Shown piece after piece: positions 1-64,000 of a stretch of DNA of 64,000 bases (its first letter is position 1; every line of letters starts with the position of its first letter). The position numbers were made by a program, and so were the translations under genes. The DNA comes from Microvirga thermotolerans (GTDB lineage: Bacteria; Pseudomonadota; Alphaproteobacteria; Rhizobiales; Beijerinckiaceae), in assembly GCF_009363855.1 (NCBI RefSeq), contig NZ_CP045423.1, forward strand, positions 310,001 through 374,000, given 5' to 3'. The notes under the pieces are model-generated. The model was given only the letters and a program-made list of their open reading frames with translations, did no database searches and was not told the DNA's origin.

Positions 1-785
1 ACCGCGCGCGCCATGGCGCCGACCTCGTTGCGCCAGCCCGCATAGGGAATGTCCCGGGAGGTGTCCCCATGGGCGAGGCGGGTCATGGCCTCGGCCAGGG
101 TCGGGATCGGCCGGAACAGGGCGCGGGCGGCCATCGTCGCGGCCAGGGCCAGGACGAGGACGGCGGCGAGGGAGACGAGGCCCATGCGCCACATGAGCCG
201 GTCCGCCGCGGCGGCGAGGTCGGTCGTCTCCACGCCCGTCCCGAGCACGCCGAGGATCTGCCCGCTGCGGCCGAAGACGGGGAGGTTGATCAGGAGGTAG
301 TCCTTGCCCAGCACCCGGGCCTCGCCCACGTAGACGCGTCCCGCCGAGACCACGGGAAAGACGGCGCCGCTGCGGTCCATGGCCGTGCCGACGGCCCGCG
401 CCCCGTTGGGGTTGCGCAGGTTGGTGGCGCGGCGGATGAAGTCGCCGCTCGCCTTGTCCCGGGCGAAGAGGGTGGCCGGCGCCTGGGTCGCCTCCGCGAT
501 GCGGTCGACCAGCGCGTCGCTGTAGAAGACCGCGTCGTCGTCGACGACGATGCCGACGATCGCTCCCGTCGCGTCCTTCCGCGTCGCAAGGCTGCCCACC
601 GATCCTTCGAGGATTCCGGCGAAGGTGCGGACATTGGCCTGAAGCTGCGCGAGGGCATTGGCCCTCACGTCGGCGCGGGTCTGGAGGGCGACCACGGCGA
701 AGAGGGCGGCAGCGGTCAGGACGACGAAGGCGATCATGGCGGCCGTCGTGAGATGGGACAGCTTGCGGCGGGCGAGGAACGACAC
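1..785 (-). CDS. Cache/HAMP membrane receptor, probably a methyl-accepting chemotaxis protein (3' part beyond window)
   Basis: The gene is truncated by the window edge, and about 261 codons are visible. It starts at a GTG directly below an in-frame TAG, with AGGGA about 7 nt upstream. A first membrane helix lies near residues 9-31. An extracytoplasmic domain of about 170 residues follows, including the stretches GIVVDDDAVFYSD and GQILGVLGTGVE, which fit a Cache_3/Cache_2-type sensor. A second helix near residues 205-228 is followed by the start of a HAMP segment (RPIPTLAEAMTRLAHGD). Such proteins sense small ligands outside the cytoplasm and signal inward through HAMP. The output domain is off the window, so a cyclase or histidine kinase output is also possible. 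Confidence 0.75.
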   Translation of the reverse strand, partial: MSFLARRKLSHLTTAAMIAFVVLTAAALFAVVALQTRADVRANALAQLQANVRTFAGILEGSVGSLATRKDATGAIVGIVVDDDAVFYSDALVDRIAEATQAPATLFARDKASGDFIRRATNLRNPNGARAVGTAMDRSGAVFPVVSAGRVYVGEARVLGKDYLLINLPVFGRSGQILGVLGTGVETTDLAAAADRLMWRMGLVSLAAVLVLALAATMAARALFRPIPTLAEAMTRLAHGDTSRDIPYAGWRNEVGAMARA

Positions 786-970
786 GGGATTTCCCTAAGG
801 TAAGACGTAGCCTCACACGTCGCAGAAGGCCTTTAAGAATGGGTGAACGGAGGCAGCCGAAACCGTGATGCCGCAAGGCATCCGCGGTTTGCGCTTCGAT
901 GGAATCGCGCTCCGCTCGGAGGTCCTCGGTTTGCCGCAATGTCGGACGGACCCGGAAGGGCCGCGTCGGC

Positions 971-1006
971 GAAAACCGGATCCCCCTTCTCCGGAAAATG
1001 CTCTAA
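971..1006. repeat. Degenerate half of the dispersed AGAGCATTTTC palindrome
   Basis: The stretch AAAACCGG, a short spacer and then CCGGAAAATGCTCTA resembles the right half of the perfect palindrome at 27361-27407. The left arm is not present. It sits in the leader of the NUDIX gene and looks like a decayed or partial copy of the same family. Confidence 0.5.
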
Positions 1007-1041
1007 GGGAGACGCGTCCCGTCCCGCCTCCGGAGTCCTCC

Positions 1042-1467
1042 ATGCCCGTCGCCGGCGCGAACGCCCCCATCCGCATCGTCGCAGCCGTGATCCGCGACGC
1101 GGCCGGGCGGATCCTCCTCGTCCGCAAGCAGGGCACGCAGGCCTTCATGCAGCCCGGCGGCAAGCGCGAGCCCGGCGAGGACGACGCGGCGGCCCTCGCC
1201 CGGGAGCTCCGCGAGGAGCTCGGATGCGCGGTCCGGCCGGGTTCGCTGCGCTACCTGGAGACGCTCACCGCTCCCGCGGCCAACGAGGCGGGGCGCCTGG
1301 TGGAGGCGGCGCTCTATGCCGCCGCCGTCGAGGGACGGCCCGCCGTGTCGGCCGAGATCGCGGAGATGCGCTGGATCGACCCCTCGGCCCCGCCGGACAT
1401 CGTGCTCGCGCCCCTCACCCGCGAGGGCGTGCTGCCCCTCCTGCGCAGAGAGACGGCGGACCGCTGA
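1042..1467 (+). CDS. NUDIX hydrolase
   Basis: A 141-residue hydrolase of nucleoside-diphosphate-linked compounds. The full Nudix box is present at about residues 38-60: a Gly, five residues, Glu, seven residues, then RELREELG, which supplies the metal-binding glutamates. The ATG at 1042 was chosen over earlier in-frame ATGs because GGAG lies about 8 nt upstream and the conserved fold begins right after it (IRIVAAVIRDAAGRILLVRK). It stands alone between a receptor gene and xthA. The substrate cannot be told from sequence; the short length fits a housekeeping pyrophosphohydrolase. Confidence 0.88.
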   Translation: MPVAGANAPIRIVAAVIRDAAGRILLVRKQGTQAFMQPGGKREPGEDDAAALARELREELGCAVRPGSLRYLETLTAPAANEAGRLVEAALYAAAVEGRPAVSAEIAEMRWIDPSAPPDIVLAPLTREGVLPLLRRETADR

Positions 1468-1524
1468 GCGGCCCGCGCCGGTCCGCGTCGCCCGCTCCGC
1501 TTCGCGGGGTCGGCCGGGAGGCCT

Positions 1525-2337
1525 TCAGAGTTCCAGCACCGCCGTGACGGGAGCATGATCCGAAGGACGCTCCCAGCCGCGGGTTTCCTTCGTCACGTCG
1601 ATGCCGCGCAGGGTGCCGGCGAGGTCGCCGGAAAGCCAGATGTGGTCGAGGCGGCGGCCCTTGTCGGCGGCGGCCCAGTCGGGCGAGCGGTAGCTCCACC
1701 AGGAATAGATCTTTTCCGGCTCCGGCCGCAGGTGCCGCATGGCGTCGGTCCAGCCCGCCTCCTGGCGCAGCTCCTCCAGGGCCTCGGTCTCGATGGGCGT
1801 GTGGCTCACCACGTCGAGGAGCTGCTTGTGGCTCCACACGTCGTGCTCGAGGGGCGCCACGTTCAGGTCGCCCACCAGGATCGCCGGGGCGGAGGCGGGC
1901 CGCGAGCGGCCGCCCCAGGCCCTGAGCTCCTCCATGAACTGGAGCTTGTGGCGGAACTTCTCGTTGAGGTCGGCATCCGGAATGTCGCCGCCGGCCGGGA
2001 CGTAGAAATTGTGGATCGTGACGCCGGAGGCGGCCTTGGCCTCCGCGAGGGTCACGGTGATGTGCCGGGCGTCCTGGCGGCCGCACATCTCCATGGTCGA
2101 GGTCTGGGAGAAGGGGTAGCGCGAGAGGATCGCGACCCCGTTGTAGCCCTTCTGCCCCACATGGACGACGAAGGGATAGCCGAAGGACTGGAGTTCCTTG
2201 AGGGGGAACTTGTCGTCCGGGCACTTGGTCTCCTGCAGGCACAGGACGTCGGGGCGGCGCTCCGCGAGGAAGCGGCGGACATGGTCGATCCGCAGGCGGA
2301 CGGAATTGATGTTCCAGGTGGAGACGGTGAGATTCAC
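1525..2337 (-). CDS. xthA: Exodeoxyribonuclease III (AP endonuclease)
   Basis: A 270-residue enzyme of the exonuclease III/AP endonuclease fold, cleaving DNA at abasic sites in base excision repair. Visible motifs are WNINSVR (residues 8-14), LQETK with the metal-binding Glu36, GDLNVAP near residue 155 and the C-terminal SDHAPV carrying the catalytic His. The start is GTG at 2337. It is the last gene of the minus-strand order ftsK-lolA-xthA, which is common in Hyphomicrobiales, and it follows lolA after an 87-bp gap. Length and motifs are normal for the family. Confidence 0.95.
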   Translation of the reverse strand: MNLTVSTWNINSVRLRIDHVRRFLAERRPDVLCLQETKCPDDKFPLKELQSFGYPFVVHVGQKGYNGVAILSRYPFSQTSTMEMCGRQDARHITVTLAEAKAASGVTIHNFYVPAGGDIPDADLNEKFRHKLQFMEELRAWGGRSRPASAPAILVGDLNVAPLEHDVWSHKQLLDVVSHTPIETEALEELRQEAGWTDAMRHLRPEPEKIYSWWSYRSPDWAAADKGRRLDHIWLSGDLAGTLRGIDVTKETRGWERPSDHAPVTAVLEL

Positions 2338-2424
2338 GGCGCGAACGTCCTGTAGCCTCGATCTCCTTCGGCTACGACAGTTTGCGTCGCAAGGGAAGGG
2401 CGCCGGGCGCCGCCCGCCCCGGCG

Positions 2425-3417
2425 CTAGCGGTTGTTGCCGATCACCGGCGCGTTCGGGATCCGGAACAGGGCCTGGTCGATGGACCGGCCGCGATTGGCC
2501 TTGTTCAGGGTCACGACGGTCTGGAAACCCTGCGGGTCGGTGATCCGCCACTGGGTCAGGTTCTGCACCTCGGGATCGAAATAGAGCGCGATGCGGGACG
2601 TGCCGCCGAGGGTCGAGCTGTCCTCCAGATTGATGCGCACCGAGTTCGGATCGCTGGAGATGCCGGTGACGGCGATGTCCTGGCCGAGATTGACCCGCTC
2701 CCGGAGCAGGAACTTCAGGGGCGTCTGCTGGATGAAGTAGAGGTCCTGCGTGTTGAGCTTCTTGTCCCGCACGGCGACGGAGGTGCCGTCGGCGATGACC
2801 TCCAGGGTGGCGGGCGGGTCGTATTCGAAGCGCAGCTTGCCGGGGCGCTGCAGGTACAGCGTGCCGCCGAGCCTGCGGCCGTCGCCGCCGACCTGGGTGA
2901 AGTCGGCCACGAGGGTGCTCAGGTTGGTGAAATAGGCGTTCGCCCGCTCGAGGATCTCGCGGTTCGACAGGGGCTGCGCCGGCGGCTGGACCTTGGCGAG
3001 CGCTGCGGGGCCGACCGCCGCGGCCATCACCGGGCGCGGCGCGATCTCCACGGGCTCGGCTACGGGCACGTCCCTGAGGGTCGCGGGGCGCACGGGCGGC
3101 GGCGGCAGGGGCGCGACCTGCGGGACGGCGGCGGAGGCCTCCTTCACCGGCTCCGCGGGCTTGAGCGTTTCGGGTCTGGAGGCATCGGCCGCTGCGGGCC
3201 GGGCGGTCCTGCGCGGATGGAACGCGGCGGTGGCGGGGGGCGCCGCCGTCAGGGTGAAGCCTTCCGCTGCCGAGGCGATGGTCGCGGGTGCGGTCGGGGA
3301 CACGGCCTTCGGCGGCTGGAACAGCTCGTAGGGAAGCACCTGGGCCGCAGCCGGCGCCGCTCCCGCGCCGAGGGCGGCGAGGATCGTCGCGAGGCGGATC
3401 GGGCGGGAAAGGCGCAT
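2425..3417 (-). CDS. lolA: LolA-type outer-membrane lipoprotein carrier protein
   Basis: A periplasmic carrier that takes lipoproteins from the LolCDE complex to the outer membrane. The start MRLSRPIR at 3417 is preferred to ATGs 9 and 18 nt upstream because AAGGA sits at proper spacing before it. A signal peptide ends near PAAAQ. Next comes an Ala/Pro-rich stretch of about 130 residues, then the LolA domain from about residue 165 (ILERANAYFTNLSTLVADFTQ; LRFEYDPPATLEVIADG). At about 330 residues it is longer than enterobacterial LolA (about 200), all of the excess being the low-complexity linker. It lies just downstream of ftsK. Confidence 0.9.
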   Translation of the reverse strand: MRLSRPIRLATILAALGAGAAPAAAQVLPYELFQPPKAVSPTAPATIASAAEGFTLTAAPPATAAFHPRRTARPAAADASRPETLKPAEPVKEASAAVPQVAPLPPPPVRPATLRDVPVAEPVEIAPRPVMAAAVGPAALAKVQPPAQPLSNREILERANAYFTNLSTLVADFTQVGGDGRRLGGTLYLQRPGKLRFEYDPPATLEVIADGTSVAVRDKKLNTQDLYFIQQTPLKFLLRERVNLGQDIAVTGISSDPNSVRINLEDSSTLGGTSRIALYFDPEVQNLTQWRITDPQGFQTVVTLNKANRGRSIDQALFRIPNAPVIGNNR

Positions 3418-3527
3418 CCGGAACATTCCTTGCATCTCAGGTCGGGCGCTGCGCTAGCCCCCTCATGTGGCCAATCGATGACGCGCTGCCCAGGGCCAAG
3501 GTTCCGGCTGCGTCGATTCGAGCCACC

Positions 3528-6125
3528 TCATTCGTCGCCCATGTCCGGCGTTTCGAGGAGGATCTCGCGCTTGCCGGCATGGTTGGCGGGGCCGACGATG
3601 CCCTCCTTCTCCATGCGCTCCATGAGCGAGGCGGCGCGGTTGTAGCCGATCTGCAGCCGCCGCTGGATGTAGGACGTCGACGCCTTCTTGTCGCGCAGGA
3701 CCACCGCGACCGCCTGCTCGTAGAGATCGCCGCCCGGCGCTCCGAACTCGCCCTGGTCGAAGACCGGCGAGTCGCCGCCCGCGCCGCCCTCGTCCTCGTC
3801 GGCGGTGACGGCTTCCAGATATTGCGGCCGGCCCTGTCGTTTGAGGTGGGCGACGACCTTCTCGACCTCCTCGTCGGAGCAGAACGGCCCGTGCACGCGG
3901 GTGATGCGCCCGCCGCCGGCCATGTAGAGCATGTCGCCCTGGCCGAGAAGCTGCTCGGCGCCCATCTCGCCTAAGATCGTGCGGCTGTCGATCTTCGAGG
4001 TCACCTGGAAGGAGATGCGGGTCGGGAAGTTCGCCTTGATCGTGCCGGTGATCACGTCCACCGACGGGCGCTGGGTCGCCAGGATCACGTGGATGCCCGC
4101 CGCGCGCGCCATCTGCGCCAGGCGCTGGATCGCGCCCTCGATCTCCTTGCCGGCCACCATCATCAGGTCGGCCATCTCGTCGACGATCACCACGATGTAG
4201 GGCAGCGGCTCGAGGTCCATCGCCTCGTCCTCGTAGACCGCCTGGCCGGTCTCGCGGTCGAAGCCGGTCTGGACGGTGCGGGTGATGACCTCGCCGCGGG
4301 CCTTCGCTTCCGAGACGCGGGCGTTGAAGCCGTCGATGTTGCGCACCCCCAGCTTCGACATCTTCTTGTAGCGGTCCTCCATCTCCCGCACCGCCCATTT
4401 GAGCGCCACCACCGCCTTCTTCGGATCGGTGACGACGGGGGTGAGGAGATGCGGGATGCCGTCGTAGACGGAGAGCTCCAGCATCTTCGGGTCCACCATG
4501 ATCAGACGGCATTCCTCCGGCTTCAGGCGGTAGACGAGGGACAGGATCATGGTGTTGATGGCGACCGACTTGCCCGAGCCGGTGGTGCCGGCCACCAGCA
4601 GGTGCGGCATGCGGGCGAGGTCCGCGATCACCGGCTCGCCGCCGATCGTCTTGCCGAGGCAGAGCGCGAGCTTCTGCTTGGTGGTCTCGAAGTCGTGGCT
4701 CGCCAGGAGCTCGCGCAGGAACACCGTCTCGCGCTTGTGGTTCGGCAGTTCGATGCCGATGGCGTTGCGCCCCTGCACCACGGCGACGCGGGCGGAGACC
4801 GCGCTCATGGAGCGGGCGATGTCGTCGGCGAGCGAGATGACCCGCGAGGACTTGGTGCCGGGCGCCGGCTCCAGCTCGTAGAGCGTCACCACCGGGCCCG
4901 GGCGCACGTTGATGATCTCGCCCTTCACGCCGAAATCCTCCAGCGTGCCTTCGAGGAGGGCGGCGTTCTGCTCGAGCGCGTCCGCCGAGATGGCGGGCGC
5001 CTGCGGCTTCTTCGGCTCCGCCAGCAGGCCGAGGGGAGGAAGCTGGTACTCCCCCTCGTCGAGGAAGGAGGGCTGCGCCTCGCGCACGATGCGCTTGCCG
5101 GGCTTCGGCGCCGCCGGCACGGGGGCGACCCGCGAGGGCGGCGGCTCCGGCGCGGCGCGGCCGGGGCCAGGAGGCGGCGCCTCGTCCCAGCCCTCGTCGT
5201 CCTCGTCGTGGAGGGGGGCGGCGGCGGGAGCGGGCTTCGGCCGCCGGGGGGCGTCGTCGAGGATCGGCTCGCGGCGGGTCCAGATGGCGTCGGGAGCGCC
5301 GCGCCGGGCGGTGCCGCCCGCCGGAACCGCCGCCTCCTCGCCGAGGCCGGCCGCGGCCCGCTTCTCGGCCCAGCGGCGGGCGGCGGCGCGCAGGCTCATG
5401 AAGCCGTGGGCGAGGGCGCCGAGGGACACGATGCCCCAGCCCGGTTCGTCCCGGCCGGGATCCTCGGCCTCGTCCCATTCGGCCGCCCGGCCGCGTCCGC
5501 GCCGGGGAGCCGCCGGCTCGTCCAGGTCGTCCAGCTCCTCCCTGTGGCGCTCCTCCGAAAGGCCGAGGCCGCCCGCGGCGCTCAGGGAGAGGATCGCGAC
5601 CGCCGCGAAGACGAGGCCCAGCACCGCGCTTCCGGAACCGCTGGACAGTCCGGTCACCGCCTTCCCGGCGGCGAGGATCGCGTCTCCCACCACCCCGCCC
5701 AGCCCGGTGGGCAGGGGCCAGCGGTCGGTGGCGGGCAGGGCGCTGGCGAGGGCGGTCGCGGCGCCGGTGCCGATGATCCAGAGGGCGAGGCGCAGCTGCG
5801 CCCGGCCGAGATGGCCGGACTTCATCTGCCGCCAGCCCCAGAGGGCGAGGGGCAGCAGGGCGGCGATGGAGCCGAGCCCGAGGAGCTGCATCAGGAGATC
5901 GGCGACGATGGCGCCCGGCCAGCCGAGCAGGTTGCGGACCGGGGCATCGGTGGCGTTGTTGAGGCTCGGATCGTCCACCGACCAGGTGGCGAGGGCCGCG
6001 GCCACGGCGCCGGCGAGGACGAGCAGGCAAAGGCCGATCATCTCCTGGGCCCGCCGGGCGACGAAGGCCCGCAGGGCGCTGGAGAGACCGTCATAGGCTG
6101 ACGAGGAGCGGCGTGCCGTGCGCAT
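3528..6125 (-). CDS. ftsK: FtsK/SpoIIIE-type DNA translocase
   Basis: An 865-residue septal DNA pump that clears and aligns the chromosome terminus for XerCD dimer resolution. N-terminal membrane helices span about residues 25-200. An acidic/Pro-rich linker follows, then the RecA-like motor with Walker A GTTGSGKS near residue 512 and Walker [12 protein letters not shown] near 645-655. The C-terminal gamma winged helix (about 797-860, [17 protein letters not shown]) reads the KOPS sites. Domain order and size are standard for alphaproteobacteria. A TTAA-N7-TTAAC box lies 62-77 nt upstream, so CtrA control is plausible. It heads the ftsK-lolA-xthA series. Confidence 0.96.
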
Positions 6126-6186
6126 CGAGAACCCTGGATCGCAATCTCATTCCACGAAATCGAACTGCGACCATACGGGAATGGGG

Positions 6187-6202
6187 TTAAGGGTCCTTTA
6201 AC
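6187..6202. promoter_or_regulatory. Candidate CtrA box (TTAA-N7-TTAAC) between ftsK and the copper genes
   Basis: TTAA, seven bases (GGGTCCT), then TTAAC matches the CtrA full-site consensus exactly. It sits 62-77 nt upstream of the ftsK start and 50-65 nt upstream of the divergent GTG at 6252, so it could act on either gene. Control of ftsK fits the role of CtrA in timing cell division; this is inference. Confidence 0.6.
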
Positions 6203-6251
6203 CCTAAGGGCGCCGCGTCTCCCGTTGACGCCGCGCCCCGGAGGCACCAGT

Positions 6252-6641
6252 GTGCACCCCATGACGCGCAGGGCATTCATCGGGCGGTGGCAGCGGGCCG
6301 GGATCGTGGCCGCGCTCGCCTATGCCCTGGCGCTCCAGGCGCTCCTGCTCTCGTTCGGCGGCGCCCTCCATGCCGAGGCGGGCCTCGCGGAAGGCATCGT
6401 CTGCACCCGGGCCGCCGGGGATTCCGCGCCCCACGCGCCGGCGCAGGCTCACGATGCCCTGTGCTGCATCCTCAGTTGCCAGGCTGCGGCCGGTTCCGCC
6501 GCGCCGGAGCCCGTGCCGGCGGGCTTTGCCCATCCGCCCGCCCGCCCCACGGTTCTCGCCTTCCTGCCGGAGGCGCCGTCCTCCGTCGGGACCTCCGGCC
6601 TCCCGCCCGTCGGTTCGCGCGCACCGCCGCGCCTGGGTTGA
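6252..6641 (+). CDS. DUF2946-like small membrane/periplasmic protein of a copper cluster
   Basis: A predicted 129-residue protein. GTG at 6252 is chosen because GGAGG ends 7 nt before it; an in-frame ATG follows three codons later. One N-terminal hydrophobic helix (about residues 14-38, AALAYALALQALLLSFGGAL) is followed by a His/Cys-containing region with the cluster CCILSC, then a Pro/Ala-rich tail. Small proteins of this layout (DUF2946) recur beside copper genes, and the next two genes encode copper chaperones. A role in periplasmic copper handling is inferred from layout and context. No catalytic motif is seen. Confidence 0.6.
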   Translation: MHPMTRRAFIGRWQRAGIVAALAYALALQALLLSFGGALHAEAGLAEGIVCTRAAGDSAPHAPAQAHDALCCILSCQAAAGSAAPEPVPAGFAHPPARPTVLAFLPEAPSSVGTSGLPPVGSRAPPRLG

Positions 6642-6688
6642 CCGATTCGCCTCGCGATCGCGCCTCCAACCCAGCCACAGGAACCCTC

Positions 6689-7645
6689 ATGAAATCGATT
6701 CCCCTTGCGGCCGCCCTCGCTGCGGCCTCCTTCGCCATGGCCGCGCCCGTCCTCGCCCATGTCTCCTTCGAGACCGCGCAGGCGGCGGCGAATTCCGCCT
6801 ACAAGGCCGTGCTGCGCGTGCCCCACGGCTGCGACGGCCAGCCGACCCTGAAGATCCGCGTCCGGATCCCGGAAGGCGTCATCGACGTGAAGCCCATGCC
6901 GAAGGCCGGCTGGACCCTCGAGACCGCGAAGGGCGCCTATGCCCGCTCCTATCCCCTGCACGGCGAGCCGGTGGCCGAGGGGGTGAAGGAGATCGTCTGG
7001 ACGGGGAGCCTCGACGACGGCTTCTACGACGAGTTCGTCTTCCAGGCCCGCTTCACGGACGCCTTCCAGCCCGGCGCGACGGTCTACTTTCCGGTGATCC
7101 AGTCCTGCAGCAACGGCTCGGAGCAATGGACCCAGGTGCCCGCCGCGGGCCAGGACGCCCATTCCTTGAAGTCGCCCGCCCCCGCCGTGCGCATCGCCGC
7201 TCCCGCCGGGGCGCCGGGGCCGGTCAGGGCGGGAAGCCTCCTCATCGAGCAGCCGTGGTCGCGGGCGACCCCCGGCGGCGCGAAGGTGGCCGGCGGCTAC
7301 CTGCGCATCACGAACGAGGGCCGGGAGCCCGACCGGCTGACCGGCGGCTCGTTCCCGCTCGCGGAGCGGGTCGAACTGCATGAGATGTCCATGGCCGACA
7401 ACGTCATGCGCATGAGACAGGTGGAGGGCGGGCTCGTCATCGCGCCGGGCCAGACCGTGGAACTGAAGCCCGGCGGCTCCCATCTCATGTTCATGGAGCT
7501 GAAGGAACCTCTGAAGGACGGCCAGCGGGTGAAGGGCACCCTCGTGTTCGAGAAGGCCGGTCCGGTCGAGGTGGAATACACGGTGCTCGGGATGGGCGGC
7601 CAGGGCGGCGGGTCCGGCGCCATGCCGGCCGGGCACAGGCACTAG
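6689..7645 (+). CDS. YcnI-like (DUF1775) copper protein fused to a PCu(A)C copper chaperone domain
   Basis: A 318-residue periplasmic protein. After a signal peptide (about residues 1-23) the mature chain begins HVSFE. An N-terminal His is the copper ligand of YcnI-type proteins, and a conserved Trp lies in the PKAGWTLE segment. Residues 24-165 are the DUF1775 domain. Residues 185-305 form a PCu(A)C domain with the expected Met/His set: VELHEM (His231), two downstream Met, and SHLMFMEL near 265. PCu(A)C delivers Cu(I) to the CuA site of cytochrome oxidase, often with SCO1, which is the next gene. The C-terminus ends in a Gly/Met/His tail. AGGAA precedes the ATG at 7 nt. Confidence 0.9.
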   Translation: MKSIPLAAALAAASFAMAAPVLAHVSFETAQAAANSAYKAVLRVPHGCDGQPTLKIRVRIPEGVIDVKPMPKAGWTLETAKGAYARSYPLHGEPVAEGVKEIVWTGSLDDGFYDEFVFQARFTDAFQPGATVYFPVIQSCSNGSEQWTQVPAAGQDAHSLKSPAPAVRIAAPAGAPGPVRAGSLLIEQPWSRATPGGAKVAGGYLRITNEGREPDRLTGGSFPLAERVELHEMSMADNVMRMRQVEGGLVIAPGQTVELKPGGSHLMFMELKEPLKDGQRVKGTLVFEKAGPVEVEYTVLGMGGQGGGSGAMPAGHRH

Positions 7646-7660
7646 GCGGGGAGGTTTCCG

Positions 7661-8263
7661 ATGGCGCTCAAGCGATCGCTTCTCCTGCCGCTCGTCGTGT
7701 TCCTGACGGCGGCGCTCGTGCTCCTCGTCACCCTGCTCCTGGTCCTGCCGGATCCGAGGCCGTCGGGCACGGCCTCGCGCGTGCCCATCGGCGGTCCGTT
7801 CCAGCTCACCGACCAGGAAGGCAGGCCCTTCTCCAGCGAGGCGCTGAAGGGCAAGCCCTTCGCCCTCTTCTTCGGCTTCACCCATTGTCCCGAGGTGTGC
7901 CCCACGACCCTCTACGACCTGACGCAGGATCTCGAGGCCCTGGGCCGGGACGCGGACCGGCTGAACGTGGTCTTCGTGACCGTCGATCCGGAACGGGACA
8001 CGCCTGAGCCGATGAAGACCTACCTGTCGTCCTTCGATCCCCGGATCGTCGGCCTCACCGGGACGGCGGACGAGATCGCCGCCGCCGCCAAGGCCTACAA
8101 GGTCTACTACAAGAAGGTTCCGACCGAGTCCGGCTACACCATGGACCACACGGCGACGATCTTCCTCATGGACGGCAAGGGCGACTTCGTCGCGGCCTCG
8201 AACTTCCAGGAGCCCCAGGAGGTCCGGCGCGACAAGCTGAGGAAGCTCGCGAGGAACGGATAG
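7661..8263 (+). CDS. SCO1/SenC family copper chaperone for cytochrome oxidase
   Basis: A 200-residue membrane-anchored thioredoxin-fold protein. The N-terminal helix (residues 6-29) anchors it, facing the periplasm. The copper/redox site is CPEVC (Cys76, Cys80) with His163 in MDHTATIF. Family members metallate or reduce the CuA centre of cytochrome c oxidase subunit II. It lies 15 bp after the YcnI-PCu(A)C gene with GGGGAGG as ribosome site, so the three genes read as one operon. No oxidase genes are in the window. Confidence 0.93.
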   Translation: MALKRSLLLPLVVFLTAALVLLVTLLLVLPDPRPSGTASRVPIGGPFQLTDQEGRPFSSEALKGKPFALFFGFTHCPEVCPTTLYDLTQDLEALGRDADRLNVVFVTVDPERDTPEPMKTYLSSFDPRIVGLTGTADEIAAAAKAYKVYYKKVPTESGYTMDHTATIFLMDGKGDFVAASNFQEPQEVRRDKLRKLARNG

Positions 8264-8327
8264 CCCGTCCCCTTCGCACGTCATGGCCGGACGCGATCCG
8301 GCCATGCACGTCTTCTCACGGCAGTGC

Positions 8328-8372
8328 TGCAAAGACGGGGATCGCCGGGACAAGCCCCGGGGATGACGGCGG
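8328..8372. repeat. Dispersed GGGGATGACGG-type repeat arm
   Basis: The stretch reading CAAAGACGGGGATCGCCGGG and then CCCCGGGGATGACGG carries the arms of the same repeat family as the perfect hairpin at 45494-45524. It lies between the convergent SCO1 and amtB genes in a 291-bp gap that otherwise holds only the amtB terminator. Confidence 0.45.
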
Positions 8373-8482
8373 TGGAGTGGAAGAGGGGTGCTGCGCTGCC
8401 CGCGCACGCTGCGATCCGTGGAGGAAGAGAGCAAGGCCCCAACGGCAACCGAACTGGCGACGCGGAGTACGACGGAAACGAA

Positions 8483-8510
8483 GAAGCCCCGGCCGTGCGG
8501 CCGGGGCTTC
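8483..8510 (-). terminator. Strong hairpin terminator after amtB
   Basis: A perfect 12-bp stem (GAAGCCCCGGCC and its complement) with a 4-nt loop lies 45 bp beyond the amtB stop. On the minus strand the stem is followed by TTCGTTT. It is well placed to end the glnK-amtB transcript and may also serve the convergent copper operon. Confidence 0.75.
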
Positions 8511-8554
8511 CCGTTCGACGATCTCCCGGCTGGTTTCCTCCGTCGCCGGACAGT

Positions 8555-9889
8555 TCAGTAGTTGTAGGCGCGCTCGCCGTGATCGGCGAGGTCGAGGCCC
8601 TCGCGCTCCGCCTCGTAGCTGGCGCGCAGGCCCACCGCGAGATCGACGAGCTTGTAGAGGACGAGGGAGCCCGCGCCGGTCCACAGCAGGGTCGTGGCCA
8701 CCGCGACGAGCTGGATCCAGACCTGTCCCGCGATGGAATATTCGCCCGCGCCGTAGCCGCCGAGGGAGGGCGCGGCGACGATGCCGGTGCCGATGGCGCC
8801 GACGATGCCGCCGACCCCGTGGATGCCGAACACGTCGAGGGCGTCGTCGTAGCCGAGGGCGTTCTTCACCATGGTGACCGCCACGTAGCAGACCAGGCCG
8901 GCGGCGAGGCCGAGCGCGATGGAGCCCATCGGTCCCGCGAGGCCCGCCGCGGGGGTGATCGCGACGAGGCCGGCCACCGCGCCCGAGGCGATGCCGAGGA
9001 GCGAGGCCTTGCCCTTCTCGATCGCCTCCGCCGCCGTCCAGGCGAGGCCCGCCGCGGCGGGCGCCAGGATGGTGTTGACGAGCGCGAGGGCGGCGGCGCC
9101 GGTCGCTTCCAGGTTCGAGCCCGCATTGAAGCCGAACCAGCCGACCCACAGCAGGCACGCGCCCACGAAGGTGAGCGTCAGGGAATGCGGGGCGAGCAGG
9201 TCGCGGCCGTAGCCGATGCGCTTGCCGACCATGAGCGCGCCGATCAGGCCCGCGACGCCGGAATTGATGTGCACCACCGTGCCGCCCGCGAAGTCCAGGG
9301 CGCCGAGCCTGAAGAGATAGCCCTCGGAGAACCACACCATGTGGGCGACGGGCAGGTAGACGAAGGTCAGCCACAGGGCCGTGAACAGCATCACCGCCTT
9401 GAACGTGATGCGCTCCGCGAAGGCGCCGACGATGAGCGCCGGGGTGATCGCCGCGAAGGTGAGCTGGAAGGCGACGAAGGCGAATTCCGGGATCGCCACG
9501 CCCTTGGTGAAGGTGTCGGCGGTGGAGCCCGTCGTCACGCCTGCGAGAAACGCCTTCGAGAAGCCGCCGACGAAGGCGCCGATCCCGCCGGGGCCCGCGG
9601 TGAAGGCCAGGGAATAGCCGTAGAGGACCCACAGGATCGCCACGAGGCTGAACACGGAGAACACCTGCATCAGCAGCGACAGCATGTTCTTGGTGCGCAC
9701 CAGCCCGCCGTAGAACAGGGCGAGGCCGGGAATGGTCATGAGGACCACCAGGACGGTCGAGACGAGCATCCAGGCGGTGTCGCCCTTGTCGACGGTCGGC
9801 GCGGCATCCTGCGCGAGCGCCGGGCCGAGGGCGGCGAGGGTCGGGACGGCTGCGCCCGCAAGGGCGGCGAGAGAGGTGCGGATCTTCAT
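8555..9889 (-). CDS. amtB: Ammonium transporter AmtB
   Basis: A 444-residue ammonium channel of the inner membrane with a cleavable N-terminal signal (ending near ALAQ) and eleven helices. Both pore histidines are visible, in GGTVVHINSGVAG and FGIHGVGG. The start MKIRTSL at 9889 is preferred to an upstream ATG because GGAG precedes it and the signal peptide begins there. It lies about 37 bp after glnK in the same direction; GlnK blocks the channel when nitrogen is sufficient. Expression from the sigma-54 promoter upstream of glnK is expected. Length and motifs are normal. Confidence 0.97.
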   Translation of the reverse strand: MKIRTSLAALAGAAVPTLAALGPALAQDAAPTVDKGDTAWMLVSTVLVVLMTIPGLALFYGGLVRTKNMLSLLMQVFSVFSLVAILWVLYGYSLAFTAGPGGIGAFVGGFSKAFLAGVTTGSTADTFTKGVAIPEFAFVAFQLTFAAITPALIVGAFAERITFKAVMLFTALWLTFVYLPVAHMVWFSEGYLFRLGALDFAGGTVVHINSGVAGLIGALMVGKRIGYGRDLLAPHSLTLTFVGACLLWVGWFGFNAGSNLEATGAAALALVNTILAPAAAGLAWTAAEAIEKGKASLLGIASGAVAGLVAITPAAGLAGPMGSIALGLAAGLVCYVAVTMVKNALGYDDALDVFGIHGVGGIVGAIGTGIVAAPSLGGYGAGEYSIAGQVWIQLVAVATTLLWTGAGSLVLYKLVDLAVGLRASYEAEREGLDLADHGERAYNY

Positions 9890-9926
9890 CGGTTCGGAAC
9901 TCCGGACGGAAGGAAGGATGAGGGGA

Positions 9927-10484
<558 letters not shown>

Positions 10485-10571
10485 TGGGAAGGTCCGGCCT
10501 TGCCATCTCGGGACGAGGCCTTAGGCTGGTCGCAAGCGTCGCCGAAGAAGACGCGGGAAACGCCCCAGTCC

Positions 10572-11402
10572 ATGCCTGCCACCGAGTCCCCTGCCGAGAC
10601 CGTCCCCGCCATCGCCCTGCGCAACGTCGCCATCACCTTCGGCCCGAAGGGAACCGGCTATCGCGCCGTCTCGGCCATCGACCTCTCGGTCGGGCCCGGC
10701 GAGTTCATCGCCGTGGTCGGCCCGACCGGTTGCGGCAAGTCCACGCTCCTCAACGCCTCCGCCGGGCTGCTGAAGCCCTCGGACGGGGAGGTTTCGATCT
10801 TCGGCGCGCCCCTCCAGGGCCTCAACCGGCGGGCCGGCTACCTCTTCCAGCAGGACGCGCTCATGCCCTGGAAGACCGCCCTGCAGAACGTCGCGGTCGC
10901 CCTGGAGCCGCAGGGTGTCGCCGCCGAAACGGCGCGCGAGAAGGCGCGCCTGTGGCTCGGCCGCGTGGGCCTTTCGACCTTCGTGGACCGCTATCCGCAC
11001 ATGCTCTCCGGCGGGCAGCGGAAGCGCGTCGCCCTGGCGCAGATGCTGATCCGCGATCCGGAGATCCTGCTCATGGACGAGCCCTTCGGGCCCCTCGACG
11101 CGCAGACGCGGCAGATCATGGGCAACCTGCTGCTCGACCTCTGGGCCGCGAACCGCAAGGCGGTGCTCTTCGTCACCCACGACCTCGAGGAGGCCATCGC
11201 GCTCGCCGACCGGGTGGTGGTGATGTCCGCAGGCCCCGCCGCGCGGATCATCGGCGACTTTCCCGTCACGCTGCCGCGCCCGCGCGACATCGCGGAGGTG
11301 CGGCTGGAGCCGTCCTTCCACCACATCCACCGGGAGATCTGGGCCAGGCTGCGCACGGAGGTGCAGAAGGCCTACGCGCAGGGCGAGGGAGCGACGCCGT
11401 GA
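10572..11402 (+). CDS. ABC transporter ATP-binding protein, NitT/TauT type
   Basis: A 276-residue ATPase that drives import by the two genes that follow. Visible motifs are Walker A GPTGCGKST (near residue 50), the signature LSGGQRKRVALAQ, Walker B ILLMDEPFGPLD and the switch region LFVTHDLEEA. The protein resembles SsuB/TauB/NrtD ATPases. The ATG at 10572 precedes the conserved start IALRNVAITFG; its ribosome site is weak, and an in-frame start at 10500 is the alternative. It is transcribed divergently from the nitrogen-controlled glnK operon. Confidence 0.92.
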   Translation: MPATESPAETVPAIALRNVAITFGPKGTGYRAVSAIDLSVGPGEFIAVVGPTGCGKSTLLNASAGLLKPSDGEVSIFGAPLQGLNRRAGYLFQQDALMPWKTALQNVAVALEPQGVAAETAREKARLWLGRVGLSTFVDRYPHMLSGGQRKRVALAQMLIRDPEILLMDEPFGPLDAQTRQIMGNLLLDLWAANRKAVLFVTHDLEEAIALADRVVVMSAGPAARIIGDFPVTLPRPRDIAEVRLEPSFHHIHREIWARLRTEVQKAYAQGEGATP

Positions 11403-11463
11403 CGATTGAGCCGCCATCGCCGTCCCGGGGGCGGCGCCGCAATGAGGGAGGAGGAGAGACTCC

Positions 11464-12255
11464 ATGAACCGCGTCAGGCTCCTTGCGCTCCAGCTCCTGG
11501 TCGGCATCGCGTTCCTGCTGCTCTGGCACGTGTTTACGGCCTATCCGATCCTCGCGCCCGTGAAGCAGGCGCAGTTCTTCTTCTCCAATCCCGCCGACGT
11601 GCTGGCGCGGGCGTGGAAGGAGTTCGCCACCGGCGAGATCTGGCGCCATCTCGGCATCACGCTGCTCGAGACCGTTCTGGCCTTCGCCTTCGGGGCGGCG
11701 GGCGGCATCCTGTTCGGGTTCCTGTTCGCCCGCCGCGACATGCTGGCGGCGGTGTTCGACCCCTACATCAAGGCCGCGAACGCCCTGCCGCGCGTGGTGC
11801 TCGCGCCCATCTTCGCCCTGTGGTTCGGGCTCGGCATCTGGTCGAAGGTGGCGCTCGGCTTCACGCTCGTGTTCTTCATCGTGTTCTTCAACGTGTACCA
11901 GGGCGTGCGCGAGGTGAGCCCCGTGGTGCTCGCCAATGCGCGCATGCTCGGCATGAACGAGCGCCAGCTCCTGCGCCACGTCTACTGGCCGGCGGCGCTG
12001 ACCTGGATGTTCTCGTCGCTCCACACCTCCGTGGGCTTCGCGCTCGTCGGCGCGGTGGTGGGCGAGTATCTCGGCTCCTCCGCCGGGCTCGGCTACAAGA
12101 TCCACGAGGCCGAGAGCGTGTTCGACGTGACGGGCGTCTTCGCCGGGATGCTGATCCTGTCGGTCTTCGTCATCCTCATCGACATGGTGGTGACGGCGAT
12201 CGAACGGCGGCTCCTCGTCTGGCGCCCGGGCCCGTCGACAGGCGGGCCGGGCTGA
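11464..12255 (+). CDS. ABC transporter permease, NitT/TauT type (BPD_transp_1)
   Basis: A 263-residue inner-membrane permease with about six helices. The EAA-type coupling motif is seen near residues 155-175 (ANARMLGMNERQLLRHVYWPAA), where the ATPase docks. The best matches in layout are SsuC/TauC/NrtB-like permeases. It starts 61 bp after the ATPase gene with GGAGGAGAGA before the ATG. With its neighbours it makes a three-gene importer ordered ATPase-permease-binding protein. Confidence 0.92.
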   Translation: MNRVRLLALQLLVGIAFLLLWHVFTAYPILAPVKQAQFFFSNPADVLARAWKEFATGEIWRHLGITLLETVLAFAFGAAGGILFGFLFARRDMLAAVFDPYIKAANALPRVVLAPIFALWFGLGIWSKVALGFTLVFFIVFFNVYQGVREVSPVVLANARMLGMNERQLLRHVYWPAALTWMFSSLHTSVGFALVGAVVGEYLGSSAGLGYKIHEAESVFDVTGVFAGMLILSVFVILIDMVVTAIERRLLVWRPGPSTGGPG

Positions 12256-12300
12256 GCGATCCTTTTTGTCCAACAACCGCAACGGAACAGGGAGACGACC

Positions 12301-13323
12301 ATGGAACGCCGCACATTCCTGATCGGCACGGGCGCCGCGGCCCTTGCCGCGGGGCTCGGCCGCACCGCCTTCGCGCAGGACAAGCCCGAGAAGACCAAGG
12401 TGACGCTCGGCGTCGGCGGCAAGCCGCTGCTCTACTACCTCCCGCTCACCGTCGCGGAGCGCCGGGGCTTCTTCAAGGAGGAGGGGCTCGATGTGGAGAT
12501 CAACGATTTCGGCGGCGGCGCCAAGTCGCTCCAGGCGCTGATCGGCGGCTCCGTGGACGTGGTGACCGGCGCCTACGAGCACACCATCCGCATGCAGGCC
12601 AAGAGCCAGGACGTGCGCGCCGTCACGGAGCTCGGACGCTTCCCGGCCATCGTGATCGCGGTCAGGAAGGAGAAGGCCGGGCAGATCAAGTCCGCGGCCG
12701 ACTTCAAGGGCCTCAAGATCGGCGTCACGGCGCCGGGCTCCTCCACGGCGCTCACCACGCAATACGCCATGGTGAAGGCGGGCCTGAAGCCGACCGACGC
12801 CGCCATCATCGGCGTCGGCTCGGGCGCGAGCGCGGTCGCGGCCGTGCAGAAGGGCGAGATCGACGTGATCGCCCATCTCGATCCGGTGATCGCCAAGCTC
12901 GAAGCGGACGGCGACATCGCGATCCTCATCGACACGCGCACGGAGGCCGGGACCCGCGCCCTGTTCGGCGGCTCGAATCCGGCCGCGACCCTCTACACGA
13001 AGAAGGATTTCATCGATGCCAACCCGGCGACGACCCAGCGCCTCGTCAACGCTTTCATGAAGGCGCTCAAGTGGCTCCAGGGCGCGAAGCCCGAGGAGGT
13101 GGCCGAGACCGTGCCGCCCGAATACTACCTCGGCGACAAGCCGCTCTACATCAAGGCGGTGCAGAACTCCCTGGAGAGCTATTCCCGCACCGGCATCGTC
13201 CCGCCGGACGGCATGGCGAGCGTGATGGACATGCTCAAGACCCTGGATCCGGAGCTGAAGGACGCGAAGGTCGACCTCGCGGCCACCTTCGACGACCGCT
13301 TCGTCAGGAAGGCGGCCGGCTGA
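12301..13323 (+). CDS. ABC transporter substrate-binding protein, NMT1/TauA-like
   Basis: A 340-residue periplasmic protein. The N-terminus RRTFLIGTGAAALAAG suggests a Tat-like or Sec signal cleaved near AFAQ. The fold is typical of NitT/TauT binding proteins: LPLTVAERRGFFKEEGLDVEI at the start, GGSVDVVTGAYEH, and GLKIGVTAPGSSTA. Family ligands include nitrate, sulfonates, thiamine precursors and other small anions or amines; none can be assigned here. Divergence from glnK suggests a nitrogen-containing ligand, which is inference only. It is the last gene of the operon. Confidence 0.9.
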   Translation: MERRTFLIGTGAAALAAGLGRTAFAQDKPEKTKVTLGVGGKPLLYYLPLTVAERRGFFKEEGLDVEINDFGGGAKSLQALIGGSVDVVTGAYEHTIRMQAKSQDVRAVTELGRFPAIVIAVRKEKAGQIKSAADFKGLKIGVTAPGSSTALTTQYAMVKAGLKPTDAAIIGVGSGASAVAAVQKGEIDVIAHLDPVIAKLEADGDIAILIDTRTEAGTRALFGGSNPAATLYTKKDFIDANPATTQRLVNAFMKALKWLQGAKPEEVAETVPPEYYLGDKPLYIKAVQNSLESYSRTGIVPPDGMASVMDMLKTLDPELKDAKVDLAATFDDRFVRKAAG

Positions 13324-13355
13324 GACGCGCGACAGCGGGGCGGGCGGATCCGGGA

Positions 13356-14213
13356 TCAGCTGCGGTCGCGGATCAGGCCCTCCTGCGCGACCGAGGCGAC
13401 GAGGGTGCCGTCCTGCCGGAAGACGAGGCCGCGGGAGAAGCCGCGGGCGCCGCCCGCGTTGGGCGTGTCCTGGGCGTAGAGCAGCCATTCGTCGGCGCGG
13501 AAGGGGCGGTGGAACCACAGGGCGTGGTCGAGGCTCGCCGCCTGCACCTTCGGGTCGAACACCGTGCGCCCGTGCGGGATGAGGGCGGAATCGAGCAGGG
13601 TGATGTCGGAGGCGTAGGCCAGCACCGCCTGGTGCACGGCCGGGTCGTCGGGCAGCCGGTCCGTGGCGCGGATCCAGACGTGGAAGATCGGCTTGCCGGG
13701 ATCGGTAGAGGTGTAGCGCTGGATCTCGACGGGACGCATCTCGATGGGCCGCTCGCGCTCGAAATAGGTGCGCATGGGCTCCGGCATCTTCGGCAGGAGC
13801 TCCGCCTTCACCTCCGCCTCGCTGGGCAGCGCCTCGGGGCCCGGCACGTCCGGCATCGGCGCCTGGTGCGAGAACCCGTCCTCCGCCACCTGGAAGGAGG
13901 CGGACATGGAGAAGATCGCCTGTCCGTGCTGGATCGCCACCACCCGGCGGGTGGTGAAGCTGCGCCCGTCGCGGATGCGGTCGACCTCGTAGATGATCGG
14001 CACCTTGGGGTCGCCCGGGAGCATGAAGTAGCCGTGGAGCGAATGGGGCTGGCGGCCCTCGACGGTGCGGGAGGCGGCGACGAGCGCCTGGCCGATCACC
14101 TGGCCGCCGAACACCCGCTGCCACCCCGTCTTCGGGCTCTGGCCGCGGAACAGGTTCACCTCCAGGGGCTCGAGGTCGAGGATCTTGAGCAGGTTGGCGA
14201 CGGCGCTGGACAT
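13356..14213 (-). CDS. tesB: Acyl-CoA thioesterase II
   Basis: A 285-residue double-hotdog thioesterase that hydrolyses acyl-CoA. Conserved segments are QRVFGGQVIGQALVAA near residues 30-45, LHGYFMLPGDPKVPIIYEV, and HALWFHRPFRADEWLLY in the second hotdog. The ATG at 14213 is chosen because AGGGAG lies about 8 nt upstream and the family starts there; an ATG 84 nt earlier has no support. tesB next to glnK-amtB is a recurring gene order in Hyphomicrobiales, but here the ABC operon separates them. Confidence 0.93.
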   Translation of the reverse strand: MSSAVANLLKILDLEPLEVNLFRGQSPKTGWQRVFGGQVIGQALVAASRTVEGRQPHSLHGYFMLPGDPKVPIIYEVDRIRDGRSFTTRRVVAIQHGQAIFSMSASFQVAEDGFSHQAPMPDVPGPEALPSEAEVKAELLPKMPEPMRTYFERERPIEMRPVEIQRYTSTDPGKPIFHVWIRATDRLPDDPAVHQAVLAYASDITLLDSALIPHGRTVFDPKVQAASLDHALWFHRPFRADEWLLYAQDTPNAGGARGFSRGLVFRQDGTLVASVAQEGLIRDRS

Positions 14214-14342
14214 GGGCGGGCTCCCTTGACGGACGCCATCCATCGGAGAGCCGGCGCGGAACGTCAAGCTTGACGCGAAGCGTTCCATCGCTGACATCCC
14301 GGTTGTGCCCTAGATTCCCCGGGGCCCGGCCAGGAGACCTGC

Positions 14343-15593
14343 ATGAGCGCTGAGCTTCCCCGCATCGTCATCGCCGGCGGCGGTCTGGCCGGTCTCTCCC
14401 TCGCCCTCGCCCTGAAGCAGGCCCTTTCCGACGGGGTCGAGGTGACCATGTACGATCCCGCCCTCGGACGCGATCCGCACGCCGACAAGCGCGCCTACGC
14501 CATCGGTGCTGCGGCGCGGCGGATGCTCGAGGCCCTGCGCATCTGGGACGGCGTCGCCGACGCGGCCCAGCCGATCCACGACATGGTGATCACCGACAGC
14601 CGCCTGCAGGATCCGGTGCGGCCTTCCTTCCTCACCTTCGCCGGCGAGGTGGAGGCGGGCCGGCCCCTGGCCCACATGATCGCCGGGGGCGACCTGACAG
14701 CGGCCCTGGTCGAGGCCTGCCGGGGGGCGGGCGTGTCCCTGAAGGCGACGGGGGTGGAATCGTTCTCCCCCGACCCGGCGGGCATCGACGTGGCGGCGGG
14801 CGGCCGGACCGAGCGCGCCTGTCTCCTCGTGGCGGCGGACGGGGCGCGCTCGCGCCTGCGGGAACTGGCCGGCATCGCCTGGATCTCCTGGCCCTACCGC
14901 CAGTCGGCCATCGTCGCGACCATCCGCCACGCCCGCGATCACGAGGGGCGCGCCGTCGAGCACTTCCTCCCCTCCGGCCCCTTCGCGATCCTGCCGCTCA
15001 AGCCCGAGACCGCGCCCGACGGCAGCCGCCTGTACCGCTCCTCCATCGTGTGGTCCGAGCGCAGCGAGGCGGTGCCGCACCTGCTCGAATCCCATCCGGA
15101 GGACCTGCTGGCGGAGCTGGAGCGCCGCTTCGGGCTCCAGCTCGGCGCCCTGTCCTTCGAGACCGGGCCGCAGGCCTTCCCCCTGTCCTTCGGGGTGGCG
15201 CGGCGCTTCACCGCCGAAAGGCTGGCGCTCCTCGGCGATGCGGCCCACGTGATCCATCCCATCGCGGGCCAGGGACTCAACCTCGGCCTTCACGATGCGG
15301 CGGCGCTGGCGGAGATCGTGGTCGAGGCCCTGCGCCTGGGGCGGGATCCCGGCGCCGCGGACGTGCTCGAGGAATACGAGCGGGCCCGGCGGGCGGACAT
15401 CACCGCGATGGGGCTGGTGACGGACGGACTCAACCGGCTGTTCTCCAACGATATTCTCCCGATCCGCCTGATCCGCGACCTCGGCCTCGGCCTCGTCGAC
15501 CGGATGCCCGCCCTCAAGAGCTTCTTCATCCGCGAGGCGGCCGGGCTCGGCCGCGGCACGGCACCCCGCCTCCTGAGGGGCGAGGCCCTCTAG
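14343..15593 (+). CDS. UbiH/UbiF/VisC-type FAD-dependent hydroxylase (ubiquinone biosynthesis)
   Basis: A 416-residue flavoprotein monooxygenase. The FAD dinucleotide fold GGGLAGLSLALAL is at residues 10-22, the DG motif LLVAADGARSRLR near 160-170, and the GD motif LLGDAAHVIHPIAGQGLNLG near 297-315; the last is diagnostic for the UbiH/COQ6 group. It should hydroxylate the ring of a ubiquinone precursor. Which ring position cannot be told, because alphaproteobacteria use one or a few such enzymes with varied specificity (UbiL, UbiM and others). It is divergent from tesB. Confidence 0.9.
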   Translation: MSAELPRIVIAGGGLAGLSLALALKQALSDGVEVTMYDPALGRDPHADKRAYAIGAAARRMLEALRIWDGVADAAQPIHDMVITDSRLQDPVRPSFLTFAGEVEAGRPLAHMIAGGDLTAALVEACRGAGVSLKATGVESFSPDPAGIDVAAGGRTERACLLVAADGARSRLRELAGIAWISWPYRQSAIVATIRHARDHEGRAVEHFLPSGPFAILPLKPETAPDGSRLYRSSIVWSERSEAVPHLLESHPEDLLAELERRFGLQLGALSFETGPQAFPLSFGVARRFTAERLALLGDAAHVIHPIAGQGLNLGLHDAAALAEIVVEALRLGRDPGAADVLEEYERARRADITAMGLVTDGLNRLFSNDILPIRLIRDLGLGLVDRMPALKSFFIREAAGLGRGTAPRLLRGEAL

Positions 15594-15694
15594 TTTCCTC
15601 GCGGCGGCCTGGACGGCGGGGGCGCATCCGCCCCTTTGAAAATTCAACGAAATATTGTAACGGTAAGGATCCCTTCTTCATTCCGGATCCTTTC

Positions 15695-17818
15695 ATGACC
15701 AACTACTTTTTCGACGCGACCCATCCGCTTCCGGCCCCCGGCACCAATGCGCTCGTCGAGCTTGCCGACGCAGGCACCGCCTTCGTGGGTCTCGACATCG
15801 TGACCGCGACCGGCATCGCGCTCCAGGCGACGCTCAAGCAGCGGATCGCCATCGCCGAAGGCTTCATGGTCCGGGGCGGGGGCTACGCCATCGAGCTGAA
15901 GGGGAGCGACAGCGCCGTCTACAACGAGGGCTCCGTCACGTCCGACGCCAGCCACGGCATCGTCGTGTCCTCCATCGGCCCGAGCGCGGTCACGAATGTC
16001 GGCTCGATCACCGCCAACGGCGGAACGGGAATCCGGCTCTCCGGAGGCGCCGCGTTCGTCATGAACCGGGGCACGCTCACGGCAGGGACCGGAATCGATG
16101 TCGTGGCCGCGGCGCCGGCCGCCTCGGACAAGATCGAACTTCACAACACCGGGACGATCAGCGCGACGGGCGTCGCCGTGAAGGGCGGCGGGGGCGGCGA
16201 CTACGTCGTCAACGGCGGCACCATCAGGACCACCTCCGCCGAGCCGCAGGCGGTTGCCATCGACCTCGGCAACGGGAACGATCTCTACGACGGCACGCGC
16301 GGGGCCGTCACGGGTCTGATCCTTCTCGGCGCCGGGGACGACACGGCCTATGGCGGCGCCCAGGCGGAAACCTTCTCCGTTGGACTGGGCAGCAACTACG
16401 TGGACGGCGGCGGCGGCAACGACACGGTGGACTATTCCTTCGCGACCGCCGGCGTGACGCTCAACCTCGCCATCGCGTCGCTGCAATACACGGGCTTCCA
16501 GGCCGACAGGATCGTCAACGTCGAGAATGCGATCGGCAGCGCGCAGGACGACAGGCTCACCGGGAACGACTTCGCGAACACCCTCGAAGGCGGCGCCGGC
16601 AACGACACCCTCGACGGCGCGTTCGGCGACGACAGGCTCGACGGAGGAGCGGGGATCGACACGGTCCGGTATGTGGGCACCTCCCCGCTCACCGTCAGCC
16701 TCGCCGTCGCCGGCGCGCAGAATACCGGGGTCTACGGCAGCGACACGCTCATAGGGATCGAGAACCTGGAGGGCGGAGCCGGCGCCGACAGGCTCACGGG
16801 GAACGGGGACGGCAACGTGCTCGCCGGCGGCGCCGGCGCGGACACGCTCGAAGGCGGCCTCGGCAACGACACCCTCGACGGCGGCGCCGGCGAGGACCGG
16901 GCGGTCTATGCGGGCAACAGCACCGCCTACACGATCACGCCCGGCACGGAGAGCGGCACCTTCAGGATCGTGGGACCCGAGGGCGAGGACACCCTCAAGG
17001 ACATCCGCTTCGCGCAGTTCGCGAACAAGACCGTCGCCCTCGTCAACGGCGCGCCCACGGGCATCTTCCTCTCCGCGGGCAGCATCGCGGAGAGCACCGC
17101 CCCCAACACCAATGTCGGCACCCTGTTCGGCTCCGATCCGGACGGCGACAGCCTGACCTATTCCCTGGTCACGGATGCGGGCGGCCTCTTCGCCGTCAAC
17201 GGCAGCAGCATCGTCCTGAAGGGCGCGCTCGACTACGAGACGGCCCGGAAATACGACCTCGTCGTCAAGGGGAGCGATCCCTGGGGCAAGGAGCTCGTCA
17301 AGACCGTCACCCTCTCGGTGCGCAACGTCGTCGAGACGACACCTCTCCTCCTCCAGGGCACCGCGTCCAAGGATTCCCTCGTCGGGGAGGCCGGGAATGA
17401 CCGGCTGACCGGGCTCGGCGGCGACGATGCCCTGTGGGGACAGGAGGGAAACGACACGCTTACCGGCGGCACGGGGAACGATGCCCTCATCGGCGGCGCC
17501 GGCAGGGACGCCTTCGTGCTCGATGCGCGGCCCAACGTGAGGAGCAACGTAGACACGGTCTACGACTTCGCCCCGAACGACGACACCTTTCATCTCGCCC
17601 GCAAGATCTTCTCCAAGCTGCCCAAGAAGGGATGGCTGGCGAAGAGCGCCTTCTGGATCGGCGATCACGTGCACGATTCGACCGACCGAATCGTCTACAA
17701 CAAGAAGACCGGGGCGCTGTTCTACGATCCGGACGGGACCGGCAAGGCGGCCGCGATCCAGATCGCGGTCCTGCAGAAGAACCTCAAGCTGACCTACCAC
17801 GATTTCTTCGTGACCTGA
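15695..17818 (+). CDS. RTX calcium-binding protein with cadherin-like domain (paralogue of 50867-52597)
   Basis: A 707-residue acidic protein without a signal peptide, as expected for type I secretion. Residues 1-205 hold short NxGSI/NTGTI-type repeats reminiscent of a beta-helix. RTX nonapeptide blocks (GGAGNDTLDGG type) occur near 211-250, 289-325, 369-405 and 567-610. A cadherin-like domain spans about 451-547 (DPDGDSLTYSLV; LDYETARKYDLVVKG). Residues 622-707 form a C-terminal module shared with the second RTX protein, with VYNKKTGALFYDPDGTG and a final LxxxDFFVT-like end, probably the secretion signal. No ABC, membrane-fusion or TolC gene is adjacent. The function could be adhesin, surface layer or matrix protein. 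Confidence 0.85.
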   Translation: MTNYFFDATHPLPAPGTNALVELADAGTAFVGLDIVTATGIALQATLKQRIAIAEGFMVRGGGYAIELKGSDSAVYNEGSVTSDASHGIVVSSIGPSAVTNVGSITANGGTGIRLSGGAAFVMNRGTLTAGTGIDVVAAAPAASDKIELHNTGTISATGVAVKGGGGGDYVVNGGTIRTTSAEPQAVAIDLGNGNDLYDGTRGAVTGLILLGAGDDTAYGGAQAETFSVGLGSNYVDGGGGNDTVDYSFATAGVTLNLAIASLQYTGFQADRIVNVENAIGSAQDDRLTGNDFANTLEGGAGNDTLDGAFGDDRLDGGAGIDTVRYVGTSPLTVSLAVAGAQNTGVYGSDTLIGIENLEGGAGADRLTGNGDGNVLAGGAGADTLEGGLGNDTLDGGAGEDRAVYAGNSTAYTITPGTESGTFRIVGPEGEDTLKDIRFAQFANKTVALVNGAPTGIFLSAGSIAESTAPNTNVGTLFGSDPDGDSLTYSLVTDAGGLFAVNGSSIVLKGALDYETARKYDLVVKGSDPWGKELVKTVTLSVRNVVETTPLLLQGTASKDSLVGEAGNDRLTGLGGDDALWGQEGNDTLTGGTGNDALIGGAGRDAFVLDARPNVRSNVDTVYDFAPNDDTFHLARKIFSKLPKKGWLAKSAFWIGDHVHDSTDRIVYNKKTGALFYDPDGTGKAAAIQIAVLQKNLKLTYHDFFVT

Positions 17819-17926
17819 GCTTTCCTCACGCAGAACCGGCACGAGGGAGCGCCCGTACGCCCCTCGGCCGGATGCGAGGAGGGAGAATTTTCCCGCCGCC
17901 GTTCTCCGCCCAACGCGCACCGCCGC

Positions 17927-17955
17927 GCATGCCGCAGGTGCCGGCCGCGGCATGC
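17927..17955. repeat. 9-bp-arm inverted repeat between the RTX and CDC48 genes
   Basis: GCATGCCGC and its exact complement GCGGCATGC are separated by 11 nt. No T-run follows, so it is not a classical terminator. It lies 109 bp after the RTX stop and 135 bp before the ATPase start, and could be a factor-dependent end or an operator. The rest of this 271-bp gap shows nothing I can name. Confidence 0.4.
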
Positions 17956-18089
17956 AACAAGTCCGGCCATCGAACGTTTGTCCCTCGTCGTCCGGGTCCG
18001 GCCCGGAGCGTCCCATCCGAGCGTTCGACATCGAGGGGCCTGACGTCGCGGGATCGCCTTCCCCGGCGGGCAGGGCGAGGGAGACGGTC

Positions 18090-20366
18090 ATGGCAGAGGA
18101 TATCCAGGGCGCGAGGCTGCAGGTGGCCAACGCGCGGCCGGAGGACGCGGGGCGCGGGGTCGCGCGGATCGGCCGCAAGACCCTCGCGGATCTCGGCCTC
18201 CGGGAGGGCCAGGCCGTCGAAATCGTCGGCAAGCGGCACACCACCGCCATCGCGGTCGCCCCCTATTCCGAGGACGAGGGGCTCAACATCGTCCGTCTCG
18301 ACGGCCTTCAGCGCGTCAATGCCGGGGTCGGCAGCGGCGATTACGTCGAGATCCGGCGCACCGAGGTGAAGCCGGCGACGCGGGTCGTGCTCGCCCCCGC
18401 CCAGAAGAACGTCCGCCTGCAGGGCTCGGGCGAGGCGCTGCGCCGCACCTTCTACCGCCGTCCCCTGACGGCCGGGGACGTGATCTCGACCTCGGTCCAT
18501 GCGCCCCGCACCGTCGATCCGCGCTTTCCGGAAGAGCTGCGCGGCCTCCTCAACATTCCCGCCTACGGCCTGCAGGAGATCCGCCTCGTGGTGGTCTCCA
18601 CCCAGCCGCGCGGCATCGTGCAGGTGACGGAGGAGACGGAGGTGGAGCTGCGGCCGCAGTTCGAGGAGCCGAAGGAGGCGCGCCGCGCCGACGTCACCTA
18701 CGACGACATCGGCGGCCTGGGAAACACGGTGGACCAGGTCCGGGAAATGGTCGAACTGCCCCTGCGCCATCCCGAGCTGTTCCAGCGGCTCGGCATCGAC
18801 CCGCCGAAGGGCGTGCTGCTCTACGGGCCGCCCGGCACCGGCAAGACGCTGCTGGCGCGCGCGGTGGCGAACGAGACCGAGGCGCAGTTCTTCCACATCG
18901 CCGGGCCCGAGATCATGGGCCGGCACTACGGAGAATCCGAGCAGCGCCTCCGGCAGGTCTTCCAGGAAGCGCAGCAGAACGCGCCGGCGATCATCTTCAT
19001 CGACGAGATCGACAGCATCGCCCCCAAGCGCGAGGAGGTGACGGGCGAGGTGGAGCGGCGCATCGTGGCGCAGCTCCTCACCCTCATGGACGGGCTCGAG
19101 CCGCGGCAGAACATCGTCGTCATCGGCGCGACCAACCGGCGCGAGGCCATCGACGAGGCGCTGCGCCGTCCGGGGCGCTTCGACCGGGAGATCGTCATCG
19201 GCGTCCCCGACGAGCCGGGCCGGCGGGAGGTGCTCGCCATCCATACCCGCGGCATGCCGCTTTCCGAGGACGTGGACCTCGACGAGATCGCCCGCACGAC
19301 CTACGGCTTCGTCGGCGCCGACCTCTCGGCGCTCGCGCGCGAGGCGGCCATGGATTCGCTGCGCCGGATCCTGCCCGACATCAACCTGAAGGAGGGCATT
19401 CCCGCCGAGATCCTGGAGAAGCTCCAGGTCACCCGCGCCGACTTCATGAATGCCCTGAAGCGGGTCCAGCCCTCGGCGCTGCGCGAGATCATGATCCAGG
19501 TGCCGAACGTGACCTGGAACGACATCGGCGGCCTGGAGGAGGCGCGGACCAGGTTGCAGGAGGGCGTGGAGCTGCCGCTCAAAAGCCCGGAGGCGTTCCG
19601 CCGGATGGGGATCCGCCCCGCCAAGGGCTTCCTGCTCTTCGGGCCGCCCGGCACCGGCAAGACCCTCCTCGCCAAGGCCGTGGCGCGGGAGGCGCAGGCC
19701 AATTTCGTCGCGACGAAGTCCTCCGACCTCCTGTCCAAGTGGTACGGCGAATCGGAGCAGCAGGTGTCGCGCCTGTTCGCCCGCGCCCGCCAGGTGGCGC
19801 CGACGGTGATCTTCATCGACGAGATCGATTCGCTCGCTCCCGTGCGCGGCGGCGGGCTCGGCGAGCCTGCGGTCACGGAGCGCGTGGTCAACACCCTGCT
19901 GGCCGAAATGGACGGGCTCGAGGAGCTTCAGGGCGTGGTGGTGATGGCCGCCACGAACCGGCCCAACCTGGTCGACCCGGCCCTGCTGCGCCCGGGGCGC
20001 TTCGACGAGCTCGTCTACGTGTCCGTGCCCGACGCCAAGGGCCGCCGCCACATCCTCGGCATCCACACCAAGAACATGCCCCTCGCGGACGATGTCGACC
20101 TCGACAGCCTGGCCGAGCGCACGAACCGCTACACCGGCGCGGATCTCGAAGACCTGACCCGCCGGGCCGGGCTTCTCGCCTTGAGGGAATCCCTCGAGGC
20201 CAAGACGGTCACCCGGGAGCATTTCGAGCAGGCCCTCAAGGAGACGCGCCCCTCCGTCACGCCGGAGATGGAGCAGGAATACCAGGATATCCTGCGCACG
20301 CTGAAGCAGGAGGGCCCGCAGCGCCAGCCCATCGGCTTCATGCCGGTCCGCCAGGCGGCGGAATAG
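18090..20366 (+). CDS. CDC48/p97 (VAT)-type double AAA+ ATPase
   Basis: A 758-residue protein with the full CDC48 layout. The N-terminal double-psi barrel domain spans about residues 1-190 (RIGRKTLADLGLREGQ). D1 has Walker A GPPGTGKT near 246, Walker B IIFIDEID near 301 and RRPGRFDRE. D2 has Walker A near 517, Walker B VIFIDEID near 573 and LRPGRFDE near 632. Archaeal and eukaryotic relatives use ATP to unfold proteins. Bacterial members are scattered and poorly characterised. The ATG at 18090 is chosen because AGGGAG precedes it and the N domain starts there. No adaptor or proteasome-like gene is nearby, so its partner is unknown. Confidence 0.93.
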   Translation: MAEDIQGARLQVANARPEDAGRGVARIGRKTLADLGLREGQAVEIVGKRHTTAIAVAPYSEDEGLNIVRLDGLQRVNAGVGSGDYVEIRRTEVKPATRVVLAPAQKNVRLQGSGEALRRTFYRRPLTAGDVISTSVHAPRTVDPRFPEELRGLLNIPAYGLQEIRLVVVSTQPRGIVQVTEETEVELRPQFEEPKEARRADVTYDDIGGLGNTVDQVREMVELPLRHPELFQRLGIDPPKGVLLYGPPGTGKTLLARAVANETEAQFFHIAGPEIMGRHYGESEQRLRQVFQEAQQNAPAIIFIDEIDSIAPKREEVTGEVERRIVAQLLTLMDGLEPRQNIVVIGATNRREAIDEALRRPGRFDREIVIGVPDEPGRREVLAIHTRGMPLSEDVDLDEIARTTYGFVGADLSALAREAAMDSLRRILPDINLKEGIPAEILEKLQVTRADFMNALKRVQPSALREIMIQVPNVTWNDIGGLEEARTRLQEGVELPLKSPEAFRRMGIRPAKGFLLFGPPGTGKTLLAKAVAREAQANFVATKSSDLLSKWYGESEQQVSRLFARARQVAPTVIFIDEIDSLAPVRGGGLGEPAVTERVVNTLLAEMDGLEELQGVVVMAATNRPNLVDPALLRPGRFDELVYVSVPDAKGRRHILGIHTKNMPLADDVDLDSLAERTNRYTGADLEDLTRRAGLLALRESLEAKTVTREHFEQALKETRPSVTPEMEQEYQDILRTLKQEGPQRQPIGFMPVRQAAE

Positions 20367-20442
20367 AGGCGCGCTCACGCCGGCAGGAGGGTCCGCAGGC
20401 CGTCGCGGCGGGCACGCGGCGCATCCGATCTTCCCATGGCCT

Positions 20443-21678
20443 TCAGAAACGCTGCGCGGAGAACGGCTTCGGATCCACGGGGCCGGGGTGGCCCTCGGCG
20501 AGGGCGGCCACGATCCGCGCCGTGACGGCGGCCTGGGTCAGGCCGTAGTGGCCGTGCCCGAAGGCGTAGATCACCCGCGGATCCCGGCGGGCGGGGCCGA
20601 TTACGGGCAGCGAATCGGGAATGGAGGGGCGAAAGCCCATCCAGCGCTTCGCCGGCAGGCTCGGATCCAGGCGGGGGAGGAACCGCTTCGCCCGTTCGAC
20701 CATCGCCTCGGTCCGGCGATGGTCGGGTGCGGCCTCGAGGCCTCCGAACTCGACGGCGCCGCCGATGCGGTCGCCGCTGTCGAGGGGCGTCGCGACGAAG
20801 CCTTCTCCCTCGAACATGACGGGACGCGAGAGGCCGAAGGACCCCGGCGGGAAGGTCGCGTTGTAGCCCCGCTCCGTGTCGAGGGGCACGTCGTCGCCGA
20901 GCTGCTTCGCGAAGCTGCGCGACCAGGCGCCCGCGGCGACGACCGCCCGGTCCGCCGGCAGGGCGCCTGCCTCGCCGTCCGTCCGCACCAGGAGGCCCTC
21001 CGCGCCGGTCTCGATGGCGAGGGCCGTGCCGTGCACCCTCCGCGCGCCGCGCTCGACCGCGCGCGCCAGCAGGGCCGCGGCGAGCGCCGCCGGGTCGGCC
21101 ACGTGGCAGGCGTCCGGGTAGAGCACGGCCGCGGCGACGTTCTGCAGGGCCGGCTCGAGACGCCCGAGCTCTTCCCGGTCGAGCACCTCCACCGGGATGC
21201 CGAACCGCTTCTGGCAGGCCAGCACCTCCTGCGCGCCCTGGAAACCCGCGCCCGTCCGCCACACGGAGAGGATGCCCTTCTCCCGCAGGTGGCCGTCGAG
21301 GCCGAGATTTTTCAGCAGCGTCTTCCAGGCCGGCAGCGCCTCCGCGTTGATGGAGCGGATCGCCGCGATGCTCGACGCGATCCTGTCCGGCGACGAGGCC
21401 AGGACGAAGCGGACGAGCCAGGGCAGGAGCCGCGGCAGGTAGGCGGGCCTGATCGTCAGGGGGCCGAGGGGATCGAAAAGCCAGCGGGGAAGGTTGCGCC
21501 ACACCCTGGGGGAGGCGAGCGGCATCACGTCCGTGTGGGCGATCCAGCCCGCATTGGCGTCGGTCGCCCGGCCCGGCCGGCCGTCGGTGTCCACGAGCGT
21601 GACCGCATGGCCCGCGTCGAGGAGCGCGTGCGAGACCGCGGAACCGACGATGCCCGCTCCGATGACGATTGTCCGCAT
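20443..21678 (-). CDS. FAD-dependent D-amino acid (cis-4-hydroxy-D-proline) dehydrogenase
   Basis: A 411-residue DadA-type flavoenzyme. The FAD fold VIGAGIVGSAVSHALLDAG is at residues 5-23, ATDANAGWIAH near 39-49, and the C-terminal GFRPSIPDSLPVIGP with GHGHYGLTQA is typical of D-amino acid dehydrogenases. Its place behind a hydroxyproline epimerase and a DHDPS-family deaminase indicates oxidation of cis-4-hydroxy-D-proline to pyrroline-4-hydroxy-2-carboxylate, with electrons going to the respiratory chain. Many species use a heteromeric HypO instead; this is the single-subunit form. It is the last gene of the minus-strand operon, 55 bp after the epimerase. Confidence 0.88.
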   Translation of the reverse strand: MRTIVIGAGIVGSAVSHALLDAGHAVTLVDTDGRPGRATDANAGWIAHTDVMPLASPRVWRNLPRWLFDPLGPLTIRPAYLPRLLPWLVRFVLASSPDRIASSIAAIRSINAEALPAWKTLLKNLGLDGHLREKGILSVWRTGAGFQGAQEVLACQKRFGIPVEVLDREELGRLEPALQNVAAAVLYPDACHVADPAALAAALLARAVERGARRVHGTALAIETGAEGLLVRTDGEAGALPADRAVVAAGAWSRSFAKQLGDDVPLDTERGYNATFPPGSFGLSRPVMFEGEGFVATPLDSGDRIGGAVEFGGLEAAPDHRRTEAMVERAKRFLPRLDPSLPAKRWMGFRPSIPDSLPVIGPARRDPRVIYAFGHGHYGLTQAAVTARIVAALAEGHPGPVDPKPFSAQRF

Positions 21679-21733
21679 GGTGAAGCCTGTCGTTTCTGGC
21701 GGGAGGCGTTGCCGGGAGATGCGTCCTGCGGCG

Positions 21734-22756
21734 TCAGGCGGGCGATCCGCGGTCGACCACCTGGAAGCCGTGGGCGAAGGGGTCGCGGTCGTCGATGACG
21801 ATGGTGTTGAACCCGGTCACCCGCGCCCAGCCCTCGATGGAGGGGACGATGGCGTCCCTGTCGCCGACCTTGGCGCGGCCTTCGATCCGCCCGGTGAAGG
21901 TGGAGCCGATGATGCTCTCGTGGACGAAGGCGTCGCCCTCCTTCAGCGCGCCGCGGGCCGCGAGCTGCGCCATGCGCGCGGAGGTTCCGGTGCCGCAGGG
22001 CGAGCGGTCGATGGCCTTGTCGCCGTAGAACACCGCGTTGCGCGCCGTGCCGCCCGGCGTCTGCGCCCTGCCGGTCCACATCACGTGCGTGAGGCGGTCG
22101 ATGGCGGGGTTCTCGGGATGCGCGATCCGGTAGCGGGCGTTGAAGGCCTCCCGCAGCTTCGGGCTCCAGCGCAGGATGTCGGAGGGGTTCACGTCCGCCA
22201 GGTCCGGATAGAGCGCCTGAGGCTCCACGATGGCGTAGAAGTTGCCGCCATAGGCCACGTCGACGGTCAGCGTGCCGAGCCCGTCCACCTCGACCTCGTA
22301 GCCGGTGCCGTAGAGAAAGGACGGCACGTTGGTGATGCGCACGCTGTCGACGAAGGGGCCGTTCTGCGCGTAGCGCGCCTCCACGAGCCCGGCGGGCGTG
22401 TCGAGCCGCAGGAGGCCCGGGACCTTGGGATGGATCAGCCCGTTCTCGAGGGCGATGGTGACCGTGCCGATGGTGCCGTGGCCGCACATGGGCAGGCAGC
22501 CGGAGGTCTCGATGAAGAGGATGCCCACGTCGCAGTCCGGCCGCGTCGGCGGGTAGAGGATCGAGCCGGACATCATGTCGTGGCCGCGCGGCTCGAACAT
22601 CAGCCCGGTGCGGATCCAGTCGTGCTCGGCCAGGAAGTGCTGGCGGCGGTCGAACATGGTCTCGCCCTGGAGGGTCGGAATGCTGCCGCCCGTGACCACG
22701 CGGACCGGGTTTCCGCAGGTATGGCCGTCGATGCAGAAGAAGGTGTGCCGCGCCAT
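21734..22756 (-). CDS. 4-hydroxyproline 2-epimerase
   Basis: A 340-residue member of the proline racemase superfamily, converting trans-4-hydroxy-L-proline to cis-4-hydroxy-D-proline. Both catalytic cysteines are present: Cys91 in PMCGHGT and Cys254 in SPCGTGTSA. That argues for an epimerase and against the trans-3-hydroxyproline dehydratase subgroup, which has Thr at the second position. The N-terminal FFCIDGHTCGNPVRVV is characteristic. It lies between the deaminase (upstream) and the flavin dehydrogenase (downstream), the order of the pathway. Confidence 0.93.
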   Translation of the reverse strand: MARHTFFCIDGHTCGNPVRVVTGGSIPTLQGETMFDRRQHFLAEHDWIRTGLMFEPRGHDMMSGSILYPPTRPDCDVGILFIETSGCLPMCGHGTIGTVTIALENGLIHPKVPGLLRLDTPAGLVEARYAQNGPFVDSVRITNVPSFLYGTGYEVEVDGLGTLTVDVAYGGNFYAIVEPQALYPDLADVNPSDILRWSPKLREAFNARYRIAHPENPAIDRLTHVMWTGRAQTPGGTARNAVFYGDKAIDRSPCGTGTSARMAQLAARGALKEGDAFVHESIIGSTFTGRIEGRAKVGDRDAIVPSIEGWARVTGFNTIVIDDRDPFAHGFQVVDRGSPA

Positions 22757-22831
22757 GAGGTCGCTCGCTCCGGAGGTGTCGGTCTGAAGGAGAAGGCGGG
22801 GAGGGGCCTCTCCCCGCCGCAGGGCGTCGCG

Positions 22832-23761
22832 TCAGGCGGCCGGCTTGAGACCGACCTCGGGAAGGAGGGGGCGCGTCCTCAGGGCCTTGTCCATGATCGC
22901 CTCGACGGCGGCGCGCTCCTCGGCGCTCAGCGGCAGGCGCGGCGGCCGGGTGACGTCGGAGCCGCGGCCCATGATCTTCTCGCAGAGCTTGATGCACTGA
23001 ACGAGATCCGGCCGGGCGTCCAGGTGGAGGAGGGGCATGAACCACTCGTAGAGCGGCAGGGCCTCCGCGTAGCGGCCGGCCTTGGCGAGGCGGAACAGGG
23101 TTTCGCCCTCGCGCGGGAAGGCGTTGGACATGCCGGAGACCCAGCCCTCGGCGCCGAGCATCACGCTCTCCACCACCACGTCGTCGAGGCCGGCGAACAG
23201 CACGAAGCGGTCGCCCACCATGTTCCGCACGTCCGTGAAGCGGCGGGTGTCGCCCGAGGAATCCTTGAAGGAAACGACGGTCTCGCAATCGGCGAGGGAG
23301 GCCAGGATCTCGGGGGTCACGTCGTTCTTGTAGATCGGCGGGTTGTTGTAGACCATCACCGGCAGGTCCGTCGCCTTCGCGACGCCGCGGAAATGCGCCG
23401 CGGTCTCGTGCGGCTTCGAGGAGTAGACGAGGGCGGGCATCACCATGATGCCGTCGAGGCCCACGCGCTGCGCCTCCCGGGCGACCTCGCAGGCGAAGCC
23501 GGTGGTGAACTCGGCGATGCCCGCGATGACCGGCACCCGGCCGCGGGCGACGTCCTTCGCCGCCTCCATGACCGCCACCTTCTCCGCCCGGCTCAGGGAG
23601 GTGTTCTCTCCCACCGTGCCGCAGACGATGAGCCCGGACACGCCGTCGCGGATCAGGCCGTCCATGACCTTGGCCGTCGCCTCGATGTCGAGGTCGAAGT
23701 TCGCCTTGAACTGTGTGGTGACCGCGGGGAAGACCCCTTCCCAACCTATCCTCGTCGCCAT
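22832..23761 (-). CDS. Dihydrodipicolinate synthase-family pyrroline-4-hydroxy-2-carboxylate deaminase
   Basis: A 309-residue TIM-barrel aldolase-family enzyme. The Schiff-base Lys166 lies in VSFKDSSGD and the supporting Tyr138 in MVYNNPP; GTVGENTSLS near residues 48-57 replaces the GTTGE motif of true DapA. In this context it should deaminate the pyrroline intermediate to 2-oxoglutarate semialdehyde, the third step of hydroxyproline breakdown. It is the first gene of the minus-strand operon and is divergent from the regulator gene. A role as DapA is unlikely given the neighbours. Confidence 0.88.
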   Translation of the reverse strand: MATRIGWEGVFPAVTTQFKANFDLDIEATAKVMDGLIRDGVSGLIVCGTVGENTSLSRAEKVAVMEAAKDVARGRVPVIAGIAEFTTGFACEVAREAQRVGLDGIMVMPALVYSSKPHETAAHFRGVAKATDLPVMVYNNPPIYKNDVTPEILASLADCETVVSFKDSSGDTRRFTDVRNMVGDRFVLFAGLDDVVVESVMLGAEGWVSGMSNAFPREGETLFRLAKAGRYAEALPLYEWFMPLLHLDARPDLVQCIKLCEKIMGRGSDVTRPPRLPLSAEERAAVEAIMDKALRTRPLLPEVGLKPAA

Positions 23762-23785
23762 TCCCTGGTGCTCCTGCGGCGGGTG

Positions 23786-23828
23786 TTGAATGCCGTTAAT
23801 GTAGATTGTATAAAATCGGCAGTGTCAA
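23786..23828. promoter_or_regulatory. Face-to-face promoters with candidate operator of the hydroxyproline cluster
   Basis: On the plus strand TTGAAT (23786-23791), 17 bp and TATAAA (23809-23814) form a good housekeeping promoter for the regulator gene. On the minus strand TTGACA (23828-23823) with TACATT 19 bp away could drive the catabolic genes. The dyad GATT-N6-AATC (23804-23817) lies within both. This suggests the GntR protein represses both directions; that is inference. Confidence 0.55.
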
Positions 23829-23887
23829 GCCAATCCCGGCCGGCGCTGCTATGATGGCCGGCCCTTCTCCTCCCGAACACCCGCCCG

Positions 23888-24586
23888 ATGACCGTCGAAA
23901 CGAAGCCCCCACCCAGCCCGGCCCGGAAGACGCTGCGCCACCGGACCATCTCCTCCGCCGTCGCGGAGGAGCTGCGCCGCAGGATCGTCGACGGCGAATT
24001 CAGGGCCGGGTTCCAGCTGCGCCAGGACGCCCTCGCGACCGAGTTCGGCGTCAGCCGCATCCCCGTGCGCGAGGCGCTCATGCAGCTCGAGGCGGAAGGG
24101 CTGGTGAAGATCCACCCCCACCGGGGCGCCATCGTGTCGGAGCTCTCCACGGAGGAGGTCGAGGAGCTCTTCGCGCTGCGCGCCCTGCTGGAGCCGCGCC
24201 TGCTGAAGGCCTCGGCCCGCCGCCTGACGGAGGAGGACTACGGGCGCCTCGAGGGCATCCTCCAGGAATACAGCGCGGAGCTGCGCGCGAAGCACGTGAG
24301 CCGCTGGGGCGAGCTGAACACGGAGTTCCACCGCCTCCTGTACCGGCACGCCGGGCAGCCCAGGACTCTCGCCATCGTCCTCAACCTCCTGCAGGAATGC
24401 GACCGGCACACCCGCCTCCAGCTGTCCCTGACCGGCGGGATGGAGCGGGCGGAGGTCGAGCACGCGGAACTGCTGCGCCTGTGCCGCGAAGGCAGGATCG
24501 CCGCGGCCGGCGCCCTGCTGAAGACGCATATCGAGAATGCCGGAAAGTCGCTTCGCCAGTACATCGCCGATCATCATAAGACATGA
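23888..24586 (+). CDS. GntR-family (FCD/FadR subfamily) regulator of hydroxyproline use
   Basis: A 232-residue regulator. The winged helix-turn-helix covers about residues 20-85 (LRRRIVDGEFRAGFQLRQDALATEFGVSRIPVREAL in pieces is the GntR signature). The FCD ligand domain follows, with Asp/His-type metal-binding positions such as LNTEFHRLLY and VEHAELL. It sits between the divergent catabolic operon and the semialdehyde dehydrogenase gene, which it precedes by 41 bp. It most likely responds to a hydroxyproline-pathway intermediate and represses the cluster. No strong ribosome site precedes the ATG. Confidence 0.88.
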   Translation: MTVETKPPPSPARKTLRHRTISSAVAEELRRRIVDGEFRAGFQLRQDALATEFGVSRIPVREALMQLEAEGLVKIHPHRGAIVSELSTEEVEELFALRALLEPRLLKASARRLTEEDYGRLEGILQEYSAELRAKHVSRWGELNTEFHRLLYRHAGQPRTLAIVLNLLQECDRHTRLQLSLTGGMERAEVEHAELLRLCREGRIAAAGALLKTHIENAGKSLRQYIADHHKT

Positions 24587-24627
24587 TCCGTCGGCCGTTC
24601 GAACGCCACACGAGAGGGAGCTGTGAA

Positions 24628-26103
24628 ATGAAGGAAAACTACATCGGCGGACGCTGGGTGAAGGGCGCGCATGCCGCGCCGGACATCAACCCGTCGAACA
24701 CGAACGACGTGGTGGGGGAGTTCGCCCGGGCCGATGCGGCGGACGCGCAGGCGGCCATCGACGCCGCCTGGGAGGCGTTTCCCGCCTGGTCGCGCTCCTC
24801 GATCCAGACCCGGCACGACATTCTCAAGAGCATCGGCGATGAGATCCTCGCCCGCAAGGACGAACTCGGCCGCCTGCTCTCGCGCGAGGAGGGCAAGACC
24901 CTGCCGGAGGGCGTCGGCGAGGTGGTGCGCGCCGGCCAGATCTTCCTCTTCTTCGCCGGCGAGACCCTGCGCATGGCCGGCGACAGGCTCGCCTCCGTGC
25001 GGCCGGGCGTCGACGTGGAGATCACCCGCGAGCCGGTCGGCGTGGTCGGCCTGATCACCCCCTGGAACTTCCCCATCGCCATCCCCGCCTGGAAGATCGC
25101 CCCGGCGCTCGCCTACGGCAACACGGTGGTGCTCAAGCCCGCCGAGCTGGTGCCGGCCTCCGCCCATGCGCTGACCGAGATCGTCGCCCGCTCCGGGCTG
25201 CCGGCGGGGGTGTTCAACCTCGTCATGGGCCGCGGCTCGGTGGTGGGCGAGGCGCTGCTGTCCAGCCCGAAGGTCTCCGCCATCTCCTTCACCGGCTCGG
25301 TGCAGACGGGGCGGCGGGTGGCGCAGGCCTGCATCGCGGCCGATCCGATGAAGAAGATCCAGCTGGAGATGGGCGGCAAGAACCCGCTGGTGGTGCTCGA
25401 CGACGCGGATCTCGCCGTGGCGGTGGACTGCGCGATCAACGGCGCGTTCTTCTCCACCGGCCAGCGCTGCACCGCCTCCTCGCGGCTGATCGTGACGGAG
25501 GGCGTGCACGACCGCTTCGTCGACGCCATGAAGGAGCGCATGCGCGCGCTGGTGGTGGGCGATGCGCTGAAAGCCGGCACGCAGATCGGCCCGGTGGTGG
25601 ACCGGAACCAGCTCGACCAGGACCTCGCCTATATCCGCATCGGCCAGGACGAGGGGGCGAGGCTCGCCTGCGGCGGCGAGCTGCTCAACCGGGAGACCCC
25701 CGGCTTCTATCTTGCGCCGGCGCTGTTCACGGAGGTGGACAATGCCATGCGCATCGCGCGGGAGGAGATCTTCGGCCCGGTGGCGACGGTGACGCGGGTG
25801 CGCGACTACGAGGAGGCGCTGGCGGTGGCCAACGACACGCCGTTCGGCCTGTCGGCGGGGATCTGCACCACGAGCCTGAAGCACGCCTCGCACTTCAAGC
25901 GCAACAGCGAGGCGGGCATGGTGATGGTGAACCTGCCGACGGCGGGGATCGACTATCACGTGCCGTTCGGCGGCCGCAAGGGCTCGAGCTACGGCCCGCG
26001 CGAGCAGGGCCGCTACGCGGCGGAGTTCTACACCACCGTCAAGACCGCCTACACCTTCGACGGAAACAGGCCCGAGCCCCCCAAGACCAGAGCCAGCGAG
26101 TAA
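24628..26103 (+). CDS. 2-Oxoglutarate semialdehyde dehydrogenase (aldehyde dehydrogenase family)
   Basis: A 491-residue NAD(P)-dependent aldehyde dehydrogenase. The cofactor region TPWNFP and the general-base Glu in LEMGGKNPLVVLDD (near 247) lie ahead of the nucleophile Cys281 in GQRCTASS. AGAGGGAG precedes the ATG. The last step of hydroxyproline breakdown is oxidation of 2-oxoglutarate semialdehyde to 2-oxoglutarate; the enzyme next to the other pathway genes is assigned that reaction. It forms an operon with the regulator gene. By sequence alone it could serve another semialdehyde. Confidence 0.9.
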   Translation: MKENYIGGRWVKGAHAAPDINPSNTNDVVGEFARADAADAQAAIDAAWEAFPAWSRSSIQTRHDILKSIGDEILARKDELGRLLSREEGKTLPEGVGEVVRAGQIFLFFAGETLRMAGDRLASVRPGVDVEITREPVGVVGLITPWNFPIAIPAWKIAPALAYGNTVVLKPAELVPASAHALTEIVARSGLPAGVFNLVMGRGSVVGEALLSSPKVSAISFTGSVQTGRRVAQACIAADPMKKIQLEMGGKNPLVVLDDADLAVAVDCAINGAFFSTGQRCTASSRLIVTEGVHDRFVDAMKERMRALVVGDALKAGTQIGPVVDRNQLDQDLAYIRIGQDEGARLACGGELLNRETPGFYLAPALFTEVDNAMRIAREEIFGPVATVTRVRDYEEALAVANDTPFGLSAGICTTSLKHASHFKRNSEAGMVMVNLPTAGIDYHVPFGGRKGSSYGPREQGRYAAEFYTTVKTAYTFDGNRPEPPKTRASE

Positions 26104-26172
26104 GGCTGCCTTCGGCCCTTTCCGCCCGGCTCGCCTCGGGCGGAAAGGCGGTCGCGCGCCGCGTCGGGACCT

Positions 26173-26661
26173 TCAGTCCCCGTCGGGCAGAACCACGTAG
26201 ATCAGCACGCCCAGGATCGTCGCGACGAAGCGGAAGGCGGAGGGCACGCCGTTCCACTGCTGCGACATCCACATGCCGAACCATTCCCCGCCGATCGACA
26301 TGAAGCCGACCTGCCACACGAGGAAGCCGACCGTGAGGCCGGCGACGGCGAAGGCCTTGGCGTCGCGGAACGCGGCGGCGTCGCGGCGCAGGGCGGCCAG
26401 CATCCGGGCCGCGCCGATCCAGCACAGCACCGCCGTCGCCGCCTCGGCGGCGATGATGAGGGCATAGGCCAGGCGGTGCAGGGCCGGGCTCGCGATCGCC
26501 CGGTAGCGGATCGTCGTGTCCGGGAACAGGGTGTCCATGTCGAGGACGTGGTCCACGAAGGCGAGGTTCGTCCCGTAGTCGGTGACGTTGCCGAAGACCA
26601 CGAGCGTGGCGAAGAACGCGATGGACGCGACGAGAATCGCTTTCGAGAGGCGGACGATCAC
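26173..26661 (-). CDS. DUF2165 family membrane protein
   Basis: A 162-residue protein with four predicted helices and the family start LSKAILVASIAFFATLVVFGN followed by VTDYGTN. A conserved segment QVGFMSIGGEWFGMWMS lies near residues 115-135. The start is taken as GTG at 26661, since no ATG precedes the conserved helix; AGGAA is unusually close to it. The function of the family is unknown. It sits between the hydroxyproline cluster (convergent) and ppa (upstream on the same strand, behind a terminator), so it is likely transcribed on its own. Confidence 0.82.
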   Translation of the reverse strand: MIVRLSKAILVASIAFFATLVVFGNVTDYGTNLAFVDHVLDMDTLFPDTTIRYRAIASPALHRLAYALIIAAEAATAVLCWIGAARMLAALRRDAAAFRDAKAFAVAGLTVGFLVWQVGFMSIGGEWFGMWMSQQWNGVPSAFRFVATILGVLIYVVLPDGD

Positions 26662-26730
26662 TTTCCTGTTCCCTGCGCGGCCGCGGCCCACGAAGCCGGT
26701 CCGGCTCCCGCCGCCCCGGAAGGGGCCGCC

Positions 26731-26761
26731 AATAAAAACGGCCGGAGAAGACCCCGGCCGT
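26731..26761 (-). terminator. Rho-independent terminator of ppa
   Basis: On the minus strand the 8-bp stem ACGGCCGG with its complement and an 8-nt loop is followed by TTTTTATT. It lies 20 bp beyond the ppa stop and upstream of the DUF2165 gene, separating the two transcripts. Confidence 0.85.
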
Positions 26762-26780
26762 CCATTCCGTCGGGCGGGCG

Positions 26781-27314
26781 TCAGCCCTTCTTGCGGCCCC
26801 GCTCGATCCCCTCGCTGATGAGGCGCTTCGCTTCCGCCGCGTCGCCCCAGCGGATGATCTTCACCCACTTGCCGGGTTCCAGGTCCTTGTAGTGCTCGAA
26901 GAAGTGCTCGATCTGCTTGAGGGTGATCTCGGGCAGGTCCGTATAGGTCTGGACGCGGTCGTAGCGCTGGGTCAGCGCGTGGGAGGGCACGGCGATGATC
27001 TTCTCGTCCTCGCCCGCGTTGTCCTCCATCACCAGCACGCCCACGGGCCGCACGTTCATCACGGCGCCGGGGATCACGGCGCGGGTGTTGGCGATCAGCA
27101 CGTCGCAGGGGTCGCCGTCGCCGGAGAGGGTGTGGGGAATGAAGCCGTAATTCCCCGGATAGCGCATGGCAGTGTAGAGGAAGCGGTCCACGAAGAGCGC
27201 GCCGGACTCCTTGTCCATCTCGTACTTGATCGGCTCGCCGCCGAGCGGCACTTCGATGATGACGTTCACGTCGTCCGGCGGGTTCTTTCCAATCGGAATC
27301 GCATCCAGGCGCAT
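26781..27314 (-). CDS. ppa: Inorganic pyrophosphatase
   Basis: A 177-residue family I soluble pyrophosphatase, which hydrolyses pyrophosphate and pulls biosynthetic reactions forward. The signature [10 protein letters not shown] carries the metal-binding aspartates near residues 65-75, with [12 protein letters not shown] and [10 protein letters not shown] before it and [10 protein letters not shown] near the end. The ATG at 27314 begins MRLDAIPIG, a usual start, with GGAG about 10 nt upstream. It is flanked by a perfect palindromic repeat upstream and a terminator downstream, so it is probably monocistronic. Confidence 0.96.
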
Positions 27315-27360
27315 CAAGCATGTCTCCGGAAAGGGGGGGTGTCTCGTTGCCACGCTTCCT

Positions 27361-27407
27361 AGAGCATTTTCGGGAAAAGTGGAAACCGGTTTTCCCGAAA
27401 ATGCTCT
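27361..27407. repeat. Perfect 18-bp-arm palindromic repeat
   Basis: The left arm AGAGCATTTTCGGGAAAA and its exact complement flank an 11-nt loop (GTGGAAACCGG). It lies 47-93 bp upstream of ppa and just beyond the stop of the GNAT gene. A related half-copy occurs at 971-1006. I associate this motif with dispersed intergenic repeats of Hyphomicrobiales; it would form a strong hairpin in RNA of either strand. Confidence 0.85.
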
Positions 27408-27457
27408 ATAGGGGTCGGCTCGCACGATCCTTCGGATCGCAGCGCCGGAGCCCCGGC

Positions 27458-27979
27458 TCAATGCGCCCGGCCTTCGGGGAAGAGGAAGGCGACCTTGGCG
27501 AGGGGAATGCCGCCGATCCGCTCCTCGACTCTGGCGATCCGGCGCCCGCCCATGCCCTCGTAGAAGCGGCAGGCCCGCTCGTTGTCGGCGAGCGCCCACA
27601 CGGCGACGCGGCCCATGCCCCGGTCGCGCAGGTCGTTGCGCACCGCCTGGAACAGGCGGCGGCCCAGGCCGACGCCCTGGTATTCGGGGAGGAGGTAGAA
27701 CTCGTCGATCTCGCCCTCCGCCGGCAGCGAGCGGTCCCGGCAGCGGCCGTAGGAGATGTAGCCGACCGCGCCCTGGCCCATATCGAGCACCACCAGCGGC
27801 CGCCCGCGGGTGACGGTGGAGCGCCACCAGCGCGCGCTGCGCCGGGCCAGCATCCTCTCCAGCGCCACGCCGGGGATGATCCCCCGGTACGCTTCGCGCC
27901 AGGCCGCCTCGAAGACGTCCGACAGCGCCTGCGCGTCGCTGGGCTTGGCATGACGGATACTGACGAGAAGGTCGCTCAT
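27458..27979 (-). CDS. GNAT family N-acetyltransferase
   Basis: A 173-residue acetyltransferase. The acetyl-CoA site is visible in [20 protein letters not shown] (near residues 92-111), and [19 protein letters not shown] near 128-146 is the common C-terminal motif. The substrate is unknown; members acetylate antibiotics, amino acids, polyamines or protein N-termini. It is upstream of ppa on the same strand but separated by the palindrome. A TTAA-N7-TTAAC box lies 53-68 nt before its start. Confidence 0.88.
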
Positions 27980-28031
27980 GGCGGGGCCGGAGGATAAGGA
28001 AGCGTCGCGTTCGAGTGTCCGCCCGGCAGGG

Positions 28032-28047
28032 TTAACGAGCCGTTAAC
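28032..28047. promoter_or_regulatory. Candidate CtrA box (TTAA-N7-TTAAC) upstream of the GNAT gene
   Basis: GTTAAC, five bases and GTTAAC give TTAA-CGAGCCG-TTAAC, an exact CtrA full site. It is 53-68 nt upstream of the GNAT start. The other flanking gene, aconitase, points toward it, so the GNAT gene is the only candidate target. Confidence 0.55.
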
Positions 28048-28215
28048 GGTCCGTCGCTCCCCGGGCGTCGAAGCCTGGCTTTATAGGGGATCGGCCGGCG
28101 CCGGAGCTGGGCAAAAGGACGCAAGGAGCGGCTCTCGCCGACGGAGACCGCCGCCGAGGGCGCTTCCTGCCGGCATGTTCTTCCCATTCGGGAGACCGGG
28201 CCGAAAGCGGCCATG

Positions 28216-28242
28216 GAAAAGCCCGCCCCGGTCGGGGCGGGC
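28216..28242 (-). terminator. Rho-independent terminator of acnA
   Basis: On the minus strand a 9-bp stem (GCCCGCCCC with its complement, 4-nt loop) is followed by TTTTCC. It lies 53 bp past the aconitase stop. Confidence 0.78.
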
Positions 28243-28294
28243 CGCTTCGTTTCCGGAGGGATCCGCCGAAGAGGATCCCGGGACGGTTCGGGCC

Positions 28295-31003
<2,709 letters not shown>

Positions 31004-31289
31004 GGCGAATCCTCGCGTGCATTTGGGTTACGAACGGGTTGTTCGGCCGAAAGCGCGATAAGCGCGCGCCGCTCCGGGGGTGCCCGGACAGGGGAAAAGC
31101 GCGCGAAGCGGATTGGACGCCATGGCGCGCGGCGCAGCCGAGGGTGATATAGATCATTTCCAACGACCCCGCTACACGGTTTAGAACCATTCCGGGGTGG
31201 ATCGAGGGCAGGGATGCCGAACAGGGTAAAACGGGTTCAGCGGGGCGTCGGCCTGCCCTCCGCCGGGCCTGCGGTCTAGGAGCGGCGGC

Positions 31290-31931
31290 TTGCATCTTCA
31301 CGTCGAGAATCTGGCCTGCGTCCGCGGCGGGCGGCGCATCTTCGAGGGCGTCTCCTTCTCCCTCCGCCCGGGGGAGGCCCTGGTGGTCCTGGGGCGGAAC
31401 GGGGCGGGCAAGTCCTCCCTGCTCGACATCCTGGCCGGCCGCCTCGCCCCGGCGGGCGGCACGGTGACCCTGTCGGGGGCCGACGAGCGTACCCTGCCGG
31501 AGTGCCTGCACCACGTGGGCCACCGGGACGCCCTGAAGGCGGCCCTGACCGCGGAGGAGAACCTCGCCTTCGCCCGCGCCTTCCTCGGCGACCCGGATCT
31601 CGACCCGCGGCAGGCCCTGGGCGCCCTGGGCCTCGCCCATGCGGCCGGCCTGCCTGTCGCCTACCTTTCCGCGGGCCAGCGGCGGCGGGTGGCCCTAGCG
31701 CGCCTGCTCGTGGCCCGCAGGCCGTTCTGGCTCCTCGACGAGCCGACGGCCGCCCTGGACGCCGCCTCCCAGGAGGTCCTGCTCCGGCTCATCGAGGAGC
31801 ACCGGGCCGGGGGCGGCATGGTCGTCGCCACCACCCACCAGCCCCTGGCCCTCGCCGGGGCGAAGGCGATCCGGATCGAGCGGGCCGGGCCCCGAACCGA
31901 GGGAACCCTGCCGGAGGACGCCTTCCGATGA
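31290..31931 (+). CDS. ccmA: Heme exporter ATP-binding protein CcmA
   Basis: A 213-residue ABC ATPase of cytochrome c maturation (System I). It works with CcmB and CcmC to release heme-loaded CcmE. Walker A GRNGAGKSS is near residue 37, the signature LSAGQRRRVALARLL near 125-140, and Walker B FWLLDEPTAALD follows. It starts with TTG, supported by AGGAG 8 nt before and by the family N-terminus LHVENLACVRGGR. Its stop overlaps the ccmB start (ATGA). The rest of the ccm genes lie 10 kb away. Confidence 0.94.
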   Translation: MHLHVENLACVRGGRRIFEGVSFSLRPGEALVVLGRNGAGKSSLLDILAGRLAPAGGTVTLSGADERTLPECLHHVGHRDALKAALTAEENLAFARAFLGDPDLDPRQALGALGLAHAAGLPVAYLSAGQRRRVALARLLVARRPFWLLDEPTAALDAASQEVLLRLIEEHRAGGGMVVATTHQPLALAGAKAIRIERAGPRTEGTLPEDAFR

Positions 31932-32593
31932 CCGCCTTTCGCGCCCTCCTGGTCCGGGACCTGAAGCTCGCCGCCCGCGTCGGCGGCTCCGGGCTCATGG
32001 GCCTCGTCTTCTTTCTGTCCATCGTCACCCTGATCCCCTTCGCCCTCGGGCCGGACCTCAACCTCCTGTCGCGGATCGGCCCGGCCATCCTCTGGATCGC
32101 GGCCCTGCTCGCCACCCTCATCGGGCTCGACCGCCTGTTCCAGGCCGACCAGGAGGACGGCTCCCTCGACCTCCTGCGCCTGTCGCACGCCTCCCTGGAG
32201 ACGGTGGTGCTCGCCAAGGTGACGGCCCACTGGCTCGTCACGGGCCTGCCCCTGGCGCTCGCCGCGCCCTTCTTCGGGCTCCTGGTGGCGCTCTCGCCCG
32301 AGGGCATGCTCGCCATGGTGGCGACCCTGCTCGTCGGAACGCCGGCGCTCACCTTCGTCGGTGCCGTCGGCGCCGCGCTCACCGCCTCCCTCCGCCGCGG
32401 CGGGCTGATCCTGGCGATCCTGGTCCTGCCCTTCATGATCCCGACGCTGATCTTCGGCGTCTCCGCCGCCAATGCGGCCACGGGCGGCACGGTGCCCTTC
32501 GCGACGCCCTTCCTCGTCCTCGTCGCGCTCTCCCTCTTCGCCGCCGTGGTCGGAACCCTGGGCGCCGCGGCCGCCCTGCGCGCGGGGGAGTAG
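31928..32593 (+). CDS. ccmB: Heme exporter permease CcmB
   Basis: A 221-residue inner-membrane protein with six predicted helices, the permease partner of CcmA. The start FRALLVRDLKLAAR and the segment LFQADQEDGSLDLLRLS near residues 73-90 are characteristic. It overlaps ccmA by 4 nt, so the two are translationally coupled. ccmC, normally the next gene, is not here; a beta-lactamase-fold gene follows instead. Confidence 0.95.
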   Translation: MTAFRALLVRDLKLAARVGGSGLMGLVFFLSIVTLIPFALGPDLNLLSRIGPAILWIAALLATLIGLDRLFQADQEDGSLDLLRLSHASLETVVLAKVTAHWLVTGLPLALAAPFFGLLVALSPEGMLAMVATLLVGTPALTFVGAVGAALTASLRRGGLILAILVLPFMIPTLIFGVSAANAATGGTVPFATPFLVLVALSLFAAVVGTLGAAAALRAGE

Positions 32594-32723
32594 GCGAGAG
32601 CTCGGGAGAAGGGCGTTTCCCGCGTCAAGGATGGCAGCCCCCGGAACGACGGCGGGTATCCCTCTTGCGGAAATTCCGTCGCCTCCCCACGCTTGGAAGC
32701 TCCGTCTCACCCCGCGAGCGCCG

Positions 32724-33740
32724 ATGATACCCCGCAAGCCGCCCCGATCCGTGCGCAACCCCTACTATGCCGGTCCCGTCTCGGACCATTTCGACGGGGT
32801 GCGGTTCTTCTCGCCCTCGCAGCCGCCGGACAAGTCCCTGAAGGACCTGTGGCGCTGGCGGCGGGAGGGCGGCGGGACGCCCTGGCCGAAGCGCCACCCG
32901 AGCCCGTTCAGGGACCTTCCCCCGGCCCGGACGGACGGCCTCAGGGCGGCCCTGATCGGCCATGCCTCGTTCCTGATCCAGGCCGCGGGGCTCAACATCC
33001 TGGTGGACCCGGTCTTCTCGGAGCGGGCGAGCCCCGTGCCCTTCGCCGGGCCGAAGCGGGTCAACCCGCCGGGCATCGCCTTCGAAGACCTGCCGCCGGT
33101 CGACGCGGTCCTGATCACCCACAACCACTACGACCATCTCGACCTCGATGCCCTGGGCCGCCTCTGGCGGGCGTACCGGCCGCGCGTGCTCGCGCCCCTC
33201 GGCAACGACGCCATCGTCCGCGCCCGGCATCCGGAGATCGAGGTCGAGACCCGGGACTGGGGCCAGTCCCTCGACCTCGGCCGCGGGGTCGCGGCGCACC
33301 TGACGCCCGCCTGCCACTGGTCGGCCCGCGGCATGCGCGACCGGCGCATGGCCCTGTGGTGCGCCTACGTGCTGACCACGCCCGTGGGGACCGTCTATCA
33401 CGTGGGCGACACGGGCTTCGGCGACGGCGGCGTCTTCCGCGAGGTGCGCGCCCGCTTCGGGCCGCCGCGCCTCGCCAACCTCCCCATCGGCGCCTACGAG
33501 CCGCGCTGGTTCATGAAGCCGCAGCACATGAACCCGGAGGACGCGGTGCGGGCGTTCCGCATCCTGGAGGCGGAGCAGGCGCTCGGCCACCACTGGGGCA
33601 CCTTCCGCCTGACCGACGAGGGCATCGAGGACCCGCCGCGGGCCCTCGCCGCGGCGCTGGCCGAGGCCGGCATCCCCGAGGAGCGGTTCAGGCCGCTGCG
33701 GCCCGGAGAGGCCTGGGAGGCCCCTCACTCCTTGGGCTGA
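32724..33740 (+). CDS. Metallo-beta-lactamase-fold hydrolase, NAPE-PLD/UlaG-like
   Basis: A 338-residue metallohydrolase. The zinc motif THNHYDHLD (near 131-139) fits HxHxDH. Further ligands are HWSARG and the Asp in VYHVGDTGFGDG; GHHWGTFRLTDE is near the C-terminus. The layout, including the N-terminal FFSPSQPPDKSLKDLWRW segment, resembles N-acylphosphatidylethanolamine phospholipase D-like bacterial proteins, so a lipid phosphodiester substrate is possible but unproven. The ATG at 32724 was chosen for the match to the family start. Its 3' end overlaps the convergent next gene by 16 nt. Confidence 0.87.
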   Translation: MIPRKPPRSVRNPYYAGPVSDHFDGVRFFSPSQPPDKSLKDLWRWRREGGGTPWPKRHPSPFRDLPPARTDGLRAALIGHASFLIQAAGLNILVDPVFSERASPVPFAGPKRVNPPGIAFEDLPPVDAVLITHNHYDHLDLDALGRLWRAYRPRVLAPLGNDAIVRARHPEIEVETRDWGQSLDLGRGVAAHLTPACHWSARGMRDRRMALWCAYVLTTPVGTVYHVGDTGFGDGGVFREVRARFGPPRLANLPIGAYEPRWFMKPQHMNPEDAVRAFRILEAEQALGHHWGTFRLTDEGIEDPPRALAAALAEAGIPEERFRPLRPGEAWEAPHSLG

Positions 33741-34483
33741 ACGTAGATGTTGACCTCGAGGGTGGTGTCGGAGGCCTCCGTCATCTCGGACACGTATTCC
33801 TCGATGAAGGCGTCCTTGGCCACGATGTCCTTGGCGTCGAGATAGGCGGTGATGGTCTCGTAGGTGCCGTCGATCTCGTCGTAGGCGTCCTTGTGCACGA
33901 AGCGCATGGCCTTGCCCTCGGGCGTCCTGCCGAACCTGATCTCGGGCGTGAGCTCGGTCCTGCCCTCCGGCACCTGGGCGACGGGAATCATCGCCTCGTA
34001 GCGGAAGCCCTTGTCGTCCGTCTGGACGAAGACGGTGAGCGGCCGGCCCGCGGGCGCGATGCCCGCCTTGGCGAGCGCGTCCTCGATCCTGCGGAACACG
34101 CCCTTCAGGTTCCCGAAGGCGTCCTCCCAGTTGCTGATGCCGCTCACGACGGCCACCGGCTTGGCGGGCAGCACCACCTCCTCGACCCCGGTCGGATCGC
34201 CGGGCGTCGGGATCAGCGTCGGCCGGGCCGTCGCGGCAGGGGCAGGACCGGCCTGCGCCGGGGCGGGCGCCGCGGGCCGGGGCGGGCTTTCGGCCTGCGT
34301 CGCCGGCGCCGCCGGCTTGTCTCCGGGCGGCGGCAGGACCACCGGGGCCGGGGCGGGCGGAGGCGGGAGGCCCGCCTCGCCCGCGGGGGACGTTCCCGCG
34401 CCCGCGGCAGGCGGGGTCTGGGCGAGGGCGGGCCCGGCGCTCAGGAAGGCGAGGAGGCAGAGGAGGGAAAGACGAAGCCGCAT
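33725..34483 (-). CDS. Exported protein with GyrI-like effector-binding domain
   Basis: A 252-residue protein. A signal peptide (residues 1-21, ending ALAQ) is followed by a Pro/Ala-rich linker of about 85 residues and then, from about residue 108, a domain like the GyrI/AraC effector-binding fold: VVSGISNWEDAFGNLKG, RYEAMIPV, GKAMRFVHKDAYDEIDGTYETI, and a C-terminal FIEEYVSEM with VNIYVQPKE. Such domains normally bind small molecules in cytoplasmic regulators; here the protein is predicted to be exported. Function unknown. It overlaps the convergent metallohydrolase gene by 16 nt and is divergent from dapF. Confidence 0.75.
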   Translation of the reverse strand: MRLRLSLLCLLAFLSAGPALAQTPPAAGAGTSPAGEAGLPPPPAPAPVVLPPPGDKPAAPATQAESPPRPAAPAPAQAGPAPAATARPTLIPTPGDPTGVEEVVLPAKPVAVVSGISNWEDAFGNLKGVFRRIEDALAKAGIAPAGRPLTVFVQTDDKGFRYEAMIPVAQVPEGRTELTPEIRFGRTPEGKAMRFVHKDAYDEIDGTYETITAYLDAKDIVAKDAFIEEYVSEMTEASDTTLEVNIYVQPKE

Positions 34484-34655
34484 GCGGGTGCCACCCAACG
34501 AATCACGGAGGAATCCTGTTCGCGCACCATAGAGGCCTTTCCGCGGTGCCGCGAGGCCGTGCCGCAGGGAGAGGGACGCTCCGGCGGGGGCGCCGTTGCC
34601 GCAGGCACGGCGGTTTCCCCTCGCGGTTTTCGCCGTTTTGGGCCATATAGCCGCC

Positions 34656-35540
34656 ATGAGCGCCCTCGCGAACCACCGCTTCCTCAAGATGAACGGTCTC
34701 GGCAACGAGATCGTCGTGCTCGACCTGCGCAGCACGTCCCTGCGCGTCGGCGCCGCGGAGGCGCGCGCCATTGCCGCGGATCCCCGCTCGCGCTTCGACC
34801 AGCTCATGGTGCTGCACGACCCCGCCACCCCCGGTACCGACGCGTATCTGCGCATCTACAACACGGACGGCTCGGAATCGGGCGCCTGCGGCAACGGCAC
34901 CCGCTGCGTGGCCTGGGCGATGGCCGCCGACCCGGTCATGGGCCGCCCCGGCGCCGACCGGCTCGTGCTCGAGACGAAGGCGGGCCTCCTCCCCACGGAG
35001 CGGGTCTCCCCGACCGCGTTCACCGTCGACATGGGGCCGCCCCGGCTCGGCTGGCAGGACATTCCGCTCGCGGTGCCCTTCCCCGACACCCTTGCCGTCG
35101 AGCTGCGGACCCGCCTGCCGGATGCGCCGGAGCTCGCCCGCCCCTCGGCGGTGAGCATGGGCAACCCGCACGCCGTCTTCTGGGTCGAGGACGCGGCGGC
35201 CTACGATCTTTCCGCCATCGGGCCGAAACTCGAGCACGACCCGGTCTTTCCGGAGCGGGCGAACGTTTCCCTGGCGCAGGTGCTCGCGCCGGACCGGATC
35301 CTCCTGCGGGTCTGGGAGCGCGGGGCCGGCATCACCCGCGCCTGCGGCTCCGCCGCCTGCGCCGCCCTCGTGGCGGCCGCCCGCAAGGGCCTGACGGGGC
35401 GCAAGGCCACCGTGTCCCTGCCCGGCGGCGATCTCGTGATCGAATGGCGCGAGAGCGACGGCCACGTGCTCATGACGGGCGAGACGGAGCTGGAGCACGA
35501 GGGCATCCTCTCCCCGGCCCTCTTCGCGGGGGCCGCCTGA
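34656..35540 (+). CDS. dapF: Diaminopimelate epimerase
   Basis: A 294-residue cofactor-independent epimerase making meso-diaminopimelate for peptidoglycan and lysine. The two catalytic cysteines are Cys78 in [10 protein letters not shown] and Cys230 in [10 protein letters not shown]. The start [18 protein letters not shown] is a standard N-terminus. Its TGA overlaps the ATG of mtaB, so the two are coupled; dapF-mtaB-ftsY is a conserved order in Hyphomicrobiales. Confidence 0.96.
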
Positions 35541-36793
35541 TGGGCGTCGAGGTCGTCACCTTCGGCTGCCGCCTCAACACCTACGAGTCGGAGGCCATGC
35601 AGCGCCACGCGGAAGAGGCGGGACTGGGCGAGGTCATCATCGTCAACACCTGCGCCGTGACGGCGGAGGCGACGCGCCAGGCGCGGCAGACGATCCGCAG
35701 GATCGCCCGCGAGAAGCCCGACGCGCGCATCGTGGTGACGGGCTGCGCCGCCCAGGTGGAGCCCGGAACCTTCGCCGCCATGCCGGAGGTGGCGAAGGTC
35801 CTCGGCAACCACGAGAAGATGAAGGCCGAGACCTGGGGGGCCTTACGCGACTTCGGCGTGGGCGAAAGCGAGAAGGTTCTCGTCGACGACATCATGGCGG
35901 TGAAGGAAACCGCCGTGCACCTCATCGACGGCATGCGCGGACGCACCCGCGCCTTCGTGCAGGTGCAGAACGGCTGCGACCACCGCTGTACCTTCTGCAT
36001 CATTCCCTATGGCCGCGGCAATTCCCGCTCGGTGCCCATGGGCGCGGTGGTGGACCAGGTGCGCACCCTCGTGGAGCACGGCTCCCGCGAGGTGGTGCTG
36101 ACCGGCGTCGACATCACGAGCTACGGCAAGGACCTGCCCGGCGAGCCGAAGCTCGGCACCCTCGTGAAAAACCTGCTCCGCCACGTGCCGGAGCTGGAGC
36201 GGCTGCGCATCTCCTCCATCGACTCCGTGGAGGCGGACGACGACCTCCTCGACGCCATCGCGAACGAGAGCCGGCTGATGCCGCATCTCCACCTCTCGCT
36301 GCAGGCGGGCGACGACATGATCCTCAAGCGCATGAAGCGCCGCCACCTGCGGGCCGACGCCATCGCCTTCTGCGAGCGGGTGAAGCGCCTTCGCCCGGAC
36401 ATGGTCTTCGGCGCCGACATCATCGCGGGCTTTCCGACCGAGACCGAGGAGATGTTCTCCCGCTCCCTCGACATCGTCGACGAATGCGGCCTCACCCACC
36501 TCCACGTCTTCCCCTTCTCCCCCCGCCCCGGCACCCCGGCCGCGCGGATGCCGCAGGTGGCCCGCGACATGGTGAAGGACCGCGCCCGCAGGCTCCGCGA
36601 GAAGGGCGAGGCCGCCCTGCTGCGGCATCTGACGGGAGAGGTCGGCGCCCGGCGGAACGTGCTGATCGAGACCAACCGGCTCGGCCGCACGGAAGGCTTC
36701 GCCCTCGTGCGTTTCGCGGGCGAGGTGACGCCGGGCGAGATCGTGCCCGTCACCATCGCGGGGCACGACGGGAAGGAATTGCTGGCGGCGTGA
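35540..36793 (+). CDS. mtaB: tRNA t6A37 methylthiotransferase MtaB
   Basis: A 417-residue radical-SAM enzyme that adds a methylthio group to N6-threonylcarbamoyladenosine at tRNA position 37. Three N-terminal cluster cysteines lie in TFGCRLN, VNTCAVT and VTGCAAQ. The radical-SAM cysteines are Cys146, Cys150 and Cys153 in NGCDHRCTFC. The C-terminal part is TRAM-like. It starts on the dapF stop (ATG at 35540). Length and motifs separate it from MiaB, which is usually nearer 440-470 residues and has a different N-terminus. Confidence 0.95.
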   Translation: MGVEVVTFGCRLNTYESEAMQRHAEEAGLGEVIIVNTCAVTAEATRQARQTIRRIAREKPDARIVVTGCAAQVEPGTFAAMPEVAKVLGNHEKMKAETWGALRDFGVGESEKVLVDDIMAVKETAVHLIDGMRGRTRAFVQVQNGCDHRCTFCIIPYGRGNSRSVPMGAVVDQVRTLVEHGSREVVLTGVDITSYGKDLPGEPKLGTLVKNLLRHVPELERLRISSIDSVEADDDLLDAIANESRLMPHLHLSLQAGDDMILKRMKRRHLRADAIAFCERVKRLRPDMVFGADIIAGFPTETEEMFSRSLDIVDECGLTHLHVFPFSPRPGTPAARMPQVARDMVKDRARRLREKGEAALLRHLTGEVGARRNVLIETNRLGRTEGFALVRFAGEVTPGEIVPVTIAGHDGKELLAA

Positions 36794-36847
36794 GGCGATG
36801 TGCCCTGCCGAGACTGCCTGAAGCGAGGCCGAACCGCTCCGCTTCCG

Positions 36848-36876
36848 TCATCCCCGCGAAGGCCGGGATCCCCACA
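36848..36876. repeat. Dispersed GTCATCCCCGCGAAGGCCGGG repeat arm
   Basis: This stretch carries one arm and the loop of the repeat family seen as a perfect hairpin at 45494-45524. It lies in the 149-bp gap between mtaB and the convergent pseudouridine synthase gene; no gene or terminator is otherwise visible there. Confidence 0.55.
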
Positions 36877-36942
36877 ACCGTCTCGGGTCTCCCCTTTCCG
36901 CCAGGGTTCGGAGATTCCCCTCACGGGGATGAAGCTGAAGGT

Positions 36943-37725
36943 TCAGACGCCCTCTTGCCGTCCTGAAGCGGCTGCGCCGTCCGGCGTGACGCCGCAGGCC
37001 CTCACCCGCTCCCGCATATGCTCCGGCACCGGCGCTTCCACATGGATCGGCGGCTTCTTCGGATAGAGCGGGACCGTCACGCTGCGGGCATGGAGGTGCA
37101 GGCCGGGCCCGCCGAAGCGCGGGGCGGTGCCGTAGATCGGATCGCCAAGGATCGGAAAGTTCATGGCGGCGCAGTGGACGCGCAGCTGGTGGGTGCGGCC
37201 GGTGACGGGGCGCAGCTCGAGGAGGGTGAGGCGCCGGGATCCCCCTCCCCCTTGCGGGGACGGGCAAGGGGTGGGGATGTCGGCGGAGCCCGTCTCCACC
37301 TCCAGCCGCCCCAGAACCTTCCACTTCGTCAATGACGGCTGGCCCTTGGGGTCCACCTTCATCCACCAGCCGCGGTCGGGCGACTTCGGCGCGAGCGGAA
37401 GGTCGATCTCGCCCTCGTCCGCCGCGGGCCCGCCCTCGACCACGGCCCAGTAGACCTTGTCGACCTCGTTCTTCCGGAAGAGCTCGTTCAGCCGCGCGAG
37501 GGCCTTCGGGTGACGGCCGAGCACGAGGCAGCCGGAGGTGTCCTTGTCGAGGCGGTGCGCGGCCTCCGGGCGGCGCGGCAGGCCGAAGCGGAGGGCGTCG
37601 AGATGCTGGAACAGGGTTTCGCCGCCCTTCGGCCCCGGATGGACGGGAAGGCCGGCCGGCTTGTCGATCACGAGCATCAGGGCATCGCGATACAGGATCT
37701 TCGACACTATCTCTTCCGCATTCAT
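36943..37725 (-). CDS. RluA-family pseudouridine synthase with an internal repeat-derived insert
   Basis: A 260-residue RNA pseudouridine synthase. The catalytic Asp lies in HRLDKDTSG (residues 54-62), and [13 protein letters not shown] is the second family motif. [11 protein letters not shown] near the N-terminus is typical. Between LEVETGSAD and LTLLELRP the reading frame passes through a palindromic repeat, giving the odd segment [12 protein letters not shown] (about residues 158-170), absent from ordinary members. Target RNA and position cannot be assigned. It is convergent with mtaB and divergent from ftsY. Confidence 0.9.
37206..37290. repeat. Palindromic repeat inserted in the pseudouridine synthase gene
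   Basis: The arms CCCCCTCCCCCTTGCGGGGA and CAAGGGGTGGGGAT belong to a GC-rich repeat family also present inside rimM (45975-46125). It is in frame and adds about a dozen residues to the protein between two conserved strands, so it appears tolerated. Confidence 0.6.
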
Positions 37726-37793
37726 GACGCCTCGGCTATCGAGACCGGGGCGTCAAGGCAAGCGTCCACGAGAAAAGGCGAACGAGAAAACCC

Positions 37794-39089
37794 ATGGCCG
37801 ACACGAAGCCCGACAAGCCCGGATTCCTGTCCCGTCTGTTCGGACGCAAGGCCGAGGCGCCCGCCCCGGCCGCGCCGGAGACGCCCCGGGCGGGCGGCGT
37901 CCCCGAGGCCATGCCGTCGCCCCCGGCGAATGCGGCCGACGATCTCGTGCCGGCGCCTTCCACCGTCACGCAGGCCTCCCCGGACACCCCTCCCGAGGGC
38001 AAGGCCGCGCCCGAGGTCGCCGGAGCCGACCTTCAGCCCGTGGAGGGCCGCGAACCCGAAGGGGGAGGCCCCAGGGAGCCGGTCCCGCGCCCGGCCCCGG
38101 AGACCGCCCCCACCCCCGAGACCGCCCCGGCGCCGGAAGCCGCCGCGGCCCCGGCCGCCCCCAAGCTCAGCTGGTGGCAGCGCCTGACGGAGGGCATGCG
38201 CCGCACCTCCTCGTCCCTGTCGGAGAGCGTCACCGGCCTGTTCACCAAGCGCAAGCTCGACGCCGACACCCTGGAGGAGCTGGAGGACGCCCTCGTCCAG
38301 GCGGATCTCGGCGTCGAGACGGCGCTCCGCATCACCGAGGCCATCTCGGCGGGCCGCTACGACAAGGAAATCTCGCCGCAGGAGGTGAAGGCGATCCTGG
38401 CGGGAGAGGTGGAGAAGACCCTGGCGCCCGTGGCGAGGCCCCTCGTCATCGACCGGGAGAGGAAGCCCTTCGTGATCCTCATGGTCGGGGTCAACGGCGC
38501 GGGCAAGACCACCACCATCGGCAAGCTCAGCCAGAAGTTCCGGCAGCAGGGGCTCAAGGTCATGCTCGCGGCGGGCGACACCTTCCGCGCCGCCGCCATC
38601 GAGCAGCTGAAGGTCTGGGGCGAGCGCGTCGGCGCGCCCGTCGTGGCGCGCCAGCAGGGCGCGGACGCGGCGGGCCTCGCCTACGACGCGCTCGAGGAGG
38701 CGCGGGCCAGCGGCACCGACGTCCTGCTCATCGACACGGCGGGCCGCCTCCAGAACAAGGCCGGCCTCATGGCCGAGCTCGAGAAGATCGTGCGGGTGAT
38801 CCGCAAGTTCGACGCGAGCGCCCCGCACGCGACCCTGCTCGTCCTCGACGCCACCGTCGGCCAGAACGCCGTGAGCCAGGTGGAGCTGTTCCGCAAGGCC
38901 GCCGACGTCACGGGCCTCGTGATGACCAAGCTCGACGGCACCGCCCGCGGCGGCATCCTGGTGGCGCTCGCCGCCAGGTTCGGCCTGCCGGTGCATTTCA
39001 TCGGCGTCGGCGAGGGCGTGGAGGACCTGGAACCCTTCGCGGCGCGGGACTTCGCCCGCGCCATCGCCGGATTGGACGAAGCCGCATGA
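37794..39089 (+). CDS. ftsY: Signal recognition particle receptor FtsY
   Basis: A 431-residue SRP receptor GTPase that docks ribosome-Ffh complexes at the inner membrane. Residues 1-125 are acidic and Pro/Ala-rich, the membrane-targeting A domain. The NG domain follows with G1 [15 protein letters not shown] near 231, [22 protein letters not shown] and [10 protein letters not shown] near 377. Its TGA overlaps the ATG of the next gene. ffh, its partner, is 4.8 kb downstream. Confidence 0.96.
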
Positions 39090-39721
39090 CCGGGACCCTC
39101 TTCGAGACCAAGGCCGACGCCAGGCGCCTGCCGCCGCTCCTCAAGCTGGCGCTCGAGCTCGGGCCGCTCGTCCTGTTCTTCCTCGCCAACGCCTATGCCG
39201 ACCGCTTCGGCTTTGCGGAGAGCCAGCGCATCTACGCGGCCACCGGCCTGTTCGTCGCCGCGACGGTGGTGGCGCTCGCCATCGGCTACGCGCTGATCCG
39301 CAAGCTGCCGGTCATGCCGGTGGTCTCCGGCGTCGTGGTGGTGGTCTTCGGCGGGCTCACGCTGTTCCTCCAGAACGACATGTTCATCAAGCTCAAGCCG
39401 ACCATCGTGAACGCCATGTTCGGGCTGGTGCTCCTCGGCGGGCTCTACTTCCGCAAGCCGCTCCTGGAGATCGTGCTCGACAGCATGTTCGAGCTGACGG
39501 AGGAGGGCTGGCGCAAGCTCACCTTCCGCTGGGCCCTGTTCTTCTTCGCCCTCGCCATTCTCAACGAGGTCGTCTGGCGCACGCAGACGACGGACTTCTG
39601 GGTCGGTTTCAAGGTCTTCGGCATCATGCCCCTCACCGTCCTCTTCGCCCTCGCGCAGACGCCGCTGCTGCTGCGCCACGATGCGAGCCGGAGGACGGAG
39701 GAGGGCGCCGAGGAGGCCTGA
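39086..39721 (+). CDS. YciB/IspZ-type inner-membrane septation protein A
   Basis: A 211-residue membrane protein with about five helices. The family start [24 protein letters not shown] and the segment [19 protein letters not shown] near residues 147-165 are characteristic of intracellular septation protein A (YciB). The family is linked to cell division and envelope integrity; no enzyme activity is known. It overlaps ftsY by 4 nt and so is translated with it, a common arrangement in the order. Confidence 0.93.
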
Positions 39722-39753
39722 GCTCCTCGCCTCCAGGCCTTCGCAGAGACGGA

Positions 39754-41091
39754 TCAGGGCGCCGGCTTCATCAGCCGGATCGGGCGCGTCACGCCCGGGA
39801 GCGGCAGGTTCTCGACGGGGATCCAGCGGTCGGCCTCGCCCGCGGCGGCGACGCACGGCGCGGAGACGAGGAACGGGCAATCGGCCGCCTTGGTCGCCTG
39901 CTCGATGCGGGCGGCGGTGTTCACGGTCTCGCCGAGCACGGTGAACTCGAGCCGGTCCTCGTCGCCGACGACGCCGCAGAACACCTCGCCCGTATGGATG
40001 CCGACCCCGATCCGCACCGGCGGGTCGAAGCCGCGCTTGGCGTTCCAGCGGTCGATGAGCGCGAAGAGGGTGCGCCCGCAGGCGAGCGCGCGGGCGGCGT
40101 CGTCCGCCGACGCCGCCGGTACCCCGAACAGGATCAGTGCCCCGTCGCCCGTGAACTTGTCGATGACGCCGCCGTGCCGGGCGGCGGCGCGCATGACGCG
40201 GCGGCGGAAGGAGGAGATGAACACCGCGAGCCGCGCCGGGTCCATCGTCTCGCCGTAGGCCGAGGAGTCGCGCATGTCGACGAAGAGGAGCGTGACGGGA
40301 ATGCGCCGGCCCGCCCTCAAGGAAGCGAAGGCCCGCTCGGAGAGGATCGGCGCCAGCTCCCGCGGCAGGTAGCGGGTGAGGTTGAGCCTCAGGGTCGTCT
40401 CCCGCACCGCCCGCTCCAGCAGGGCGCGGCCCTGGCCGGCCACGAGGACGAGGATCAGGCCCGCCGACAGGAGCATGGCGACGCGGGCCATGTTGGCCTC
40501 CCAGCCGACCTGGCCCGCGAACTCGGAAAGCCCCCGCGTCCGCTCCTCGAAGGACAGGGAGGCGCCCGAGAGGACGAGGAAGCCCAGCCCCGAGACGTAG
40601 AGCGCCGCCACGTAGGCCTGGAGGCGCGGGCTGTAGTGGATCGCGCTCGCCGCCATAGTGACCGGGATCACCCAGACGCCGGGAAAGACCGAGAAGAAGC
40701 TCCCGGGAATGCCGAGGACCCAGTGGCTGTAGCCGATGTTCATGAACACCAGCAGGGCGTCCAGGGTCGCGGTGACGGCGGGCAGCCACGCCACCGCGAT
40801 GCGGCGCGAGGCGAGCCAGGCGCTGGCGAAGCCGACGGCGCCGAGGAGGGTCAGGGTCATCTCCGCGGCGCGGACCTGGTGAACGACGATCCGGCTGCTC
40901 GCCGGAACGTTCTGGGTCGCGACGAGCACCGTCGCGAGCAGCAGACCGGCCACGACCACCCGCGCGAATCCCGCCCGGCGCAGGGCGGCGGCGTCGGCCT
41001 CCCGCATCAGCCGGTCGGTGGCGTCGCTCAGGGAGCGCCGCGTCCCCAGCCGGCGAAGCGAGCTCCATGCGGACGAGACGCGGCTTTTCAT
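39754..41091 (-). CDS. Class III adenylate/guanylate cyclase with N-terminal membrane domain
   Basis: A 445-residue protein. Five or six helices span about residues 40-235, forming an integral-membrane sensor domain. The cyclase domain begins near 260 with [13 protein letters not shown], carrying one metal Asp; the second is in [26 protein letters not shown] and [16 protein letters not shown] near 375-390 complete the catalytic face. It should make cAMP (or cGMP) in response to a membrane signal. It lies between two convergent or divergent core genes and looks like an independent unit. Confidence 0.92.
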
Positions 41092-41214
41092 GGGCAGGGA
41101 CGTCCGTTCGGGTTAGATCGGGTCGGGCCCGCCGGAACGGTCCGGCGGAACCGGCCATGTCGGCCGATTCTGGCACAAGGATGCCAGGCTTGCGACGGAA
41201 GAAGGGAGTTTGCC

Positions 41215-41703
41215 ATGACCGAGCGGTCCGGCACCATCGAGATCCATGTGGATGCCGATGCCTGCCCCGTCAAGGACGAGGTCTACCGGGTCGCCGAGCG
41301 GCACCGGGTGAAGGTGTTCGTGGTCGCCAACGGCTTCCTCATGGTGCCGAGAAGCCCGCTGATCGAGCGCGTGAGCGTGGGTTCGGGCTTCGATGCGGCG
41401 GACGACTGGATCGCGGAGCGGGCGAGGCCGGGGACGATCGTCGTCACCGCCGACATCCCCCTCGCCCACCGCTGCGTCAAGGCCGGCGCGGACGTGATCG
41501 GCCCCACGGGCAAGCCCTTCACGGAGGCCTCCGTCGGCATGGCGCTCGCGACCCGCAACCTGATGGAGGACCTGCGCGCCATGGGCGCCGTCTCGGGCGG
41601 GCCGAAGCCCTTCTCGGCGAAGGACCGTTCCGCCTTCCTGTCGGCGCTGGACGTGGCGGTCAACCGCCTCAAGCGCGCGGGATTTGGCGGAGCTTCTCCT
41701 TGA
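41215..41703 (+). CDS. YaiI/YqxD family (DUF188) protein
   Basis: A 162-residue member of UPF0178. The conserved start [18 protein letters not shown] is at residues 9-26, and [23 protein letters not shown] near 82-104 marks a PIN-like nuclease fold with metal-binding aspartates. No activity is established for the family. AAGGGAG precedes the ATG. Its 3' end overlaps the convergent ccmG by 35 nt. Confidence 0.93.
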
Positions 41704-42247
41704 ACTCCGCCAGATTCTCCGGCGTCAGCGGCCCGATATGCTTGTGGCGGACGATGCCGTCGGGACCGACGATGAAGGTCTCCGGCACGCCGTAGACGCC
41801 CCAGTCGATGGAGGCGCGGCCGTTGGGATCGACGCCGACCGCCGCGAACGGGTTGCCCAGGGTGCCGAGGAAGCGGCGGGCATTGTCCGGCTTGTCCTTC
41901 TGGTTGATGCCCACGACCCGGATGCCCGGGTCCTTGGCGAGCTCCACGAGGAGCGGGTGCTCCTGCCGGCAGGGGGCGCACCAGGAGGCCCAGACGTTCA
42001 CCACCGTCACCCGGCCCTTGAGGTCCTCGGTGGAGAGGCCGGGCACCGGCCTGCCGTCCGCCGTCAGCCCTTCGAGGGGGGCGAGGCGGAAGGCCGGGGC
42101 GGGCCTGCCGACGAGGGCGGAGGGAATCTGCGAGGGATCCCGTCCGGACATGAGGCTCGGAACGAACATTCCGCCCACCACGCCCGCGAAGACGACCAGC
42201 GGCAGGATGAAGATCAGCCGCGAGCGCGGCGCGTTCGTCTCAGCCAC
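41669..42247 (-). CDS. ccmG: Cytochrome c maturation thiol:disulfide interchange protein CcmG (DsbE)
   Basis: A 192-residue thioredoxin-fold protein anchored by a helix at residues 11-30 and facing the periplasm. The active site is WCAPC (Cys90, Cys93); [11 protein letters not shown] carries the cis-Pro near residue 155. It keeps apocytochrome c cysteines reduced for heme attachment. It is the last gene of ccmC-ccmD-ccmG and overlaps ccmD by 8 nt. Confidence 0.95.
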
Positions 42248-42398
42248 GGCGCGACCTCCGGCCCGCCCCGCGGGCCTCGAGCGCGGCGAGCGCCCGCCGC
42301 TGGAGGCGGTGATCGAGAACGGCGCGCAGGATCAGCCCCGCCACCACGAGGGCGGTGATTCCGTAGGCTGCGGCGATGAAGGCGGCGTGTGACGACAT
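42240..42398 (-). CDS. ccmD: Heme exporter protein CcmD
   Basis: A 52-residue single-helix protein: HAAFIAAAYGITALVVAGLIL is the membrane segment, followed by a basic tail. Family members are this short and stabilise the CcmABC complex, helping release of holo-CcmE. It lies between ccmC (13-bp gap) and ccmG (8-nt overlap), which makes the assignment safe despite its size. Confidence 0.9.
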   Translation of the reverse strand: MSSHAAFIAAAYGITALVVAGLILRAVLDHRLQRRALAALEARGAGRRSRRG

Positions 42399-42411
42399 GG
42401 GCGGCACCGGG

Positions 42412-43158
42412 TCAGGCGGCCTGCGCATCGAGACGCTCGGCCTCGAGGATGGTGAGGGTGCGCACCCGGCGGCGCAGGATCTCGGTGCGCATCCCGGACA
42501 GGTGCAGCGTCACCCCGAGCAGGGTGAAGCCCGCAGCCATCACCAGGAGGGGGATCAGCATGGAGGCGTGGATGGTCGGGCCGCCGAGGCGGAACACGGA
42601 GGCCGGCTGGTGCAGGGTGTTCCACCAGTCGACCGAGAACTTCACGATCGGCACGTTGACCGCCCCCACGAGGGTGAGGATCGACACCGCCCGGGCGGCC
42701 CGGCCGGGATCCTCGATGGCGCGCCACAGGGCCATGATGCCGAGATAGATCAGGAGCATCACCAGCATCGAGGTGAGCCGCGCGTCCCACTGCCAGTAGG
42801 TGCCCCACATGGGCTTGCCCCACAGCGAGCCGGTGACGAGGCAGATGAAGGTGAAGGCGGCGCCGATGGGCGCGGCGGCCTTCTGCGACACGTCCGCCAG
42901 GGGATGCCGCCAGACCAGGGTGCCCAGGGCCGAGGCGGCCATGGTCACGTAGAAGAACAGGGACAGCCAGGCGGCCGGCACGTGCAGGTACATGATCCGC
43001 ACCGTCTCGCCCTGCTGGTAGTCGGCGGGCGCCGTGAACCAGGTCATGTAGAGCCCGGCCGCCAGCACCAGGGCCGCCGCCCCGGCGAGCCAGGGCAGCA
43101 GGCGGCCGCTGAAGGCCATGAAGCGGGACGGGTTGGCGAGGTCGCGGATCATGTGCAC
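42412..43158 (-). CDS. ccmC: Heme exporter protein CcmC
   Basis: A 248-residue inner-membrane heme handling protein with six helices. The tryptophan-rich WWD-type motif WGTYWQWDARLTS is near residues 118-130, and heme-ligand histidines are in MYLHVPAAW and GPTIHASM. It loads heme onto CcmE. It heads ccmCDG, which is separated from ccmAB by 10 kb; ccmE, ccmF and ccmH are not in the window. Confidence 0.95.
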   Translation of the reverse strand: MHMIRDLANPSRFMAFSGRLLPWLAGAAALVLAAGLYMTWFTAPADYQQGETVRIMYLHVPAAWLSLFFYVTMAASALGTLVWRHPLADVSQKAAAPIGAAFTFICLVTGSLWGKPMWGTYWQWDARLTSMLVMLLIYLGIMALWRAIEDPGRAARAVSILTLVGAVNVPIVKFSVDWWNTLHQPASVFRLGGPTIHASMLIPLLVMAAGFTLLGVTLHLSGMRTEILRRRVRTLTILEAERLDAQAA

Positions 43159-43707
43159 GATGTAGCGGCCTTCGCAAACGCCTGCAACGAGAGGATTGCC
43201 GCAAGCCGGCGAGGAAAACCGTCCTTCGCGGTCACGATCGCGTTGCCGGGGCGGCTCCGCTCCGCCTCCCCCGAAGAAGGCGAAAGCTGCCGTCGGGCTT
43301 GCACGCCCCGAAGGCCGCCGAGGCGGGAAAACCCATAGCCGCAGGCATCAGGGCTGAAGCGTTGCGGTTTTCGCTGCGCTTTGTTCTGAAGCGTCAGGGT
43401 TCATGGATTGGGATTCCGGGTCCGCCCTTCGATGCGTCCCGGAATCGCGGTGCGGCCGGGTCCGCAATCTCTTGAGAAACTCTTGGCCCGATTTCCCGGG
43501 GATGCCACCTTTCCTTGACTTTGCCGCGTTTCACCCTTACGTGCTGACCGCAAATCTGGAGAGCGAGCCCCTTTGAGCCGCCGACCAGCCCGAGAGGCTG
43601 GAGGTCAACGCCCGACAGCGCGATGCGCCCTCGGGCGCGTTTCTCTTTGGGCTTCCTCCATGTCGCCGGGCCGCATCCTGCGGCTCCGGCGGGAGAGGAC
43701 GGAACGG
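43159..43707. other. 549-bp gap before the YHS-like gene, with a candidate small RNA or leader
   Basis: This is the longest stretch without a gene. The first 350 bp hold nothing I can name beyond a repeated CTGAAGCGT. From about 43515 there is a possible promoter (CTTGAC, then TTACGT 16 bp on). It is followed by a hairpin CCAGCC-5 nt-GGCTGG (43585-43601) and then a terminator-like hairpin at 43625-43638 with a T-rich tail, just before the small gene at 43708. It does not match the 4.5S RNA, glycine, SAM or cobalamin motifs that I checked. Confidence 0.4.
43625..43648 (+). terminator. Terminator-like hairpin upstream of the YHS-like gene
   Basis: GCGCC and GGCGC form a GC stem with a short CTCG loop, directly followed by GTTTCTCTTT. 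Placed 60 bp before the ATG at 43708, it could end a short RNA or act as an attenuator. Confidence 0.5.
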
Positions 43708-43923
43708 ATGTCGAGCGACGACCTGCGCATCGAGGATGCGGTCAACGAGACCTGCCCCTGGTCGGGAAAGCCCATCGCGGCGGATTCCCTGACCCTTTAT
43801 CGCGGCGCGGTCGTCGGCTTCTGCAATCCCGGCTGCCGCGACAAGTTCGCAGCGGCCATCGACCACTTTGAAAAGGCCCTCGCGAAGCGCGATGTACCCC
43901 TCATCGCCAAAGGGATCGATTGA
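43708..43923 (+). CDS. Small YHS/TRASH-like cysteine protein
   Basis: A 71-residue protein with three cysteines in a metal-binding pattern: Cys16 in NETCPWSGKPI, then Cys39 and Cys43 in GFCNPGCRDKF. This CPxSGKP and FCNPGCRDKF layout resembles YHS/TRASH domains, which bind metal ions; relatives in public annotation are often mislabelled as glutathione S-transferase. It lies 2 bp before ffh and is probably cotranscribed with it. The role is unknown. Confidence 0.72.
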   Translation: MSSDDLRIEDAVNETCPWSGKPIAADSLTLYRGAVVGFCNPGCRDKFAAAIDHFEKALAKRDVPLIAKGID

Positions 43924-43925
43924 CC

Positions 43926-45479
<1,554 letters not shown>

Positions 45480-45493
45480 GGTTTTGAAATTCG

Positions 45494-45524
45494 CCGTCAT
45501 TCCCGCGAAAGGCGGGAATGACGG
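45494..45524. repeat. Perfect 13-bp-arm REP-like palindrome between ffh and rpsP
   Basis: CCGTCATTCCCGC and its exact complement flank GAAAG. Related arms occur at 8328-8372 and 36848-36876. It lies 15 bp after the ffh stop and 39 bp before rpsP, inside what should be one transcript, so it may adjust the ratio of the two products. Confidence 0.85.
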
Positions 45525-45562
45525 GAGAGGTTGATCGAAGGACACTGACAGGAGAAGAAACC

Positions 45563-45922
45563 ATGTCCCTCAAGATCCGTCTGACCCGCGGTGGCGCGAA
45601 GAAGCGCCCCTACTACCGCATCGTCGTCGCCGACTCGCGCTCCCCGCGCGACGGCCGCTTCATCGAGAAGGTCGGCACCTACGACCCGATGAAGCCGAAG
45701 GACGACGCCACCCGCGTGGTGCTCGAGACCGAGAAGATCCAGGCCTGGCTCGCCAAGGGCGCCCAGCCGACCGACCGCGTCCTGCGCTTCCTCGACGCCG
45801 CCGGCCTCATGAAGCGCCCGGCCCGCAACAACCCGCAGAAGGCCGTTCCCGGCAAGAAGGCCCAGGAGCGCGCCGAGGCCAAGGCCGCTGCGGCCGCCGC
45901 CGGCGAAGGCGAGGCTGCTTAA
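45563..45922 (+). CDS. rpsP: 30S ribosomal protein S16
   Basis: A 119-residue small-subunit protein. The conserved start [20 protein letters not shown] and VGTYDP are intact, and the tail is Ala/Glu/Lys-rich, as in many alphaproteobacteria. GGAGAAG precedes the ATG. It is followed 5 bp later by rimM, the 16S rRNA processing factor that works on the same region of the small subunit. Confidence 0.98.
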
Positions 45923-45927
45923 CTCTC

Positions 45928-46680
45928 ATGACGAAGCGCGAGCGTTCCCGACAACGCTCCGCCTCTTCCCTCCCCCAGGATCCGTCAAGGGATACGCAAA
46001 CCGGGACCACCCGGCTTGCGTCGGGGAGGGGCAGGGGTGGGGGTGCGAGCGTCGAGCCGACAGAGCGTGGCGCCGACACCCCCGCCTCCGACGCCTCCCC
46101 GCACGGGGGAGGAGGGCAAGCCGCGCCCCGACGTGACGATCTCGTCCTCGTGGGCGAGTTCGGCCGCGCGCACGGCCTCAGAGGGGAAGTGCGGCTGAAA
46201 TCCTTCACCGGCGACCCGCAGGCGATCGCCGGCTACAGGCCGCTGATCGGAACGGACGGCAGGACCTACGCCCTCGGGGCCGTCCGCCCCGCTCCCGGCG
46301 CCGCGCCCGACATGCTCATCGCGACCGTCGAGGGCATCGCCACCCGCGAGGCCGCCGAGGCGCTCAACCGCGTGCGGCTTTCCGTGGAGCGCGACAGGCT
46401 TCCGCCGCCCGAGGAGGAGGACGAGTTCCTGCTCGCGGATCTCATCGGCCTCGCCGTTGTGGACGAGACGGGCGCGCTCGTCGGCACCGTCGTCGACGTT
46501 CCCAACTACGGCGGCGGCGACCTTCTCGACATCCGTTCCGCCGCGACCGGCGCGACCGCCCTGCTGCCCTTCGTCAAGGCCTTCGTGCCGACGGTGGACA
46601 TCGCGGGCCGGCGCGTGGTCGTCGCCCTGCCGGACGACTTCTTCGCGCCCGCGCGGCCCGAACCCGGGGACGCAGCGTGA
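45928..46680 (+). CDS. rimM: Ribosome maturation factor RimM with repeat-derived N-terminal extension
   Basis: A 250-residue protein. The RimM core begins near residue 72 ([23 protein letters not shown]), and the PRC-barrel half contains [14 protein letters not shown] and [13 protein letters not shown]. RimM binds S19 and helps mature the 30S head. Residues 12-68 are a low-complexity stretch encoded by a palindromic repeat. There is no ATG, GTG or TTG in frame between 45928 and the core, so the repeat must be translated. Its stop overlaps the GTG of trmD. Confidence 0.93.
45975..46125. repeat. Palindromic repeat forming the 5' part of rimM
   Basis: The arms GGGGAGGGGCAGGGGTGGGG and CACCCCCGCCTCCGACGCC with CTCCCC face each other around a short centre. 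The element shares arms with the one in the pseudouridine synthase gene (37206-37290). It is in frame and is read as Gly/Arg- and Pro/Ala-rich sequence. Confidence 0.65.
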
Positions 46681-47360
46681 CCTTTTCCGCGACGGTCCTC
46701 ACCCTTTACCCCGAGATGTTCCCGGGCCCCCTCGGCGTCTCGCTCTCGGGCGACGCGCTGGCGCGCGGCGTCTGGTCGCTCGAGGCGAAGAGCATCCGCG
46801 ACCACGGCCTCGGCCGCCACCGCACGGTCGACGACACGCCGGCCGGCGGCGGCGTCGGCATGGTGCTGCGCTGCGACGTCCTCGCCGCCGCCCTCGATGC
46901 GGCGGCGCCCCCGTCCGATCCGCGCCCGAGGCTGCTCATGAGCCCGCGCGGCAGGCCGCTGCGGCAGGAGCGGGTGCGGGCGCTTTCGGCAGGACCCGGC
47001 GTGGTGCTCGTCTGCGGCCGGTTCGAGGGCGTGGACGAGCGGGTCATCGAGGGCCGGGGCCTCGAGGAGGTCTCCATCGGCGACTACGTGCTCTCCGGCG
47101 GCGAGATCGCCGCCATGGTGCTCCTCGACGCCTGCGTGCGGCTCCTGCCCGGCGTGATGGGCAAGGAGGCCTCGGGCCACGACGAGAGCTTCGAGGGCAA
47201 CCTCCTCGAATATCCCCACTACACGCGGCCCCGCGAATGGGAGGGGCGGACGATCCCCGACGCGCTCCTCTCCGGCAACCATGCCGCCATCGAGAAATGG
47301 CGGCGCGAGCAGGCCGAGCGGATCACGCGGGAGCGTCGGCCGGACCTGCTGGAGCGGTAG
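46677..47360 (+). CDS. trmD: tRNA (guanine37-N1)-methyltransferase TrmD
   Basis: A 227-residue SPOUT methyltransferase. The knot sequences [13 protein letters not shown] and [20 protein letters not shown] form the AdoMet site, and the catalytic Asp is in SGHDESFEG. It methylates G37 of tRNAs and prevents frameshifting. It starts with GTG overlapping the rimM stop. Its 3' end overlaps the convergent cysteine synthase-like gene by 38 nt, so the usual downstream rplS is displaced. Confidence 0.97.
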
Positions 47361-48372
47361 GCGCCCGCATGTCCCGGTCGGCCGCCGATTCGAGCCTCGC
47401 CCCGAAGGTCCTCAGATACTTCATCCCCGTGTCGCACATCACCGTGACGACGGTCGCGTCCGGGCCGAGCGCCTCCGCGAGCCGCAGGGCGGCGATCACG
47501 TTGGCGCCGGTGGAGGAGCCGGCGAAGAGACCTTCCTCCTGCGCCAGGCGCAGGGCCATGGCGATGGCCTCCTCGGTGGAGACCCGCTCGATGCGGTTCG
47601 CGATGCCGTCGTGCCAGAGCGGCACGACGTAGCCCGCGCCGACCCCGTCGATCTTGTGAGCGCCCGAGGGACCTCCGGACAGGACCGCGGATTCGGCGGG
47701 CTCGACGGCGGCGATCGCGATCCGCCCGTCGCGGCGGCGCAGGCCCTCGGCGACGCCGCGGAGGGAGGCCGCGGTCCCCACGCTCTGCACGAAGCCGTCG
47801 ATCCGGCCGCCGGTCTGGGCCCAGATCTCCTCCGCCATCCGGTGGTAGGCCGCCAGCTGGTCCCGGTTCCTCATCTGGTCGGTCCAGAAGGCGCCTTTCG
47901 CCTCGGCGATGACCCGTGCGGCCTCGATCATGTCCTTGGTCAGCTTCTCGGTCATGCGCCCGGCGTCGCTCGGAACGACGTGAAGCGTCGCGCCGAGGAT
48001 CCGCATGTGGTCGAGCTTCTCGCGGGCGAAGGCGTCCGACGTCACCACGTCCAGGGAATAGCCCTTCGCCGCGCAGACGAAGGACAGGGACACCCCGGTG
48101 CTGCCGCCCGTGTATTCGACGACCGAGCCTCCGGGCGCGAGGCGCCCGTCCGCCTCCGCCGCCTCGATCATGGCGAGCGCCATCCGGTCCTTCATGCTGC
48201 CGGTCGGGTTCTCGCTCTCCATCTTCAGGAGGATCCGGGCGCCGTTCCGGGGCACGATGCGGCGCAGGGCGAGGAGGGACGTGCCGCCGATCCGGTCGAG
48301 AACGGTCCGCTGCGCGTCGCCGACGGGGTCGCTCATGGAGTCGCTCAGGGGATCGCTCAGGGGATTGCTCAT
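47323..48372 (-). CDS. PLP-dependent cysteine synthase/cystathionine beta-synthase family protein
   Basis: A 349-residue fold-type II PLP enzyme. The cofactor Lys61 lies in [11 protein letters not shown], the phosphate loop is in [12 protein letters not shown]-like sequence, and [15 protein letters not shown] with GVGAGYVVP follow. The SMKDR motif rather than SVKDR sets it slightly apart from CysK, so substrate specificity is uncertain. The first 19 residues come from a 12-bp tandem repeat (LSDP units). ATG at 48372 has AAGGAAGAG upstream; M13 is the alternative. It is divergent from an HxlR regulator that may control it. Confidence 0.88.
48324..48372. repeat. 12-bp tandem repeat at the start of the PLP enzyme gene
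   Basis: Four near-identical units of the type TCGCTCAGGGGA run head to tail and encode [16 protein letters not shown]. Two of the units contain ATG codons in frame, so loss or gain of a unit would not destroy the gene. Confidence 0.75.
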
Positions 48373-48508
48373 GGGGCTCTTCCTTTCGATGGCGCCCAGG
48401 CATGCGCTGCCGCCCGGGCCGTTCCCCTCCCTTTGCCGCGGGACCGGCGCCCCGTCAGGTCCGGAATCCGGACTTTCCGCGCCCGCGGGGCCGTGCTAGC
48501 GCGGGGAC

Positions 48509-49189
48509 ATGACAGGTTACGGCCAGTTCTGCGCGGTGGCGCGTTCCCTTGAGGCGCTCGGGGGACGCTGGACCCTCCTCGTCGTGCGCGAGCTCCTCTG
48601 CGGCAGCCGGCGCTTCAACGACATCCGCCGCGGCGTCCCGCGCATCTCCCGCACGGTCCTGTCCGAGCGGCTGCAGACGCTGGTCCTCGCCGGAGCCGTC
48701 CTGCGCACGGAAGGGGAGCACGGCCCCGAATACGTCCTCACCGAGGCCGGTCGGGAGCTGGCCTCGCTGATCGCGGCCCTCGGCACATGGGGCCAGCGCT
48801 GGCTGCCGCGGCATGCGGAGCGCGAGGATCTCGACCTCGAGCCCCTGCTCGTCGACATGGCGAGGCGCGTCCGTTTCGAGGCCCTGCCCGCGGAGCCCCT
48901 GGTCGTCCGCTTCGAGATCGCCGGGCACAGGCCGGCCCGCTTCCTCCTGCTCAAGGCGGCGGAGGTGTCGCTGTGCACGCAGAATCCCGGGTTTCCGGAG
49001 CCCCTCTGCGTCCGCGGGCGCCTGCCCGCCCTCGTCGCCTGGTGGCGGGGCGATGCCGGCTTCGTCGAGGCGCAGCGCATGGGGCTTTCGGTCGAGGGGC
49101 CGAGGGCCCTCGCGCGACGCTTCCCCGACTGGTTCGAGCGCTATCTCTTCGCCGCGGTGCCGCCCGCAGGGCCGGTGCCGGGGGGCTGA
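48509..49189 (+). CDS. HxlR-family transcriptional regulator with C-terminal extra domain
   Basis: A 226-residue regulator. The winged helix occupies residues 1-95 (LEALGGRWTLLVVRELLCG; RRFNDIRRGVPRISRTVLSERLQTL). Ordinary HxlR proteins end near residue 120; here a further domain of about 110 residues follows (LVVRFEIAGHRPARFLLLKAAE), resembling an SCP2-like sterol-carrier fold. The added domain may sense a hydrophobic ligand. It is divergent from the PLP enzyme gene, 136 bp away, which is a likely target. Confidence 0.85.
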   Translation: MTGYGQFCAVARSLEALGGRWTLLVVRELLCGSRRFNDIRRGVPRISRTVLSERLQTLVLAGAVLRTEGEHGPEYVLTEAGRELASLIAALGTWGQRWLPRHAEREDLDLEPLLVDMARRVRFEALPAEPLVVRFEIAGHRPARFLLLKAAEVSLCTQNPGFPEPLCVRGRLPALVAWWRGDAGFVEAQRMGLSVEGPRALARRFPDWFERYLFAAVPPAGPVPGG

Positions 49190-49235
49190 GCCGCCCGCGA
49201 AAGGCGCACCCCGCCCCGCATCCGGACCGAAGCCG

Positions 49236-50147
49236 TCAGTCGCCCGCGGCGAGCGGGCGCAGCGGCCGGGTGAGGCCGAGCCTCCACTTGAGGTTCACCC
49301 CCGCGCTGCCCAGGAGGATGAGCGCGATCCCGGTCCATTGCGCGAGGGAGAGCTCGCGCCCGTAAGCGAGATAATCGACCAGGATCGCGACCGCCGGATA
49401 GACGAAGGACAGGACCGCCACCCGCGCCGTCGGCAGCTTCTGGATCGCGGAATAGAGCAGGATGTACATCAGGCAGGTATGCCCGAGCCCCAGGACGACG
49501 AGATAGCCCCATTGCCGGGGCTGCGCCGGCAGGGCCGAAAAGTCCGCGAAGGGGGCGAGCATCGCCGTGCCGAGCACGGCCTGGACGAGGGCGATCAGGT
49601 GCGGCGGGACCTCCTGCAGCCGCTTGGCGACGATGGAGGTCACCGCGTAGAGGGCCGCCGCGCCGAGCGCGAGGCCGAGCCCGGCGAGATAGCCGCCCGT
49701 CAGGGAGAAGCCGGACAGGTCGAGCCGCACCACCATGAGCAGCCCGGCGAAGGCGATGGCGATGAAGCCCCACGCGTCTCCCGTGGGACGCTCGCCGAAC
49801 AGGACGATCCCGAGAAGGATCAGGAAGAAGGGCTGCATGTTGTAGACGGCGGTGGCGATGGAGATCGACGTCAGCCCGTAGGCGGAGAACAGCAGCACCC
49901 AGTTCAGCACGATGGCCACCCCGCCCACCAGGGCGAGGCCGAAGGTGCGGCGCGTGAACCGCCAGGGCACGAGAAGGCCGCGCCATCCGCAATAGGCGAG
50001 AAGGCCCAGCGCGCCGAAGAGGCAGCGGAAGAACACCACGTTCCAGATCGATTGGCCGGATTCGACCACGAAATAGCCGATGGTGCCCGACATCGCCATG
50101 GCCCCCGTCATCTCGATCCATCCGCCGCGTCGCGCCTGCCGTTCCAT
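49236..50147 (-). CDS. EamA-family (DMT superfamily) membrane transporter
   Basis: A 303-residue transporter with ten predicted helices in two EamA repeats (about residues 15-140 and 160-290). Segments such as SISIATAVYNMQPFFLILLG and VAVLSFVYPAVAILVDYLAYG are typical. Members export amino acids or metabolites. It is divergent from an Lrp-type regulator with a 93-bp gap, an arrangement usual for amino-acid exporters. Confidence 0.9.
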   Translation of the reverse strand: MERQARRGGWIEMTGAMAMSGTIGYFVVESGQSIWNVVFFRCLFGALGLLAYCGWRGLLVPWRFTRRTFGLALVGGVAIVLNWVLLFSAYGLTSISIATAVYNMQPFFLILLGIVLFGERPTGDAWGFIAIAFAGLLMVVRLDLSGFSLTGGYLAGLGLALGAAALYAVTSIVAKRLQEVPPHLIALVQAVLGTAMLAPFADFSALPAQPRQWGYLVVLGLGHTCLMYILLYSAIQKLPTARVAVLSFVYPAVAILVDYLAYGRELSLAQWTGIALILLGSAGVNLKWRLGLTRPLRPLAAGD

Positions 50148-50240
50148 CGGAGCCTCCCTTCAATGGCTGCACTTTACGGAGCGAGAAGGGCGGCGTATCG
50201 TGGAATTGTTAGGCGAAACCCGAAAGGAGCCTCGAAATCC

Positions 50241-50723
50241 ATGGCACAACTCGTTCGGAAGCTGCGAAACGAAGGCCATGCCCTTGACGGCATCGACCGG
50301 AGGCTGATCGAGGCTCTCGCCGCCAACGCCCGCCAGTCCCTGGCCGATCTCGGCCGCGCGGTCGGGCTGTCGGCGCCGAGCGTCGCCGAGCGGCTGCGCC
50401 GCCTGGAGGACTCCGGCCTGGTGAACGGCTACACCCTGGACCTCGACCCTCGTGCCCTGGGCTACGGGCTGACGGCCATCGTGCGCATCAAGCCCCTGCC
50501 GGGTCAGCTCCACATGGTCGAGAAGCTCCTGACGGAAAGCCCGGAGGTCGTCGAGTGCGACAAGGTCACGGGGGAGGATTGCTACATCGCCCGCTTCGTC
50601 CTGCGCAGCATCGACGAGCTCGATCCGGTCCTCGACAGGATCGCCCAGCGGGCGCAGACCAGCACCTCCATCGTCAAGAGCTCGCCGGTCCGGCGCAGGC
50701 TGCCGCCCCTGCCCGCCGACTGA
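50241..50723 (+). CDS. Lrp/AsnC-family transcriptional regulator
   Basis: A 160-residue regulator. The helix-turn-helix covers residues 14-70 (LDGIDRRLIEALAANARQSL; GRAVGLSAPSVAERLRRLED). The RAM/AsnC ligand domain follows with YGLTAIVRIKPLPG and VTGEDCYIARFVLRS. AAAGGAG lies before the ATG. It probably controls the divergent EamA gene in response to an amino acid; no operator could be assigned with confidence in the 93-bp gap. Confidence 0.92.
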   Translation: MAQLVRKLRNEGHALDGIDRRLIEALAANARQSLADLGRAVGLSAPSVAERLRRLEDSGLVNGYTLDLDPRALGYGLTAIVRIKPLPGQLHMVEKLLTESPEVVECDKVTGEDCYIARFVLRSIDELDPVLDRIAQRAQTSTSIVKSSPVRRRLPPLPAD

Positions 50724-50810
50724 CGGCGGGTTCCGCCCCCGCGCCCGGACGCCCGCGGTCGGGGAGGGGACGGCGCAGGCCAAGGGGTCGCAGGCGAAGC
50801 CCTTGAACAA

Positions 50811-50835
50811 GGCATCGTTAGTATATAACGATGCC
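50811..50835. promoter_or_regulatory. Perfect 10-bp-arm palindrome in the promoter of the second RTX gene
   Basis: GGCATCGTTA and its exact complement flank GTATA. A possible promoter (TTGAAC at 50803-50808, TATAAC at 50824-50829, 15-bp gap) overlaps it. The site is 32 bp before the RTX start. It has the form of an operator for a dimeric regulator. A similar site was not seen before the first RTX gene. Confidence 0.65.
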
Positions 50836-50866
50836 GGTACCTGATTGCTTTGCACCGGAGTTTTCC

Positions 50867-52597
50867 ATGACCGATACCGTTATTTCCGCCGATCGCACGG
50901 TGAGCGGAGCCAACGCCTTCGAATTTGCGGCGGATCTCGACACCCTGACGGTGAACCCGGGGATCCACGTCTCGGCCACCGGCGCCGCGGGGAACGGGAT
51001 CCATTCCACGAAAGTCGGGAATATCGTGACGGTCGCCGAGCGGGCCGAGGTCACGAGCCAGAGCGAGGCCGGCATCCTGCTCTCGGGCGTCACGGCCACC
51101 GGGATCGGCGCGCACAGCCTTTACGTGCGGGCGAACGCCCTGGTTGCCGGCGCGTCCGTGGGCGCGCAGCTTTCCGGCAGTTACGTCACGCTCGACAATT
51201 CGGGCGAGATCAGGGGACGGCTGGGGGCCCTGGTTGGGAGCATGAACGGCCATGACAACGTGGTCCTTCAGAAGGGAACCATCGTCGGGACCTTCGGGGA
51301 CGGACTTTTCGTTTCCGGAGGCGGGCTGATCGACAACACGGGGGTGATCCGGGGCGCGGGTTCGGGGCTGACCGTGGGCGGCAATGCCCGCATCGTCACG
51401 GTCAACAACTCCGGGCAGATCGTCGGCACGACCGGTGTCGGGATCGACATCTCGGCCACAGGCGCGGCCACAATCAACAACAGCGGCCGGATCGAGGGCG
51501 GCATCAGCTTCAACGGACCCGGGGTCAGCCTCTATGACGGCCGGACCGGCGTGGTGACGGGCGAGGTCTATCTCGGCGACGGCGACGACCGGGCCTATGG
51601 CGGCGCCGGGACGGAGATCTTCAAGGGCGCCGGCGGCAACGACACCATCGACGGCGGCGGCGGCAACGACATCGCCCGCTTCAACGACTCGCGCGCGAAC
51701 TACACGATTGCCACGAACGCGGACGGAAGCGTCACGATCGCCCACAATCTCCCGAATTCGGACGGTGCGGATCTCTTGAAGAACGTGCGCTTTGCGCAGT
51801 TCGCCGACCAGACGGTGACGCTCCGCAACAGCGCGCCGGCGAACCTCGCGCTCTCCGCCACCGCCGTCGCCGAGGACCTCCCGGCGGCGTCCATCGTCGC
51901 CAGCCTCTCCGCCCGCGACGCGGACGGCGACGCGATCACCTACAGCCTCGTCGCCGACCCGTCCGGCCGCTTCCGCCTCGACGGCAACCATCTCGTGCTC
52001 ACCGGCGCCCTCGACTACGAGAGCCAGCGCCAGCACACCGTCACCGTCAAGGCGAAGGACGCCTATGGCGGCGAGAGCGTGCAGAGCTTCACCCTCGAGG
52101 TGATCGACACGGTCGAGACGACCCCTCAGAGCCTCACCGGCACCGCCGCGGCCGATGCGCTGACCGGCGAGGCGGGCGGCGACACCCTGCTTGGCCTTGC
52201 CGGCAACGACACCTTGCGCGGCCTTGCGGGAAACGACCGGCTTTCCGGCGGCCTGGGCCGGGACGTGCTCGCCGGCGGGGCGGGCAGGGACGTGTTCGTG
52301 TTCGACACCAAACCGGGCAAGACCAACCTCGACCGGATCACCGACTTCAACGTGGCCGAAGACACGATCCATCTGGCGAGGAAGGTCTTCAAGGGCATCG
52401 CCAAGAAGGGCGTGCTGGCGAAGGGCGCGTTCCATGCGGGCGCGAAGGCGCACGATGCGGACGACCGGGTGGTCTACGACAAGAAGACCGGCGCGCTCTT
52501 CTACGATGCCGACGGCACCGGCAGCGCGGCGGCGGTGCAGATCGCGACGCTGCAGAAGAACCTCAAGATGACCGAAAAGGACTTCTACCTCGTCTGA
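50867..52597 (+). CDS. RTX calcium-binding protein with cadherin-like domain (paralogue of 15695-17818)
   Basis: A 576-residue protein without a signal peptide. Residues 1-235 hold short repeats of the form NSGxI/NTGVI, likely a beta-helix. RTX nonapeptides occur at about 236-272 and 433-480 (GNDTLRGLAGNDRLSGG). A cadherin-like domain spans 321-416 (DADGDAITYSLV; LDYESQRQHTVTVKA). The C-terminal 86 residues match those of the first RTX protein (HLARKVF; VYDKKTGALFYDADGTG; IATLQKNLKMT). GGAG precedes the ATG at 7-8 nt. It lies in an accessory insert between trmD and rplS, and no transport genes are adjacent. Confidence 0.85.
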   Translation: MTDTVISADRTVSGANAFEFAADLDTLTVNPGIHVSATGAAGNGIHSTKVGNIVTVAERAEVTSQSEAGILLSGVTATGIGAHSLYVRANALVAGASVGAQLSGSYVTLDNSGEIRGRLGALVGSMNGHDNVVLQKGTIVGTFGDGLFVSGGGLIDNTGVIRGAGSGLTVGGNARIVTVNNSGQIVGTTGVGIDISATGAATINNSGRIEGGISFNGPGVSLYDGRTGVVTGEVYLGDGDDRAYGGAGTEIFKGAGGNDTIDGGGGNDIARFNDSRANYTIATNADGSVTIAHNLPNSDGADLLKNVRFAQFADQTVTLRNSAPANLALSATAVAEDLPAASIVASLSARDADGDAITYSLVADPSGRFRLDGNHLVLTGALDYESQRQHTVTVKAKDAYGGESVQSFTLEVIDTVETTPQSLTGTAAADALTGEAGGDTLLGLAGNDTLRGLAGNDRLSGGLGRDVLAGGAGRDVFVFDTKPGKTNLDRITDFNVAEDTIHLARKVFKGIAKKGVLAKGAFHAGAKAHDADDRVVYDKKTGALFYDADGTGSAAAVQIATLQKNLKMTEKDFYLV

Positions 52598-52821
52598 GTG
52601 CCGCGACACGCGGCATTCCCGTCGGCGCCTGCGGAGCCTTCCCTTCCGGAGACCTGCCGCCCGTGATACTCTGGGCGGCAGGCCACGGCCTGCGCGGGCC
52701 TTCGCCCGCTCGACAACAGGCCGGGATTCCTGTATAGGGCCCGCCTCAACTGAAAACAGGACGCCGAAATCCCACGGGCTCGGAGCTTTTCCGGGACCCC
52801 GTAACGGCAGGAGTTAGATCC

Positions 52822-53214
52822 ATGAACCTCATCCAGCAGCTCGAGCAGGAGCAGATCGCCAAGCTCGGCAAGACCATTCCGGACTTCCAGCCCGGCGACA
52901 CGGTCATCGTCAACGTCAAGGTGAAGGAAGGCGACCGCACCCGCGTGCAGGCCTACGAGGGCGTCTGCATCGCCCGCTCCGGCGGCGGCCTCAACGAGAA
53001 CTTCACCGTCCGCAAGATTTCCTACGGCGAGGGCGTCGAGCGCGTCTTCCCGGTCTACTCGCCGATGATCGACTCCATCAAGGTCGTGCGCCGCGGCGCC
53101 GTCCGCCGCGCGAAGCTCTACTACCTGCGCGACCGCCGCGGGAAGTCGGCCCGCATCGCCGAGCGCTCCGAGCGCCAGGACAAGGGCGAGGCCGCTCCGG
53201 CCGCCGCCGAGTAA
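52822..53214 (+). CDS. rplS: 50S ribosomal protein L19
   Basis: A 130-residue large-subunit protein lying at the subunit interface. The N-terminus [20 protein letters not shown] and the segments [20 protein letters not shown] and [17 protein letters not shown] are conserved. In many relatives it follows trmD directly; here 5.4 kb of other genes lie between, so it must have its own promoter (a TATAGG box with TCGACA 17 bp upstream, near 52711-52738, is one candidate). A clear terminator follows. Confidence 0.97.
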
Positions 53215-53238
53215 GGCGACCGCAGGACTTCCTCCAGA

Positions 53239-53266
53239 AGCGCGGCTCCACGGCCGCGCTTTTTTG
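53239..53266 (+). terminator. Rho-independent terminator of rplS
   Basis: An 8-bp stem AGCGCGGC with its complement and a 6-nt loop is followed by six Ts. It lies 24 bp past the rplS stop and separates it from leuC. Confidence 0.92.
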
Positions 53267-53435
53267 TTGCCGGGCTCCCGTCTTCCGCCGCGCGCCAAAA
53301 ATTTTGTTGCGCCGTGCGGCCTGCCCGCTATGCATTGATTTCAAGCCCATGCGCTCCCGGGACGCCTTTTCGTCCCGCCGGAGACCGGCTAAACACCCGA
53401 TCATAATCCATCGACGTACCCTGGACCCGAGAACC

Positions 53436-54842
53436 ATGGCCGAGCCCCGCACCCTCTACGACAAGATCTTCGACGACCATGTCGTCGACCGGCAGGACGA
53501 CGGGACGTGCCTTCTCTACATCGACCGCCACCTCGTCCACGAGGTGACGAGCCCGCAGGCCTTCGAGGGCCTGCGCATGGCGGGCCGCAAGGTGCGCCAG
53601 CCCGGCAAGACCCTGGCGGTGGTGGACCACAACGTGCCGACGACCGACCGCTCCAAGGGCATCGACGATCCCGAATCCGCCATGCAGGTCGAGACCCTGG
53701 CCCAGAACGCGCGGGAGTTCGGCGTCGAGTACTACGACGAGCGCGACAGCCGCCAGGGCATCGTGCACGTGGTGGGCCCGGAGCAGGGCTTCACCCTGCC
53801 CGGCATGACCATCGTCTGCGGCGACAGCCACACCTCGACCCACGGCGCCTTCGGCGCGCTCGCCCACGGCATCGGCACCTCGGAGGTCGAGCACGTCCTC
53901 GCCACCCAGACGCTGATCCAGAAGAAGGCCAAGAACATGCGCGTGACCGTGGACGGGCAGCTGCCCCCCGGCGTCACGGCGAAGGACATCATCCTCGCCA
54001 TCATCGGCGAGATCGGCACCGCCGGCGGCACCGGCCACGTGATCGAGTACGCGGGCGAGGCCATCCGCTCCCTCTCCATGGAGGGCCGGATGACCGTGTG
54101 CAACATGTCCATCGAGGGCGGCGCCCGCGCCGGCATGGTCGCACCCGACGAGAAGACCTACGCCTACCTGAAGGACCGTCCCAAGGCGCCGAAGGGCGAG
54201 GCCTGGGACGCGGCCCTGCGCTACTGGGACACCCTGCGCTCGGACGAGGGCGCGTTCTTCGACGCGGAGATCCACCTCGACGCGGCCAACCTGCCGCCCA
54301 TCGTGACCTGGGGCACGAGCCCCGAGGACGTGGTCTCGATCACCGGCGCCGTGCCGAACCCGGACGAGATCCAGGACGAGAACAAGCGCCTCTCCAAGTG
54401 GCGGGCCCTCGAATACATGGGCCTCAAGCCGGGGCAGAAGATCACCGACATCGCCCTGGACCGGGTCTTCATCGGCTCCTGCACCAACGGCCGCATCGAG
54501 GACCTGCGGGCGGTGGCGAAGATCGTCGAGGGCAGGAAGGTGCACGAGGCGGTCAACGCCATGATCGTGCCCGGCTCGGGCATCGTGAAGATGCAGGCGG
54601 AGGCGGAAGGGCTCGACCGGATCTTCAAGGCCGCCGGCTTCGAATGGCGCGAGCCCGGCTGCTCCATGTGCCTCGCCATGAACGCGGACCGCCTCGCCCC
54701 GCACGAGCGCTGCGCCTCCACCTCGAACCGCAACTTCGAGGGCCGCCAGGGCTTCAAGGGCCGCACCCACCTCGTCTCCCCCGCCATGGCGGCGGCGGCG
54801 GCGATCGCGGGGCGGTTCGTGGACATCCGCACCTGGGCCTGA
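53436..54842 (+). CDS. leuC: 3-Isopropylmalate dehydratase large subunit
   Basis: A 468-residue aconitase-family subunit that binds a 4Fe-4S cluster through Cys in GSCTNGR and two in [29 protein letters not shown] and [11 protein letters not shown] are conserved. With LeuD it isomerises 2-isopropylmalate in leucine synthesis. Its partner leuD is 8.2 kb downstream on the same strand with ten genes between. The start [12 protein letters not shown] is a standard N-terminus. The 221-bp leader has a GGGACG hairpin (53358-53374) but no T-run. Confidence 0.97.
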
Positions 54843-54860
54843 CCGCCTTCGCACGGACGG

Positions 54861-54895
54861 AAAAAAGGCGGCGCCCGTAGGGACGCCGCCTTTTT
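54861..54895. terminator. Bidirectional terminator between leuC and the small exported protein gene
   Basis: Six As, a 7-bp stem GGCGGCG with its complement around a 10-nt loop, then five Ts. It can end transcripts from both convergent genes. Confidence 0.88.
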
Positions 54896-54916
54896 GCTGC
54901 GACGATGCCGGAACGG

Positions 54917-55219
54917 TCAGTCCACGTAGACCCGCCGGCCGCCCACGACCTCGCGGCACACCTCCGCCGGACGGCGGACGACCACGCCGCTCGGGCGGAC
55001 ATGCTCGCGGATCACCGTGCGGCAGACGGTGCGCGACCGGACCGGGCGCTCCACCACGCGCCGCTCGATGACGCGCTCGCGATAGGCGGGACGGTAGTCC
55101 TCGCGCTCGACGCTCACGCCGCCGGGGCCGATGCGCAGGTTCATGTCCTGGGCCGAGGCGACGCCCGGGCCGAGGACGGCCAGCCCGGCCGCAGCCAGGA
55201 TTCCGAGAAAGTAACGCAT
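54917..55219 (-). CDS. Small exported basic protein of unknown function
   Basis: A 100-residue protein. A signal peptide (residues 1-23, ending ASAQ) precedes an Arg-rich chain with repeated ERxVxERPV and VxRxxVCRTVIREH segments and two cysteines. No domain is recognised; similar Arg/Val-rich exported proteins are frequent in Hyphomicrobiales. It is convergent with leuC behind a shared terminator and divergent from the next three-gene run. Confidence 0.72.
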   Translation of the reverse strand: MRYFLGILAAAGLAVLGPGVASAQDMNLRIGPGGVSVEREDYRPAYRERVIERRVVERPVRSRTVCRTVIREHVRPSGVVVRRPAEVCREVVGGRRVYVD

Positions 55220-55331
55220 GAGAACCTCATCTCTGCTAAACGGTATTCGGGACGGTCAACGTCAGGCTCACCGACGCGTTCCCTTGCGCAACTGCGCGCG
55301 GGCCCGTCGGGAGCGGCTTCAGGAGGGTGTC

Positions 55332-55589
55332 ATGGCAGACAGGAAGGACGATCCCCGCGAGATCCTCGACCGGGTCGCCCGCGATTCGGAAACCCTCGGC
55401 TCCTCCTCCCTCGGCCGCGCGACCCGTCGCATGGCCGACCATTTCGGCGCCCGCGACGCCGTCGGTGCGGCGGAGGGCGGCGGCACCGACCCCATCGAGC
55501 TGTGGGGGCGCCGCATCGGCCGCGCCTTGTCCCTCGTCGGCGTGATCGTCCTCGCCTATTGGCTCGCCGTGCAGCTGCGCCTCCTGTGA
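55332..55589 (+). CDS. Small single-helix membrane protein
   Basis: An 85-residue protein preceded by a near-ideal AGGAGGG ribosome site. Residues 1-60 are polar and one helix lies at about 65-83 (LSLVGVIVLAYWLAVQLRL). No family is recognised; it may be an envelope accessory protein. Its stop overlaps or abuts the metallopeptidase gene that follows, so the two are probably cotranslated. Confidence 0.75.
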   Translation: MADRKDDPREILDRVARDSETLGSSSLGRATRRMADHFGARDAVGAAEGGGTDPIELWGRRIGRALSLVGVIVLAYWLAVQLRLL

Positions 55590-55597
55590 ACGCCTCG

Positions 55598-56008
55598 ATG
55601 ACGAACCCCCTCGCTTCCCTCCAGGCGCCGAGCATCGCCGATCTCGAGATCCTCGCGCAGGAGGCCTTCGCGCGCCTGCCGCGGGAGTTCCGCCGGCTCT
55701 GCGACGGGGTGGTGATCCGGGTCGAGGACTTTCCCGACGACGAGACCCTGCAGGAGATGGGCTGCGAGAGCCCCTTCGACCTGCTCGGCCTGTTCCGCGG
55801 CGTCGGGCTCGCGCAGGCGGGCGCCGTCATGGAGACGGGCCAGTTCCCCAACATGGTCTGGCTCTACCGCCGCCCGATCCTCGACTACTGGGCCGAGCAC
55901 GAGGAGAGCCTGGGCGATCTCGTCACCCACGTGCTGGTGCACGAGATCGGGCACCATTTCGGCCTCTCGGACGAAGACATGGAGGCCATCGAGGCGGCCG
56001 CCGGATGA
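55598..56008 (+). CDS. Zincin-like metallopeptidase family protein
   Basis: A 136-residue protein with a zinc site HEIGHHFGLSDEDM (HExxHxxxxxD, near residues 116-129). The length and the segment GLFRGVGLAQAG fit the small DUF1025/zincin-like family common in alphaproteobacteria and actinobacteria; no substrate is known. ATG at 55598 is used; a GTG at 55586 that overlaps the previous stop is equally possible. The stop overlaps the next ATG. Confidence 0.85.
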   Translation: MTNPLASLQAPSIADLEILAQEAFARLPREFRRLCDGVVIRVEDFPDDETLQEMGCESPFDLLGLFRGVGLAQAGAVMETGQFPNMVWLYRRPILDYWAEHEESLGDLVTHVLVHEIGHHFGLSDEDMEAIEAAAG

Positions 56009-56877
56009 GCGGGTTGCCCTCCTGGAAACCGCGCATGGATGCCGACGACGTGTCTCTGGCGCAGGCTGCCGCCTGCCTGAACGGGATTGCCGCCTACCTC
56101 GCCCTCGACGACCTCGCCGGGAGCGATCCCGCCGCCATGCCCGTGGATTGCGTGATCCTCGCCGGAAACAGCGTGCTGGCGACGGCCGAGGGCGCCTTCC
56201 GGGCGGCGGGGGGCAGGGCCCGCCCGCTCCTCGTCCTTTCCGGCGGGATCGGCCATTCCACCGAGCTCCTGTGGCAGGCCGTCGCCGCGCACGACACCTA
56301 TCGCGCGGTCCCCGCCCACGGGCGGCCGGAGGCTGCGATCCTCGCCGACATCGCCCGGACGTTCTGGGGCATCGACCCGTCCCGCATCCTCGTCGAGGAC
56401 GCCTCCGCCCATTGCGGCGAGAACGCCGCCTTCTCGCGCCAGATCCTGGAGCGGTCGGGCCACGTGCCGCGTTCCGTCCTCCTGGTGCAGGATCCGACCA
56501 TGCAGAGGCGCACGGACGCCACCTTCCGCCATGTCTGGCGGGACATGGCCGGCGTAGCGTTCCTCAACTGGCCGACCTTCGTGCCAAGGGTGATGCCGGC
56601 CGGGAACGTTCTCGTCTTCGCCGACCCCGGCATCGCCGGGCTCTGGCCGATGGACCGGTTCGTCACCCTCGTCATGGGCGAAATCCCCCGGCTGCGGAAC
56701 GACGCCGGGGGCTACGGCCCGAACGGGCGGGGCTTCATCGCGCCCGTCGAGATTCCCGCCCGGATCGAGGCCGCCTATGCGGCCCTGAAGGAGGGCTTCG
56801 GGCGCGATTTCGGCGCCCGCGCCGTCCCGCAGGGCCGCCCTGCTCCGGAGCGGGGTGTCGGCGCCGTCAGGCGGTGA
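56005..56877 (+). CDS. YdcF/SanA-like (DUF218) protein
   Basis: A 290-residue protein. The DUF218 pattern is visible: DCVILAGNSVLATAEGAF, LLVLSGGIGHSTELLW, ILVEDASAHCGENAAFSRQIL and VLLVQDPTMQRRTDATF. E. coli YdcF binds AdoMet, and other members act in envelope metabolism; no specific role can be given. It overlaps the metallopeptidase gene by 4 nt and the convergent debranching-enzyme gene by 11 nt. Confidence 0.88.
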   Translation: MSGLPSWKPRMDADDVSLAQAAACLNGIAAYLALDDLAGSDPAAMPVDCVILAGNSVLATAEGAFRAAGGRARPLLVLSGGIGHSTELLWQAVAAHDTYRAVPAHGRPEAAILADIARTFWGIDPSRILVEDASAHCGENAAFSRQILERSGHVPRSVLLVQDPTMQRRTDATFRHVWRDMAGVAFLNWPTFVPRVMPAGNVLVFADPGIAGLWPMDRFVTLVMGEIPRLRNDAGGYGPNGRGFIAPVEIPARIEAAYAALKEGFGRDFGARAVPQGRPAPERGVGAVRR

Positions 56878-59089
56878 TCTCGACCCGGACGTCGCCGGTC
56901 CGGCGCAGGACGTGGGGCGCCACCTCGCCGCCCGCGCGGCGCACCGCGAGGTCGAGGCGGCCTTCCTCCACCGCGAGGTTGCGCAGCACGATCTCGTCGA
57001 GGAAGTCCGGCAGCACCGGGCGGTCCAGCCGGATCGTCCGCGTGGCCGGGTCGAAGTCGAGCCCGAGGCAGGCCTGGATCAGGCTCAACGGAGAGGCCGC
57101 CGCCCAGGCCTGCGGCGCGCACGCCACGGGATAGAAGGTCGGCCCCTCGCCGCGCCGGCGCGGGAAGCCGCAGAACAGTTCTGGCAGACGCCGCAGGTCG
57201 ATGTAGATGGAGGCGCGGAACAGGCCGTCGAAGATGCGCGCCGCCTCCCGCTTGAAGCCGTAGCGGGCGAGGCCCAGGGCGATGAGGGCGTTGTCGTGCG
57301 GCCAGACCGAGCCGTTGTGGTAGGACATCGGGTTGTAGCGCGCCTCCGTCGCCGCGACGGTCCTCACGCCCCACCCCGAGAACGACGTGCGGTCCATCAG
57401 GGTCTCGGCGAGCCGCGCCGCGCGCTCCGGCAGCGCGATGCCGGTGAACAGGGCGTGGCCCGCATTCGAGGAGCGCACCCGGCACAGGCGCTTCCCGCCG
57501 TCGAGGGCGAGGCCGTAGGTGCCAAGGTCCTCGCACCAGAAGGCGCGGTCGAACCGCTCCTTGAGGCTCTCCGCCTCGCTCTCGAGGGCCCGCGCGCGGT
57601 CCGGAAGGCCGAGCCGGGCGGCGACGGCGGCGGCGGCGCGCTTTGCGGCATAAACATAGGCCTGCACCTCGCACAGGGCGATCGGCCCGCGGGCCATCGC
57701 CCCGTCGGCGTGGAAGATGGAATCGTGGCTGTCCTTCCAGCCCTGGTTGAGGAGGCCCTCCTCCGTCCGCCGCCCGTACTCGACGAAGCCGTCGCCGTCC
57801 CGGTCGCCATAGGCGTCGATCCAGCGCAGGGCGGCCTCCATGTGCGGCCAGAGCCCGTGCAGGGTCGCCACGTCCCCCGTGCGTTCCAGGTAGGCGCCGG
57901 CCAGGAGGACGAAGAGGGGGGTCGCGTCGACGCTGCCGTAGTAGCGCCGGAACGGCACCTCGCCGAGCTCCGCCATCTCGCCGTAGCGCACCTCGTGGAG
58001 GATCTTGCCCGGCTCCGCGTCGGCCGCCCGGTTCTCCTCCTTCGCCTGGTTGGCCGCCAGGAACCGCAGGACGCCGCGGGCGAGGCTCGGGTCGGCCCAG
58101 AGCGCCATGTAGGCGGTGATCAGGGCGTCGCGCCCGAAGGCGGCGCTGAACCAGGGGGTTCCCGCATAGGGGTAGGGGCCCTGCGGCGTGTCCGTCACCA
58201 GCATGTACAGGTCGGCGACGCAGCGCCTCACGGCCTCGTTGAAGATGTCGTTCGAGGTCTCGACGGCCGCGGCCTTGGAGGACGAGCGGCGCAGCGCCCG
58301 GCGCGCCTCGACCATGGAGGACAGGAAGCGGTCGCGCAGGGGGCGCGGGGCCGCCTGCGTCTCCGCGCCCTCCGGCGGCAGACCGTCGTCGCAGCGGACC
58401 TCCATGAAGATCACGGAGCGGCCGCCCGGCGCGACGTCGATGTCGAAGAGGGCGCCTCCCGCCTCGAGCCGGGCGGGAGCGGGGTCGAACCGCAGGATCG
58501 TGCTCCGCCTGCGCCCGTCGAGGCCCGTGTAGGAGAGGACCACCGTGTCCGTCCCGACCTCGGCGGGGTGGAAGGAACCCCTCTGCCGGCGCCGCGTCCC
58601 GCGCACCTCGAAGAGGTCGGCGAAATCGGCCTCGAAGCGCAGCGCGACGGAAAGGCGCCGGGGCCGGTCGTCGAAGTTGCGCACCAGCAGTCGCTCGAAG
58701 CAGGTCCCGTTCCAGAGGAACTTCGAGCGCCTGACATGGACGAGGTCGTGCTCGAGCACGAGCCGTCCCGTCCCGTCGTGGAGGTCGGGGTTGGTCAGGT
58801 CGCAGGTGAGCATGCTGTTGTCGTCCCGCGGGGAGGACGACAGCAGGATCGGGCGCGCGCCGTCGACCAGGAGGTCGAGATGCGAGAGATAGCGCGTGTC
58901 GCGATGGAACAGTCCGTCCGGGCTGCCCTCGCCCGAGAGAAGGTCGCCGCTGCGGTCGAACACGGCGAAGGTGTCGCCGTGCTTGAGGACGCGCGGACGC
59001 CGCTCCTGCAGGGAGGACTGGGAGGCGACGGCGAACTGCCCGATGACGGGTCCCGTCGCCGGTTCCGGCGCTTCGACGCGAAGGTCCAT
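56867..59089 (-). CDS. Amylo-alpha-1,6-glucosidase (glycogen debranching-type, GDE_N_bis) protein
   Basis: A 740-residue protein. The N-terminal GDE_N_bis domain (about residues 35-230) contains GLFHRDTRYLSHLDLLVDG. The C-terminal six-hairpin glycosidase part (about 300-730) contains GTPWFSAAFGRDALITA, YYGSVDATPLFVLL and MSYHNGSVWPHDNALIA, with acidic residues suited to catalysis. Such proteins trim alpha-glucans or related sugars. ATG at 59089 has GGAG 10 nt upstream; an in-frame ATG lies 30 nt earlier. It follows a glycosyltransferase gene in the same direction, so both may act on one oligosaccharide. Confidence 0.9.
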   Translation of the reverse strand: MDLRVEAPEPATGPVIGQFAVASQSSLQERRPRVLKHGDTFAVFDRSGDLLSGEGSPDGLFHRDTRYLSHLDLLVDGARPILLSSSPRDDNSMLTCDLTNPDLHDGTGRLVLEHDLVHVRRSKFLWNGTCFERLLVRNFDDRPRRLSVALRFEADFADLFEVRGTRRRQRGSFHPAEVGTDTVVLSYTGLDGRRRSTILRFDPAPARLEAGGALFDIDVAPGGRSVIFMEVRCDDGLPPEGAETQAAPRPLRDRFLSSMVEARRALRRSSSKAAAVETSNDIFNEAVRRCVADLYMLVTDTPQGPYPYAGTPWFSAAFGRDALITAYMALWADPSLARGVLRFLAANQAKEENRAADAEPGKILHEVRYGEMAELGEVPFRRYYGSVDATPLFVLLAGAYLERTGDVATLHGLWPHMEAALRWIDAYGDRDGDGFVEYGRRTEEGLLNQGWKDSHDSIFHADGAMARGPIALCEVQAYVYAAKRAAAAVAARLGLPDRARALESEAESLKERFDRAFWCEDLGTYGLALDGGKRLCRVRSSNAGHALFTGIALPERAARLAETLMDRTSFSGWGVRTVAATEARYNPMSYHNGSVWPHDNALIALGLARYGFKREAARIFDGLFRASIYIDLRRLPELFCGFPRRRGEGPTFYPVACAPQAWAAASPLSLIQACLGLDFDPATRTIRLDRPVLPDFLDEIVLRNLAVEEGRLDLAVRRAGGEVAPHVLRRTGDVRVEITA

Positions 59090-59130
59090 GGCATCGTCTC
59101 TCCGTGTGAGAACCGACATGCGCTTCGGAC

Positions 59131-60225
59131 TCAGACCACCGCCTGGAGGGGCGTCGTCCTGCCGCTGGCCCGTCGCAGATGGGCCGCATCGAGGCGCACG
59201 CCGGGCAGGCTCCGGTAGAGATCGAGATAGTCTTTCGTCATCCGCTCCACCGTGAAGCGCCGCTCGAAGCAGCGCCGCACCTCCGTCCGGTCCAGGGCGT
59301 GGAGCGTCTCGACCGCCGCCACGGCCTCCTCGACGGAATCGACGATGAAGCCGGACACGCCCTGCTCGATCACCTCCGGCACCGATCCGCGGCGGAAGGC
59401 GATCACCGGGGTGCCGCAGGCCATCGCCTCGATCATCACGAGACCGAAGGGTTCGGGCCAGTCCACGGGGAAGAGCAGCGCGTCCGCGTTGCCGAGGAAG
59501 TCGCCCTTCTCGTGCTCGCCGATCTCGCCGACGAACTCGACGTTCGGATGCGCGTCCACCATCGGCTTGATGACCTCGTCCCAGTAGGCCTGGTCGGCCT
59601 TGTCGACCTTGGCCGCCATGCGCAGCGGCATCCCGCTCTCGGCGGCGATCCGGATCGCGCGGTCGGGGCGCTTCTCGGGGGAGATCCGCCCGAGGAAGGC
59701 GAGATAGCCGCCGCTCGTGGTCGGGTGGAAGGGAAGCAGGTCGCTCGGCAGGCCGTGGTGGACGGTTCCGATCCAGTTCGCATCCGGCAGCGGCGTCCGC
59801 TGGTCCTGGGAGATGGAGACGAGGGGGATGTCGGGGAACATCCGGTAGAACGGCGCGAGGTCGACGAGGTCCAGGCGGCCGTGGGTCGTGGTGAGGGTCC
59901 GGTCCGCGAATTCGCGGACGAGGGGGAAGTGCAGCAGGTCGATGTGGAAGTGGATGACGTCGAACTCGCGGGCCCGCTGCCTGACGAGCTCCAGCATCAT
60001 GACGTGGTAGGGCAGCGGGTCCTTGACGGCGGGGTTGAGGCGCAGCGCCAGATCGCAGCACGGCACGAGCTCGGCCTGGGTGATCGAGTCGCCCGATGCG
60101 AAGAGCGTGACGTCGTGGCCCTGCCGGACCAGCTCCTCGGTGAGATAGGAGACGATCCGTTCCGTCCCCCCGTAGAGCTTGGGCGGAACGCGTTCGTAGA
60201 GGGGAGCCACCTGGGCAATCTTCAT
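59131..60225 (-). CDS. GT4-family glycosyltransferase
   Basis: A 364-residue GT-B enzyme. The acceptor half starts MKIAQVAPLYERVPPKLYGGTE, where the GGTE loop touches the donor. The donor site EPFGLVMIEAMACGTPVIA near residues 258-276 is the family E-x7-E motif. ATG at 60225 is preferred to the TTG two codons before, as GGAGG lies 8 nt upstream. It is the first gene of a two-gene operon with the debranching enzyme and is divergent from hsp20, suggesting stress-linked synthesis of a glycan or compatible solute. Confidence 0.9.
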   Translation of the reverse strand: MKIAQVAPLYERVPPKLYGGTERIVSYLTEELVRQGHDVTLFASGDSITQAELVPCCDLALRLNPAVKDPLPYHVMMLELVRQRAREFDVIHFHIDLLHFPLVREFADRTLTTTHGRLDLVDLAPFYRMFPDIPLVSISQDQRTPLPDANWIGTVHHGLPSDLLPFHPTTSGGYLAFLGRISPEKRPDRAIRIAAESGMPLRMAAKVDKADQAYWDEVIKPMVDAHPNVEFVGEIGEHEKGDFLGNADALLFPVDWPEPFGLVMIEAMACGTPVIAFRRGSVPEVIEQGVSGFIVDSVEEAVAAVETLHALDRTEVRRCFERRFTVERMTKDYLDLYRSLPGVRLDAAHLRRASGRTTPLQAVV

Positions 60226-60384
60226 CGGCAAGACCTCCTCGGAGAGCGAAGTTTCGACGAATGAGATTCACGCGGCAGCGAAGGGTCGGCCCGCGTGGCA
60301 CGAGGCCTTATCGAGATAGGCGCTCCGCCCGCCCCTGCAAGGGGCGGGCGGAGCGGAGGCCTCGCGGCCGGTCCGCCGGAAGCC

Positions 60385-60414
60385 CTTGACAAGGGCGGCG
60401 GCGCAACCCAACTC
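60385..60414 (+). promoter_or_regulatory. Candidate RpoH (heat shock) promoter of hsp20
   Basis: CTTGAC (60385-60390) and CCCAACTC (60407-60414), 16 bp apart, resemble alphaproteobacterial RpoH promoters. The predicted start near 60422 places the whole ROSE-like leader in the transcript. Confidence 0.5.
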
Positions 60415-60420
60415 ATTGTT

Positions 60421-60511
60421 TGCCAAGGCTTTTGTGGAGCTTGGCATCACGGGCGCCGGCAGGTGTCCGGCGCTCTGATAGTTACGTTGCTCGAAGGAGG
60501 ATGTAGCTATG
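60421..60511 (+). ncRNA. ROSE-type RNA thermometer in the hsp20 leader
   Basis: Three helices are visible. TGCCAAG pairs with CTTGGCA (60421-60446), GCGCCGG with CCGGCGC (60453-60473), and the 3' hairpin pairs TTGCT (60487-60491) with the ribosome site AAGGAGG (60494-60500), 9 nt before the ATG at 60509. UUGCU opposite AGGAG is the signature of ROSE elements, which hide the ribosome site at low temperature and melt on heating. Order and spacing agree with the family. Confidence 0.85.
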
Positions 60512-61009
60512 AGAACGACTTTCGATCTCTCTCCCCTCTATCGCTCGACCATCGGCTTCGACCGCCTGTTCGACATGCTCGACCAGGTGTCCCGCGTCGA
60601 GCCGATGACCAATTGGCCGCCCTACAACATCGAGAAGACGGGCGAGGACGAATACCGCATCAGCATGGCCGTCGCCGGCTTCACGCGGGACGAGATCGAG
60701 CTCGTCCAGCAGGAGAGCACGCTGACCGTGACCGGCCAGAAGCGTGCCGAGCCGGAAGGCGTGCAGGTGCTGCATCGCGGCATCGCGACCCGCGCCTTCA
60801 AGCAGTCCTTCAGCCTGGCCGACCACGTGAAGGTCACGGGGGCCGATCTCGACAACGGGCTGCTCACGATCGCGCTGAAGCGCGAGGTGCCGGAGGAGCT
60901 CAAGCCGCGCCGGATCGAAATCGCCACCGGCTCCGCGGCGAAGGCCCTCGCCCAGGACAACCAGCCCCCGCAGATCGGGCACGGCTCGCAGGCGAAGGAG
61001 GCCGCGTAA
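60509..61009 (+). CDS. Hsp20 (alpha-crystallin) small heat shock protein
   Basis: A 166-residue holdase chaperone. The alpha-crystallin domain runs from about residue 38 to 130 (YNIEKTGEDEYRISMAVAGF; LDNGLLTIALKREVPE), and the C-terminal RRIEIA supplies the IxI-type anchor. The N-terminus FDLSPLYRSTIGFDRLFDML is typical of class A proteins of Hyphomicrobiales. It is controlled by the ROSE leader and probably by RpoH. It is followed by two small genes that appear to be linked to it. Confidence 0.96.
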   Translation: MRTTFDLSPLYRSTIGFDRLFDMLDQVSRVEPMTNWPPYNIEKTGEDEYRISMAVAGFTRDEIELVQQESTLTVTGQKRAEPEGVQVLHRGIATRAFKQSFSLADHVKVTGADLDNGLLTIALKREVPEELKPRRIEIATGSAAKALAQDNQPPQIGHGSQAKEAA

Positions 61010-61116
61010 GGACGCGGCGTTCCGCCTGCGCGGCGGCGCCGGGACCCTCCCGGCGCCGGATCCCCGCGCTCGCCCGCGAGGGCCGCCCCATGCGCAGCCG
61101 AACAGGAAGGATGACG

Positions 61117-61533
61117 ATGAACACATCGCATGTCGCACCGGACATCGCCCCGGCTTCGGGGCCTGGAACCGTTCCGCCGGCCGTCTCCGGGCCGTCCTTC
61201 GTGGAGGCGCTGGTCGATCCGGCGAACGTCTTCGGCCGTCCGGAGGCGGTGGCCGCGCATCCGTGGTTCAGCGACGAGGAGAAGCGGACGATCCTGCTCT
61301 CCTGGGCGCGGGACGCGCTCGCCATCGAGCAGGTCGCCGCCGGCCGGCTGCCGGCCGATCTGCGTCCCCGCTCGTGCACGGACGCGGTGATCGAAGCCCT
61401 TGCGCGCTTCGATCCGTCGGCGGCCCGGGAATATGTCGGCGCCGTTCGCGCCATCCGCGGAGACAGGACCGGCAGGCGCGGCCGCCGCTCCGCCTCGCCG
61501 GAACGGGGCGGGATTAACCGCCTTTCCGCGTGA
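61117..61533 (+). CDS. Hypothetical protein of the hsp20 cluster
   Basis: A 138-residue soluble protein without recognisable domain. Residues 25-100 form a helical block (FVEALVDPANVFGRPEAVAA; SDEEKRTILLSWARDALAIEQ). The C-terminus is Arg/Gly-rich. ATG at 61117 is used because AGGAAGG lies 6 nt before it; an ATG two codons earlier is the alternative. I recall similar proteins beside hsp20 genes in related bacteria, which suggests a stress role. It starts 107 bp after hsp20. Confidence 0.75.
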   Translation: MNTSHVAPDIAPASGPGTVPPAVSGPSFVEALVDPANVFGRPEAVAAHPWFSDEEKRTILLSWARDALAIEQVAAGRLPADLRPRSCTDAVIEALARFDPSAAREYVGAVRAIRGDRTGRRGRRSASPERGGINRLSA

Positions 61534-61695
61534 TCGGGGAGAGTCCGGCGGAGGGCCGCACGAGGGTGGCGCCGACAGTGGAGGGGCTGCGGATGCGGGA
61601 GGATGCCAGGAGGCAGAAACCGTCGGCGCCGGCGGGGAGCCGAATCCCGCCGGGCGCCCGACCGTAGGTCTCCGTTGCGAGAAAGGAGGTCAGCC

Positions 61696-62064
61696 ATGAT
61701 CGGCCTGAAACATTCGAGCGAACTCACCGCGGCGAACGTGCTCGGCGCCGTCCTCGGCGCGCTGCTGATCGTCTCGCCGTGGCTTCTCGGCTTCTCGGGA
61801 GAGGCAACGGCGCTCTGGAGCGCGTGCGTGACCGGGCTCCTCATCGGCATCGCGGCCCTGGCGGCGCTCGTCGACCTGCGTGAATGGGAAAGCTGGACCG
61901 CACTGGTCCTCGGGCTCTGGGCCGCCGCGGCCCCCTGGGTGCTGGGCTTCTCGGGCGTGAGCGCCGCGATGGGCGTTCATGTCCTCGTCGGCCTCGCCGT
62001 CGCGGCTCTCGCCGCCTTCGAGCTGTGGATGCTGCGCGGCCGGGAGAAGAACCTCGCATCCTGA
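61696..62064 (+). CDS. SPW-repeat membrane protein
   Basis: A 122-residue protein with four predicted helices and two copies of the SPW motif: SPWLLGFSG (residues 27-35) and APWVLGFSG (near 79-87). Each motif lies at a helix end, as in the SPW family, whose function is unknown. AAAGGAGG precedes the ATG at ideal spacing. It follows the hsp20 cluster in the same direction after a 162-bp gap that has no other visible feature. Confidence 0.88.
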   Translation: MIGLKHSSELTAANVLGAVLGALLIVSPWLLGFSGEATALWSACVTGLLIGIAALAALVDLREWESWTALVLGLWAAAAPWVLGFSGVSAAMGVHVLVGLAVAALAAFELWMLRGREKNLAS

Positions 62065-62176
62065 CGCATGCCGGGCGGGAGGCGTTCGCCTCCCGCTCTC
62101 CCGATCCCGCTCTGCTGGGATTTCGGGCATTCCGTCACGCCTGCGCGCCCGCGGCGAGGAGCCGCGGCGCTCCCCT

Positions 62177-62725
62177 TCACGGCAGCAGGCGGTAGCTCAC
62201 CGGATTGTCGGGACACACGCCCGCCCCGCACTCGACGAAGGTGCCCGCCACGTTCGCGAGGGTCACGGCGATGACGAGGAGAACGGCGGCCCTCTCGAAC
62301 GGGCCCGGCCGCGGCGGCGCCTCGCCCGGCGCCGGGAACTGCCGCTCCGACAGGAGCAGGGCCGCTACCGCGGCGATGGCGGCCGCGAAGCACAGGAAGG
62401 CCCAGGTGTAGTAGTGCAGCCCGAACACGGCGGAGCCGTATCCCGGGTCGCCCGGTGCGATGTGGAGCAGGATCTGCCGCGCGGCGACGCCCGCGCCGAA
62501 CAGGGCGGCGAGGAGCGAGAGGGCGTAATGGCTCGGCCTCGGGCCGAAGCGGATGTTGAGGACCGGCCCGACCGCGAGCGCCGCGAAGGCCACCCGCTGC
62601 AGCAGGCACAGGGGGCAGGGCAGCTCCCCGAGCAGGACCTGCAGCGCGAAGGCGGCGAGCAGCACGAACGCGACGGCATAGAGTCCGAGCGCGTTGAGGA
62701 CCAGGGAGCGGCGCGGCGTCAGCAT
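62177..62725 (-). CDS. dsbB: Disulfide bond formation protein B
   Basis: A 182-residue inner-membrane quinone reductase with four helices. The first redox pair is CPLC (Cys37, Cys40) and the second is Cys166 and Cys171 in VECGAGVCPDNP. It reoxidises DsbA in the periplasm and passes electrons to ubiquinone. It follows a tiny membrane-protein gene by 16 bp on the same strand. No dsbA gene is in the window. Confidence 0.92.
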   Translation of the reverse strand: MLTPRRSLVLNALGLYAVAFVLLAAFALQVLLGELPCPLCLLQRVAFAALAVGPVLNIRFGPRPSHYALSLLAALFGAGVAARQILLHIAPGDPGYGSAVFGLHYYTWAFLCFAAAIAAVAALLLSERQFPAPGEAPPRPGPFERAAVLLVIAVTLANVAGTFVECGAGVCPDNPVSYRLLP

Positions 62726-62741
62726 CGGTGGGCACCCGAAC

Positions 62742-62900
62742 CTAGAAGGAGAGGGGAAGGGCGTCGGTGGCGTGGTGCCCGTAATCGGCGATGCCTGCGA
62801 CGAGGCCCGCGGCGAAGAGGGCGAGGGCGAGCCCCCGGCGGCCGGTCCAGCCGGCGATCATCGCGCCCGCAAACAGCAGAAAGAGAAAGGTCTGGTCCAT
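62742..62900 (-). CDS. Tiny membrane protein (DUF5993-like) upstream of dsbB
   Basis: A 52-residue reading frame: MDQTFLFLLFAGAMIAGW, a short basic turn TGRRG, then LALALFAAGLVAGIADYGHH and a polar end. Two helices joined by a basic loop, with the GIADYGHHAT end, fit the small DUF5993 family, which I recall next to dsbB genes. It is too short for default gene finding. It lies 16 bp before dsbB, so cotranscription is near certain; a role as a DsbB partner is inference. Confidence 0.7.
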   Translation of the reverse strand: MDQTFLFLLFAGAMIAGWTGRRGLALALFAAGLVAGIADYGHHATDALPLSF

Positions 62901-63081
62901 GCGCACCCCCGGGTACCGCTGCCTAGCATATATTCCTTAACGGAATGTCCGGGCCGCCCCGAGCGCATCGTCGCATGGGCGAGAACCGGCGCGCTTTCGC
63001 GCAGGATGCGCTGGTCCTGCCCGAAAGCCTTTGCTATGACGCTGCCCGGCGGGTCTGCTCCCGGTCGAGGATCAAGAGACG

Positions 63082-63684
63082 ATGGACAAGTTCACTGTGC
63101 TGGAAAGCGTCGCGGCGCCGCTGCGGATCGTCAATGTCGACACCGACATGATCATCCCCAAGCAGTATCTGAAGACCATCAAGCGCACGGGTCTCGGCAA
63201 GGGCCTCTTCTCCGAGATGCGCTACCGCGAGGACGGCTCGGAGAACCCGGACTTTGTCCTCAACAAGCCCGCCTACCGCAACGCCAAGATCCTGATCGCC
63301 GGCGACAATTTCGGCTGCGGCTCGTCCCGCGAGCACGCGCCCTGGGCGCTGCTCGATTTCGGCATCCGCTGCGTCATCTCCACGAGCTTCGCGGACATCT
63401 TCTACAACAACTGCTTCCAGAACGGCATCCTGCCGATCACGGTGAGCCCCGAGGACCTGGAGAAGCTCTTCGACGACGCGGAGCGCGGCGCCAACGCCAC
63501 GATCACGGTCGACCTCGAGAACCAGGAGATCCGCGGGCCGGACGGCGGCACGGTGCGCTTCGACATCGACCCGTTCCGCAAGCACTGCCTGCTCAACGGC
63601 CTCGACGGCATCGGCCTGACCATGGAGAAGGCCGCCAGCATCGACACCTACGAGAAGAAGCTCAGCCAGCGCGCCTGGGCCTGA
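63082..63684 (+). CDS. leuD: 3-Isopropylmalate dehydratase small subunit
   Basis: A 200-residue swivel subunit that pairs with LeuC. The signature [17 protein letters not shown] (near residues 73-89) and [21 protein letters not shown] are conserved, as is the start [17 protein letters not shown]. leuC lies 8.2 kb upstream in the same direction, so the two subunits need separate promoters. The 181-bp region before it has an AT-rich stretch with ATTCC-TTAAC-GGAAT (62930-62944), a small dyad of unknown use. Confidence 0.97.
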
Positions 63685-63751
63685 GGCGCGCCGGGCGCTC
63701 CTTTCGGCCCGGTTGCCCAATATTAACCAAATTGGCCGCACAATGGGGGGC

Positions 63752-64000
63752 ATGAACCGTACCCTTGCCCCCACGCTTCTCGCTCTCCTCGGGCTCGCCG
63801 CCGCGACGCCGGCCCTCGCCCAGGGAGACTTCCGCTCCTGCCTCTCCTCCCTGCGCGCCCAGGCCGCCGCCAAGGGCATCTCCGGCCAGGCCTTCGACCG
63901 GGCGACGGGCGGCATCGAGCCGGACCTCAAGATCCTCGAGCTGATGGACAACCAGCCCGAGTTCAAGACGCCCATCTGGGACTATCTCGCCGCCCTCGTC
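63752..64000 (+). CDS. Lytic murein transglycosylase (5' part only)
   Basis: The window ends after 83 codons. A signal peptide (residues 1-23, ending ALAQ) is followed by FRSCLSSLRAQAAAKGISGQAF and ILELMDNQPEFKTPIWDYLAAL, the usual N-terminal region of MltB-type (SLT_2) transglycosylases of alphaproteobacteria. The catalytic Glu would lie beyond the window. An in-frame ATG nine bases earlier is the alternative start. It follows leuD by 67 bp in the same direction. Confidence 0.85.
   Translation, partial: MNRTLAPTLLALLGLAAATPALAQGDFRSCLSSLRAQAAAKGISGQAFDRATGGIEPDLKILELMDNQPEFKTPIWDYLAALV

Follow-up and report, generated by a model that had tools for sequence, protein, structure and literature searches.

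A dispersed palindromic repeat as the probable N-terminus of the ribosome-assembly factor RimM in the genus Microvirga

Sequence analysis of the rpsP-rimM-trmD region of Microvirga thermotolerans indicates that the N-terminus of RimM is probably encoded by a dispersed palindromic repeat, a proposal made in the original prediction for this DNA and supported by the tests at hand. The region was studied within a window, by which we mean the entire analysed stretch of 64,000 nucleotides and to which all plain coordinates refer, and the comparison was extended to 48 Microvirga genomes, in which the rpsP-rimM junction is intact in 46 and cut in 2. In 44 of the 46 intact junctions the segment preceding the RimM core matches one of three families of palindromic repeats, here termed A, B and C. 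The reading that we favor, with a probability of about two in three, is that an element resembling REPs or the Rickettsia palindromic elements (RPEs) was captured as a translated leader and kept for its nucleic-acid structure, the peptide being merely tolerated.

The rimM reading frame and the element ahead of its core

The features of the region are given below, with the basis of each in brackets.

45563..45922, + strand: rpsP (S16), the gene upstream of rimM (ORF list)
45928..46680, + strand: rimM, including the probable repeat-encoded tail, 250 aa (ORF, RimM domain models)
45928..46128, + strand: N-terminal tail of 67 codons, made up of leader and family A element (from the start codon up to the core)
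45940..45959, + strand: leader hairpin h0, GAGCGTT..AACGCTC (sequence, family A alignment)
45968..46031, + strand: hairpin h1, CCCTCCCC ... GGGGAGGG, with a nested palindrome in its loop (sequence, RNA fold)
about 45977..46022, + strand: the nested palindrome in the h1 loop, GCAAACCGGG..CCCGGCTTGC (sequence; also in the rimM of genome G061)
46034..46089, + strand: central stem, GGGGTGGGGGTG with CACCCCCGCCTCC (inverted repeat, RNA fold)
46094..46116, + strand: hairpin h3, CCTCCCC gcac GGGGGAGG, a near reverse complement of h1 (sequence read directly)
46129..46677, + strand: RimM core, comprising the RimM N domain and PRC barrel (domain models, structure prediction)
46677..47360, + strand: trmD, the gene downstream of rimM (start overlaps the rimM stop)

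The ATG of rimM lies at 45928, 5 nt past the TAA of rpsP. Its product is matched by PF01782 from residue 75 and by TIGR02273 from residue 73 (126 bits, the cut-off being 66). The core of this ORF (45928-46680) starts near residue 70, in agreement with the earlier estimate of about residue 72. When the core was set to start at codon 68 (46129) and the frame was scanned for start codons, the sole in-frame ATG, GTG or TTG ahead of it was the one at 45928, as had been claimed; a GTG lies 7 codons into the core. AlphaFold2 gave pLDDT values below 50 at residues 1-64 and a confident core, and on this model the tail of RimM is predicted to be disordered.

The palindromic nature of the sequence preceding the core was also recognized correctly at the outset; its extent had been put at 150 bp, and leader and repeat together in fact span 201 bp (45928-46128). 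Three inverted repeats (I1, I4 and I5) were detected within this insert, and the RNA fold of 45990-46130 has an energy of -92.3 kcal/mol (z -5.4), a value matched by 0 of 200 shuffled sequences. The h0 equivalents of 18 other family A species, an alignment outside which the window's own insert stands, have 97% of their pair cells paired and display compensatory changes. Parts of the rimM insert are matched at 7 other places in the 3.82-Mb genome (G000), with E values from 6.5e-14 to 9.2e-9. A search of 45400-46800 against Rfam yielded 0 matches at the gathering score.

Two further observations concern palindromes in and around these elements (G and L numbers denote genomes and loci, respectively). 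1) A second palindromic element is nested in hairpin loops in the rimM of G000, G061, G015, G016 and G028, and the same nesting is seen away from rimM in L141 and L143 (G029) and in L223 (G016); it looks as if hairpin loops were preferred targets. 2) A different palindrome (CGTCATTCCCGCGAAAGGCGGGAATGACG) occupies 45495-45523 in the gap separating ffh from rpsP and looks like a CGTC-tagged REP; a relative is seemingly read as VIPARAGMTG in the same gap of G009 (L035).

Repeat families at the junction and the case for translation

In all 46 intact junctions a start codon lies 2-9 nt past the rpsP stop, and the frame is open from there as far as the RimM core, adding an extension of 24-77 codons (median 53). 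Aligning RimM from relatives had been suggested as a way to see if the insert is absent there; the outcome is not that of a one-off insertion, as 45 of the 46 have tails of 44-77 codons, and G007 alone, with a tail of 24 codons, is without a repeat. Local alignment of 48 inserts (2 of them partial), in which a family was called when the score exceeded the best of 20 shuffles, placed 25 in A, 12 in B and 9 in C, and left G031 and G007 unassigned, with scores roughly no better than the shuffled maximum; G070 and G012 are only weakly typed. The three families are repeats of roughly 95-140 bp with a common layout in which terminal hairpins flank a central stem, and members of each were found elsewhere in the six genomes searched. 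Family A occurs at a minimum of 40 places in G029 (65 overlapping matches; 40 of 71 candidates scored), family B gives 3-5 matches in each of three genomes, and family C gives 14 in G016 and 10 in G034; the matches are counted with rimM itself included and with overlaps on both strands. The tail peptide varies in sequence between Microvirga species and is not conserved.

Evidence that the tail is made comes from comparing the rimM copies with those lying elsewhere. One family A copy was read in the rimM frame in each of 37 stretches of G029 (39 non-rimM places): a stop codon interrupts 22 of the 37, 23 have a net indel whose length is not divisible by 3, and 6 are open and in frame, whereas in 24 of 24 family A copies at rimM an unbroken frame leads into the core. 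Fisher's test gives 1e-11 for this difference and 8e-7 for stops alone (24/24 against 15/37 open), both values being nominal because the copies are related. As rimM has none of the stops and frameshifts that are common in the genomic copies, translation of the tail is very probable. Species differ in which of two frames they use for the second arm of A, the frame being restored before the core. In 36 of the 46 junctions codons -12 to +2 include no ATG, GTG or TTG, a start-type codon being present there in 10, and in 15 the entire stretch from -12 to +8 is free of them. GC-rich DNA is often open in other frames as well (frame +2 in 26 of 46 inserts, the antisense frames in 15-30), so that openness alone is a weak sign, whereas 46 of 46 with the frame kept is not. 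Codon-position entropy provided no useful coding signal (0.405, 0.406 and 0.467 for rimM copies against 0.332, 0.318 and 0.433 for genomic ones).

A search for further in-frame copies, one of the checks proposed at the outset, found them in genes for UvrC, an RluA-type synthase and a ligase-associated helicase. Coding-like sequence continues in frame on both sides of 3 of the 61 genomic copies screened, namely those in UvrC (G029), the DEXH helicase (G017) and the RluA-family pseudouridine synthase (G016), and in-frame copies are thus the exception. The genes with such copies are:

L132:1-1653 (G029): UvrC with an in-frame family A copy in the RNase H domain, residues 341-376
L223:517-1449 (G016): RluA-family synthase with an in-frame C element and a nested palindrome within the matched catalytic domain
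L228:296-2101 (G017): ligase-associated DEXH helicase with an in-frame C copy
L225:1-1143 (G034): ligase-associated exonuclease with an in-frame C copy near the C-terminus

The UvrC match is unbroken in 4 of the 48 genomes; the remaining 44 have it split (residues 334-346 to 367-395). In a comparison of 12 UvrC proteins, the repeat peptide was seen in G029 and G071, a dissimilar or partly similar stretch in G001 and G031, a short remnant-like segment in G000, and short linkers in seven. The fold of the UvrC stretch amounts to -0.39 to -0.47 kcal/mol per nt in G001, G031 and G000 against -0.66 in G029, and the rimM junctions of the same three genomes fold at -0.55 to -0.61; the uvrC copy appears to have decayed in these three. 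As a separate point, the NCBIfam names of the DEXH helicase and the exonuclease make both parts of one DNA-damage response, with the copies being in different species.

Palindromes at the junction extend beyond Microvirga. In the genus g60, L092 and L100 have in-frame extensions of 60-66 codons in which the first hairpin is repeat-like (46 against a shuffled maximum of 29, and 40 against 33). In the genus g33, an A-like palindrome (L094; 58 against 32) and a B-like one (L095; 72 against 38) lie between rpsP and an ATG placed 17 codons before the core, and in L094 a stop codon separates the palindrome from that ATG. Palindromes thus occur at the junction whether coding or not, which favors a role for transcribed structure, on the few cases that the two g33 loci provide, and the presence of L094 and L095 within one genus suggests that family replacement may happen without coding. 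Four other g33 loci (L096-L099) have extensions of 42-44 codons with no similarity to the repeats, although the fold of L096 is strong (z -4.7), and ten further loci tested outside Microvirga displayed no repeat similarity. Relatives sharing the extension and lacking a repeat in their DNA had been named as evidence against the original prediction; evidence of this kind was found in part, in the 24-codon tail of G007 and in L096-L099 of this related genus, and the extension as such is therefore more general than the repeat.

Conserved pairing, exchange of families and their explanation

The pairs of family A were aligned in 18 of the 23 available inserts, with the window's own and four others left out. 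Standard pairs account for 92.4% of the pair cells, and double changes are seen in 13 of 45 pairs against 2-7 in controls with slid partners; in family B (12 inserts) the respective figures are 99.0%, and 3 of 37 against 0-2. The number of further pair types did not exceed that in shuffles in A (31 against a mean of 32.4, 446 of 500 shuffles being as high) and was little above it in B (10 against a mean of 8.3, 48 of 500 as high). Depending on the species, the h1 stem reads CCCCTCCCC/GGGGAGGGG, CCTTCTC/GAGAAGG or CCTTTTCC/GGAAAAGG, and the peptide changes. The fold of the junction has z below -3 in 43 of 46 cases; the first 165 nt of the core reach such a value in 5 of 46 and the last 165 nt of rpsP in 0 of 46. 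What is kept at rimM is, on this evidence, more likely the hairpin than the peptide; the pairing could alternatively persist via a re-supply of copies from elements that are already palindromic.

The distribution of the families was examined on an rpoB tree of 46 genomes, of which 42 were typed (G031, G007, G070 and G012 being unlabelled, and G004 and G026 absent, owing to a missing rpoB match and to fragments, respectively). At least 14 changes between A, B and C are required, against a shuffled mean of 17.4 with 3% of shuffles at or below 14; the types are thus slightly more clustered than random. Tests for a single clade reject both B (p 2.6e-11) and C (p 6.9e-5). Each of 6 of the 48 genomes has a single occurrence of a 37-nt junction of leader and B element, in every case at rimM, the 6 other B genomes of the 12 having other leaders there. 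A 35-nt junction of leader and C element likewise has a single occurrence in each of 7 of 48, six times at rimM and once (G030) at a contig end; the rimM contig of G030 is cut inside the insert. The B and C junctions occur in neighboring genomes within three rpoB clades (G017/G003 with G021, G065 with G025, and G008/G006/G011 with G034/G028), a pattern pointing to allele exchange. One ancestral type could explain B or C, not both; short-tract homologous exchange is the simplest account.

Identities of rpsP, insert and core were compared in 21 hand-picked pairs. Where close relatives differ in type, rpsP and core are alike and the insert is not (G036-G017: rpsP 0.98, insert 0.71, core 0.88-0.93). 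Some pairs of the same type are more alike in the insert than in the core, among them G028-G034 (leader 1.00, insert 0.96, core 0.78-0.81) and G003-G011 (leader 0.93, insert 0.89, core 0.75-0.83). The insert is not always above the core: in G036-G013 (A) it stands at 0.85 against 0.75-0.87, and G017-G008 (B), with 0.85 against 0.81-0.82, is likewise among the pairs counted against such an excess.

Under the explanation that we favor, palindromic repeats, each a row of hairpins, came to occupy the rpsP-rimM junction. In Microvirga the element lies between the rimM start codon and the core, probably because the gap between rpsP and rimM is short, and its translation would yield a disordered tail some 44-77 residues long. 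Species would swap this cassette by short-tract homologous recombination, anchored in the conserved rpsP and rimM core. The element would stay since its transcribed hairpins act at the junction, most simply by making rimM-trmD less well translated than rpsP, or else by shielding the 3' end of rpsP, and the peptide would be tolerated under the sole constraint of remaining open and in frame. In E. coli, according to a passage in PMC4378010, rimM and trmD carry ribosomes at a density about tenfold below that of rpsP and rplS on the same mRNA, and a strong hairpin at the rimM start could do such lowering in Microvirga. A bolder form of the idea, which we hold only tentatively and at less than even odds, is that the rimM 5' end is a genus-wide cassette site, where a domesticated translated hairpin sets the ratio of rimM-trmD to rpsP and is swappable, from one species or repeat family to another, as long as it is folded and in frame. 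Were this true, a coding region would be selected for RNA shape, with the peptide as a by-product.

The elements might instead be neutral selfish DNA of the RPE or intragenic-REP kind, persisting wherever it does no harm, with the flexible RimM N-terminus as a safe landing site and no role for peptide or hairpin. The in-frame copies in UvrC, the RluA-type synthase and the ligase-associated helicase are what one would expect of such DNA, as are the predicted disorder and the lack of conservation of the tail, and the intragenic-REP section of PMC3733652 lists similar target genes. Yet a repeat has been retained in 44 of 46 junctions through many family changes and with compensatory changes of pairs, whereas the uninterrupted uvrC form is confined to 4 of 48 genomes, and we regard simple neglect as unlikely, if still worth serious attention.

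Very improbable, in our view, is that the repeat is intergenic and that a near-core or non-standard codon, at the core or next to it, serves as the start of rimM translation, with the long ORF an artefact of GC-rich DNA. The same section of PMC3733652 argues in this manner for many N-terminal REPs, the repeats of L094 and L095 do lie outside the ORF, whose ATG is 17 codons before the core, and a start-type codon does lie near the core in 10 of 46 species; but the other 36 have no ATG, GTG or TTG at codons -12 to +2, the stops of 22 of 37 genomic A copies are met in none of the 46 rimM copies, and the frame is kept via compensating indels. We would be just as surprised if the basic disordered tail itself were selected, e.g. 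for binding 16S rRNA in 30S assembly, with the repeats as raw material. Net charge is indeed positive in 46 of 46 tails (median +6, against -9 for the core), including the repeat-free tail of G007 (+5), but this property is not specific to the frame, given that frame +1 is positive in 46 of 46 and frame +2 in 37 of 46, and neither the sequence nor the frame of the tail is held constant from species to species. Capture of a translated leader kept for its structure remains the reading that we prefer.

Comparison with known palindromic elements

To our knowledge, the main known cases of palindromic repeats translated into protein are the intragenic REPs and those of Rickettsia, whose RPE families were reportedly described by Ogata, Claverie and co-workers and are mentioned in PMC3733652. 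The likeness to these elements drawn in the original prediction is upheld by the in-frame copies in several genes, among them UvrC with its uninterrupted match in 4 of 48 genomes. The shared traits are genome-wide palindromic repeats lying in frame in unrelated genes, a tolerated extra peptide and an alphaproteobacterial host; the comparison is one of these traits. Unlike the RPE case, the Microvirga rimM N-terminus is occupied nearly genus-wide by interchangeable families, the hairpins of which are kept by compensatory changes.

In the operon rpsP-rimM-trmD-rplS of E. coli, folded mRNA in the rimM 5' region is behind the low translation of rimM-trmD. The gene order rpsP-rimM-trmD is shared by Microvirga, where a similar regulation may operate. 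The E. coli operon yields less RimM and TrmD than S16 (Wikstrom and Bjork 1988, as cited in a passage of PMC4378010).

The GTAG/CGTC REPs (Di Nocera et al. 2013) are mostly intergenic and, according to the intragenic-REP section of PMC3733652, also occur in genes for excinucleases, repair and pseudouridine synthases and at the N-termini of ORFs; many N-terminal cases are deemed extragenic there, and rimM is not named in that section. Single units of 20-40 bp carry a tetranucleotide tag, and intragenic clusters encode 43-82 aa (same section). The Microvirga elements resemble those covered by that section in being mostly intergenic, with copies also in excinuclease and pseudouridine-synthase genes, and A, B and C, as multi-hairpin units of about 95-140 bp, could be clusters of 20-40 bp REPs; they differ in that the coding state at rimM is supported across 46 Microvirga species. 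A RAYT was sought as source of the repeats and set aside, the gene (Y1_Tnp, PF01797) being present in only 6 of 48 Microvirga genomes and absent from G000 and G029. Br-REP1 and Br-REP2 of Bradyrhizobium, a related alphaproteobacterium, are likewise REP elements, Br-REP1 with three palindromes; they are transcribed and, unlike the rimM elements of Microvirga, are described in the relevant part of PMC5082802 outside reading frames, in 3'-UTRs and intergenic regions. Among the open-access papers listed by literature searches, judged by titles and abstract openings, none dealt with a repeat in RimM or with Microvirga palindromes.

The intragenic REPs and the Rickettsia cases are scattered insertions, whereas in Microvirga nearly a whole genus carries such elements in the same ribosome-assembly gene, to which are added the replacement of families, signs of exchange between species and the compensatory evolution of hairpins. 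It thereby becomes testable whether inserts of this kind persist through neglect or on account of their nucleic-acid structure, and how repeats turn into protein sequence.
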